Positions 1-39,427 of a stretch of DNA of 39,427 nt are shown one piece after another. The notes below the pieces were generated by a model. It saw only the letters and a program-made list of their open reading frames with translations, made no database searches and was not told where the DNA came from. The DNA is from Methanobrevibacter sp. (GTDB lineage Archaea; Methanobacteriota; Methanobacteria; Methanobacteriales; Methanobacteriaceae): NCBI RefSeq assembly GCF_017447225.1, contig NZ_JAFSNZ010000050.1, forward strand, positions 1 through 39,427, given 5' to 3'. Both the position numbers and the translations under genes were made by a program. Numbering within the stretch: the stretch's first letter is position 1; each line of letters begins with the position of its first letter.

Positions 1-2
1 CT

Positions 3-461
3 CTATTCACTAATGGATATGTAAATCTAAAAACACCTCAGGATTTTGAATACATTCCAAACAAAGGGGATTTTGTTGAATTGTCATTGGTCAATCCCAC
101 CATACCAATGACCATTAAATTCTCAATTGCTCCTACAATGGCAGGCCTTCCAGACATCAAAAATGAAATGGAAAAGCAGCTGGAAGCAAATCCCAATATT
201 GATGTTGAAACCGCTGATTTTATAGCAATAAATGAGGATATCTATTATATGATAATATCCTCCATCAAAACAGATGAAAGCGAAATCCGCAGAAACGAAT
301 TCATGTTCGTTAAGGATGATAATCTCTACTCTTTTGAATTCGTATATCCTTATGCTGATGCGGAACTGGATGATTTTTATTTGAATATAATAAGATCACT
401 TGAAATAAAAAAAGCTAAATATGTTTTGTGTGACGGCGGTTATAAATTAAATGAAAATTAA
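3..461 (+). CDS. Uncharacterised protein, 3' part only
   Basis: The reading frame is open from the first complete codon of the window to the stop at 459-461, so the gene begins upstream and only its last 152 codons are visible. A TTG at position 81 has no ribosome binding site and lies inside the open frame, so it is unlikely to be the start. The visible part alternates short beta-strand-like segments with acidic loops and ends in a Cys-containing tail. The pattern recalls small secreted or lipoprotein alpha/beta domains of the PsbP/LpqN type, but I cannot assign a family. It converges with the next gene, sharing a hairpin between them. Confidence 0.7.
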   Translation, partial: LFTNGYVNLKTPQDFEYIPNKGDFVELSLVNPTIPMTIKFSIAPTMAGLPDIKNEMEKQLEANPNIDVETADFIAINEDIYYMIISSIKTDESEIRRNEFMFVKDDNLYSFEFVYPYADAELDDFYLNIIRSLEIKKAKYVLCDGGYKLNEN

Positions 462-467
462 AAAAAG

Positions 468-499
468 AAGATATATATTATTAATATATCTTTTTGATA
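468..499. terminator. Bidirectional hairpin terminator between convergent genes
   Basis: A 9-bp perfect stem (AAGATATAT at 468-476 with ATATATCTT at 484-492) and a 7-nt loop lies between the stop codons of two convergent genes and covers the stop of the minus-strand gene. T-rich runs follow on both strands (491-495 on plus; the complement of 461-466 on minus). The stem is AT-rich, so its strength is uncertain. Confidence 0.5.
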
Positions 500-2175
500 T
501 CACCAGGTTTGATGGTGATATCCTGTCTTCTGTATTTTACCTTAATATCATCACCGTTAATGGAGTATACTTTACTTGAATAGGTTTCTCCTTCATGGTT
601 ATAGATGATTTCATCACCTTTGCGAAGAACTTCTTCATTATTGTTAATAACGACTTTAAGACTGGATTTTTCAGGTTTCGCTTTAGGTGTAGGAATCAAT
701 TCTTCAGCTGAACTGATTGGTTGTGCTGCATTGTTTTTAGCAGTTTCAAATACTTTGCGTGTATTTTCCTGTCTTAACTGTTCTTCAGGGGTTGGTTCAA
801 CATAATCCACGTGAGTTTCATTAATAATTGGTGCCCAATCATCATAGTCATCGTATGTTTCATATGCATCTTCAGTGTATGAACCGACATTTCTTATGAA
901 ATCCTCATTTAATTCAGTATCGTCCTCTTCCTGTTCAGGGGCTAACCTTTCACGGAGGTCTTTAACGATTCCGGAGTTTTTAATGCTGTTTGTAAATCTG
1001 GCCAAATCCTTTCTGTAATCTAGATCGCTTAATTCACCGTTTTCATCTTCAAAGAGGTTGGATGAATCGATTGAAGCGCCGAATTCATAATCCTCATCAG
1101 CACCGGATAATATGCTGATGCTGTCTTCTTCAACTTTGGTTGGTGACTTTAAACTTGGAGATTTGATTCCTTCTTCAGCTGAAATTGCTTCACGGATATT
1201 TTCAACTTTTTCTTCAGGAACAGTTTCTTCAGCTTCTTCAGCAGTTTTTTCTTCAGTTTCTTCAGGAACAGTTTCTTCAACTTTTTCTTCCTCAATATCC
1301 AATGTTTCCTGAATTGTTGTTTCCTCTTTGGCTTCAGGTTCTTTTTTGATTACTGCATCTGTAATTGATTTGCTTTCTGAAATTTCAGGAACCTCTTCTT
1401 CACTTTCATTTGTTGCTGAGTCTATTGCTTCTGCAATATCCTTTTGTGAAGCAACAGATTGTGGGGGCATGTCTTCGCTTTTATTGGCTTTGATGGCTTC
1501 TGCAATTTCATGCATTTTTTCAATGCTTGATTTAATGTCAGTAATATCAGTTTCACTATCTTGTAATTCTTTATTCTTTTTGATGCTTTCTTTAATGTCT
1601 GAATTATCTTCACTTTCTTTTGCTATTGTTTTAGACTCTTTTTCTCTTTCGTCATCTTTTCTTTTTGATTCTTTAATCAATTCATCAATTGTAAATAAAT
1701 CTTTTAATTCATGTTTGCTTTCACTTGATTTAACTTCAGGGTTTTGATCATTTTTATTTTGGCTCATAATATCTCTCTGGGTTTCGGTTATTGGTTCTTG
1801 GAACTTTTGAACAGTATCATCATAATTGACAAGAACTTGATTTTGGGATGAATAAGTAATATTTCTATTAATATTATTTTCTGGAACGATATATGGATTA
1901 AATTCTTTATCTGCTTTAGTACCTTCCTTTCTAAGGGAAATTTCCGGTTCGTCTTTTGAAAAATAGTTTGAAATTGGATTAGTGCGTTCAGAATTGTTAT
2001 TCTTAGTCTCTTTTTCCTTTTCTGAAACCATCTCTTGCAATGGGTTTCTGGTTGTTATGTCTGAGAAATCTGTTTCCTCTTCGTCTTTATCATTATAGTA
2101 CAATTTAACAATTATAATAGCTATTATTCCAATTATTGCAATACATGCCCACACTAATATCAATGTTTCGTCCAT
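481..2175 (-). CDS. Membrane-anchored acidic low-complexity protein
   Basis: A 564-residue protein of unknown function. Residues about 5-24 form one hydrophobic segment followed by a K-rich/acidic boundary, consistent with an N-terminal anchor. Residues about 30-440 are strongly acidic, rich in Glu, Lys, Ser and Asp, predicted disordered or coiled-coil, with a repeated EETVPEE unit. The last about 60 residues look folded: a run containing GDEIIYNHEGETYSSKVYSI and a following GDDIKVKYR segment resemble a small SH3/KOW-like beta-barrel. Topology alone does not say which side of the membrane the tail is on. The start ATG at 2175 has an AAGTGG motif upstream. Divergent from dapL. It could be a scaffold tethering a small beta-domain through a long flexible linker; that is inference. 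Confidence 0.75.
   Translation of the reverse strand: MDETLILVWACIAIIGIIAIIIVKLYYNDKDEEETDFSDITTRNPLQEMVSEKEKETKNNNSERTNPISNYFSKDEPEISLRKEGTKADKEFNPYIVPENNINRNITYSSQNQVLVNYDDTVQKFQEPITETQRDIMSQNKNDQNPEVKSSESKHELKDLFTIDELIKESKRKDDEREKESKTIAKESEDNSDIKESIKKNKELQDSETDITDIKSSIEKMHEIAEAIKANKSEDMPPQSVASQKDIAEAIDSATNESEEEVPEISESKSITDAVIKKEPEAKEETTIQETLDIEEEKVEETVPEETEEKTAEEAEETVPEEKVENIREAISAEEGIKSPSLKSPTKVEEDSISILSGADEDYEFGASIDSSNLFEDENGELSDLDYRKDLARFTNSIKNSGIVKDLRERLAPEQEEDDTELNEDFIRNVGSYTEDAYETYDDYDDWAPIINETHVDYVEPTPEEQLRQENTRKVFETAKNNAAQPISSAEELIPTPKAKPEKSSLKVVINNNEEVLRKGDEIIYNHEGETYSSKVYSINGDDIKVKYRRQDITIKPGDIKKIY
1209..1279. repeat. 23-bp direct repeat inside the acidic-protein gene
   Basis: The 23 bases at 1209-1231 recur exactly at 1257-1279, a period of 48 bp (16 codons). 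They encode the two EETVPEE units of the acidic linker. This looks like slippage or duplication within a low-complexity coding region and could vary in copy number between strains. Confidence 0.75.
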
Positions 2176-2554
2176 TTAATCCACTTCTTATTTTTCGTTT
2201 TTAAAATGTAATAGTATAATATATTTATCTAAATTCTTTATTATAAAGTTTTATATTTTTTTTAAAAAAAGGATATTATTACTTAATATTTGAAAACAAT
2301 TCTTAAATTAACTGTATTTTTCAAATTAATGTTTTTAAAAGAGAATTTTTAATTTTCAATTATTTTAAGAAAATATTTTTTTTAAGTATTTTTTCGCCAA
2401 AATTGTAATTAGATATGGTTCATTTTTTTAAAAAAATTAAATTTCACTTGTTTTTTTACTAAATCGTAATAATTTAATCATTTTGCATTCATTTTATATA
2501 TTTTAAAAATGAAAGTATTATTATAATAAATTATATTATATTAGAGGTTTAATT
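2176..2554. other. 379-bp AT-rich divergent intergenic region
   Basis: This spacer separates the acidic-protein gene (minus) from dapL (plus) and must hold both promoters. It is almost entirely A and T, with long runs of each. I see no ORF with a ribosome binding site, no strong GC-containing hairpin and no recognisable structured RNA. Confidence 0.6.
2493..2500 (+). promoter_or_regulatory. Probable TATA box of dapL
   Basis: TTTATATA lies 55 bp before the dapL ATG. With the usual archaeal spacing, transcription would begin about 25-28 bp downstream, leaving a leader of roughly 30 nt that contains the GAGGT ribosome binding site at 2544-2548. Confidence 0.5.
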
Positions 2555-3790
2555 ATGGTTGTTAAAATTAATGAAAACTATCTCAAGTTAAAAAGTAGTT
2601 ATCTTTTTGTTGAAGTAGCAAGAAGAGAAGCAGAGTTTGTTAAAGCAAATCCTGATGCAAATGTTATTAAAATGGGTATTGGGGATGTAACAAAGCCTTT
2701 AGTTCCTGCTGTAGTTGACGCATTCAAAAATGCTGTTGATGAGATGGCCAATGCGGACACATTCATGGGATACGGTCCGGAACAGGGTTATGACTTTTTA
2801 GCTGAAGCAATTATTGAAAATGATTTTAAACCTTATGGAATTGACTTGGATGTAAGCGAAGTGTTCATCAGTGACGGTGCTAAATGTGATACAGGTAACA
2901 TTCAGGAAATCTTCGGTCTGGACAATAAAATTGCAGTAACCGATCCTGTTTATACAGTTTACGTTGATACCAATGTAATGGCCGGCAGAACCGGAGAAAT
3001 GGGTGACGATGGAATGTATGAAGGATTAGTGTATCTTAAATGTAATTCCGAAAACAATTTTGTTCCAGAATTGCCGTCAGAACCTGTTGACATTATTTAT
3101 TTATGTTATCCGAATAACCCAACAGGTACCACATTGACTAAAGACCAGTTAAAAGTATTTGTTGATTATGCAAAAGAAAACAAAGCTATCATATTATTTG
3201 ATGCAGCTTACGAAGCATTTATCCATGAAGATGATGTTCCTCATTCAATCTATGAAATTGATGGAGCTCGCGAAGTAGCTATTGAATTCAGAAGCTATTC
3301 AAAAACCGCAGGATTTACAGGAACCCGTTGTGCATATACTGTAGTTCCTAAAGAATTGATGGCATATGACAGTGAAGATAATGCCGTTGAAGTAAAACCG
3401 TTATGGAACAGAAGGCAAACAACCAAATTCAATGGTGTGTCATATCCTGTTCAGAAAGCTGCAGAAGCAACTTATTCCGAAGAAGGAAAAGCTCAAATTA
3501 AAGAGATTCTTGATTATTACATGGAAAATGCAAAAGTTATTAGAGAAAGCCTGACCGATATCGGTCTTGAAGTTTATGGAGGAATCAGCTCACCATATAT
3601 CTGGGTAAAAACTCCAAATGATATGGATTCATGGAAATTCTTTGATATTTTATTAAATGAAGCAAATGTTGTAGGTACTCCAGGTTCAGGATTCGGACCA
3701 AGTGGTGAAGGTTACTTAAGGCTTACTGCATTTAATACTCTAGAAAATACTAAAGAAGCTATGGACAGAATTTCAAAATTAGAATTTTAG
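2555..3790 (+). CDS. dapL: LL-diaminopimelate aminotransferase
   Basis: This PLP enzyme converts tetrahydrodipicolinate to LL-2,6-diaminopimelate in one step on the lysine pathway, the route used by methanogens, plants and chlamydiae. The 411-residue length is normal for DapL. Family hallmarks are visible: the N-terminal YLFVEVARR segment, MGIGDVTKP (residues 40-48), the substrate loop MGYGPEQGY (71-79), the PNNPTGT motif (186-192), FDAAYE (215-220), and the Schiff-base lysine K250 in [12 protein letters not shown]. The ATG has a GAGGT ribosome binding site 6-7 nt upstream. Three small uncharacterised genes follow directly and probably share its transcript. Confidence 0.95.
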
Positions 3791-3799
3791 GTGTTTACT

Positions 3800-4489
3800 T
3801 TGAAAACTATTGAAGAACCAGTTGTTATCCGTGTAGGAGACTCATTTAAAACAGTATTATCTAAATATGGTGCTCTCGCTTTAGACAAACAGGAAAATTT
3901 ATCTGAATTCATTGGTGATGCTGAAGGAGATTTGGACTTCGACAAAGGAATTGTAAGTTTTGGTGATGTTGAATTGCCTATTCAGGTTTTAGGATTTTAT
4001 AATGATGATTTAAATCAATGGTCATGGGCATGGGACAATGAAAACATTTTTGGAGCTGAATTAATAACTGCTGCTACAGAAATGAAACAGGCAGGTATTG
4101 ATGCAGGCATTCCCGAGTTTTCAAGCCCAATTATTCAGGCAGATTTCAATGCATGTCACACATTAGCTATGACTACTGTGGCTATCCTTGACTTTGGAGC
4201 TTATTATGCAGCCAATGAGGATGGTTTGGATATATTTGTAGCCATTGATTCAGATGAAATTCCTGAAAAGAATGGTGCTGTAAAATTCAAGGACACATAT
4301 TACACTTTCCAGAAAAATTTTGGAGTATATCCAAGAGTTGCTTTGGATGCTTATGCAAAACTCAAAGGATATAAAATCAAGCATCATGATGATTTTGATG
4401 TGGTATATCTCGGAGAAAGCCGTTTCATTGTTGGATTTACAGAAAGAGGCAATTTAAAAACAATCCAGTTATTGCTTGAAGAAGAGTGA
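3800..4489 (+). CDS. DUF6882-like uncharacterised protein
   Basis: A soluble protein of about 229 residues with a Trp-rich stretch (NQWSWAWDNENIF) matching the LGxY...W.WAW pattern I associate with DUF6882. The family has no established function. Two starts are possible. GTG at 3791 touches the dapL stop and has no ribosome binding site. TTG at 3800 has AGGTG (3789-3793) at good spacing and is preferred. No signal peptide or membrane segment is seen. It lies directly after dapL and its stop overlaps the region of the next start, so it is almost certainly co-transcribed with both. Confidence 0.65.
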   Translation: MKTIEEPVVIRVGDSFKTVLSKYGALALDKQENLSEFIGDAEGDLDFDKGIVSFGDVELPIQVLGFYNDDLNQWSWAWDNENIFGAELITAATEMKQAGIDAGIPEFSSPIIQADFNACHTLAMTTVAILDFGAYYAANEDGLDIFVAIDSDEIPEKNGAVKFKDTYYTFQKNFGVYPRVALDAYAKLKGYKIKHHDDFDVVYLGESRFIVGFTERGNLKTIQLLLEEE

Positions 4490-4494
4490 TTACT

Positions 4495-5091
4495 ATGAAC
4501 CAGGATTTAGTTGATGAAATAGAATATCTCATAGATTTGTTGACTAAATCAGGATTTTTCTCAAAAGAAGAGATACTTGAAATCCTTGAAGACCAGTTCA
4601 TTGAATATGACTTGGATTTTTCCGGATTCGATATTTCTTCAAATAATTTTAACAACAAAAATTTCTCTAATTTGGAAAAAACATTTAATTTGCTTGGCGA
4701 AAAATCCATTATTGGTGTTCATAATTGCGGATATGATTTTGAGGAGGGTGTTGATGACGTATATGAACTGTATGTTCATCTGATTAACAATAAATACTCT
4801 GCTCAGGGTTTCTGTTTCTACACTTTTGAAGATGTGGAAAATGCCATTGAAAACAATGTTTTAAATATCACTTTTGGTGATTTTCAAAGGAATGAAAATG
4901 ACTCTCTGGAAATCGGCAGGACAGTTTATCAGTGTTTACTGGATGCTGGCTTTGATTTGATGTGGAATGAATCTGTCAATTCTCCTATTGAAATCATAAA
5001 TTTTGATTGGGATAAAAAATTTGATGAAACTAAAGAATATGAAATTGAAGGAGCTTATAATTTATTTGTGGGTGTTTTAGATGAAAAGTGA
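4495..5091 (+). CDS. DUF6891-like uncharacterised protein
   Basis: About 198 residues. The order of motifs fits the DUF6891 pattern: a CGYDFEEG segment, then GFCFYTFEDVENAIE, then LNITFGDF, then an EIGRTVYQCLLDAGF helix, and a terminal NFDWDKK. In bacterial relatives the first segment usually carries several cysteines; here one remains. Function unknown. The start is ATG 4495 with a GTGAT box just upstream; GTG 4486 overlaps the preceding stop and is less likely. It sits between another DUF-type gene and an unknown gene that it overlaps by 11 bp. Confidence 0.65.
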   Translation: MNQDLVDEIEYLIDLLTKSGFFSKEEILEILEDQFIEYDLDFSGFDISSNNFNNKNFSNLEKTFNLLGEKSIIGVHNCGYDFEEGVDDVYELYVHLINNKYSAQGFCFYTFEDVENAIENNVLNITFGDFQRNENDSLEIGRTVYQCLLDAGFDLMWNESVNSPIEIINFDWDKKFDETKEYEIEGAYNLFVGVLDEK

Positions 5092-5665
5092 ATCTTTAAA
5101 ATTGATTGAGGATGTTATAGGTAATTTTGCAAAATTGGCTTCTGTTGATATTTCCGAAGATTCCATTTATTTGGAATTCATTGATGTGGAGCTTGGATCT
5201 CCAAAGGACAATGAAGATTTTTCATTATCCATGAGATTTGCCAACAATTCTTTCATCACATTTTTTTATGATAACATATGGGATATAGAATTCCTTTCCA
5301 ATTTTAATTATAAAATGCATTTTCTCCAGGAAGATCTTATTATGGATGTTCGAAAAATCAGATTTTTGGATTTCGAATATCTGAATACCTTTTTTTACAA
5401 CTATTCAAAAAGTAAAAATTTCTCACTTGATAAGGATTTTGATGTTCACAACATCAGATGTGATTTCTTTTGCTTAATCGAGTTAAATAATATCGCTATT
5501 GTTGTCGGTGGAAATGAAATGAATTTCTTCACGCCTTCAGAAAGAATTGATGAGGATATTCTAAAGGAATTATCCAATCAGTGGATGATGTATTATCTGA
5601 CTTATCATCAAAAAAGAAATATCATAAAAGACCCTATGTGTGAAAACCATCCTTTCAACAGATAG
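5081..5665 (+). CDS. Uncharacterised soluble protein
   Basis: A 194-residue protein I do not recognise. It is rich in Phe, Asn and Asp, with alternating hydrophobic strands, no signal peptide and no membrane segment. The start ATG lies inside the end of the preceding gene (11-bp overlap) with GGGTG 7-8 nt upstream, which suggests translational coupling. A T-rich tract (5671-5697) follows the stop and probably terminates the dapL transcript. The overlap with a DUF6891-like gene suggests a joint role, but nothing in the sequence says which. Confidence 0.65.
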   Translation: MKSESLKLIEDVIGNFAKLASVDISEDSIYLEFIDVELGSPKDNEDFSLSMRFANNSFITFFYDNIWDIEFLSNFNYKMHFLQEDLIMDVRKIRFLDFEYLNTFFYNYSKSKNFSLDKDFDVHNIRCDFFCLIELNNIAIVVGGNEMNFFTPSERIDEDILKELSNQWMMYYLTYHQKRNIIKDPMCENHPFNR

Positions 5666-5763
5666 ATGTCTTTTCTATTTTTTATTATTTTTTTCAAAAT
5701 AATTAATTAAATTGCAGTGATGGTTAATATTTTCGTGTTTTTTTAATGGATGTTATAGAATTA

Positions 5764-6387
5764 TCAGTTCCAGATTGCATTTACGATGAAGTTGTAAATG
5801 TCCCTCACACCGGAGAAAAATCCGTTGTATTGTGTGTTGTGGATGTTGGACATGTCATCTTCAATACGGTCATCAACCTCTTTTATGAATGTCTCGTTAT
5901 CATAGTCATGGGTTGTGAAATAATGTACCTGAATAGAATAGTTGGTGTCCTCTTTAGGGAAAACATAATTGACTCCTATATGGCTCCAGGTTACGTTATT
6001 GTCTCTTGAAGGATTTGTGAAGTATTCTTTGGATACAGGAACGCCACTTAAAGTAGAATTCTCTCTTTTAATAACTTCATATCCACCATCTTCCATCGAT
6101 GCAAACTTGGCGTCCGAAATCCCTGTAATATGGTCTTCCGGCCAGTCGTCCCAGTGATCTATGTAAACGTATTCGTTTGTAATCGCATGAGGAGTTTTTG
6201 ACTGGTTTGTCAGATTCAGTTCTTCAGTCGTATTCCAGGCTTGAGGAACTACAGCCTCACTGTGTCCAAAATCGATTGTCCTGTCAGTATGAACACTTAA
6301 GAAACTGTTTATACCATTGATATTGGCCGCAATAAATATGATTATGATAGCTAGGATGACACTTCGAATCATATCTTCTCTTCTCAT
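5764..6387 (-). CDS. Anchored extracellular protein, last gene of the kinase/glycosyltransferase unit
   Basis: A 207-residue protein with an N-terminal hydrophobic segment (residues about 8-26) and a polar remainder, so a single-pass protein with an outward domain is likely. The body contains several N-x-S/T sequons (NTT, NLT, NQS, NST, NVT, NYS, NET), which fits exposure to the archaeal surface N-glycosylation machinery. The family is not recognised. ATG 6387 overlaps the TGA of the glycosyltransferase gene as ATGA, with GGAGG just upstream, so translation is probably coupled. Its place suggests a role in export, assembly or sensing of the glycosyltransferase product. Confidence 0.7.
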   Translation of the reverse strand: MRREDMIRSVILAIIIIFIAANINGINSFLSVHTDRTIDFGHSEAVVPQAWNTTEELNLTNQSKTPHAITNEYVYIDHWDDWPEDHITGISDAKFASMEDGGYEVIKRENSTLSGVPVSKEYFTNPSRDNNVTWSHIGVNYVFPKEDTNYSIQVHYFTTHDYDNETFIKEVDDRIEDDMSNIHNTQYNGFFSGVRDIYNFIVNAIWN

Positions 6388-8144
6388 TTTTTCCCTCCTT
6401 TATGTTCAGTTTTAGCCCATTTACGTTCTTTTCTAGTCATCATACTATACATTGTCATAAAGAATAATGGGATTAAATGGAAACAATAAACGTAATATTT
6501 AACAAGGTCTTTGATGAATTCAAGTATTCCAGGTTTGTCTCTTGACAATGCAAGCGTAATTCCTGGGAAAAACGAAATCATTGACAATATACCTACAATA
6601 AATGGAGCTTCCATCCTAATAATGGTTACATTGTGGAATAAGAACCATGATATTGCATTAGTAATAGTAATAAGGAATCCGAAGAATATGAGCAGGTTGA
6701 AACTGTAGAATGAAATATGTTCGATAATTCCTAATTTTTTGGCAAAGGGAATTTTAGACCTTAATATTTTTGGAAGATATACAAAGAACGTTTCAAAGTT
6801 ACCGATAGCCCATCTGACTCTCTGTCTGAAGAATGGTTTCCATTCTGTCACGGCTTCCTGGTAAATTGCTATTTCACCGCAATATCGTATTTTTCCGCCT
6901 TCAAGCATTATTTTAACGGCAAGGTTCAAATCTTCAGTTACAGCAAATCCGTCCCATTTACCTGAATCAATAATTGACTGTTTTTTAACGAATTGTCCGT
7001 TTCCACCTAAATATCCGGTTCTTCCCAAATTATCTTTTGCTCTTAGGGTATTTCCGAAACTTGCAAATTCCACATGTTGCATACGGGCCAGGTAGTTTTC
7101 ATTTTTATTGTACATTTTCACTCTTGACTGGACACCATCTATTTCGGGGTCTGCAACATATGCCACAATTTTTTCAATAAAATCAGGACATATTTTAGTG
7201 TCTGCATCAAAAACTCCGATGATTTCTCCGTTTGACAATGTCAATGCATCATTCAAAACAAATCCTTTTCCTTTTCCGGATACAGGAGGTTTTCTTGTAA
7301 CAATTTTCAATTGAGGAATGTCATTTTTCAAATTGGACAGTATTTCTCCAGTGCTGTCTGTTGAACCGTCATTAATGACAATAACTTCATATTGGGGTTC
7401 GCCATCAACATGGTATTGTGATTCGCAGATACTTCTAACGGTCATTTCAATTGTTGATTCTTCGTTGTGTGCTGGGATAAAAATGCTGACATAGGGTTTT
7501 TCATAATCGTATGATACTTCATCAGGCTTTTTAATACTTGCTATTGCATTAATAAGCATTGCTAAGGTTGGTATGAGCAATACCCATTGCAGCCATGTAG
7601 CATTTCTTGATAAAATAGCGATTATAATCAATGCAAAACATAAAACCATAAGAAAACTTGAGTCTGATTTTTCAACCAGCAGTTCATTATTCTTTTCAGA
7701 AATCCTGCTTCTGGCTTCCATAATCTTTTGTGTATTTAATTCATGCTTTCTAATAGCCACTGCCATTGCACGCTGCAATTCCTCTTTATCGATATCTTTA
7801 ATCAGATAACCGTATGGTGTAATCATTAGGACTTCATCGATGATTTCGTCGAAACGCATTCCGACAATCACTATGTTTGGAATGTTAAATTTTTCCAAAT
7901 CTTTGGTTAACTTAATTAAATCAATATTTTCGATTTCAGAATCTAATAAAACAAGATTTGGGGATAATTCCATAATTTTGCGTTTAATGCTCTCTTTGGT
8001 GTCTGCTGAGCCAACAAAACTATAGTCATAATCCTCAATGTATTCTCTTAACTGATTGATTAGTTCATTATCTGAACTTATAACAAAAATATTTGGATGG
8101 GATTTTGCGATGGAAGTAACTTCGCTTGTATTTTCCGAGCTCAT
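6384..8144 (-). CDS. Receiver domain fused to a membrane family-2 glycosyltransferase
   Basis: A 586-residue fusion. Residues about 15-135 form a CheY-like receiver: Asp25 in the acidic pocket, Asp68 (LVLLDSE) as the likely phospho-acceptor, and the conserved Lys116. Two membrane segments (about 164-180, 184-202) precede a processive GT2 domain like those of PgaC/IcaA or cellulose synthases: VSIFIPAHNEE (219-229), Asp259 in NDGSTDSTG, the DAD metal site (313-315), TED (403-405) and QRVRW (441-445). Three more membrane segments follow (about 477-505, 513-533, 548-568). It should polymerise a surface or extracellular polysaccharide at the membrane; the sugar is unknown. Only 13 bp separate it from the response-regulator gene. 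The acidic pocket has one Asp where a pair is usual. Confidence 0.88.
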   Translation of the reverse strand: MSSENTSEVTSIAKSHPNIFVISSDNELINQLREYIEDYDYSFVGSADTKESIKRKIMELSPNLVLLDSEIENIDLIKLTKDLEKFNIPNIVIVGMRFDEIIDEVLMITPYGYLIKDIDKEELQRAMAVAIRKHELNTQKIMEARSRISEKNNELLVEKSDSSFLMVLCFALIIIAILSRNATWLQWVLLIPTLAMLINAIASIKKPDEVSYDYEKPYVSIFIPAHNEESTIEMTVRSICESQYHVDGEPQYEVIVINDGSTDSTGEILSNLKNDIPQLKIVTRKPPVSGKGKGFVLNDALTLSNGEIIGVFDADTKICPDFIEKIVAYVADPEIDGVQSRVKMYNKNENYLARMQHVEFASFGNTLRAKDNLGRTGYLGGNGQFVKKQSIIDSGKWDGFAVTEDLNLAVKIMLEGGKIRYCGEIAIYQEAVTEWKPFFRQRVRWAIGNFETFFVYLPKILRSKIPFAKKLGIIEHISFYSFNLLIFFGFLITITNAISWFLFHNVTIIRMEAPFIVGILSMISFFPGITLALSRDKPGILEFIKDLVKYYVYCFHLIPLFFMTMYSMMTRKERKWAKTEHKGGKK

Positions 8145-8157
8145 TTTATCAAGTTAC

Positions 8158-8568
8158 TTATTCGCTAAACCCTTGTGCATCGTTTATTTTTTCTGCTTCT
8201 AATTGTGCTCTTTTGATTGTAATTTTTAGTGTTTTGTCTAATTTGCTGATATCATATGGTTTTGAAATGAATCCGTATGATCCCTTGACATTAGACTTTT
8301 CAAAAGTGTCTGTATCTGTGTTCGCAGTCAAATAAACAATAGGTATTCTCAATTCAGAAATGACTTCAGCAGCTTCAATTCCTTCCATATCTCCTTTTAA
8401 TTTGATATCCATTAAAACAACATCAGGAATTGTTTCAGCGGCGGTGTCAATTGCATCCTGTCCAGTGTCTACTGTATCTATTACTTGATATCCTAATTCT
8501 TCCAAACTATATTTTAAATCAAGTGCGGTAATTGCTTCATCTTCTACAATTAAAATTCTTTCATCCAT
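8158..8568 (-). CDS. CheY-like single-domain response regulator
   Basis: A 136-residue receiver domain with no output domain. The phosphorylation site is complete: acidic cluster E9-D10-E11, acceptor Asp54 (VVLMD), Thr81 and Lys103 (ISKPYD). The start has GGGAG at good spacing. It lies between the kinase genes and the receiver-glycosyltransferase gene on the same strand, so it may act as a phosphorelay intermediate or as a phosphate sink competing with the fused receiver. A 64-bp AT-rich gap separates it from the kinases and could hold an internal promoter. Confidence 0.92.
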   Translation of the reverse strand: MDERILIVEDEAITALDLKYSLEELGYQVIDTVDTGQDAIDTAAETIPDVVLMDIKLKGDMEGIEAAEVISELRIPIVYLTANTDTDTFEKSNVKGSYGFISKPYDISKLDKTLKITIKRAQLEAEKINDAQGFSE

Positions 8569-8632
8569 TTTATCTCCCTTCTCATTAGAATATTAAAACT
8601 TATGTAATTTATATTATATATTTTTGTTGTGT

Positions 8633-10489
8633 TTACTGTGATATTGTATGTTCCATAGTTAATGGGAACAGTAATCTAAATCCAGTACCATTTTCAACAT
8701 CAATGTGACTTATGCTTCCGTCTAACTGCCTGGTCAGGTTCTTAATAATCTCACATCCAAGGCTTTGTTTCATGTCTTTTTTAGTTTTATCTATACCCAC
8801 TCCATTATCTTTTATAATTAATTCTCCAGTATTTTCATCGAGTTTTCTGAATACTTTACTGATTGTTTTATTTTTCATTTCGGGATCTGGGAACGCATGT
8901 TTGATTGAGTTCATTGTAAGCTCATCAACAACCAGAAGTAAAGGAGTTATGATTTCAATGGATAAATTAATATCATCTTTCACTTCTGATGTAAACTCAA
9001 TTCCGTCCCTTAAACCAATCAGGTTTCTAAGTTTTGAATCTTGGTCTTCTATGTAGTCCTGCAGGTTAATATTTTTAAAGTCAGTTGTATTGTATGTTTT
9101 TTCATGCAGCAAAGCCAGAGAAGACAATCTTGATTGCATATGGTCAATGATTATGTTAGGCTGATTTTTATAAGCTCTTTTCTCCAGGTTCAGGAAACTG
9201 TTTAGTATCTGAAGATTGTTTTTCACTCTGTGGTGAACTTCTTTAATCAGTATTATCTGATGCTCATTTGCTTCCTGCAATGCATCCTGTTTTTTTCTCT
9301 CTTCAGTAATGTCGGTTAAAAATCCGATACTGTGTTCTTCTTCTCCGAATTCAAATTTCTCAATATATATTTCACATACTTTCTGATTATTAGGATCTCC
9401 TTTTACATTGTATGTGAATGTTTCATCGAGTTCGCTGATTTCTCTATTAAATAATTTTCTGAATGCATCAACAGTACTCTCTTCAACAATATTTTCAATT
9501 ATGACTCTTCGGTTGGAATAATTCTCTTTATCTTCCTCTACAATGTTATAGAAACCTTCACTGTATTCATAATTTTTCTGATCAAGAGGGTCTATGAGAA
9601 GCGCCAGTTTTTTGGAGTTTTTAAATCCGTTTAATAAAAAGTCAATAGGTTTCGTCATTTCTTTGTTGGAACTTCTTGTTATGTCTTTGATTAAACCATA
9701 TCTGCTTCTTAACTCTCCATTTTCATGGAATTTAGAATAAAGACTCAAATCCAAATATTTAATGGTTCCGTCAATGGTCTTGATTCTAATAACTGTCTCA
9801 TATTTAGGGGTTTTTTCATCTAAGACTTTCAGCATATTCTCAACAACAGGTTTGTCTTCAGGTATCACCAAATCGAAGATGATATTATAGAATTCATCAT
9901 TTTCCTCTCTTGAACGGCCGAGAATATTGTAAACTCCCTGTGTCCAGGAGTATTTGTCGTTGATTTTGTAGTAACTTCCTGTCTGAGATAAGTATTCGAT
10001 GAAATCTGCCTTATTTTCACCTTCTGTTCTGTTTTCTCCGGTGTATTTCAAATCAGAAATTAAAATTACTTTTCCCAAATCATATATTACTTTTACATTT
10101 GAAAATCGAGCTAATTTATCATTTTTATAGTATTGAATACGCATTTTATGCGTCTTTTGCGTTTTATAAACGTCATAAAGTGTATCATGTAATATTTCAT
10201 GGAAAGCCGGTGAAATTTGGCTTATCAATCGTCCGGAAACATCCTTTGTGTGAATATTTGCTCTTTCAAGTGCACTCAGCCCCATCATTTCTATCACGAA
10301 ATCTTCACCGTCATTATATGGAGTGAAAATATTCATATCGCAGGGAAGGTTCCTTAATGTCTTTTTAAATGGAATTTGCATGCCTTCAAACATAGGTTCT
10401 GCAGGCTGATACATCTCTTTTTCGGTAGTATCATATATGCTGACCTCCAAGGTGTCCTCCAATTTCCTATATGCCTTTTCGATTCTCAT
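8633..10489 (-). CDS. PAS-containing sensor histidine kinase (HisKA_2 type), copy 2
   Basis: About 618 residues, cytoplasmic, with no membrane segment. The N-terminal part has PAS-like regions, including a PAS/PAC-like stretch with RIKTIDGTIKYLDL and a second one ending HSIGFLTDITEERKK. Next comes a HisKA_2 dimerisation segment EVHHRVKNNLQ, with the likely phospho-His at residue 420, and a HATPase domain (N-box DELTMNSIKHAF about 521-532, G-box DNGVGID). A longer ATG at 10504 exists. The start at 10489 is preferred because MRIEKAYRKLED then aligns with MHIERQYRELED of the paralogue, and GAGG lies 9 nt upstream. It begins one base after the paralogue's stop. Probable partners are the downstream receiver proteins. 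Confidence 0.9.
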   Translation of the reverse strand: MRIEKAYRKLEDTLEVSIYDTTEKEMYQPAEPMFEGMQIPFKKTLRNLPCDMNIFTPYNDGEDFVIEMMGLSALERANIHTKDVSGRLISQISPAFHEILHDTLYDVYKTQKTHKMRIQYYKNDKLARFSNVKVIYDLGKVILISDLKYTGENRTEGENKADFIEYLSQTGSYYKINDKYSWTQGVYNILGRSREENDEFYNIIFDLVIPEDKPVVENMLKVLDEKTPKYETVIRIKTIDGTIKYLDLSLYSKFHENGELRSRYGLIKDITRSSNKEMTKPIDFLLNGFKNSKKLALLIDPLDQKNYEYSEGFYNIVEEDKENYSNRRVIIENIVEESTVDAFRKLFNREISELDETFTYNVKGDPNNQKVCEIYIEKFEFGEEEHSIGFLTDITEERKKQDALQEANEHQIILIKEVHHRVKNNLQILNSFLNLEKRAYKNQPNIIIDHMQSRLSSLALLHEKTYNTTDFKNINLQDYIEDQDSKLRNLIGLRDGIEFTSEVKDDINLSIEIITPLLLVVDELTMNSIKHAFPDPEMKNKTISKVFRKLDENTGELIIKDNGVGIDKTKKDMKQSLGCEIIKNLTRQLDGSISHIDVENGTGFRLLFPLTMEHTISQ

Positions 10490-10490
10490 A

Positions 10491-12380
10491 TTACTCAGCC
10501 TCATTCATATCTTCTAGTTCATCTTCAAAACTTGTCGGGAAAACTATTCTGAAAGCGGTTCCCACCTCACTATCCAAAATTTCTATTTTACCATCCAACT
10601 GTTTAGTTAAACTGTTTACAATTTCCCATCCTAAATTATGATTTATAAGTGTTTCCGGGCTTTCCAGACCAACACCATTATCTTTTAAAATGAATTCACA
10701 TGTATTTTCATCAACAAAATCGATTTTCTTGCTTATTGTCTTATTTTCCATTTCAGGATCAGGGAATGCATGCTTTATTGCATTCATTGTCAATTCATCC
10801 ACAATTAACAGTAATGGAGTGATTATTTCAATTGACAGATGAATGCTTTCATCAATGTCTGATTCGAAATTAATGTTTTTAGCACTGAATAATCCTTTCA
10901 GGGTTTCGTCCTGATCTTCAATATAGTCTTTTAAGTTAATATTCAGGAAATCTGTCGTGTTGTATGTTTTTTCATGCAGAAGCGCAAGTGAAGAAAGACG
11001 TGCCTGCATATTGTCCAAAATAAGATTTGGATTATTTCCATAAGCACGGCGTTCCAGATTCAGGAAACTGTTCAGTACCTGCAGGTTGTTTTTCACTCTG
11101 TGGTGAACTTCCTTAATCAGAATGTTTTTATTTGCATTGGATTCAATCAATTCCTCCTGTTTCTTGCGCATGTCTGTAATATCAGTTAAAAATCCAATGC
11201 TGTGCTCATTATTACCGTAAGTGAACTTCTCAATAAATAATTCACAAACTTTCTTGTGGTCAGGGTTTCCGTTGACTTTATATGTGAATATGCAGCTTAT
11301 CTCATCGAGTTCGCCATCAATCAATTTGTAAATCTCTTCTCGGATATTGTCCTCAACTATATTTTCAATAATATCTCTGCTGTGAATGTACTTTTCATGA
11401 GGAATTTCAACCATATCATAAAATCCTTCACTGAATTCATATCTTTTGCTTAAAGGCTCTACAAGCAGAGACAGTCTTGAGTTGTGATTGAAACCGTTCA
11501 GCATAAAGTCGACCGGACGGGTCATGTGCTTGTGCGAATCAAGGCTGACATCCTTAAACAGTCCGTAATGGCTTATGACATCGCCATTTTCATCGAATTT
11601 GGAGTAAAGATAAGTGTCCAGATATTTGATGTGTCCGTCTCTTGTCTTAATTCTGATAATGTTTTCATAAGTGTCGGTTTCAGGACTCATTGTTTCAAGC
11701 AGCTCTTTTACCAAAGGCTTGTCTTCAGGAATTACTAAATCAAAAATAATATTGTAATATGCATCGTTGGATTCTCGTGTTCTGTTAATTATGTTATATA
11801 TTCCAGGAGTCCATGTGTATTCGTTTCGTGTTTTATAATAGCTTCCCGTTTGTGAGAAATATTCGATTAAAGTTGATTTGTTTGCATCATCCTCAATTTT
11901 TTTCTCCTCTTCGCTTTTTTCAGCATTTTTCTGATCCACATAATCTGAAATAACGAAAAGTTTGCCGTCATCACAAAGGACATGGACATTAGTCAATGTT
12001 TGGATTTTATTACTGATATAGTAATAGACTCTCATCGCTTTTGGCTTTTGAGTTTTAATAACTTCTTTAAACGGTTCTTTTAAAATGCTATAGAAAAAAG
12101 GAGAACATTCACTCAACCTACGTCCTTCAACATCTTCCAAGCTAACATTTCCTCTCTCCAAAATATTCCAGCCCAGACGATTTACAATATAGTCTTCCCC
12201 GTCATCTATCGGTGAAAGCATGTTGACATCAGACTGCACATATTTTATTATATTGCTGAGAGGAATCTTTTCAGGTTCTGTTACCTTAGGGGCTTCTTCA
12301 AACAAATTAATCTTGTTAATATTGTATGCTCGAATCTCCTCAATGTCTTCTAACTCTCTGTATTGTCTTTCAATATGCAT
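10491..12380 (-). CDS. PAS-containing sensor histidine kinase (HisKA_2 type), copy 1
   Basis: A 629-residue cytoplasmic kinase, clearly a tandem paralogue of the next gene across its whole length. PAS-like regions occupy the N-terminal two thirds (RIKTRDGHIKYLDT, then HSIGFLTDITDMRKK). The HisKA_2 motif EVHHRVKNNLQ puts the phospho-His at about residue 427. The ATPase N-box is DELTMNAIKHAF and the G-box DNGVGLE. The start has AAGGT about 9 nt upstream. It is the first gene of the minus-strand unit. The PAS domains probably bind a soluble ligand or cofactor, since no membrane or extracellular sensor is present. Divergence between the copies is concentrated in the sensor part, so they may read different signals. 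Confidence 0.9.
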   Translation of the reverse strand: MHIERQYRELEDIEEIRAYNINKINLFEEAPKVTEPEKIPLSNIIKYVQSDVNMLSPIDDGEDYIVNRLGWNILERGNVSLEDVEGRRLSECSPFFYSILKEPFKEVIKTQKPKAMRVYYYISNKIQTLTNVHVLCDDGKLFVISDYVDQKNAEKSEEEKKIEDDANKSTLIEYFSQTGSYYKTRNEYTWTPGIYNIINRTRESNDAYYNIIFDLVIPEDKPLVKELLETMSPETDTYENIIRIKTRDGHIKYLDTYLYSKFDENGDVISHYGLFKDVSLDSHKHMTRPVDFMLNGFNHNSRLSLLVEPLSKRYEFSEGFYDMVEIPHEKYIHSRDIIENIVEDNIREEIYKLIDGELDEISCIFTYKVNGNPDHKKVCELFIEKFTYGNNEHSIGFLTDITDMRKKQEELIESNANKNILIKEVHHRVKNNLQVLNSFLNLERRAYGNNPNLILDNMQARLSSLALLHEKTYNTTDFLNINLKDYIEDQDETLKGLFSAKNINFESDIDESIHLSIEIITPLLLIVDELTMNAIKHAFPDPEMENKTISKKIDFVDENTCEFILKDNGVGLESPETLINHNLGWEIVNSLTKQLDGKIEILDSEVGTAFRIVFPTSFEDELEDMNEAE

Positions 12381-12537
12381 ATTAATTACCTTGATTTTTT
12401 TTCATTATGTATCAATATATGATTATATATAATATTTAAAATGTTGGAAAAGCTTTTTAATAATAAATGATATAATATATGTGGTTGAAGATTTTTTTTA
12501 TTTTCAAATTATATTAATTTTAAAAAGGAGTTATTAA

Positions 12538-13560
12538 ATGACTTGTAGTATTTTAGTAGGTGGAGCATGGGGTGATGAAGGTAAAGGAAAATGTATAACT
12601 TACCTTTGCAGCAACGATAAACCTGCCATTATCGCTCGTGCAGGAGTAGGTCCTAATGCAGGCCATTCTGTAGAGTTCAATGGTGAAAAATATGGTTTAA
12701 GGTTAACCCCATCAGGTTTCGTACATACAGATGCTAAACTCATGATTGGGGCTGGAGTTTTAGTTAATCCTGATGTACTGTATAAAGAATTTAATGATTT
12801 ATCAAAATACAATGTAAAAGAAAGAATGTCCATTGACTCCAGATGCGCAATCATTGATGAAAGTCATATGGACAGAGATGTAAAATCAGAGCATTTAGCT
12901 AAAAAAATAGGAAGTACAGGTTCTGGATGCGGACCGGCAAACTCAGACCGTGTAATGAGAACAATCAAACTCGCAAGAGATATCCCTGAACTTGAAGATT
13001 ATGTAACTGACGTATCACTTGCATGCAACGAAGCTATTGACAACGGTGAGGATGTATTCATTGAAGGATCACAAGGTTTTGCTCTTTCACTTTATTATGG
13101 AACATATCCTTTCGTAACCAGTAAAGATACTACAGCATCCACATTCGCTGCTGATGTCGGTGTCGGTCCAACAAAAGTGGATGAAGTCATTAACGTATTC
13201 AAAGCTTACATTTCACGTGTCGGCGAAGGACCGTTCCCAACTGAAATGACTCAGGAAGAAGCAGAAAGCAAAGGTCTGGAAGAATACGGTGTTGTAACAG
13301 GACGCCGCAGACGTATCGGATACTTTGATATGGAATTGGCTAAAGAGTCATGCAGAATCAACGGTGCAACCCAAATTGCTTTGACCTGTGTTGACAGATT
13401 ATATCCTGACTGTGCAAGAACACAGGACTATGGTGATTTGTCTGCTGAAACCAAAGCTTTCGTTGATGAAATCGAAACTGAAACCGGTGTGCCGGTTACT
13501 ATCATTTCAACAGGTCCTGATTTAAAGGACACTATTGATTTGAGAAAAGAATTATTGTAA
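12538..13560 (+). CDS. purA: Adenylosuccinate synthetase
   Basis: Catalyses the GTP-dependent joining of IMP and aspartate, the first committed step to AMP. The N-terminal [11 protein letters not shown] loop (residues 8-18) carries the catalytic Asp13 and the GTP-binding loop, and His43 lies in GPNAGHS. At 340 residues it belongs to the compact archaeal class, which lacks segments of the about 430-residue bacterial enzyme. An AAAGGAG ribosome binding site lies 7-8 nt before the ATG. It appears monocistronic. Confidence 0.95.
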
Positions 13561-13605
13561 AGCTCATATGGGCTTTTAATTAACTTTTTTTATTATTTTT
13601 TTTCA
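13558..13605 (+). terminator. Weak hairpin and T-tract after purA
   Basis: A short AAGCTC/GGGCTT stem around an ATAT loop starts at the purA stop codon and is followed by T-rich runs (13585-13603). The stem includes a G-U pair, so the T-runs probably do most of the work. Confidence 0.45.
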
Positions 13606-13607
13606 CA

Positions 13608-13654
13608 GTTAATGTTTTTTCATACTCCAAGATTAACTGTTGTTTCATACAACA
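13608..13654 (+). promoter_or_regulatory. Repeated element upstream of the hydrolase gene
   Basis: Two imperfect direct repeats (13608-13625 and 13632-13650, both ending TTTCATAC) lie before a TATA-like ATTTAAATA. The second includes a 6-bp inverted repeat, TGTTGT-N5-ACAACA (13638-13654). Their position upstream of the TATA element would suit an activator site. No experimental support; this could be chance in AT-rich DNA. Confidence 0.3.
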
Positions 13655-13697
13655 TTTAAATATTTTTGATAATATAATTATTCTATAAGTGATAATT

Positions 13698-14666
13698 ATG
13701 AATGACGTTAAATTAACAGATGAATGGGATAAGGTTTTTCCAAAAAGTGAAAAAGTATCTCACAAAAAAGTAACTTTCAAAAATAGGTATGGAATAACTT
13801 TAGTTGCAGATTTATACAAACCTGCAGATGCAGATGATAAATTGCCTGCCATAGCATGTTGCGGACCATTCGGTGCTGTAAAAGAACAGGTTTCTGGTCT
13901 CTATGCACAAACTTTAGCCGAAATGGGCTTTTTAACAATAGCATTTGATCCGTCTTTCACTGGCGAAAGCGGTGGTCAGCCAAGGGACATGGCATCTCCT
14001 GATATTAACACTGAAGATTTTCAGGCAGCAGTGGATTATCTGGTAACTTCCGATGATGTTGATGGTGACAGAGTAGGTATCTGCGGAATCTGTGGATGGG
14101 GAGGAATGGCCTTAAATGCAGCTAGTCTGGATACCCGTATTAAAGCGACAGTAACTTCTACGATGTATAATATGACCCGTGTGACTGCCAAAGGTTATTA
14201 TGATGAAGCGGATAATGCTGAAGCAAGATATGAAATGAAAGTAGCTTTGAATAATCAAAGAACTGAAGACTTTAAGAATGGTGAATATGCAAAAGCGGGC
14301 GGTGTTGTAAAAGAAGTGACTGATGATATGCCTCAGTTTGTAAAAGATTATCATGACTTCTACATAGAGGATTTGGGTTATCATCCACGTTCACCAGGTT
14401 CAAACGATGGCTGGAATGTTGTTGGCTGCATGTCATTTATATCTCAGCCAATTATAGCATACTCTGATGAAATTAAATCACCTGTTCTTATGATTCATGG
14501 TGAAAATGCACATTCCAGATATTTCTCTGAAGATGAATTTGAAAAATTAACCGGAGATAACAAAGAGTTAATGATTATACCTGGTGCAAATCACACTGAT
14601 TTATATTATAAAACTGATATTATTCCGTTTGAAAAAATAGCTGGTTTTTATAAAGAAAATTTATGA
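13698..14666 (+). CDS. Alpha/beta hydrolase with a serine-free nucleophile elbow
   Basis: A 322-residue alpha/beta-hydrolase-fold protein. The nucleophile elbow at residues 130-136 reads GICGWGG and has no serine; Cys132 is the only obvious nucleophile there, as in dienelactone-hydrolase-like enzymes. The C-terminal GANHTDLYYK supplies the likely catalytic His, and SPVLMIHGEN is the usual strand before the acid. The insert between about 165 and 230 is a charged helical lid. The start is ATG 13698 with GTGAT upstream; the in-frame GTG at 13689 is part of that ribosome binding site. The substrate is unknown. Confidence 0.85.
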   Translation: MNDVKLTDEWDKVFPKSEKVSHKKVTFKNRYGITLVADLYKPADADDKLPAIACCGPFGAVKEQVSGLYAQTLAEMGFLTIAFDPSFTGESGGQPRDMASPDINTEDFQAAVDYLVTSDDVDGDRVGICGICGWGGMALNAASLDTRIKATVTSTMYNMTRVTAKGYYDEADNAEARYEMKVALNNQRTEDFKNGEYAKAGGVVKEVTDDMPQFVKDYHDFYIEDLGYHPRSPGSNDGWNVVGCMSFISQPIIAYSDEIKSPVLMIHGENAHSRYFSEDEFEKLTGDNKELMIIPGANHTDLYYKTDIIPFEKIAGFYKENL

Positions 14667-14699
14667 TTGATGAATTATATTTCATCAATTCTTTTTTTT
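14666..14699 (+). terminator. Hairpin terminator after the hydrolase gene
   Basis: A perfect 9-bp stem, ATTGATGAA (14666-14674) with TTCATCAAT (14681-14689), and a 6-nt loop is followed by a run of eight T (14692-14699). It begins at the stop codon. Confidence 0.65.
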
Positions 14700-14740
14700 G
14701 ACTGTTTTCATGATGTTTTCATAAATGTATAACTATTAAA

Positions 14741-14756
14741 TATAACAATTGTTAAT
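14741..14756 (+). promoter_or_regulatory. Palindromic operator upstream of fdhD (site 1)
   Basis: TATAACAATTGTTAAT contains the perfect 12-bp palindrome TAACAATTGTTA (14743-14754). A half copy, TATAACTATT, lies just before it at 14729-14738. The core is identical to site 3. It sits about 20 bp after a TATA-like stretch and 24-35 bp before the fdhD ATG, so a bound protein would cover the transcription start. Confidence 0.65.
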
Positions 14757-14777
14757 ATATTTAATTGAAGTGGTACT

Positions 14778-15608
14778 ATGGATTTAATCAGACAAACGGA
14801 TGTTATTCAATGGAAAGACGGAGAGTATAAAACAATTAAAGAAAACACTGTAAACGACGAATACACTTATTTGTTCATTGATTATTTGCCTCCACGTAAA
14901 TTCTCAACATATCCTGAAAACTTGGAGGATTTTGCTGTAGGATACTGTTTAGGTGAAGGCTTAATTAAAGATTATTCAGACATCAAATCAATCCAGCTGG
15001 ACGGAACTAATATACTGGTTACAACAACTCTTTCACATGACCCCGAAGAGGATCTGGAACAGGATGGAATTGTTCAGCAGAAAAAAGGCAACTGTGAACA
15101 TGCATGTGTCTGCAGATTGCTTGAATATCAGGGAGTCAATTCAGATAATGCCGGAGGAATCAGATCAGATTTGGAAACAATCGAACCAATTCTCTCAGAC
15201 CTGACAGTTGATGCAACACAAATCATTAAAGACATTAAACATCTGACCGATGAGGCTAAAATCTGGCAAAAAACAGCAGGAGTTCATGTTGCACAATTGA
15301 AATATGAGGATAATATAATCATTAGAGAGGACGTCAGCCGTCATGTCGCTGTTGATAAGGTGATTGGAGCAGCTTCAAAAGAAGGCTATGACTTTTCAAA
15401 ATGTTATATATCATACAGTGGAAGAATGCCTGCAGACATGCTGATTAAAGTAATCCGTGTAGGAATTCCTATTATTATTTCTAATGCGGCTCCTGCAGCT
15501 TCAGGTATTGATGTGGCTGAAGCTGGAAACATTACAATGGTGGGTTTTGTTCGTGATAACAGGTTTACTGTTTTTACAGCGCCTGAGAGAATAAATTTAA
15601 AAAAATAG
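14778..15608 (+). CDS. fdhD: Formate dehydrogenase accessory sulfurtransferase FdhD
   Basis: FdhD carries persulfide sulfur from a cysteine desulfurase to the molybdenum or tungsten bis-pterin cofactor of formate dehydrogenase. The 276 residues contain the family signature REDVSRHVAVDKVIGAA, and a cysteine cluster (C106, C110, C112) in the position of the sulfur-carrying loop. The C-terminal SNAAPAASGIDVAE segment matches the cofactor-binding region. Site 1 lies just upstream. No formate dehydrogenase subunit is encoded in the window, so FdhD is separated from its usual client and grouped with other sulfur-transfer genes. It converges with the ThiF-like gene 5 bp away. Confidence 0.92.
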   Translation: MDLIRQTDVIQWKDGEYKTIKENTVNDEYTYLFIDYLPPRKFSTYPENLEDFAVGYCLGEGLIKDYSDIKSIQLDGTNILVTTTLSHDPEEDLEQDGIVQQKKGNCEHACVCRLLEYQGVNSDNAGGIRSDLETIEPILSDLTVDATQIIKDIKHLTDEAKIWQKTAGVHVAQLKYEDNIIIREDVSRHVAVDKVIGAASKEGYDFSKCYISYSGRMPADMLIKVIRVGIPIIISNAAPAASGIDVAEAGNITMVGFVRDNRFTVFTAPERINLKK

Positions 15609-15613
15609 AAAGA

Positions 15614-16369
15614 TTAAAGTTCATCTAATGAAAATGAACCGAAATCTAACAGATCATAAGTTAATATTTTTGGAGCGACTGTAACTTTTCCAATTCCAGT
15701 TATTATTTTATATGCTTCAAAAGCTTCAAGACAACCGATAATGTTTGGTGTAGGTCCGATAACCGGTGGAACACCTGAAGTTACATTTTTCAAGTCATTA
15801 ATTACATCATCATTCAATTCTTTTCCAAGAGATGGAAGATTAAACATTTCTTCATATGTCTTATCGCTGTTTGGAAGAAATACTGTAATTTGGCCTTGTG
15901 TTCCGTGAATTGCACCGTGGATGTATGGAATTCCCAGCTCTTTAGCGGTTCTGGAAACTATCACTCTTGTCAGCACGTTATCCAATGCATCAATGACGAT
16001 ATCTGAGTCTCCGATTACCTTTTTGATATTGCTTTGATCCACATGCTCGTTAAAGGTCGTTGTTTTAACATAAGGGTTTATCAATCTCACTTTATCTGCT
16101 GCTACAGCGCTTTTTTCAAGACCTAAATCAGGCAAGCTTGCTAAGGTCTGTCTGTTCAAATTTGATAAGTCAAAGGCATCCTTATCTACTAAGACAAGTT
16201 CTCCAATACCCATTCTGGCAAGCATTTCTATGGTTTCTCCACCTATTCCACCACAGCCAATGACTGTGATTTTAGCATCTTTGAATCTTTCCTGTTCACT
16301 TCTTGTTACTATACTCATTTGACGGGATGCGATTTCCCAGTATCCGTCACCTATGTATCTTGTTGGCAT
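15614..16369 (-). CDS. ThiF/HesA/MoeB-family E1-like adenylyltransferase
   Basis: A 251-residue E1-like enzyme that should adenylate the C-terminal Gly-Gly of a ubiquitin-like sulfur carrier. It has the nucleotide loop GCGGIGG (38-44), NLNRQ (70-74) with the catalytic Arg73, Lys86 and DALDN (127-131). Only two cysteines are present, one in the nucleotide loop and one near residue 213, so it lacks both the zinc CxxC pairs and the thioester cysteine of many relatives. It may therefore only adenylate and leave sulfur delivery to another protein. Translated 8 bp after larE on the same strand. The obvious partner is the MoaD/ThiS-like protein at 19075. Confidence 0.88.
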   Translation of the reverse strand: MPTRYIGDGYWEIASRQMSIVTRSEQERFKDAKITVIGCGGIGGETIEMLARMGIGELVLVDKDAFDLSNLNRQTLASLPDLGLEKSAVAADKVRLINPYVKTTTFNEHVDQSNIKKVIGDSDIVIDALDNVLTRVIVSRTAKELGIPYIHGAIHGTQGQITVFLPNSDKTYEEMFNLPSLGKELNDDVINDLKNVTSGVPPVIGPTPNIIGCLEAFEAYKIITGIGKVTVAPKILTYDLLDFGSFSLDEL

Positions 16370-16377
16370 TTTTTCAC

Positions 16378-17388
16378 CTAAATATTTCTCCTTAATTTTG
16401 GCAGTAAATTCATAAATGAATCTAAGGCACTTTCGTAATCTTCTAAGTCATATCCGTTGATTAGACCATTTTCATTAATAATCAAGTTTTCTATCTCTAT
16501 TTTTGTGTCATTTTTTTTAATTATTTCATTTTCAAGCAGTTCTTGAGTATTTTTTATATTTATTGTAAATGGTAATTGATATGAGAATGAATTGTCATGA
16601 TAATCAATGCTGATGTATTCGTCATCATCAATTTCAGATAAATTTAAGGCAACTTTCTTGAAACCCTTCTTTTTTAATTCATCGTTAATTTCACTAAATT
16701 TATTGTCTTTTAGAATTTTATCCAAACTTTCAACTTCAACAATACCGAATTTTCCTAAATCTCTGACTTTAACGATTTCACAGCCAGTTTTTTCATGAAT
16801 ATGATCTTCACACCAACTGATTCTTTCAATTTTTTCTTGTGTAGTTGGAGTGTTAGTGGGAATTCTTGTTGCTAGACAAGTAGTTGATCTTGAATAAGGG
16901 ATATTATTCTTATTTAAATATTCATGAATGTCTTTTGAAGTCAATTTGGCTTCGATAAAGGGTGTATTAAATCCTTTTTTGTATGTTACGAGAATTCCTG
17001 GTCTGTCAATGACCAAGTCACTAATGTTATTGCCGTCACAGATATAATCAAAGCCTCTTTTTTTAGCTAACTGCTCTATTTTTGAATACATCAGGTTTCT
17101 GCATGTATAGCATCTGCCGGAATCGTTTGACAGGAAGTATTCCTTCTCGTAAAAGTTAACGTCAATTATTTCATGCTTTATTCCAAAGGATTCAGCCACT
17201 TTTCTGGTATTTTCAATAAAATTGCTTGGAAGCAAGTGATTGTCTATAGTAATGGCCAGTGTGTCTTTGGCCACTTTTGATGATAGGTAAGCTATTAATG
17301 TGGAATCGGCACCGCCTGAAAAACCGATGGCAACTTTTCTGTCTTTTAAAATATTTTTAACAATCTCGATTTTTTCTTCTAAATTCAT
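16378..17388 (-). CDS. larE: LarE-like ATP-dependent sulfur transferase
   Basis: A 336-residue PP-loop ATPase of the LarE family, which adenylates a pyridinium dicarboxylate and inserts sulfur when making the nickel-pincer nucleotide of lactate racemase. The PP-loop is SGGADS (24-29). Cys93 and Cys96 (GRCYTC) and Cys171 (TTCLATRIP) match the cysteine positions of LarE forms thought to hold a 4Fe-4S cluster rather than sacrificing their own sulfur. The last about 60 residues are a less conserved extension. No larB, larC or larA is in the window, so the substrate could be different. ATG 17388 has GTGAT upstream. Likely co-transcribed with the ThiF-like gene; a strong hairpin lies in its leader. 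Confidence 0.85.
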   Translation of the reverse strand: MNLEEKIEIVKNILKDRKVAIGFSGGADSTLIAYLSSKVAKDTLAITIDNHLLPSNFIENTRKVAESFGIKHEIIDVNFYEKEYFLSNDSGRCYTCRNLMYSKIEQLAKKRGFDYICDGNNISDLVIDRPGILVTYKKGFNTPFIEAKLTSKDIHEYLNKNNIPYSRSTTCLATRIPTNTPTTQEKIERISWCEDHIHEKTGCEIVKVRDLGKFGIVEVESLDKILKDNKFSEINDELKKKGFKKVALNLSEIDDDEYISIDYHDNSFSYQLPFTINIKNTQELLENEIIKKNDTKIEIENLIINENGLINGYDLEDYESALDSFMNLLPKLRRNI

Positions 17389-17406
17389 TTTATCACGTCT
17401 AAAAGT

Positions 17407-17432
17407 TTAAGAGCATCATTTGATGCTCTTAA
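17407..17432 (-). promoter_or_regulatory. Perfect 12-bp hairpin in the larE leader
   Basis: TTAAGAGCATCA and its exact complement TGATGCTCTTAA are separated by two bases, 19 bp before the larE start codon. One more AACT/AGTT pairing extends it past a single bulged base. No gene ends nearby from either side, so an ordinary terminator role is unlikely. It should form in the larE-thiF leader RNA, where it could affect translation, stability or processing. As a DNA palindrome it could also be a protein site. Confidence 0.55.
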
Positions 17433-17613
17433 CTGATTAATGAGTTTTTTTGGGAAGAATGATTTTTCTCTTCATCTGGTTTAAGGAGTTATTTTATTTT
17501 TCACTCATTAATATATCGTGTTTGTTTTATGGAAATTTTAAAATGGTTTTTTCATTTTTCAATTTATCAGCCCGAGACATGGAAAAAGTTGAATCCCTTC
17601 GAAATTAAACTAT

Positions 17614-17627
17614 ATAACAATAGTTAT
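17614..17627. promoter_or_regulatory. Palindromic operator between larE and the GMC oxidoreductase (site 2)
   Basis: ATAACAATAGTTAT, with perfect 5-bp arms and a 4-bp centre. On the minus strand it lies about 40 bp after the TTTATATA box at 17659-17666, so it falls just downstream of a predicted larE transcription start. It is 131 bp before the GMC gene, which has its own copy (site 3). Confidence 0.6.
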
Positions 17628-17725
17628 TTTTTTCCATAAATAAGATTATTCCAACTTAATATATAAATGTTTTTGATGTTTTAAAATGTGATGAAAAATA
17701 GAAATATTTAAAGTATATGAAAATT

Positions 17726-17739
17726 ATAACAATTGTTAA
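17726..17739 (+). promoter_or_regulatory. Palindromic operator of the GMC oxidoreductase gene (site 3)
   Basis: ATAACAATTGTTAA contains the perfect 12-bp palindrome TAACAATTGTTA (17727-17738), identical to site 1. It lies about 20 bp after TTTAAAGTATA and just before the GGAGG at 17746-17750, so it overlaps the expected transcription start. Confidence 0.65.
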
Positions 17740-17757
17740 TTAATTGGAGGTAGTAAT

Positions 17758-19065
17758 ATTTACGATGTTATTGTTATAGGAACAGGTGCTGGAGGAGCCA
17801 CTGTTGCCAAGGATTTAAGTTTAAAAGATTTAAATGTTCTTATTTTAGAAAAAGGGCACAGACAAGATAATGGAAGCTATGTTAACTCAATGATCAACAA
17901 GGAAATCCATCTAAAAAATAAGCTATCTGATGAGGATAAGGAAAAATATGAATTTCTGACATGGCCTTTGACCTTAACCAACATTGAAGAGATAGGTGGA
18001 ACTACAACTTCCTCTTTGGGTAATGCTTGTTTTTCATGCAGCGGATGCTATTCAAATTCCATTATGCAGCAGTTTGAAGATAAAAATCTTAATATCTTTG
18101 AAGAGCTTCTTGAAGCAAGCGGAGAGCTGAATGTAAAATATTTCCCAAAGAAACTGTGGGGTCATTCCACACAGCTGATTGCTGAAGCAGGAGAAGAATT
18201 AGGATATATTGTCGAGCCTATGCCTAAATTCATTAATTTTGAAAAGTGCAGGTTCTGCGGCAAATGCGTTAACGGATGTCTGTTTGACGCAAAATGGGAT
18301 GGAACATACTTCGTAAATGAGGCTCTGGAAAATGGTGCTACTCTCATTGATGATTTAAACGTTATTGAAGTTCTTCATGAAAACGGTGAAGTGGCTGGTG
18401 TTGTCGGAATCAATAAAAACAATGTAAAGAAAGTTTTCAGGGCAAAAAACGTTATAGTTTCTGCAGGTGCACTCAATACTCCAATTATTTTAAAAAATTC
18501 TGGGCTGAAAAATGTCGGAGGACAGATATTTTTTGATATCTTCACAACTATCGGAGGATATCTGAAAGGTGCCAATCTAAAAAACGAACTGATGATGGGT
18601 ATAAAAATGGAATTCGGACCATATTTCATAACTCCACATTATTCAATGCAATTGCGTCCGTTAATCGAAAGAAATCATTATGAAATTGATGACAGTGACG
18701 TTATCGGACTGATGCTTAAGTTTGCTGATACATGTATCGGAACAATTGACGGAAAAGGGAATATTGAGAAAACCCTGACAAAAGTCGATGTTGATTTAAT
18801 CAAGGAAGGATATCAAAAGGCGGTCAGTGTTCTTTTGAAAATGGGTGTTGATGAAAAATCTATTGTTGCAACTTCTCTTAAGGGAGCACATCCCGGAGGA
18901 ACCGCTGCTGTCGGAGAAGTAGTCAATAATGATTTTGAAACTGAAATCAAAGGTTTGTATGTCTGTGATGCAAGCGTAATACCTGAGGCTCCAGGAAGGC
19001 CTCCAATATTAACAATAGTAGCTATTGCTAAAAAAGTAGCAAAAATAGTTAATCAAAATTTTTAA
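17758..19065 (+). CDS. GMC-type flavoprotein oxidoreductase with ferredoxin-like cysteines; apparent ATT start
   Basis: The first ATG (17890) would remove the FAD-binding fold. In the same frame, codons 17758-17889 encode YDVIVIGTGAGGATVAKDL, the GxGxxG dinucleotide-binding signature, with LILEKGH at the end of the second strand. The frame upstream has a stop at 17737, and no ATG, GTG or TTG occurs between it and 17890. GGAGG at 17746-17750 is 7 nt before ATT 17758, so initiation at ATT is the best reading, giving 435 residues. Cysteine groups at about 91/94/97 (CFSCSGC) and 164/167/170/174 (CRFCGKCVNGC) suggest one or two Fe-S clusters. HPGGTAAVGE and the final VCDASVIPEAPGRPPILTI are GMC C-terminal motifs. 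The substrate is unknown. It is followed after 9 bp by the sulfur-carrier gene. Confidence 0.82.
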   Translation: MYDVIVIGTGAGGATVAKDLSLKDLNVLILEKGHRQDNGSYVNSMINKEIHLKNKLSDEDKEKYEFLTWPLTLTNIEEIGGTTTSSLGNACFSCSGCYSNSIMQQFEDKNLNIFEELLEASGELNVKYFPKKLWGHSTQLIAEAGEELGYIVEPMPKFINFEKCRFCGKCVNGCLFDAKWDGTYFVNEALENGATLIDDLNVIEVLHENGEVAGVVGINKNNVKKVFRAKNVIVSAGALNTPIILKNSGLKNVGGQIFFDIFTTIGGYLKGANLKNELMMGIKMEFGPYFITPHYSMQLRPLIERNHYEIDDSDVIGLMLKFADTCIGTIDGKGNIEKTLTKVDVDLIKEGYQKAVSVLLKMGVDEKSIVATSLKGAHPGGTAAVGEVVNNDFETEIKGLYVCDASVIPEAPGRPPILTIVAIAKKVAKIVNQNF

Positions 19066-19074
19066 GGTGATAAC

Positions 19075-19278
19075 ATGAGTTTTAATTTAAAATACAAAAA
19101 TATTGATGAGAAAAGAGAAATTGATGAAGAAAACTATACTATTAATGATTTGCTGAAAGATTTGGGATTATCTGCCCAAACTACTGTTGCAAAAATTAAC
19201 GGTGATCTCACAGTTGAAGATACTGTCATTAACGACGGCGATGAAGTTCAGCTGATTCAGATAATCTATGGCGGATAA
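19075..19278 (+). CDS. MoaD/ThiS-like sulfur carrier protein
   Basis: A 67-residue beta-grasp protein ending in Tyr-Gly-Gly, the terminus that E1-like enzymes adenylate and convert to a thiocarboxylate. The layout fits ThiS or MoaD: a beta hairpin, then a helix (TINDLLKDLGL), VAKINGDL, a DGDEVQLIQII strand and the tail. A GGTGA ribosome binding site precedes the ATG. It is co-transcribed with the GMC flavoprotein. The only E1-like candidate in the window is at 15614-16369. It could serve thiamine, molybdopterin or tungstopterin synthesis, or the sulfur pathway proposed for this locus; the sequence alone does not decide. Confidence 0.88.
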   Translation: MSFNLKYKNIDEKREIDEENYTINDLLKDLGLSAQTTVAKINGDLTVEDTVINDGDEVQLIQIIYGG

Positions 19279-19316
19279 TGCCTTCATTTTTGATAATATT
19301 TATATAAGATAAACAA

Positions 19317-19332
19317 TATAACACTTGTTATA
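19317..19332 (+). promoter_or_regulatory. Palindromic operator of the amidotransferase operon (site 4)
   Basis: TATAACACTTGTTATA has perfect 7-bp arms, TATAACA and TGTTATA, around CT. It is centred about 22 bp after the TATA box TTTATATA (19299-19306) and 23-38 bp before the start codon, so it overlaps the expected transcription start. It is the most symmetrical of the five copies. Confidence 0.7.
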
Positions 19333-19354
19333 GAAATACAAATGGGAGGATAAT

Positions 19355-20152
19355 ATGTGCGAAATTTTTTGTTTTAATTCTGATAAGCCAAAAGAAGTAA
19401 ATCAATGTCTTGAATGTTTTTATAATCACTCAGAAGATCATCCACACGGATGGGGACTGGCAAACATGCACTCTGATGATTCTATAATCAATAAAGAACC
19501 TGTAAAAGCATCATGCAGCCAAAACCTGAAAAACATATTGTCCAATCCTGTTGTTGGAAAGAATGTTTTTGCTCATATTAGGCTAGCAACAGTAGGTGAG
19601 ATAATCTCTCCAAACTGCCACCCGTTCATTGAAGCTGATGACAATAACCGATCATGGATGTTAATTCATAACGGAACAATCTTTGACTATCCTGAATTGG
19701 ATAAATATGCCGATAAGGAAAATGGGGACACTGATTCTGAAAGGATTCTGCTTTATATAATTGATAAAATCAACGAGTTTGAGCATGAAAAAGGTGCTCC
19801 TTCAACCATTAAAGAGAGATTTAACATTCTAAATGATCTGGTGGCGGATCTGTCTAAAAATAATAAGCTTAATCTGATGATTTATGATGGTGATTTGACT
19901 TATATCCATTCAAATATGAAGGATTCACTATATTATTTAAAAAATGAAGAGGGATTTCTGGTTGCTTCAACTCCCTTGGACGGCGATGAAAACTGGAAAC
20001 CTGTTGAATTAAATAAACTCTTCGGTCTGATTGATGGAAATATAATATTTGAAAGTGAAGAGCATGAAAATGAGTTCATATTAACTGAAGAGCATGAAAG
20101 AAGGATAGAAGAATTCCTGAAAACAATACACAGAGATGAAAATAATGATTGA
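19355..20152 (+). CDS. Class II glutamine amidotransferase (EgtC/YafJ-like)
   Basis: A 265-residue Ntn-type amidohydrolase. Cys2 directly follows the initiator Met (MCEIFCF) and would become the N-terminal nucleophile. Family motifs are DHPHGWGLA, HIRLATVG and HNGTIFD. The domain matches the GATase_4 group that includes YafJ and EgtC, which removes the gamma-glutamyl group from an ergothioneine intermediate. It has no synthetase domain of its own, so it is not GlmS or PurF. GGGAGGA lies just before the start. It heads an operon with two glutamate-cysteine ligase-like genes and overlaps the first by 17 bp, which favours a gamma-glutamyl hydrolase role over a general glutaminase; that is inference. 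Confidence 0.87.
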   Translation: MCEIFCFNSDKPKEVNQCLECFYNHSEDHPHGWGLANMHSDDSIINKEPVKASCSQNLKNILSNPVVGKNVFAHIRLATVGEIISPNCHPFIEADDNNRSWMLIHNGTIFDYPELDKYADKENGDTDSERILLYIIDKINEFEHEKGAPSTIKERFNILNDLVADLSKNNKLNLMIYDGDLTYIHSNMKDSLYYLKNEEGFLVASTPLDGDENWKPVELNKLFGLIDGNIIFESEEHENEFILTEEHERRIEEFLKTIHRDENND

Positions 20153-21542
20153 TGATGATTCTGTAAGAAATAAACTATATAATGAATTCATAAAGCCGAC
20201 TACACAAAAGAAGAATTTCATTGGTATAGAAATAGAAATACCAATCATTAATCTGAATAAGGAAGCTGTGGATTTCGATGTTGTTCACAAAATAACAGAC
20301 AAATTTCAAAAACATTATTTGGATTTTAAACCAGAGGGCATAGATTATGAAGGCAATATATTCTCTCTAAAAAATCCGGAAACTGACGATATTGTCTGTT
20401 ATGACTGTTCATATAATAATATAGAATTTGCAATGGGAAAAGAAAAGGATTTATTCACGATAAATGATCGTTTTTGTGATTATTATTCATTTGTTAAGGA
20501 ATCTTTTGAAGAATATGATCACACATTAACAGGTATGGGAATCAATCCTTATAGAAAATATAATATAAACAAACCAATTCCCTCTGAAAGATATTTGATG
20601 CTTTATCATCATTTGAAATCTATTGAAAAGTATGAAGATGTTCCGATGCATTTCCATAAATATCCTGAATATGGTATGTTTTCATCTGCTTCACAGGTGC
20701 AGTTGGACGTTTATAAGGACGATTTGGTTAAAACAATAAATGTATTCTCAAAAATCGAACCGATTAAAGCATTACTGTTTTCCAATTCTGTATTTCTGGA
20801 TGAAAATAAACATCGTACTTGCTTTAGGGATGCATTATGGGAATATTCAACTCATGGTGTAAATCCACATAATATTGGCGGATATGATGTTGATTTTAAA
20901 AGCATTGGTGATTTACAGGCATATTTGGAATCTTTAAATATCTATTGCGTAATGCGTGATGAGGCGTATATTAATTTTCCATCAATGAATCTGCTGGATT
21001 ATTTCAATCAGGAATATGTTCGTGGAGAAATTTACAGCAGGGGTGAATATCGAAGTATTGATATAAAGCCTCGTCTAGATGATATTAAGTATTTAAGACC
21101 ATTTAAGTTTATCAATTTAACATTCAGAGGCACTGTTGAGTTTCGAAGCATATGCACTCAACCTATCAGGGATTCAATGTGTGTTGCAGCATTTCACTTA
21201 GGCCTTAAAGATAAATTGGATGAATTGGAATATATTATAGATAATGATGAAATAATTTATCATAAGGGCTATACTGCAGGCGAACTGAGAAAATTATTGG
21301 TTCATGAGGAAATTCCTTCTTTCATCGATAAGGATGGTATATGTAAGCTGTCAAAAGATATTGTTGATTTGGCAAGCGATGGCTTAAAAGAAAGAGGAAT
21401 CGGCGAAGAAGTATTTGTAAAACCATTATATGAACGTATTAAAAAACACACAAATCCTGGAAAAGAGTTAATTACCTCAATACATAGTGGTGTTAAATTG
21501 GAAAGTATTATTGAAGATTATGGGAAATTGGATTTATATTAA
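20136..21542 (+). CDS. Glutamate-cysteine ligase-like enzyme, GCS2/EgtA-like
   Basis: A 468-residue protein of the carboxylate-amine ligase group. FIGIEIEIPIINL near residue 30 is the glutamate/ATP-binding strand of the GCS2/EgtA-like branch; SSASQVQLDVYKDD, HGVNPHNIGGYD and a late GTVEFRSICTQP strand fit the same fold. It should form a gamma-glutamyl amide with an amine or amino acid such as cysteine. The start overlaps the amidotransferase gene (ATG 20136; an alternative ATG 20145). It is clearly different from the next gene, which belongs to another branch. Having both argues that the two act on different acceptors or at different steps. Confidence 0.8.
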   Translation: MKIMIDDDSVRNKLYNEFIKPTTQKKNFIGIEIEIPIINLNKEAVDFDVVHKITDKFQKHYLDFKPEGIDYEGNIFSLKNPETDDIVCYDCSYNNIEFAMGKEKDLFTINDRFCDYYSFVKESFEEYDHTLTGMGINPYRKYNINKPIPSERYLMLYHHLKSIEKYEDVPMHFHKYPEYGMFSSASQVQLDVYKDDLVKTINVFSKIEPIKALLFSNSVFLDENKHRTCFRDALWEYSTHGVNPHNIGGYDVDFKSIGDLQAYLESLNIYCVMRDEAYINFPSMNLLDYFNQEYVRGEIYSRGEYRSIDIKPRLDDIKYLRPFKFINLTFRGTVEFRSICTQPIRDSMCVAAFHLGLKDKLDELEYIIDNDEIIYHKGYTAGELRKLLVHEEIPSFIDKDGICKLSKDIVDLASDGLKERGIGEEVFVKPLYERIKKHTNPGKELITSIHSGVKLESIIEDYGKLDLY

Positions 21543-21556
21543 TTAGGGGGATGATT

Positions 21557-22957
21557 ATGAATTTATTGAATTTAACTAAATTCTCTCCAAATGAGATTTT
21601 GGCTGGTTCATTTGGAATAGAATGGGAAAGTCTGAGAGCTAAAAAGAACGGACAGCTGTCCTTAACGCCTCACCCGGAAGTGTTCGGAGACAAGCTGAAA
21701 AATCCGTTAGTAACCACTGACTTTTCAGAAAGCCAGATAGAGATTATTACTCCACCATTTAAAACAATCGATGAGGCATTTGATACATTTTCCCTGTTAT
21801 CTGATCTGGTAAATGCATCAATTCCTGATGATGAGTATCTGTGGTTTCAGTCAATTCCTTGTATTTTACCCTCTGATGACCAGATACCTATAGCACAATA
21901 CTCAAAGGATGGTGTTGACTCTCATAAGTACAGACAAAATCTGGCCAGCAAATACGGCCTTAAAAAGCAGATGATTTCTGGTGTTCACTTTAATTTTTCA
22001 TTCACAGACGAATTTCTAAAGAAATTGCATGACCTTCAGGATTCAGATCTGCCCTTTAAAGAGTTTAGAAATGAAGTTTATTTAAAAATAGCCAGAAACT
22101 ATCTGAGATACTGCTGGTTAATTATATATCTGACAGGATGTTCTGTAAGCTGCCATAAGACATTTACAGAGGACTGTATCAGCTTAATGGATGGTGAGGA
22201 TGGATATGGAAGTTTCTATTCAACAAAAGGTCCTTCATTTAGAAATGCTTCATGCGGATATAAAAATCTAAAAGAGCTTTATCCGTCTTACAGAAGTGTA
22301 GATGAATTTGTAAGGGATGTGAACGGATTCATTGACAATGGAGACATTTCCGGAGCCAGAGAATTATACACTCAGGTCAGATTAAAGCCGAAAAATCCAA
22401 AAGACTTATTAAATTCATTGACTGATACTGGAATTGAATATATAGAAATAAGGACCTTGGATATTAATCCTTTCTATAAATGCGGTCTTGTCAGGCATGA
22501 TATGTACTTTCTTCAATTGTTTTTAATATACATGCTTGTTAAATCAGAGTCAGACTATGAGCTTTGGCAAAAAGAAGCTAGTCTGAATGAAGAAAATGTT
22601 GCTGCAAGTGCATATGATGATTCAATGAGGCTTTTAAAAGATGGTGAAGAGATAACTCTAAAAGAATGGGCTGCTGAAATAATCAATGAAATGCACGGAA
22701 TGTGTGAAGTGCTTGAAATAGGCGATCCGTCCACTTTAAATCTGATGCTTAACCGTGTTTCAAATCCTGAGTTGACTTACGGCAGGAGACTGCTGGATTT
22801 GATTAAAGAAAACGGATATATCAAGACAAATACAATTATTTCAAAAAACAACAAGAAAACCAGTATCAATTCTTTGAAAAACATTAATCCTAAAGAATCA
22901 GATGAGGTTAAAAAGTATCTGAATCTGGCTTTCGTTGAGAATTATTGTGATGTTTAG
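21557..22957 (+). CDS. gshA: Glutamate-cysteine ligase, GshA type related to GshAB N-terminal domain
   Basis: A 466-residue protein. FGIEWESLRA, then LSLTPHPEVFGDKLKNP and TTDFSESQIEIITPP follow the N-terminal gamma-glutamylcysteine synthetase domain of bifunctional GshAB/GshF. YIEIRTLDINPF is the conserved strand before the substrate loop. There is no C-terminal ATP-grasp domain, so only gamma-glutamylcysteine or a similar dipeptide is expected, not glutathione. An AGGGGG ribosome binding site 6 nt upstream favours ATG 21557 over ATG 21551. It is the third gene of the operon, 14 bp after the previous stop. A GshAB-like ligase is unusual in a methanogen and may be of bacterial origin. Confidence 0.85.
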   Translation: MNLLNLTKFSPNEILAGSFGIEWESLRAKKNGQLSLTPHPEVFGDKLKNPLVTTDFSESQIEIITPPFKTIDEAFDTFSLLSDLVNASIPDDEYLWFQSIPCILPSDDQIPIAQYSKDGVDSHKYRQNLASKYGLKKQMISGVHFNFSFTDEFLKKLHDLQDSDLPFKEFRNEVYLKIARNYLRYCWLIIYLTGCSVSCHKTFTEDCISLMDGEDGYGSFYSTKGPSFRNASCGYKNLKELYPSYRSVDEFVRDVNGFIDNGDISGARELYTQVRLKPKNPKDLLNSLTDTGIEYIEIRTLDINPFYKCGLVRHDMYFLQLFLIYMLVKSESDYELWQKEASLNEENVAASAYDDSMRLLKDGEEITLKEWAAEIINEMHGMCEVLEIGDPSTLNLMLNRVSNPELTYGRRLLDLIKENGYIKTNTIISKNNKKTSINSLKNINPKESDEVKKYLNLAFVENYCDV

Positions 22958-23095
22958 TTCATTTATTCTTTTTTAATATCAAAAATTCAAGTCAGTAAGT
23001 TTATATACTCCTAAATTAAAATAATGTTTATAGGGATTCATGAAGTTTTATTTTTTTAGCTGTTTTCAACCGTTCAGGTTAACTATTTAAAAAAA

Positions 23096-23111
23096 TATAA
23101 CTATTGTTATA
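23096..23111 (+). promoter_or_regulatory. Palindromic operator of the binding-protein gene (site 5)
   Basis: TATAACTATTGTTATA has perfect 6-bp arms around TATT. It lies about 17 bp after a TATTTAAAAA stretch and 18 bp before the start codon, with the ribosome binding site GGTGAT between. A second TATA-like TTTATATA near 23000 could drive a longer transcript. Confidence 0.65.
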
Positions 23112-23129
23112 AAAAAATATGGTGATTCA

Positions 23130-24101
23130 ATGAATAAAAAGATAGGTGTTATTTTAGCAGTGGTCTTAATCGCCTTACTCGCAATGGGTTCAGTCAGCGC
23201 TGGCTGGTTCGACTTTTTAGGCGGAGACTCTGGCAACAAAGTAACTATTGGTTATTTACCTTCTGATCACGATTCTGCATTATTTGTAGCTGACGCTCAA
23301 GGTTTATACAAAGAAAAAGGAATTGAAACTGAACTTGTTCAGTTCAACAATGGTGGAGACTTAATGACTGCTATGGCAAGTGGAGAAGTTGATGTCGGAT
23401 ATGTAGGTATCTCTCCTGTATTGTCTTCAGTTGAAAAAGGTGTTCCTGTAAAAATCATTTCCGCTGCTCAAAATGAAGGTAGTGGAATTATTGTTTCAAA
23501 CGAATCTGGAATTGCTGCAGCTTCCGATTTATCCGGTAAAAACATTGCAACTCCAGGTGAAGCAAGTATTCAATACGTATTATTAAATTACTACTTAAAT
23601 AGTACTGGTTTATCAATTGACGAAGTAAATGCATCCGCAATGAAAACTCCTTCAATCAACGATGCAATCAACACCAACACTATTGATGCAGGTGTAACTT
23701 TCCAACCGTTCGTAAGTACTTCTGAAGCTGCTGGAAATGGTGTTTTAGCAACTTCTGCTGATATCTTACCAAACCACCCTTGCTGTGTTGTTGTAGCTTC
23801 ACAAGATTTAATTGATAACAACCCTGACACTGTTAAAGCTATTGTAGAAATCCATGAAAACGCTACTCAATTCATCAATGATAATATTGATGAAAACGCT
23901 AGTGCTGTAGTGGACTTATTACCTGAAGACATCGTTTCTAATGCAGATGTAGAAGCAGACTCATTAGCTAGTTTCCCATTCCTCTCAGGTTTAGATGATG
24001 ACTACAAAGCAAATGTTGACAGTTTCATGCAATTAGAAGTAGATTTAGGTATTTTAAACCAAACTATTTCACATGATGTTTTATTCTGGGAAGGAAAATA
24101 A
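23130..24101 (+). CDS. ABC transporter substrate-binding protein, SsuA/NMT1-like, without partner genes
   Basis: A 323-residue exported binding protein. Residues 1-24 form a signal peptide ending VSA before GWFDF, with no lipobox Cys, so a lipid anchor is not expected. The mature part starts VTIGYLPSDHDSALFVADAQG, followed by LYKEKG, GGDLMTAMASGEVDVGYVG and ASDLSGKNIATPGEAS, the arrangement of the SsuA/TauA/THI5 group that takes up sulfonates, taurine, nitrate or thiamine precursors. No permease or ATPase gene is nearby. Its operator is shared with the sulfur genes, which favours a sulfur compound such as a sulfonate; coenzyme M is possible but unproven. The stop is followed by CTCC and a T-run. 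Confidence 0.88.
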   Translation: MNKKIGVILAVVLIALLAMGSVSAGWFDFLGGDSGNKVTIGYLPSDHDSALFVADAQGLYKEKGIETELVQFNNGGDLMTAMASGEVDVGYVGISPVLSSVEKGVPVKIISAAQNEGSGIIVSNESGIAAASDLSGKNIATPGEASIQYVLLNYYLNSTGLSIDEVNASAMKTPSINDAINTNTIDAGVTFQPFVSTSEAAGNGVLATSADILPNHPCCVVVASQDLIDNNPDTVKAIVEIHENATQFINDNIDENASAVVDLLPEDIVSNADVEADSLASFPFLSGLDDDYKANVDSFMQLEVDLGILNQTISHDVLFWEGK

Positions 24102-24130
24102 CTCCTCCCAAAATTATTCTTTTTTTAAAA

Positions 24131-24757
24131 TTAGTTTTTTTCGTACTCTTCGGCAAGAATATCCATTGCCTCTTTAGTGTTTTCATCTGAAACTTTATTG
24201 ATAACTCTTTTGTTTTCTTCAAGACGGTCTTTATAATATTGTCTTTTCTCACCGTCAACGATTTTGTAACGGCTGCAGTTCACCAATGATTCAATCAATG
24301 CAGAAAAGCCTCTGTTGAATGCTTTAATGGATTCATCATTGATAACAAAGTCTTTGATTGTTCCGTTAATGAAATATATGTTTGTATCATTTTTAATCGG
24401 AAAATCTTCAGGTGTTTTCATTTCGATATTATCCACATCAATAATCATGTAAGATCCGGCATCTTTAAGAATTGCAATGTCTGTATCGTCTGTATAGTAT
24501 TCGTCGGAAAGTCTGTCGATTGTTGATTTGGTAAATATTATCGGGTCCTGTGTTACATTGACTACATACTGTTTTGTTTCCTGAATGTTTTTCAGGCTTT
24601 GTGAGCCTTCAAAGATTCTGCACATTACCTTGTCCTCACCCAGGTAAATGAATGCAAAAGCGGCGGAATTCTTTTCTTTTTTGGAGTTAATTGTTGTTGT
24701 AATGCACTCATATTGCAAGTTCATATGTATGCCAACTTTACTTAAATCATATTTCAT
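24131..24757 (-). CDS. DUF447 family protein
   Basis: A 208-residue protein resembling the archaeal DUF447 family, a split-barrel fold related to flavin-binding proteins. The pattern is a short N-terminal strand (LQYECITTTI), an alanine/hydrophobic strand (NSAAFAFIYLG), a VNVTQDP loop and a C-terminal helical domain with FNRGFSALIESLVNCSRYK. The biochemical role is unknown. ATG 24757 overlaps the TGA of the upstream gene as ATGA with GAGGTG before it, so the two are translationally coupled. It converges with the binding-protein gene. Confidence 0.75.
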   Translation of the reverse strand: MKYDLSKVGIHMNLQYECITTTINSKKEKNSAAFAFIYLGEDKVMCRIFEGSQSLKNIQETKQYVVNVTQDPIIFTKSTIDRLSDEYYTDDTDIAILKDAGSYMIIDVDNIEMKTPEDFPIKNDTNIYFINGTIKDFVINDESIKAFNRGFSALIESLVNCSRYKIVDGEKRQYYKDRLEENKRVINKVSDENTKEAMDILAEEYEKN

Positions 24758-25116
24758 ACTGTCACACCTCTATTCTTAAAATACTCATCAGCTATTTTGT
24801 ATAGTTTGTCAAAAACTTCAATTAAATTAATCACGGATTCATTTAAATTATCATCTAAATTTTCCAGGTTTGCAAGCTGGGCTTTGTACTCCGGAAAGAT
24901 GTTGAGTGAATATGTGAAAAAAGGCTCAACTTCGGTTGCATTAATCTCTTCGTAATTAATTATGCTTTCCAGTGAATCGGATAATTCCTTGAGATTTTCA
25001 TAGCTTGAATCCAGGGATTCCTTAATGTCTGTGTCATTGTTATTCAGTTTTTGAAAAGCGTTGTTGAGCTGAATAATAGCTATGGTAAATAATTCTAAAT
25101 CAATTTCACCATCCAT
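24754..25116 (-). CDS. Small acidic helical protein coupled to DUF447
   Basis: A 120-residue protein I cannot place in a family. It is acidic and predicted nearly all helical, with leucine and isoleucine at heptad-like spacing (for example SYENLKELSDSLESIINYEE), which fits a coiled coil or four-helix bundle. No signal peptide. GGTG precedes the ATG. Its stop overlaps the DUF447 start, so a physical partnership between the products is plausible. Confidence 0.65.
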   Translation of the reverse strand: MDGEIDLELFTIAIIQLNNAFQKLNNNDTDIKESLDSSYENLKELSDSLESIINYEEINATEVEPFFTYSLNIFPEYKAQLANLENLDDNLNESVINLIEVFDKLYKIADEYFKNRGVTV

Positions 25117-25154
25117 AAATACACCATAAATGTTAAAAATAAAAAAAGAGTTAA

Positions 25155-25174
25155 ATTTCTCGGTTAAGAGAAAT
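25155..25174 (-). terminator. Hairpin terminator of the acetate-CoA ligase gene
   Basis: A perfect 7-bp stem, ATTTCTC (25155-25161) with GAGAAAT (25168-25174), and a 6-nt loop. On the minus strand it directly follows the stop codon and is followed by a T-run (complement of 25141-25147) and more T-rich DNA. Confidence 0.65.
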
Positions 25175-27270
25175 TATAATTTGATTTTAATATCTAAAGC
25201 GCTTGAACCTTCTTCGTAAACGAAGATTGGGTTGATATCAAGCTCGGATATTTCCGGGAAGTCTAAAGTTAATCTGGCTACTCTTTTAATAGCTTCTTTC
25301 ACTTCTTCGATATCACAGGCGGCTTCGCCTCTGTAACCTTTAAGCAATTCAGAAACTTTGGTAGCTTCGATTTGTTCATCAATTTCCTGGGATGACAATC
25401 CTTTAGCTAATTTGAAGGAAACGTCTTCAATAAGGTTAACGTAGATTCCACCCATACCAAATGCAATCATTGGTCCGAACTGTTTGTCTTTAATCATACC
25501 TACGATTACTTCCTGACCGGATTCCATCATTTTTTGGACTTCCACTCCATCAGGAATAATGTCTGGATGTGCAGCTTTTGCATTTGCTATGATTTCATCG
25601 TATGCTTCTTTAGCTTCTTCAGCAGTTGAAATTCCGACTTTTACTCCACCGATATCTGATTTGTGCAGGATTTTATCAGATGCGATTTTAAGAACAACAG
25701 GGAATTCCATCTCTTCAGCCAAACTGGCGGCTTCATCTGCAGAAGTTGACAGTTTGATTGGTGCTGCTGAGATTCCGTAAGCTTCAGCCACTGCATATGC
25801 TTCGCTTCCGAGTAATGTGTCTCTTCCGTCAGCAGTTACTTTATCAAATATTGCTTTTACTGCATCTTTGTCGACATCAGTGATGTTTTCAACGACATCA
25901 TCGTATTTTCTCTCACCTAATTTGGCGTAATTGGTCATTGCAGCAAGAGCGTCAACTGCGGTTTCAGGGAAAACGTATGTTGGAATGTGGTTTTCTCTTA
26001 AAAGCTCATTTGCATTTTCAAAGGTTGGACCGCCCATGTTAACTACGATAATAGGTTTTTTGGAATCTTTTCTTCCATCCAATATTGCCTGTGCAATTCC
26101 GTCAGGGTCAGCGGAAGCGGTCGGACAAACCATAACGATTAAACTGTCAACCCTTTCATCGTGCAATACGATATCGAGTGATTCCTGGTATCTGTTTACC
26201 GGTGCGTCTCCCAATACGTCAATCGGGTTGTTTGCACTACCTTCATCAGGGATACATTCTTTTAATCTTGCTGTGGTTTCTTCGTCGAATTTAACAAGAT
26301 CCAAACCTACTTTTTCCATAGCGTCTACGGTCAGTACTCCTCCACCACCTGCATTGGTAATGATTGCAACGTTGCTGCCTTCAGGCAATGGTGCTTTGGA
26401 AAATGCCAAACCTAAGTCAAAGAGTTCAGCCATGGTTTCAACACGCATAATTCCTGATTGGCCGAATGCTGTGTCGAATGCGAGGTCACTTCCTGCCAAT
26501 GCTCCTGTGTGTGAGGATGCGGCCTGTGCACCAGCTGAGGATGAACCTGATTTAAGAATGATAATTGGTTTTTTAGCTGCGGTTTCTCTCATTGTTCTGA
26601 TGAAGTCTTCATCATCTGAAATTGATTCTAAGTAACAGATAATTACGTTTGTTTCATCATCTTCAGCTAAATATTGCAGTAATTCTATTTCATTAACTCC
26701 TGCTTTGTTTCCAAGACTGATTACTTTACTGAATCCGATTCCTGAAGTTATACTCCAGTCGATGATTGCTACCATCATAGCTCCACTTTGGGAGATGAAT
26801 GCGATGTTTCCTTTTGGAGGCATCATCTGGGAGAATGAACCGTTTAATGGGGTGTGGGAATCGGTAATACCTAAACTGTTTGGTCCGATAATGTTAATTC
26901 CGTATTTTTTACCGAGTTCAGTTAATTCAGCTTCTAATTTAGCTCCTTCTTCACCGACTTCTTTGAAACCTGCGGTAATGACAACAAGGTTTTCAACGCC
27001 GACTTCACCACAGTCACGTACGGTATCATTAACGAAAACTGATGGGATGGTGATTATTGCTAAATCAACTTTTTCAGGGATGTCTTTTATGCTTGCATAT
27101 GCTTGTTTACCTAAAATTTCTCCACCTTTAGGATTTACAGGGTATATTTTACCTTCAAATCCGTCATTAATTAAGTTGTCTACAATGATGTATCCTACTT
27201 TTCCCGGAGTGTTTGAGGCTCCAATGACAGCCACAGATTCAGGTTTAAACATCTTATTGAGATCTATCAT
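25174..27270 (-). CDS. Acetate-CoA ligase (ADP-forming), fused alpha-beta form
   Basis: A 698-residue ADP-forming acyl-CoA synthetase that interconverts acyl-CoA, ADP and phosphate with acid, ATP and CoA. The CoA-binding domain begins SVAVIGASNTPGKVG (12-26), followed by the succinyl-CoA-synthetase-like flavodoxin domains. The phosphorylated His is H254 in ASSHTGALAGSD. An ATP-grasp domain follows from about residue 470, with VVLKIASDKILHKSDIGGVK. Both halves, which are separate subunits in Pyrococcus, are in one chain. In a hydrogenotrophic methanogen it probably handles acetate assimilation or 2-oxoacid-derived acyl-CoAs. GGAG precedes the ATG, and an unusual 10-bp inverted repeat lies just upstream. 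Confidence 0.93.
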   Translation of the reverse strand: MIDLNKMFKPESVAVIGASNTPGKVGYIIVDNLINDGFEGKIYPVNPKGGEILGKQAYASIKDIPEKVDLAIITIPSVFVNDTVRDCGEVGVENLVVITAGFKEVGEEGAKLEAELTELGKKYGINIIGPNSLGITDSHTPLNGSFSQMMPPKGNIAFISQSGAMMVAIIDWSITSGIGFSKVISLGNKAGVNEIELLQYLAEDDETNVIICYLESISDDEDFIRTMRETAAKKPIIILKSGSSSAGAQAASSHTGALAGSDLAFDTAFGQSGIMRVETMAELFDLGLAFSKAPLPEGSNVAIITNAGGGGVLTVDAMEKVGLDLVKFDEETTARLKECIPDEGSANNPIDVLGDAPVNRYQESLDIVLHDERVDSLIVMVCPTASADPDGIAQAILDGRKDSKKPIIVVNMGGPTFENANELLRENHIPTYVFPETAVDALAAMTNYAKLGERKYDDVVENITDVDKDAVKAIFDKVTADGRDTLLGSEAYAVAEAYGISAAPIKLSTSADEAASLAEEMEFPVVLKIASDKILHKSDIGGVKVGISTAEEAKEAYDEIIANAKAAHPDIIPDGVEVQKMMESGQEVIVGMIKDKQFGPMIAFGMGGIYVNLIEDVSFKLAKGLSSQEIDEQIEATKVSELLKGYRGEAACDIEEVKEAIKRVARLTLDFPEISELDINPIFVYEEGSSALDIKIKL

Positions 27271-27310
27271 AAAATTTTCTCCTTTATATTTAACACTATA
27301 ATTTATAATG

Positions 27311-27333
27311 ATAAATAATTAACAATTATTTAT
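27311..27333. promoter_or_regulatory. Perfect 10-bp inverted repeat upstream of the acetate-CoA ligase gene
   Basis: ATAAATAATT (27311-27320) and AATTATTTAT (27324-27333) flank AAC, about 40 bp before the start codon at 27270. The position fits the core promoter of the minus-strand gene and could be an operator. The arms contain only A and T, so chance is a real alternative. Confidence 0.4.
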
Positions 27334-27533
27334 GTTTTAATATTTTGATTTATTATTATATAAAGATATTGATTAAATAATTAGTTTTAAACCTTTATAT
27401 AAAATTTTAATTAATAATTAAAGGATTTTTTGATAAAAAAAGTGCCGTCATTATATGAAAATGATTTAATATTAGAATTAATATAAATAATATATAAATA
27501 TATTTTAAAAATTTGATTAATGCGAGGAGGATT

Positions 27534-28448
27534 ATGAGTTTAATCATAGCTTATGTTGGAAAAAAAGGCTGTGTAATGGCCAGTGATAAAAGAAGAATTG
27601 CCTATTTCGGTAATAATAGGCAAGCATTGGAAGATGAATTGTATGACGGAAGTATCACAACAGACGATGAACTTTTAAAAAGATCAAAAGAACTTGATGT
27701 TCCGATTAAAATAACTGATGATGCTGACAAGTTAAGGATTGTGGGCAATACCGTTAGGGGTGAAGTAAGTACAAAAGGAACCCATGAAACAAAACGTAAA
27801 AGAATTTACGGAACAACTAACGGTTATCAAATCGTAGAATTAATAGGATCTGAAACAAAATCCCGTAACGCCGGCGAAAAAGGTATTATTTTATTCGGAA
27901 ACGACTTTGCTAAAAAACAGGCTGAAACTTTAATTCAAAGAAGATGGAAGGCTTCACATAGCTTAAGGCTAATGGGAGACATATTCGAAGAGATTCTGAC
28001 TGAAATCTCTAAAAGAACTCCGACTATCGGTAAGGAATTCGACGTGCTGATTCAGCAACCTAAATTCAACCCGTCCGAAGCTCAAAAACATCTAAATGTT
28101 ACAATTGATGCAGACATTAAAGTTTTAACTAAATACAGGCAACAGTTAACTGAAGAAATGATTCAAAAAACCAGAGAAATTGAATTGGCTAATAAAATCA
28201 TCGATGACGGACCTATCGGTAAGGTTGAGTCAATTGACGGAAAGATGATTGAAGTCAGATTAAATGACAAGACTCAGGCATTCAATTTCAATTGGAAGCC
28301 ATTGGCAGGTCCTAATCATAACGTTATAATGTTTGCCGATACAGACGACATTAAAATTGGAGATAAAGTTGTTATTAAAGACGAAGTTCTATGTCTTAAA
28401 AGAAACAAATCCCCGCTGTCATGTGATATTATCCTATGTTCACTATGA
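27534..28448 (+). CDS. Connectase-like protein ligase (DUF2121)
   Basis: A 304-residue DUF2121 protein. This family contains connectase, an archaeal protein ligase related to proteasome beta subunits that was characterised in Methanocaldococcus and joins proteins through a KDPGA-type motif found in MtrA. The N-terminus MSLIIAYVGKKGCVMASDKRRIAYFG is proteasome-like: after Met removal, Ser would be the N-terminal nucleophile, followed by the GxxGxxMASDKR strand. TTG 27513 is in frame but would bury this residue; ATG 27534 with GAGGAGG upstream is the proper start. The C-terminal half holds a helical arm and a small beta domain. The next gene is 9 bp downstream. Confidence 0.85.
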   Translation: MSLIIAYVGKKGCVMASDKRRIAYFGNNRQALEDELYDGSITTDDELLKRSKELDVPIKITDDADKLRIVGNTVRGEVSTKGTHETKRKRIYGTTNGYQIVELIGSETKSRNAGEKGIILFGNDFAKKQAETLIQRRWKASHSLRLMGDIFEEILTEISKRTPTIGKEFDVLIQQPKFNPSEAQKHLNVTIDADIKVLTKYRQQLTEEMIQKTREIELANKIIDDGPIGKVESIDGKMIEVRLNDKTQAFNFNWKPLAGPNHNVIMFADTDDIKIGDKVVIKDEVLCLKRNKSPLSCDIILCSL

Positions 28449-28457
28449 GGAAGTTAA

Positions 28458-29390
28458 ATGAAACTGATATTCTTAGGAAGTGGCGGAGGACGATTTTCCG
28501 CCATCAACCAAAGAAGAATGACAGGCGGATTCAGAATTGATAATCTGGGCGGAAAGAATTATCATATTGACCCGGGACCTGGAGCTTTAGTCCGAACATA
28601 TCAGTTCGGTCTGGATCCGAGAAATATTGACGGAGTTTTCGTATCCCATGCACACACTGACCATTATAATGATGCTGAAATACTGATTGAAGCAATGACG
28701 CGCGGAATGACGCAGGAAAATGGTCATATCATCGGTGCAAAAAGTGTACTGTCCGGTTTTGAAAAATGGGGTCCCTGCATTTCAAAGTATCATCAGACGA
28801 AATCTAATCTGATTGAATTGGAATCAGGAGATGTCAGATATTTTGATAACTGTCTGGTCAAAGCCACCCCTACAAGACATGGCGATCCGGTAGGTATAGG
28901 TTTCCAGATGGAATATAAGGATTTTAAGATATCCTACACTTCAGATACTTCTTATTTCCCTGAATTAGTTGAAGCACATGAAGATGCGGATGTTTTGATA
29001 GCCAGTGTATTGCGTCCTGGCGGAAGGTCAATTAAAGGTCATCTGTGTTCTCAGGGATTTATTAGATTATTAAAAGAGCTTAAACCTAAATTAGCTATAA
29101 TGACTCATTTGGGACTTAAGATGATTTCCAATAATCCTATTGGTGAGGCTAAAAGAATTACCCGTTTGACTGGTGTCAAAACATTGGCCGCTTTTGACGG
29201 CATGTCACTTGATATTAACTTCAACAATCCGGCAAGAGCCCGCATCATGTCACTTAAGGATGTGGATGCGCCTTTCCACGGATCAAATAATAATCTATCA
29301 CATTTCGAAAGGAAAAATACAAACAGACTTGCAATCAAACATGGGGAAACTGATGAGCTTGCACATATGAATAAAAGGCCTAATCATTAA
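28458..29390 (+). CDS. MBL-fold metallo-hydrolase
   Basis: A 310-residue metallo-beta-lactamase-fold protein with the metal motif [10 protein letters not shown] (H64, H66, D68, H69), an upstream IDPGPGAL turn, a later TRHGDP histidine, the bridging Asp in YTSDTSY and MTHLGLK. The order is that of RNase Z/PhnP-like phosphodiesterases. No exosite arm or KH/beta-CASP domain is seen, so it is probably not a tRNase Z or an mRNA nuclease. Likely co-transcribed with the connectase gene. The C-terminal about 60 residues are polar, His- and Asn-rich and may be disordered. Its end overlaps the convergent aroC by 11 bp. Confidence 0.87.
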
Positions 29391-30474
29391 TGTTGCTCGG
29401 ATTTATAAAGCCTGAGCGAATCATATGGTCTGCCAAAACTATTGCAGTTGAGGATTCGGCAACAACAGTTACTCTCGGACAGATGCAAGGATCGTGTCTT
29501 CCTTTTATTTCTATTTTTTTATTTTCCATTTTTTCCAAATCAATTGAGTCCTGACATTTGGAAATTGAAGGGGTTGGCTTTATTGCAATTCTTGAAATAA
29601 TAGGCATTCCATTGCTCATACCACCGATAATTCCACCTGAATTGTTTGTTTTGGTTTTAACAGAATCATTTTCAATATAATATTCGTCATTGATTTCGGA
29701 TGCACATTTATCTGCTACATCAAAGCCCAAACCTATCTCAACACCTTTAACAGCACCAATATTCATCAGAATTCTTGCAAGATCTCCGTCAAGCCTTTCA
29801 AAGACAGGTTCACCAAGACCTGCCGGAACGTTAACTGCAATTGTTTCCACAATTCCTCCAACAGAATCTCCTTCCTGTTTTTTGGAAAGAATTAACTCTT
29901 CCATTTCTTTTGCGGCTTTCAAATCAGCGCAGCGAACAGGATTTTTTTCAATATTGCTTTTGATTTCATCAAATGATAATTTTTCAGCTTTAATGTCTCC
30001 GATTTGTGTAACGTGTGAAATGATTTCTATGTTCTGTGTATTCAGGAGCTTTTTGGCAACTGCCCCTCCAATGACATGTCCTATAGTTATCCTGCCGCTT
30101 CCACGACCCCCACCATTGTAATCGTAATTTCCGTATTTTGTCATCCAGCCATAATCACCATGTGAAGGGCGTGGTGTGTCTTTAAACATTGAATAGTCTT
30201 TGGAGTGCTGATTTTTATTAAAAACAACTCCTGTTATTGGTGTTCCATCAGTTTTTCCTTCAAAAATTCCTGACAATATCTGGACTTCATCAGATTCTTT
30301 TCTAGGTGTGGTTACACTGCTTGTGCCAGGTTTTCTTTTATCCAATTCCTTTTGAATATCTTCAACACTCAGTTCAAGATTTGCAGGGCATCCGTCAATA
30401 ACAGCGCCTACTGCAGTTCCGTGGCTTGAACCAAAGCTTGTAATTTGAAATTTTTCCCCAATTTTGTTTGACAT
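29380..30474 (-). CDS. aroC: Chorismate synthase
   Basis: Converts 5-enolpyruvylshikimate-3-phosphate to chorismate using reduced FMN, the last step of the common aromatic pathway. The 364-residue length is normal. Visible signatures are [19 protein letters not shown] near the N-terminus, the [14 protein letters not shown] segment, [22 protein letters not shown] and the C-terminal [15 protein letters not shown]. There is no clear ribosome binding site before the ATG, so the message may be leaderless. Divergent from hemB over 75 bp. Confidence 0.95.
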
Positions 30475-30549
30475 ACTAAATTATATTTAATTTAAACTAT
30501 TAATACTTAAATAATTTTAATGTGTAATATAAATACAAGGTGAAATAAA

Positions 30550-31554
30550 ATGCAGTTTCCAATTACAAGAATGAGAAGATTAAGAAAAAACTCAAAAATT
30601 CGTGATATTGTACGTGAAACAAAACTTCAAAAGGAAGATTTGATTTATCCAATTTATTTTAAACAGGAACTTAAAGGAGATGAAAAAGAGGAAATCTCAT
30701 CCCTTCCGGGAGAATACAGATACTCTTTGCAAAGCGGTGTGGAATTTGCAAAAAAACTCGAGGCAAAAGGATTAAAATCAATTATTGTTTTCGGTATCCC
30801 TCCAGAAGATGAAAAGGATGAAATAGCAACTCCTGATTATGCAGATACCGGAATCGTTCAAAAAGCCATCCGTGAACTTAAAAAACAGACCAATCTGGTT
30901 GTAATTAGTGATGTGTGCTTATGCCAATACACTTCTCATGGACATTGCGGTCTGATTAAGGAAAATGATGATACTGATGACGGAATCGAAATATTGAATG
31001 ATGAGTCATTGGAATACATTGCAAAAGTGGCGCTTTCACATGCACGTGCCGGTGCTGATATCGTAGCTCCTTCAGACATGATGGATGGAAGAGTTGGAGC
31101 TATCAGGCAGGCTTTGGATGAAAACGGATATTATAATGTTATGATAATGTCATATTCAGCAAAATATGCATCAGCTTTCTATGAACCCTTCCGTCAGGCA
31201 GCCTGTTCATCACCTCATAAAGGGGATAGGAAAAGCTATCAGATGGATCCTGCAAATGCCGTTGAAGCTATTCGCGAATGTGAACTGGATGTGATTGAAG
31301 GCTGCGACTTTTTAATGGTAAAACCTGCTTTACCTTATCTGGATGTTGTAAGAACAGTTAAGGATGAGTTCATGCTGCCTCTTGTTGCATATAATGTAAG
31401 CGGTGAATATTCAATGATTATGGCCGCAATCGAAAAAGGTTATCTGACTGAAAGGGCAATAATGGAAAGTCTGCTTTCAATAAAAAGAGCGGGTGCTGAT
31501 TTGATTATTACAAACTTCGCACCTAAAGTGCTTTTAGAGGACATGATAGAATGA
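30550..31554 (+). CDS. hemB: Porphobilinogen synthase
   Basis: Condenses two 5-aminolevulinate molecules to porphobilinogen; in a methanogen this feeds cofactor F430 and corrinoids. In the 334 residues the zinc site is [14 protein letters not shown] (C123, C125, C133), and the two active-site lysines are K205 (SYSAK) and K258 (MVKPALPY). The zinc-type rather than magnesium-type site is present. AAGGTGA lies 7 nt before the ATG. The stop overlaps the next start as ATGA. Confidence 0.95.
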
Positions 31555-32429
31555 ATCCTTCTGAAATAGCTAAAATTGCTCAAATTGCTTCAGCTCTTGA
31601 AGTTAGCGGATATCCGAAGCCCGGAAATGTTCACAGAACCAGGGATTATGATGATATGGTCTTTGAAGACTTTATTATCAGCGGAATTGTAATTGGAGAC
31701 ACAATCCGTGAAGCATGCACTGATGTGGATATTGAAAATCCTTTGCTTGGAAAATACATTCTGCAGGCTGTTGCAGAAACCGACAGGTGGATTAAAAACA
31801 ACACTAACCTGGGCATTGTGATGATGACCACTCCGATAGCCGTGGCTGCTGCCATCAGTGATAATTTTGATGAAATCCGTCCAAATATTGTTAAATTAAT
31901 GGCAAATACCTCTGTTGATGATGCATGTGACCTGTATGATGCAATAAACATTGCCGATGCCGGTGGAATGGGAGACCAGGACGAGTATGATGTCGCTTCA
32001 GACAATGCCAAAAACGAACTTCGTGAAAACAAGCAAACTATGTATGATGTCTTGAAAATATCTGCTCCATGGGACATGCTTGCCCGTGAGATGACTTCCG
32101 ACATGCCTGCCGTTTTTGAAATAGGCTATCCAACTTACCATGAGCTTAAAGATGAAAAATCCTTAAATGACGCATGTCTTTTGACATTTTTAACGATATT
32201 GTCTCAGGTTCCGGATACATTGATTTCAAGAAAATACGGTTCTGATGAGGCTTTAAAAATTTCTATGATGACAAGGGATCTGCTTAATCTGAAAGATGAA
32301 GCTGATTTTATGGAAAAAGTCTCTGAATTTGATGATTATCTGTACAAAAATCACTACAATCCTGGAACAACAGCTGATTTGACTGCAGCTTCAATTTTTG
32401 TCAGTTATTTAAAGTCAAACTTTGAATAA
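31551..32429 (+). CDS. CitG/MdcB-like triphosphoribosyl-dephospho-CoA synthase family protein
   Basis: A 292-residue all-helical protein matching the CitG/MdcB family: [17 protein letters not shown] at the N-terminus (the substrate/ATP-binding signature), [29 protein letters not shown] and a terminal [18 protein letters not shown]. Bacterial members make the prosthetic-group precursor of citrate or malonate lyase; methanogens lack those lyases and this branch has no assigned substrate. It overlaps hemB by 4 bp, implying coupled translation and perhaps a cofactor-related role. Confidence 0.85.
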
Positions 32430-32438
32430 CTTCTTTTT

Positions 32439-33647
32439 TTAATTTATTTCTAAAAATTCCGGTGTATCGATTAGACAAGGTATGATGGCTGATACAAGCA
32501 TCAATGGAATCAGATTCATTGGAAATATAATCATTAAAAGCAGCACGACTGCAAGAGGCTTTCTTAAAATTCCAGCCATAAATGATGTCGTAACGATTGC
32601 CATTGAAATTACAGGATCCATATTTAAAATAATGCTCATTGCATAGCCCATTGCAGTTCCTGAAAATATCAGAGGGAAGAAATGCCCTCCTTTAAGGCCA
32701 GTTTCAATGCAGATATTGGTTAAAACTATTTTTATAATGCTTGTTAATATCAGGATTATTACTCCAAGCTGTGCGCCGGTCTCCATCAGAATATAAATCT
32801 GCTCCTCTCCGGAAAACATTGTTAAAGGAAGCAATGTTCCAATCACACCCAATATTAATCCGCCGATAACACCCTTTAATATGAAATTGTCTTTCAGGTT
32901 TTTAAATAATGTTTCAGACATTTTATGGCTTAAAAAATATACATATGAAAGGACAGTTCCCAAAAGTATCATCAATATTATGCCGGGATAATTGAGATTA
33001 TCCAGTGTTGCTGTTCCTATTGAATGTAGGCCAGCATGATTATGGGTTAAATGGTTTAAAAATACGAATATTCCAAAAGAGCTTAAAATGGCTACAAAAT
33101 ATAATATGTTTTTTGAGGTTTTAGGCAGTGAGCTTTCCTCGTTTTCAATAGGCTCCACAAAACCGAACATTGGGGAAGCAAATATTGTACCTAATGTTGC
33201 CGTAATACCGATATGTGCCAGTTCCTCAAGCTCATCATTGAATATCGTGAGTTTGTCTCCAATCCATGTAAACAATCCTGCAATTATGCCGGTCAATCCA
33301 GCTTCTGGCCCAACACTTGCACCAAGAATCAGTGGCAATATTGCAGAAACTGTGGATGAAAAAATATTATTATATGAATATCTGTGATCCTTTTTAACGG
33401 TCTTGATTACTTCATTCAACTCTTCGGGACTGTCTCCGTATTTGTTTTTCCACAAACCAATCAACAAACCTCCAATTATACATACTATAATTGTATAATA
33501 TTTGAAGTTGATTAATCTTGGAATGTAGTCCCATAGAAAATGAATTCCGAAGTTCATGCCTCTCATGAAACACCAGATTATCGCTCCGGCTATGATTCCG
33601 ATAATCACAGTATATATTGTTAAAAGCAAATTGTTTTTCAAATCCAT
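32439..33647 (-). CDS. ClC-family chloride channel or antiporter
   Basis: A 402-residue membrane protein with about ten hydrophobic segments and ClC motifs: GASVGPEAGLTG, where E115 takes the gating-glutamate place, and KGGHFFPLIFSGTAMG. The usual GxEGP reads GPEAG, a divergent form. No cytoplasmic CBS domains are present. Whether it is a channel or a proton antiporter cannot be decided without aligning the second glutamate. GAGGAAT precedes the ATG. It converges with the CitG-like gene 9 bp away. Confidence 0.88.
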   Translation of the reverse strand: MDLKNNLLLTIYTVIIGIIAGAIIWCFMRGMNFGIHFLWDYIPRLINFKYYTIIVCIIGGLLIGLWKNKYGDSPEELNEVIKTVKKDHRYSYNNIFSSTVSAILPLILGASVGPEAGLTGIIAGLFTWIGDKLTIFNDELEELAHIGITATLGTIFASPMFGFVEPIENEESSLPKTSKNILYFVAILSSFGIFVFLNHLTHNHAGLHSIGTATLDNLNYPGIILMILLGTVLSYVYFLSHKMSETLFKNLKDNFILKGVIGGLILGVIGTLLPLTMFSGEEQIYILMETGAQLGVIILILTSIIKIVLTNICIETGLKGGHFFPLIFSGTAMGYAMSIILNMDPVISMAIVTTSFMAGILRKPLAVVLLLMIIFPMNLIPLMLVSAIIPCLIDTPEFLEIN

Positions 33648-33725
33648 CAGATATTCCTCAAATTCTATTATTAAAAATGTCTTTGTTGAATTAACTATTT
33701 ATTTTATACTGAATATATTTAATAT

Positions 33726-33971
33726 ATGAAAACCAGAACCATTAATATTTCTAAAGATACTTATCGCATTTTGTCTGAACTTGCATCAGAAAATGATACT
33801 TTTGATGACGTTATAAGATTTTTAATCTGTTATTTTGAAGAATTCTCAGATAATCAGGCCAAATCATATAATGGGGAAATAGTAAATTTTGAAAGCGGAA
33901 ATTTGGATAATGTCACGAAATTAACTTTAAATGATTTGGAAAAAAGAATATCTAAATTAGAAAATAGTTAA
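33726..33971 (+). CDS. Ribbon-helix-helix antitoxin-like protein
   Basis: An 81-residue protein. The first about 40 residues (KTRTINISKDTYRILSELA, then FDDVIRFLI) have the strand-helix-helix layout of archaeal VapB-like antitoxins (the DUF217/COG1753 type). The C-terminal half is acidic and could be the toxin-binding region. No PIN-domain or other toxin gene is adjacent: the neighbours are a ClC channel and a MATE transporter on the other strand. It may be an orphan antitoxin or a small transcription factor. There is no strong ribosome binding site. Confidence 0.65.
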   Translation: MKTRTINISKDTYRILSELASENDTFDDVIRFLICYFEEFSDNQAKSYNGEIVNFESGNLDNVTKLTLNDLEKRISKLENS

Positions 33972-33990
33972 TGGTGATGTTTGGTGAAAT

Positions 33991-35352
33991 CTATTTAAAA
34001 TAGCTTCTGTGTTTTTTAAGATAGTAATTGATGTAGATGTATCCGATTAGAGAACCGACGGCCATTCCGCTAACCAGACCTGCATAAATTCCAATATCTC
34101 CAAGTCCAAATATGAATCCGAACAATCCTGCGAAAATCACTTCAAGAATAAATGATCTGAGCACTGTCAGAACAAGGGATATTGTTCCTTTTCCCATACT
34201 TTGGAACAGATTTCCGGCCATTACTCCCAAAGGCATCAACAGTACAAAGAAACATAATATGCGCAATGCATCCACAACTCTTGGAGCCAAAACGGAACTG
34301 TCTGTGGAATATGAAAATATAAAAGACAACGGCTCTGCAAAGACAAAGAAGAATGCACAGATGATAACTGAGGATATCAGACCCAGTTTCACACCATAAT
34401 TGAGTGCTGTTTTCATGTTATCGTAATTACGGGCACCGTAGGCCGCTCCGCCCACTGTAAGCGCAGCTATTCCGATACCGATCATCGGTGCAATTCCGAC
34501 TGAAACCAGTCTCCATGTGGCTGTATATGCTGCCACGGCAACTGTTCCGGCAAGTATCGTCAGCCAATAGTTCATAAGAATTGATACGAATGATATGATG
34601 AACTGTTCCAGGCTTGCCGGTATTCCCACAACCAGAATGTCCTTATATATTGTCAGATTGGTTTTGTATTCGCTCATCCTGATTTCAAGAAAGCTGTCTT
34701 TTTTAACAAACATCCAATAAAGCATTGGAATCATTGATAAGGCACCAGCCAGAACTGTCGCTATTGCAGCTCCGCCTACTCCCAAACCCAATCCGTAAAT
34801 GAATATTGGATCGAGAATCATGTTGATTATTGCAGTCAGCATCAGCGGATATGATGCCCTTTTGATTTCTCCCTGTGACCTGAATATTGCAGCCATCATT
34901 GCCGGGAGAAATATTGAGAAAACTCCTGCAATCACTATGTATCCGTAGGTTAATGCCTCACCAAGCACTTCTTCAGCACCCATAACTAGAAGCAGTTGCC
35001 TTAAAACCAAAATAAGGGCAATTGTTGCAATTACTGTTACGATTATGCTTAACATTATTGAGTGAATTGCACTGTTTCCTGCGCTTTCATAGTCCTCTGC
35101 TCCGATATATCTTGCAATCAGGCTGTTGGAACCTGCTCCAAGTCCGTTTGCAAAACCTACCATTGCCAGAAACAGTGGCGTTACAAATCCCACGGCCGCA
35201 AGAGGTCCCGGACCTAATCCTGCAACCCATATGCCGTCAATGATGTTGTTCATCATCATGAACAGGTTACTTATGATGATTGGCACGGCCAGTTTGTTGA
35301 TCGCCTTTTTCGGATGATTCACGATTAAGTTAATGTCTTCGTTGGCTTCCAT
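33991..35352 (-). CDS. MATE-family efflux transporter
   Basis: A 453-residue membrane protein with twelve predicted helices in two related halves, as in MATE transporters. The N-terminal KLAVPIIISNLFMMMNNIID and the Q/N-rich loops fit the family, as does the second-half RLVSVGIAPMIGIGIAALTVGGAAYGARN. It should export cationic compounds using Na+ or H+. The substrate is unknown. It stands alone, with no ligand-binding regulator gene beside it other than the small ribbon-helix-helix protein. Confidence 0.9.
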   Translation of the reverse strand: MEANEDINLIVNHPKKAINKLAVPIIISNLFMMMNNIIDGIWVAGLGPGPLAAVGFVTPLFLAMVGFANGLGAGSNSLIARYIGAEDYESAGNSAIHSIMLSIIVTVIATIALILVLRQLLLVMGAEEVLGEALTYGYIVIAGVFSIFLPAMMAAIFRSQGEIKRASYPLMLTAIINMILDPIFIYGLGLGVGGAAIATVLAGALSMIPMLYWMFVKKDSFLEIRMSEYKTNLTIYKDILVVGIPASLEQFIISFVSILMNYWLTILAGTVAVAAYTATWRLVSVGIAPMIGIGIAALTVGGAAYGARNYDNMKTALNYGVKLGLISSVIICAFFFVFAEPLSFIFSYSTDSSVLAPRVVDALRILCFFVLLMPLGVMAGNLFQSMGKGTISLVLTVLRSFILEVIFAGLFGFIFGLGDIGIYAGLVSGMAVGSLIGYIYINYYLKKHRSYFK

Positions 35353-35519
35353 AATAATCTACTCATAGATAACTTGTGTCAATGTTTTATATATACTAGT
35401 GACTTTTTTTTATCAAAAATTTCAGAAATTCGCATTTTGACAGCAATTTTTCAATACTTTTATTAATTAATTAGAATATATATTATACTATTATTAATGA
35501 TAATTAGTATGGTGTTTAA

Positions 35520-37061
35520 ATGAGTGAGGATATTAAAAAAACCATTAATGAATTACATATTTATGAAAAGAAACTTTTAAAAGAATTGGAAGCAAATCCT
35601 GAGGCGACTCCTGAAGATATTGCTCAAAATGCTGGTATGGACATCAAATCAGTCATGAGTGCGGCAGGTTCACTTGCTTCAAAAGACATTATTGAAGTTG
35701 ACAAAAAAGTCCAGGAAACCTATTCCCTGACCGATGACGGACTCAAATACGCAGAAGAAGGCCTTCCTGAAAGGAAAATATTGGACGTTCTTGCCAAAAA
35801 GGATCATATTAACATGAAAGATTTGGCAAGCGAAACTGGAATTGATAAAAAAGAGGCCAATATTGCTATCGGATGGCTTCGCCGTAAAAACTGGGCGGAT
35901 ATTGATAAGGGCGTAGTTAACATCACTGATTTCGGTAAGGATTTCGCATCAAAAGTCGATGTTGACGAAAGGGTTCTGGATTATCTCAAAACCAACGCTG
36001 ACGGAGTCAAATTCTTTGCTGACGATTTGATGGATGGTTTTAAAAAGCTCACAGGCAGAAAAAACATTTTAAAAGTTGAAAAAGAAACCTCACACTCTTT
36101 TAAACTATTGCCTAAAGGTGAAGCTATTCTAAAAGAAGGATTCACAATACAGGAACAGGCTACTCAGTTAACACACCAGCAACTAAAAGATGGAGAATGG
36201 AAAAGCTTACAGTACCGTCCGTATGACATCAATGCCGAAGCACCAGTCATATTCGCAGGTAAAAAACATCCTTTAAGGGTAATCATTGATGAGATTCGTG
36301 AAATATTTTTAAACATGGGTTTTTCAGAAGACAACGGCGAATTTGTGGAATCAGCATTCTGGAACTTTGATTCTCTTTTCCAGCCGCAGGACCATGCGGC
36401 CCGTGAAATGCAGGACACATTCTACCTTAAAAATCCGCTGACATGTGACTTGCCTGACGGTGATATAGTCAAACTAACAGCTGAGACTCACGAAACCGGT
36501 GCGGATACAGGTTCTATCGGATGGCAATACAACTGGAGTGAAGACATCGCACGCCAAAGCGTTTTAAGAACCCACACAACCGGGATTTCAACAAAACATC
36601 TATTTGAGCATGAACCTCCAATCAAAATGTTTTCAGTCGGAAGGGTATTCAGAAGAGAAACCTTTGACTATAAGCACTTGCCTGAATTTCACCAGGTTGA
36701 AGGACTTGTCTGCGGTGAAGGAATCAGCTATCAAAATCTTTTAGGAACTTTAAAAGAATTTTATAAAAAATTAGGATTTGAAGTAAGATTCAGACCTGCT
36801 TATTTCCCTTACACTTACTTATCAACAGAAACCGAAATATATCTGGAGGAAAAGGAAAGCTGGATTGAACTTGGAGGATCCGGAATGTTTAGACCGGAAG
36901 TACTTAAACCTCTCGGAATCAATCAGCCTGCACTTGCTTTCGGTTTAGGTATTGAAAGACTGGCCATGATTAGATATGATGTGGCTGACATCCGTATGCT
37001 TTACAAAAGCGACATCAAATGGCTTCGTGAACTGAAACTGGATAATGGAGTGAAATTATAA
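35520..37061 (+). CDS. pheS: Phenylalanine-tRNA ligase alpha subunit
   Basis: A 513-residue archaeal/eukaryotic-type PheS. Residues about 1-200 form winged-helix modules that contact tRNA ([20 protein letters not shown] and similar). The class II catalytic core follows: motif 2 around [12 protein letters not shown], then [12 protein letters not shown], and motif 3 in [11 protein letters not shown]. The beta subunit gene is not in the window. GGTG precedes the ATG. The stop overlaps the start of the exonuclease gene by one base (TAATG). Confidence 0.95.
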
Positions 37062-37837
37062 TGGCTGTCAAGTTGCTTTCTTGGAATGTAAATGGAATCA
37101 GAGCAGTTTCCAAAAAAGATGAATTCTGGGATTGGTTTGACAGTACAGATGCGGATATCATTAATTTCCAGGAAGTGAGAGCTACCCAGAAGGATATTCC
37201 AAAGAAATTAGCTGAAGTCGATGAATACGAATCACACTTCAATGAGGCTGAAAAGAAAGGATACAGCGGTGTCGGAACATACTCCAAAATAACTCCCCTC
37301 AATGTCACACGAGGATTGGGAATTGAAGAGCTTGACAGTGAAGGAAGAGTATTAAAAATAGAGTATGATGATTTCATATTGTATAATATTTACTTCCCGA
37401 ACAGCGGAATGAATGCAAAACGTTTGGATTTCAAGGTTGCATTCTGTAACGCTTTATTGGATGAGCTTAAACAGCTTAAAAGTCAGGGCAAAAACCTTGT
37501 AATCACAGGAGACTACAATATTGCTCACCACCCGATTGATGTTTACAATCCTAAAAACTGTGAAGGAAAATCAGGTTATCTTCCTGAAGAGCGTGCATGG
37601 CTTGATGAACTGGAAGAAGCAGGTTTCATTGATACTTTCCGTATGTTTGATGAGGGAGAGAACAATTTCACCTGGTGGAGCTATCGTACCCGTGCCCGTG
37701 AAAGGAATGCCGGTTGGCGACTTGATTATTTCTATGTGAATGAAGAAATTAAAGACAAAGTTAAATCTGCAGAAATTTTAAATGACATTTACGGTTCTGA
37801 CCATTGTCCGGTCACTTTAGAACTTGAATTTGATTAA
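37061..37837 (+). CDS. xth: Exonuclease III family enzyme, Mth212-like
   Basis: A 258-residue AP endonuclease/exonuclease III homologue. Catalytic landmarks are N10-G12 (LSWNVNGIR), E38 (NFQE), Y111/N114 (YFPNSG), D151 (TGDYN), D222 (RLDYF) and the terminal D247-H248 (SDHCPV). Length and numbering coincide with Mth212 of Methanothermobacter, which has D151 and H248 and also cuts DNA directly 5' of uracil using Lys125; a lysine is at position 125 here (RLDFK). A uridine endonuclease role is therefore plausible. Part of a pheS-xth-HAD operon. Confidence 0.92.
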   Translation: MAVKLLSWNVNGIRAVSKKDEFWDWFDSTDADIINFQEVRATQKDIPKKLAEVDEYESHFNEAEKKGYSGVGTYSKITPLNVTRGLGIEELDSEGRVLKIEYDDFILYNIYFPNSGMNAKRLDFKVAFCNALLDELKQLKSQGKNLVITGDYNIAHHPIDVYNPKNCEGKSGYLPEERAWLDELEEAGFIDTFRMFDEGENNFTWWSYRTRARERNAGWRLDYFYVNEEIKDKVKSAEILNDIYGSDHCPVTLELEFD

Positions 37838-37848
37838 AGAGGGTTAAT

Positions 37849-38544
37849 ATGATGAGAAATGATGATGATCGTGTAGTATTTTTTGATGTGGACGATACAT
37901 TATTGGATACTTCCACTTTCGCACAGACTGCAAGAAAAGCAGCTATTGAATTGATGGTAGACAACGGATTGCCTTTGGATAAGGATGAGGCATATGGTGT
38001 TTTAAAAACCATTATCCGTGAAAAAGGATCAAATTACGGCAAGCATTTCAATGTACTGACTCAGGTGGTTTTAGGACATGAAGACCCGATGCTTGTAGCT
38101 TTGGGCATGATTACTTATCATAATGTTAAAATGGCACTTTTAAGGCCATTTGCCGATACTATTGACACGTTAATCTATTTGAAAAGCCAAGGGTATCGTT
38201 TGGCAGTCATATCCAACGGTATCACAATCAAGCAATGGGAAAAACTGGTCCGTCTCAATATATATTCATTTTTCGATGAGGTTATAACTTCAGAAGAGGT
38301 TGGCCATAAAAAGCCGGATAAAATAATCTATGATGTTGCTTTAAGAAAAATGAATGGTGATCCTGAAAAGTCAGTGATGATTGGAAATAAATTCCGTGAA
38401 GATGCCCTAGGTGCCGTAAATGCTGGCATGAGTGCTATTCTTGTCAATTCCGATGTCACCGAAGAGGACAGGCAATACATTAAAAAAGAGCAGCTCGACA
38501 TTACCATCATTGATAACATCGGTGATGTAAATACTATTTTATAA
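37849..38544 (+). CDS. HAD-superfamily hydrolase
   Basis: A 231-residue HAD phosphatase. Motif I is VVFFDVDDTLLDTS with nucleophile Asp; motif II is VISNG; the lysine and motif III are in GHKKPDKIIYD and MIGNKFREDALGA. A helical cap lies between motif I and motif II, as in phosphoglycolate phosphatase and related archaeal proteins. The substrate is unknown; a small phosphate monoester is likely. GAGGG precedes the ATG. Third gene of the pheS operon; its stop touches that of the convergent polB2. Confidence 0.9.
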   Translation: MMRNDDDRVVFFDVDDTLLDTSTFAQTARKAAIELMVDNGLPLDKDEAYGVLKTIIREKGSNYGKHFNVLTQVVLGHEDPMLVALGMITYHNVKMALLRPFADTIDTLIYLKSQGYRLAVISNGITIKQWEKLVRLNIYSFFDEVITSEEVGHKKPDKIIYDVALRKMNGDPEKSVMIGNKFREDALGAVNAGMSAILVNSDVTEEDRQYIKKEQLDITIIDNIGDVNTIL

Positions 38545-39225
38545 TTAGAAAAATGCATCAAGGCTTTGCTGTTTTTCACCGACAGACAAGTCTTGCAAAT
38601 CTTTTTTTGAATAGCCAAGTGATTCCATTATACGTCCGACGGCAGGAATTATCTGGTTATTGACATAATAATCCTTATCATAGTCAACACCTTCACTGTA
38701 TTCATATGGAACTGCCCTTTGGCTTATTGAACCCTTTCCTTTTTTTATTATATACTGTATGATGGTTCCTCGGGATACCTTGATTCCGTGGTCTTCGATT
38801 ATTTGGGCTGCAACCACATGGGGGCCGACCTGTTTGTATTCGCTTAAAGGCTTGTTGATTTGCGTGTGTATGATAAGTTCCTTATTGTCCACTTGTCCTT
38901 TTCTGAGCCTTTTCATAACTTTTTTAACTTCATTGATTGCTTTATCGGAATCCCCTTCCTTAAGCAGAGCCATTAGCACAGCTTCCTGAGTCTGTTTGAC
39001 AATCGGTGCCCAGTCCCTTCTGACCAGTTCAAGTCCCTTAGCTATTATTTCACCGTCTTCAATGACCGCATATCTCTTTTTGGTTACAAAAAATCCCCTT
39101 CTGTAGAATCCTTCATATTCAAGTTCCATGCTTTCAGGTAGTGTTGAATTGAAATCCTTTAAAAACAATTCTGCTTGGGATTTGATTTCAGCTTCTAGTT
39201 CAATCTGTTCTTTTGAATCTTTCAT
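38545..39225 (-). CDS. polB2: DNA polymerase B, small (C-terminal) subunit of the split enzyme
   Basis: About 226 residues corresponding only to the C-terminal part of a family-B DNA polymerase: the end of the palm, with [11 protein letters not shown] (the KxY motif), [15 protein letters not shown], and the thumb, with GPHVVAAQI and [21 protein letters not shown]. In Methanothermobacter the polymerase is likewise divided into a large piece (MTH1208) and a small piece (MTH208, about 223 residues). The last residues QQSLDAFF are a PCNA-interacting motif. ATG 39225 with GGTG 7 nt upstream is preferred over TTG 39231. The large subunit gene is not in the window. Confidence 0.92.
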
Positions 39226-39418
39226 ACACAAGCACCATATTATACTTTGACATTAGTATATAAAATAACTTTTCACTGACAACAATATTTACATGTGGGA
39301 ACAATTTTAATGCCTCAGAACAATTTTTTTGCTTATTTAAATGTGGATTACTGTTCAAATGCTCTAGGAATTTATTTTTATACCTTTTTGAATAAAGTAT
39401 TGGTAGAGGTTTGATATT

Positions 39419-39427
39419 ATGAAAACA
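39419..39427 (+). CDS. Start of a gene cut by the window end
   Basis: ATG AAA ACA follows an AGAGGTTTGATATT leader with a good ribosome binding site, and TTTTTATA-like promoter sequence lies about 40 bp upstream. Only three codons are visible, so the product cannot be named. Confidence 0.4.

Follow-up and report, generated by a model that had tools for sequence, protein, structure and literature searches.

Three genes in a single Methanobrevibacter operon may well constitute a cysteine-regulated gamma-glutamyl-thiol module, a reading in which we place middling confidence. The genes encode an EgtC-like amidase, a GCS2-fold ligase and GshA, and they occupy positions 19355-22957 of the window, by which we mean the entire 39,427-nucleotide stretch of DNA that was analysed. 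All three open reading frames are intact, and they overlap or nearly touch. In the proposed module, GshA would make gamma-glutamylcysteine, whereas the GCS2-fold enzyme and the EgtC-like enzyme would respectively cap and uncap a cysteine-derived amine. The fact that rumen bacteria carry the same trio beside cysteine-making genes suggests that the trio is probably not a stray fragment of ergothioneine synthesis but a thiol pathway, concerned with cysteine handling, that has yet to be described. To our knowledge, little is known of the low-molecular-weight thiols that gut methanogens and many anaerobic Clostridia of the gut contain, and a shared cysteine-linked operon offers a direct genetic handle on thiols in organisms that make ruminant methane. 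GshA is already known; for the operator described below, for the EgtC-GCS2 pair and for the pair's counterpart in bacteria, we found no report.

The first gene (19355..20152, plus strand) is assigned by profile, fold and conserved residues to the class II (Ntn) gamma-glutamyl amidases/GATases. Its product matches PF13230 (GATase_4) with an E value of 1.8e-30 and carries the N-terminal cysteine, the arginine of HIRxAT, the NG oxyanion pair and the aspartate of GDTDSE that typify this class. Residues C2 (the nucleophile), R76, N106, G107 and D127 are invariant among 36 aligned sequences. The fold is of the 1te5/EgtC type, with the EgtC structures 4zfk and 4zfl matched at TM about 0.7-0.77. The protein is called only EgtC-like because its score against the EgtC equivalog model TIGR03442 is 70.6 bits, compared with a cut-off of 218.65.

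The second gene (20136..21542, plus strand) overlaps the first by 17 bp and encodes a divergent gamma-glutamyl ligase with the GCS2, or plant glutamate-cysteine ligase (GCL), fold, as judged by profile, motifs and an AF2 model. The protein belongs to no Pfam family, and the PF04107 (GCS2) profile found no match in its own genome while matching five controls. The plant GCL model TIGR01436 is matched at E=5.7e-10, and the nearest structure to the AF2 model (pLDDT 85.6) is plant GCL 2gwc (TM 0.79, E 2.5e-16). The motifs GxExE, RY, QVQLD, R-x-x-x-W and E-x-R, which are conserved in 45 aligned sequences, likewise place it with the plant/alpha-proteobacterial GCL type. A search of plasmids for GCS2 returned a single weak Natrinema match and nothing else. 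As a family that has no Pfam model, this GCS2 group presents a new target for structure work.

Two features of the GCS2 active site stand out. The acceptor-site stretch W-TDTDKDR-TG of the plant enzyme is replaced by W-xx-STHGxNPHN-x-G, and because the site differs from that of plant GCL, the acceptor need not be cysteine itself. The loss of the plant D-x-x-R says little, since it is also missing from YbdK and from a PF04107 archaeal protein. Moreover, four cysteines (C91, C229, C271 and C340) lie in four active-site motifs and are near-invariant among the 45 aligned sequences from both domains, with Cys340 standing where the conserved aspartate of the R-x-x-D motif would be. The sole member whose genome lacks EgtC (locus L144, genome G386) has lost one of the four. 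We tentatively suggest that these cysteines could reflect an undescribed low-molecular-weight thiol, or a gamma-glutamyl ligase that depends on a metal, an Fe-S cluster or a persulfide.

The third gene (21551..22957, plus strand) is assigned by profile, motifs and tree to the gamma-proteobacterial/GshAB-type glutamate-cysteine ligases, of which it represents the ligase half only. The 468-aa protein matches PF04262 (E=4.2e-90) and aligns with the GshAB model (756 positions) from 11 to 420; neither a GshB domain nor a GshF C-terminal half is present in this protein, and glutathione synthesis is thus not predicted for it. Its motifs GxExESLR, DFSES, SGVHxNFS, FRN...GY, ELYxxxRxK and ExRxLDINP align with those of E. 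coli GshA/GshAB in 1v4g/3ln7. Its closest kin is L. salivarius GshAB (45% identity), with which methanogen GshA groups in the tree, apart from the GshA of clostridial operons (99/92).

These assignments bear out the sequence-only reading insofar as it placed proteins of the three named families in one operon. Alignment also shows that neither ligase lacks its conserved motifs; a lack of ATP- and glutamate-binding residues in either ligase was what that reading had named as grounds for abandoning its proposal. Its GshAB-type third gene is indeed of the ligase family PF04262, but is GshA without the GshB half, and its GCS2/EgtA-like ligase stands as a gamma-glutamyl ligase, but one that is unmatched by PF04107 and belongs to a separate plant-GCL-like family. 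The remark that methanogens are not known for glutathione-type thiols needs amending, as the presence of GshA alone had led to an earlier prediction that Methanosphaera and Methanobrevibacter make gamma-glutamylcysteine (PMC7278568). The sequence-only reading had not noticed the counterpart in bacteria, the operator of the cysteine regulon, or the signs that EgtC and GCS2 form the core from which GshA can be separated.

The distribution of the genes identifies EgtC-GCS2 as the core pair and GshA as a usual but separable companion. Of 37 Methanobrevibacter genomes, 25 carry both EgtC and GCS2 and the remaining 12 carry neither. GshA is found in 23 of the 25 and as one intact copy in the other 12 (Fisher p=1e-6, with phylogeny ignored). 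It is not obligatory, since genomes G003, G036, G062 and G063 have EgtC-GCS2 without it, and one genome (G010) has GshA without EgtC. EgtC is retained in genome G064 even though GCS2 is not adjacent, and the two genes also sit apart in the L100 and L142 loci. Because EgtC tracks GCS2 while GshA is separable, GshA was rejected as the core of the unit.

In rumen and gut Clostridia, a Ruminococcus among them, the trio recurs with its genes arranged differently; the GCS2 proteins are 50-57% identical, and the GshA comes from a different branch. In trees, methanogen EgtC and GCS2 each form one clade against Clostridia. The different branch of clostridial GshA shows that GshA joined the EgtC-GCS2 pair independently in the two lineages, and the disagreeing GshA tree leaves inheritance of the trio from Clostridia as one block unsupported. 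Co-occurrence and recurrence in two domains rule out chance neighbours. Genes for CysK, CysE, MetY, NifS or Rrf2 lie within 1.6 kb in 19 of 39 clostridial loci, and such cysteine-type neighbours account for 25 of 115 near genes versus 8 of 108 far genes (p=0.0026). Both lineages therefore tie the trio to cysteine, through cysteine-synthesis neighbours in Clostridia and through an operator-defined sulfur set in Methanobrevibacter.

This operator is the palindrome ATAACACTTGTTAT, located upstream of the operon at 19318..19331, with a site at 25 of 25 orthologous loci. The palindrome, ATAACAATTGTTAT, precedes EgtC in all 25 Methanobrevibacter genomes that have EgtC, but stands before 0/25 GCS2, 0/22 GshA and 0/14 DUF447 genes; unrelated neighbour genes lack it except for 2/10 at ACS. 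Within this genome the palindrome also precedes cysK-cysE-cysS (where a gene for an HTH/CxxC protein lies between cysE and cysS), metY-nifS, pdxST, a pyridoxamine kinase gene, sufCB and metX (via RNase III), such that the best genomic sites stand before cysteine, PLP and Fe-S genes. A loose version of the pattern showed no genome-wide enrichment (40 sites, against 42 for the control). The conservation, position and gene identity of the predicted operator thus define a candidate cysteine/sulfur regulon for Methanobrevibacter, in which the conserved site upstream of EgtC would be bound by a repressor. Riboswitch control was rejected, as the 12-28 kb part of the window has no Rfam match, and a literature search for the operator or its regulator returned nothing relevant.

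In the module that we favor, GshA would join glutamate and cysteine to give gamma-glutamylcysteine, and the GCS2-fold enzyme would serve as a second ATP-dependent gamma-glutamyl ligase that caps a compound derived from cysteine at its amine. The acceptor is thus presumed to be cysteine or a cysteine derivative. The EgtC-like Ntn hydrolase, as the dedicated partner of GCS2, would later act on the GCS2 product, removing the gamma-glutamyl group via its N-terminal cysteine to yield a low-molecular-weight thiol or a cysteine store. The pair would follow EgtA/EgtC logic without hercynine, and the protection and deprotection of an amine, as first suggested from sequence, still explains the coupling of EgtC and GCS2 best. 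The trio accordingly offers a testable gamma-glutamyl cap/uncap pair outside ergothioneine synthesis. Like the mycobacterial EgtA/EgtC cluster, the operon combines a GCS2-type gamma-glutamyl ligase with an Ntn gamma-glutamyl amidohydrolase, but it has no EgtD partner, its GCS2 is unmatched by PF04107, and GshA is added. The haloarchaeal GshA/GCR system resembles it in that gamma-glutamylcysteine is predicted in archaea without GshB (PMC7278568); however, Haloferax volcanii has PF04107, whereas here GshA is PF04262 and is joined by the EgtC-GCS2 pair. Unlike the bifunctional glutathione synthase GshAB/GshF, methanogen GshA lacks the ATP-grasp glutathione synthetase half.

That the EgtC-like and GCS2-type (EgtA-like) proteins are adjacent might be taken to indicate a relict or degrading ergothioneine pathway, which we consider hardly credible. 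The EgtD model TIGR03438 gave no match over its cut-off in 61 genomes (the single weak match, in G027, scored 20.6 bits; among controls only M. acetivorans matched, also below the cut-off), the TIGR03442 score is far under its cut-off, and the genes are intact and constrained across two domains. The EgtD search and the low EgtC equivalog score together rule out an ergothioneine locus, in agreement with the absence of EgtD noted earlier. Gamma-glutamylation of a non-thiol amine such as a polyamine, methylamine or amino acid, with the sulfur genes as chance neighbours, is also improbable. PuuA/PuuD and GMAS/MgsA employ such ligate-then-hydrolyse logic, with GS-fold ligases in a nitrogen rather than a sulfur context, and a PuuD-like gamma-glutamyl hydrolase gene adjoins GCS2 in the L142 locus. 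Against this reading, a setting of sulfur and cysteine genes arises in Clostridia and again, independently, in Methanobrevibacter, and GshA recurs as a partner.

A split glutamine-dependent amidotransferase, wherein the Ntn subunit would release NH3 from glutamine for the GCS2 subunit to amidate a carboxylate (giving, for example, gamma-glutamylcysteine amide; compare glutathione amide), seems unlikely. The 17-bp overlap and the co-occurrence fit a two-subunit enzyme, and many class II GATases serve as glutaminase subunits. Nevertheless, the closest folds are stand-alone EgtC/1te5-type proteins, the two genes are separated in G064, L100 and L142, and, because GCS2-fold ligases normally activate the gamma-carboxylate of glutamate, NH3 would merely regenerate glutamine. 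Less easily dismissed, though doubtful, is a cysteine store that involves no new compound, wherein GCS2 and GshA would both be gamma-glutamylcysteine ligases of differing affinity or regulation and a Dug3-like EgtC would hydrolyse gamma-glutamylcysteine to free cysteine when it is scarce. The cysteine regulon in both lineages agrees with this, as does the lack of any GGT match in the genome. Yeast Dug2 is a member of the M20 family. M20 PepT-like peptidase genes adjoin GCS2 in two clostridial loci (L100 and L144), recalling the yeast complex of Dug2 with the class II GATase Dug3, which cleaves the gamma-glutamyl bond of glutathione (PMC6508711). The DUG pathway is described as limited to fungi (PMC7340319) and degrades glutathione, whereas the amidase here is paired with a ligase. 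Against the store reading, it would be uneconomical for an operon to keep two ligases of different subfamilies for the same reaction, and EgtC follows GCS2 rather than GshA, as the genome with GshA but no EgtC illustrates.

Genes near the operon add to its sulfur context. A ThiS/MoaD-like sulfur carrier of 67 aa with a C-terminal YGG (19075..19278, plus strand) ends 76 bp upstream of EgtC, and a ThiF/MoeB E1-like adenylyltransferase (15614..16369) and a LarE-type PP-loop sulfur transferase (16378..17388), both on the minus strand, are recurrent neighbours. On the more speculative reading of the four GCS2 cysteines, and given the carrier and the E1 nearby, the substrate of this ligase might be a cysteine derivative loaded with sulfur or bound to a metal, and EgtC would uncap what is finally made. 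A GMC-type FAD/4Fe-4S oxidoreductase (17758..19065, plus strand), whose true N-terminus precedes the ATG called at 17890, has its own operator at 17726-17739. Further operator-like sites are present in the LarE-GMC intergenic region (17614..17627), 22 bp upstream of FdhD (site 14742..14755; gene 14778-15608), and 19 bp upstream of an SsuA/NMT1-type substrate-binding protein gene (site 23097..23110, of the same operator family; gene 23130..24101, plus strand). In relatives, this SsuA/NMT1-type gene is often found directly upstream of EgtC.

The three reading frames of the trio are all intact on the forward strand, and the overlap that the sequence-only reading described between the genes for the EgtC-like amidase (19355-20152) and GCS2 (20136-21542), a divergent gamma-glutamyl ligase, measures 17 bp. 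The EgtC-like protein is of the class II Ntn amidotransferase type (PF13230, 1.8e-30), with an EgtC equivalog score of 70.6 bits, far under the cut-off of 218.65. Its AlphaFold2 model (pLDDT 88.4) matches a Pseudomonas aeruginosa structure (1te5, E 4e-14), as well as EgtC with glutamine or its natural substrate (4zfk/4zfl), with TM values, normalised by target, of 0.68-0.77. Cys2, R76, N106-G107 and D127 do not vary among 36 EgtC-like sequences.

GCS2 is assigned to no Pfam family and the PF04107 (GCS2) profile gives no match; the plant GCL model does match (5.7e-10), and the AlphaFold2 model (pLDDT 85.6) resembles plant GCL 2gwc (TM 0.79, E 2.5e-16). The third protein (21551-22957) is, as that reading had it, of the GshAB type, except that it is a GshA from which the synthetase half is absent. 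Because the expected motifs are conserved in both ligases, the missing substrate residues that would have spoken against the sequence-only reading were not found. Within GCS2, four cysteines (C91, C229, C271 and C340) are invariant in 45 of 45 aligned sequences, and each falls within one of four conserved active-site motifs, with C340 replacing the Asp of the plant GCL R-x-x-D motif in the profile alignment. Among more divergent extra members, C229 is missing only from the protein of locus L144, whose gene adjoins an M20 PepT-like peptidase gene in a genome without EgtC.

EgtC and GCS2 occur in an identical 25 of 37 Methanobrevibacter genomes and are both absent from the other 12; GCS2 is absent from all 24 relatives examined outside the genus. 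GshA accompanies the pair in 23 of these 25 genomes and is intact in one of the 12 others (p 1e-6 by Fisher's test, with no correction for phylogeny). Scanning 84,980 species genomes yielded 209 loci, the best 80 of which lie in Methanobrevibacter, Methanosphaera and rumen or gut Clostridia, the clostridial ones at 50-57% identity. One such contig (L094), labelled Bacillales, is probably mis-binned, since its sequence barely differs from that of a Methanobacteriaceae contig (L093). Within clostridial orders the loci are rare, occurring in 6 of 294 and in 6 of 295 sampled genomes.

We read 39 clostridial loci, 33 from the scan and six from order-level searches. The gene order is GshA-EgtC-GCS2 in 30, and four more hold the trio in another order or orientation; the methanogen order is EgtC-GCS2-GshA. 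Clostridial genomes G062 and G063 have EgtC-GCS2 without GshA, and the EgtC gene of G063 carries an in-frame stop; genome G064 retains EgtC at a separate place. In trees with few outgroups and some long branches, methanogen GCS2 forms one supported clade against Clostridia, as does methanogen EgtC, and methanogen GshA clusters with L. salivarius GshAB in a group (99/92) that leaves out clostridial-operon GshA. These groupings indicate two or more separate acquisitions of a GshA by the EgtC-GCS2 pair, a pattern better explained by a functional connection than by common descent of a single block.

The most likely function is the capping and uncapping of a cysteine-derived compound, wherein GshA would supply gamma-glutamylcysteine, GCS2 would put a gamma-glutamyl group on the compound and the EgtC-like amidase would take it off. 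A 2020 review predicted that Methanosphaera and Methanobrevibacter GshA is a gamma-glutamylcysteine ligase and not a glutathione synthetase, and noted an early survey in which five unidentified methanogens were without GSH and γGC (PMC7278568). The main rival is simple gamma-glutamylcysteine turnover, over which capping is favoured because EgtC pairs with GCS2 rather than with GshA. A glutamine-dependent amidotransferase, though possible, is less probable, since enzymes of the GCS2 fold activate the side chain of glutamate. The genome of the window has no match to gamma-glutamyl transpeptidase. For the amidase, the closest precedent is yeast Dug2-Dug3, which is of the class II GATase type and has glutathione as its substrate (PMC6508711, PMC7340319). 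A literature search, mostly outside subscription journals, turned up nothing on the EgtC-GCS2 pair, on the clostridial operon or on the operator described below.

Sulfur genes recur around the clostridial trio. The commonest identified families less than 1.6 kb from the trio are Rrf2 regulators (best kin IscR/CymR), CysK, CysE-type serine acetyltransferase, O-acetylhomoserine sulfhydrylase and NifS, and NadA is nearby in four loci. At least one cysteine gene lies within 1.6 kb in 19 of the 39 loci, and such genes make up 25 of 115 near versus 8 of 108 far genes (p 0.0026). Locus L097 is a sulfur-assimilation cluster holding Rrf2, EgtC, GCS2, PatB C-S lyase, a binding protein, siroheme synthase, MetY, sulfite reductase, TusA, thioredoxin and ThiF, and in L108 GCS2 is followed by a rhodanese/DsrE2 protein and ThiF. 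Directly upstream of GCS2 in L142 is a PuuD-like class I gamma-glutamyl hydrolase (6381-7184); an M20 PepT-like peptidase adjoins GCS2 in L100 as it does in L144.

In the methanogen, EgtC is preceded by a ThiS/MoaD-like sulfur carrier of 67 aa with IIYGG at its C-terminus (19075-19278, forward strand), which is under the usual ORF cut-offs and conserved in more than 20 Methanobrevibacter loci. In 25 of 25 loci tested, a match to the palindrome ATAACANNTGTTAT with no more than one mismatch is found 22-60 bp upstream of EgtC; the counts before GCS2 and GshA are 0 of 25 and 0 of 22. This putative operator also precedes the SsuA-type binding protein (16/17), a GMC oxidoreductase (7/7) and FdhD (12/18), and is absent before unrelated neighbours except an ACS-type gene (2/10). 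Many loci have two copies, downstream of a TATA-like sequence. The window holds five ATAACAATTGTTAT sites (14742, 17614, 17726, 19318 and 23097), or 10 matches with each palindromic site scored on both strands, versus 0.22 expected; further sites lie on contigs C76, C111, C66, C54, C95 and C19 of the same genome.

Across that genome the loose pattern is not enriched (40 matches versus 42 in a reversed control). The best sites, chosen by eye among the 40, precede cysK-cysE-HTH-cysS, metY-nifS, pdxST, pyridoxamine kinase, RNase III-metX, sufCB and a second GMC oxidoreductase at distances of 17-83 bp; some of the rest lie before adhesin-like or unidentified genes. The operator marks a putative cysteine/PLP/Fe-S regulon. 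Our guess for its regulator, a candidate sulfur/Fe-S sensor, is an HTH protein of 125 aa that carries CxxC motifs in its C-terminal part and whose gene lies between cysE and cysS (L184, 4060-4437, reverse strand).

Next to the operon, at one end or at both, are genes for SsuA-type substrate-binding proteins (23130-24101 in the window, and in relatives), with no obvious ABC permease or ATPase genes. The GMC oxidoreductase N-terminus, IYDVIVxGxGAGG, is conserved in the window (17758-17890) and 13 orthologous loci; its start has a good Shine-Dalgarno sequence, usually without ATG, GTG or TTG where expected, and translation likely begins at ATT, ATA or ATC across the genus.
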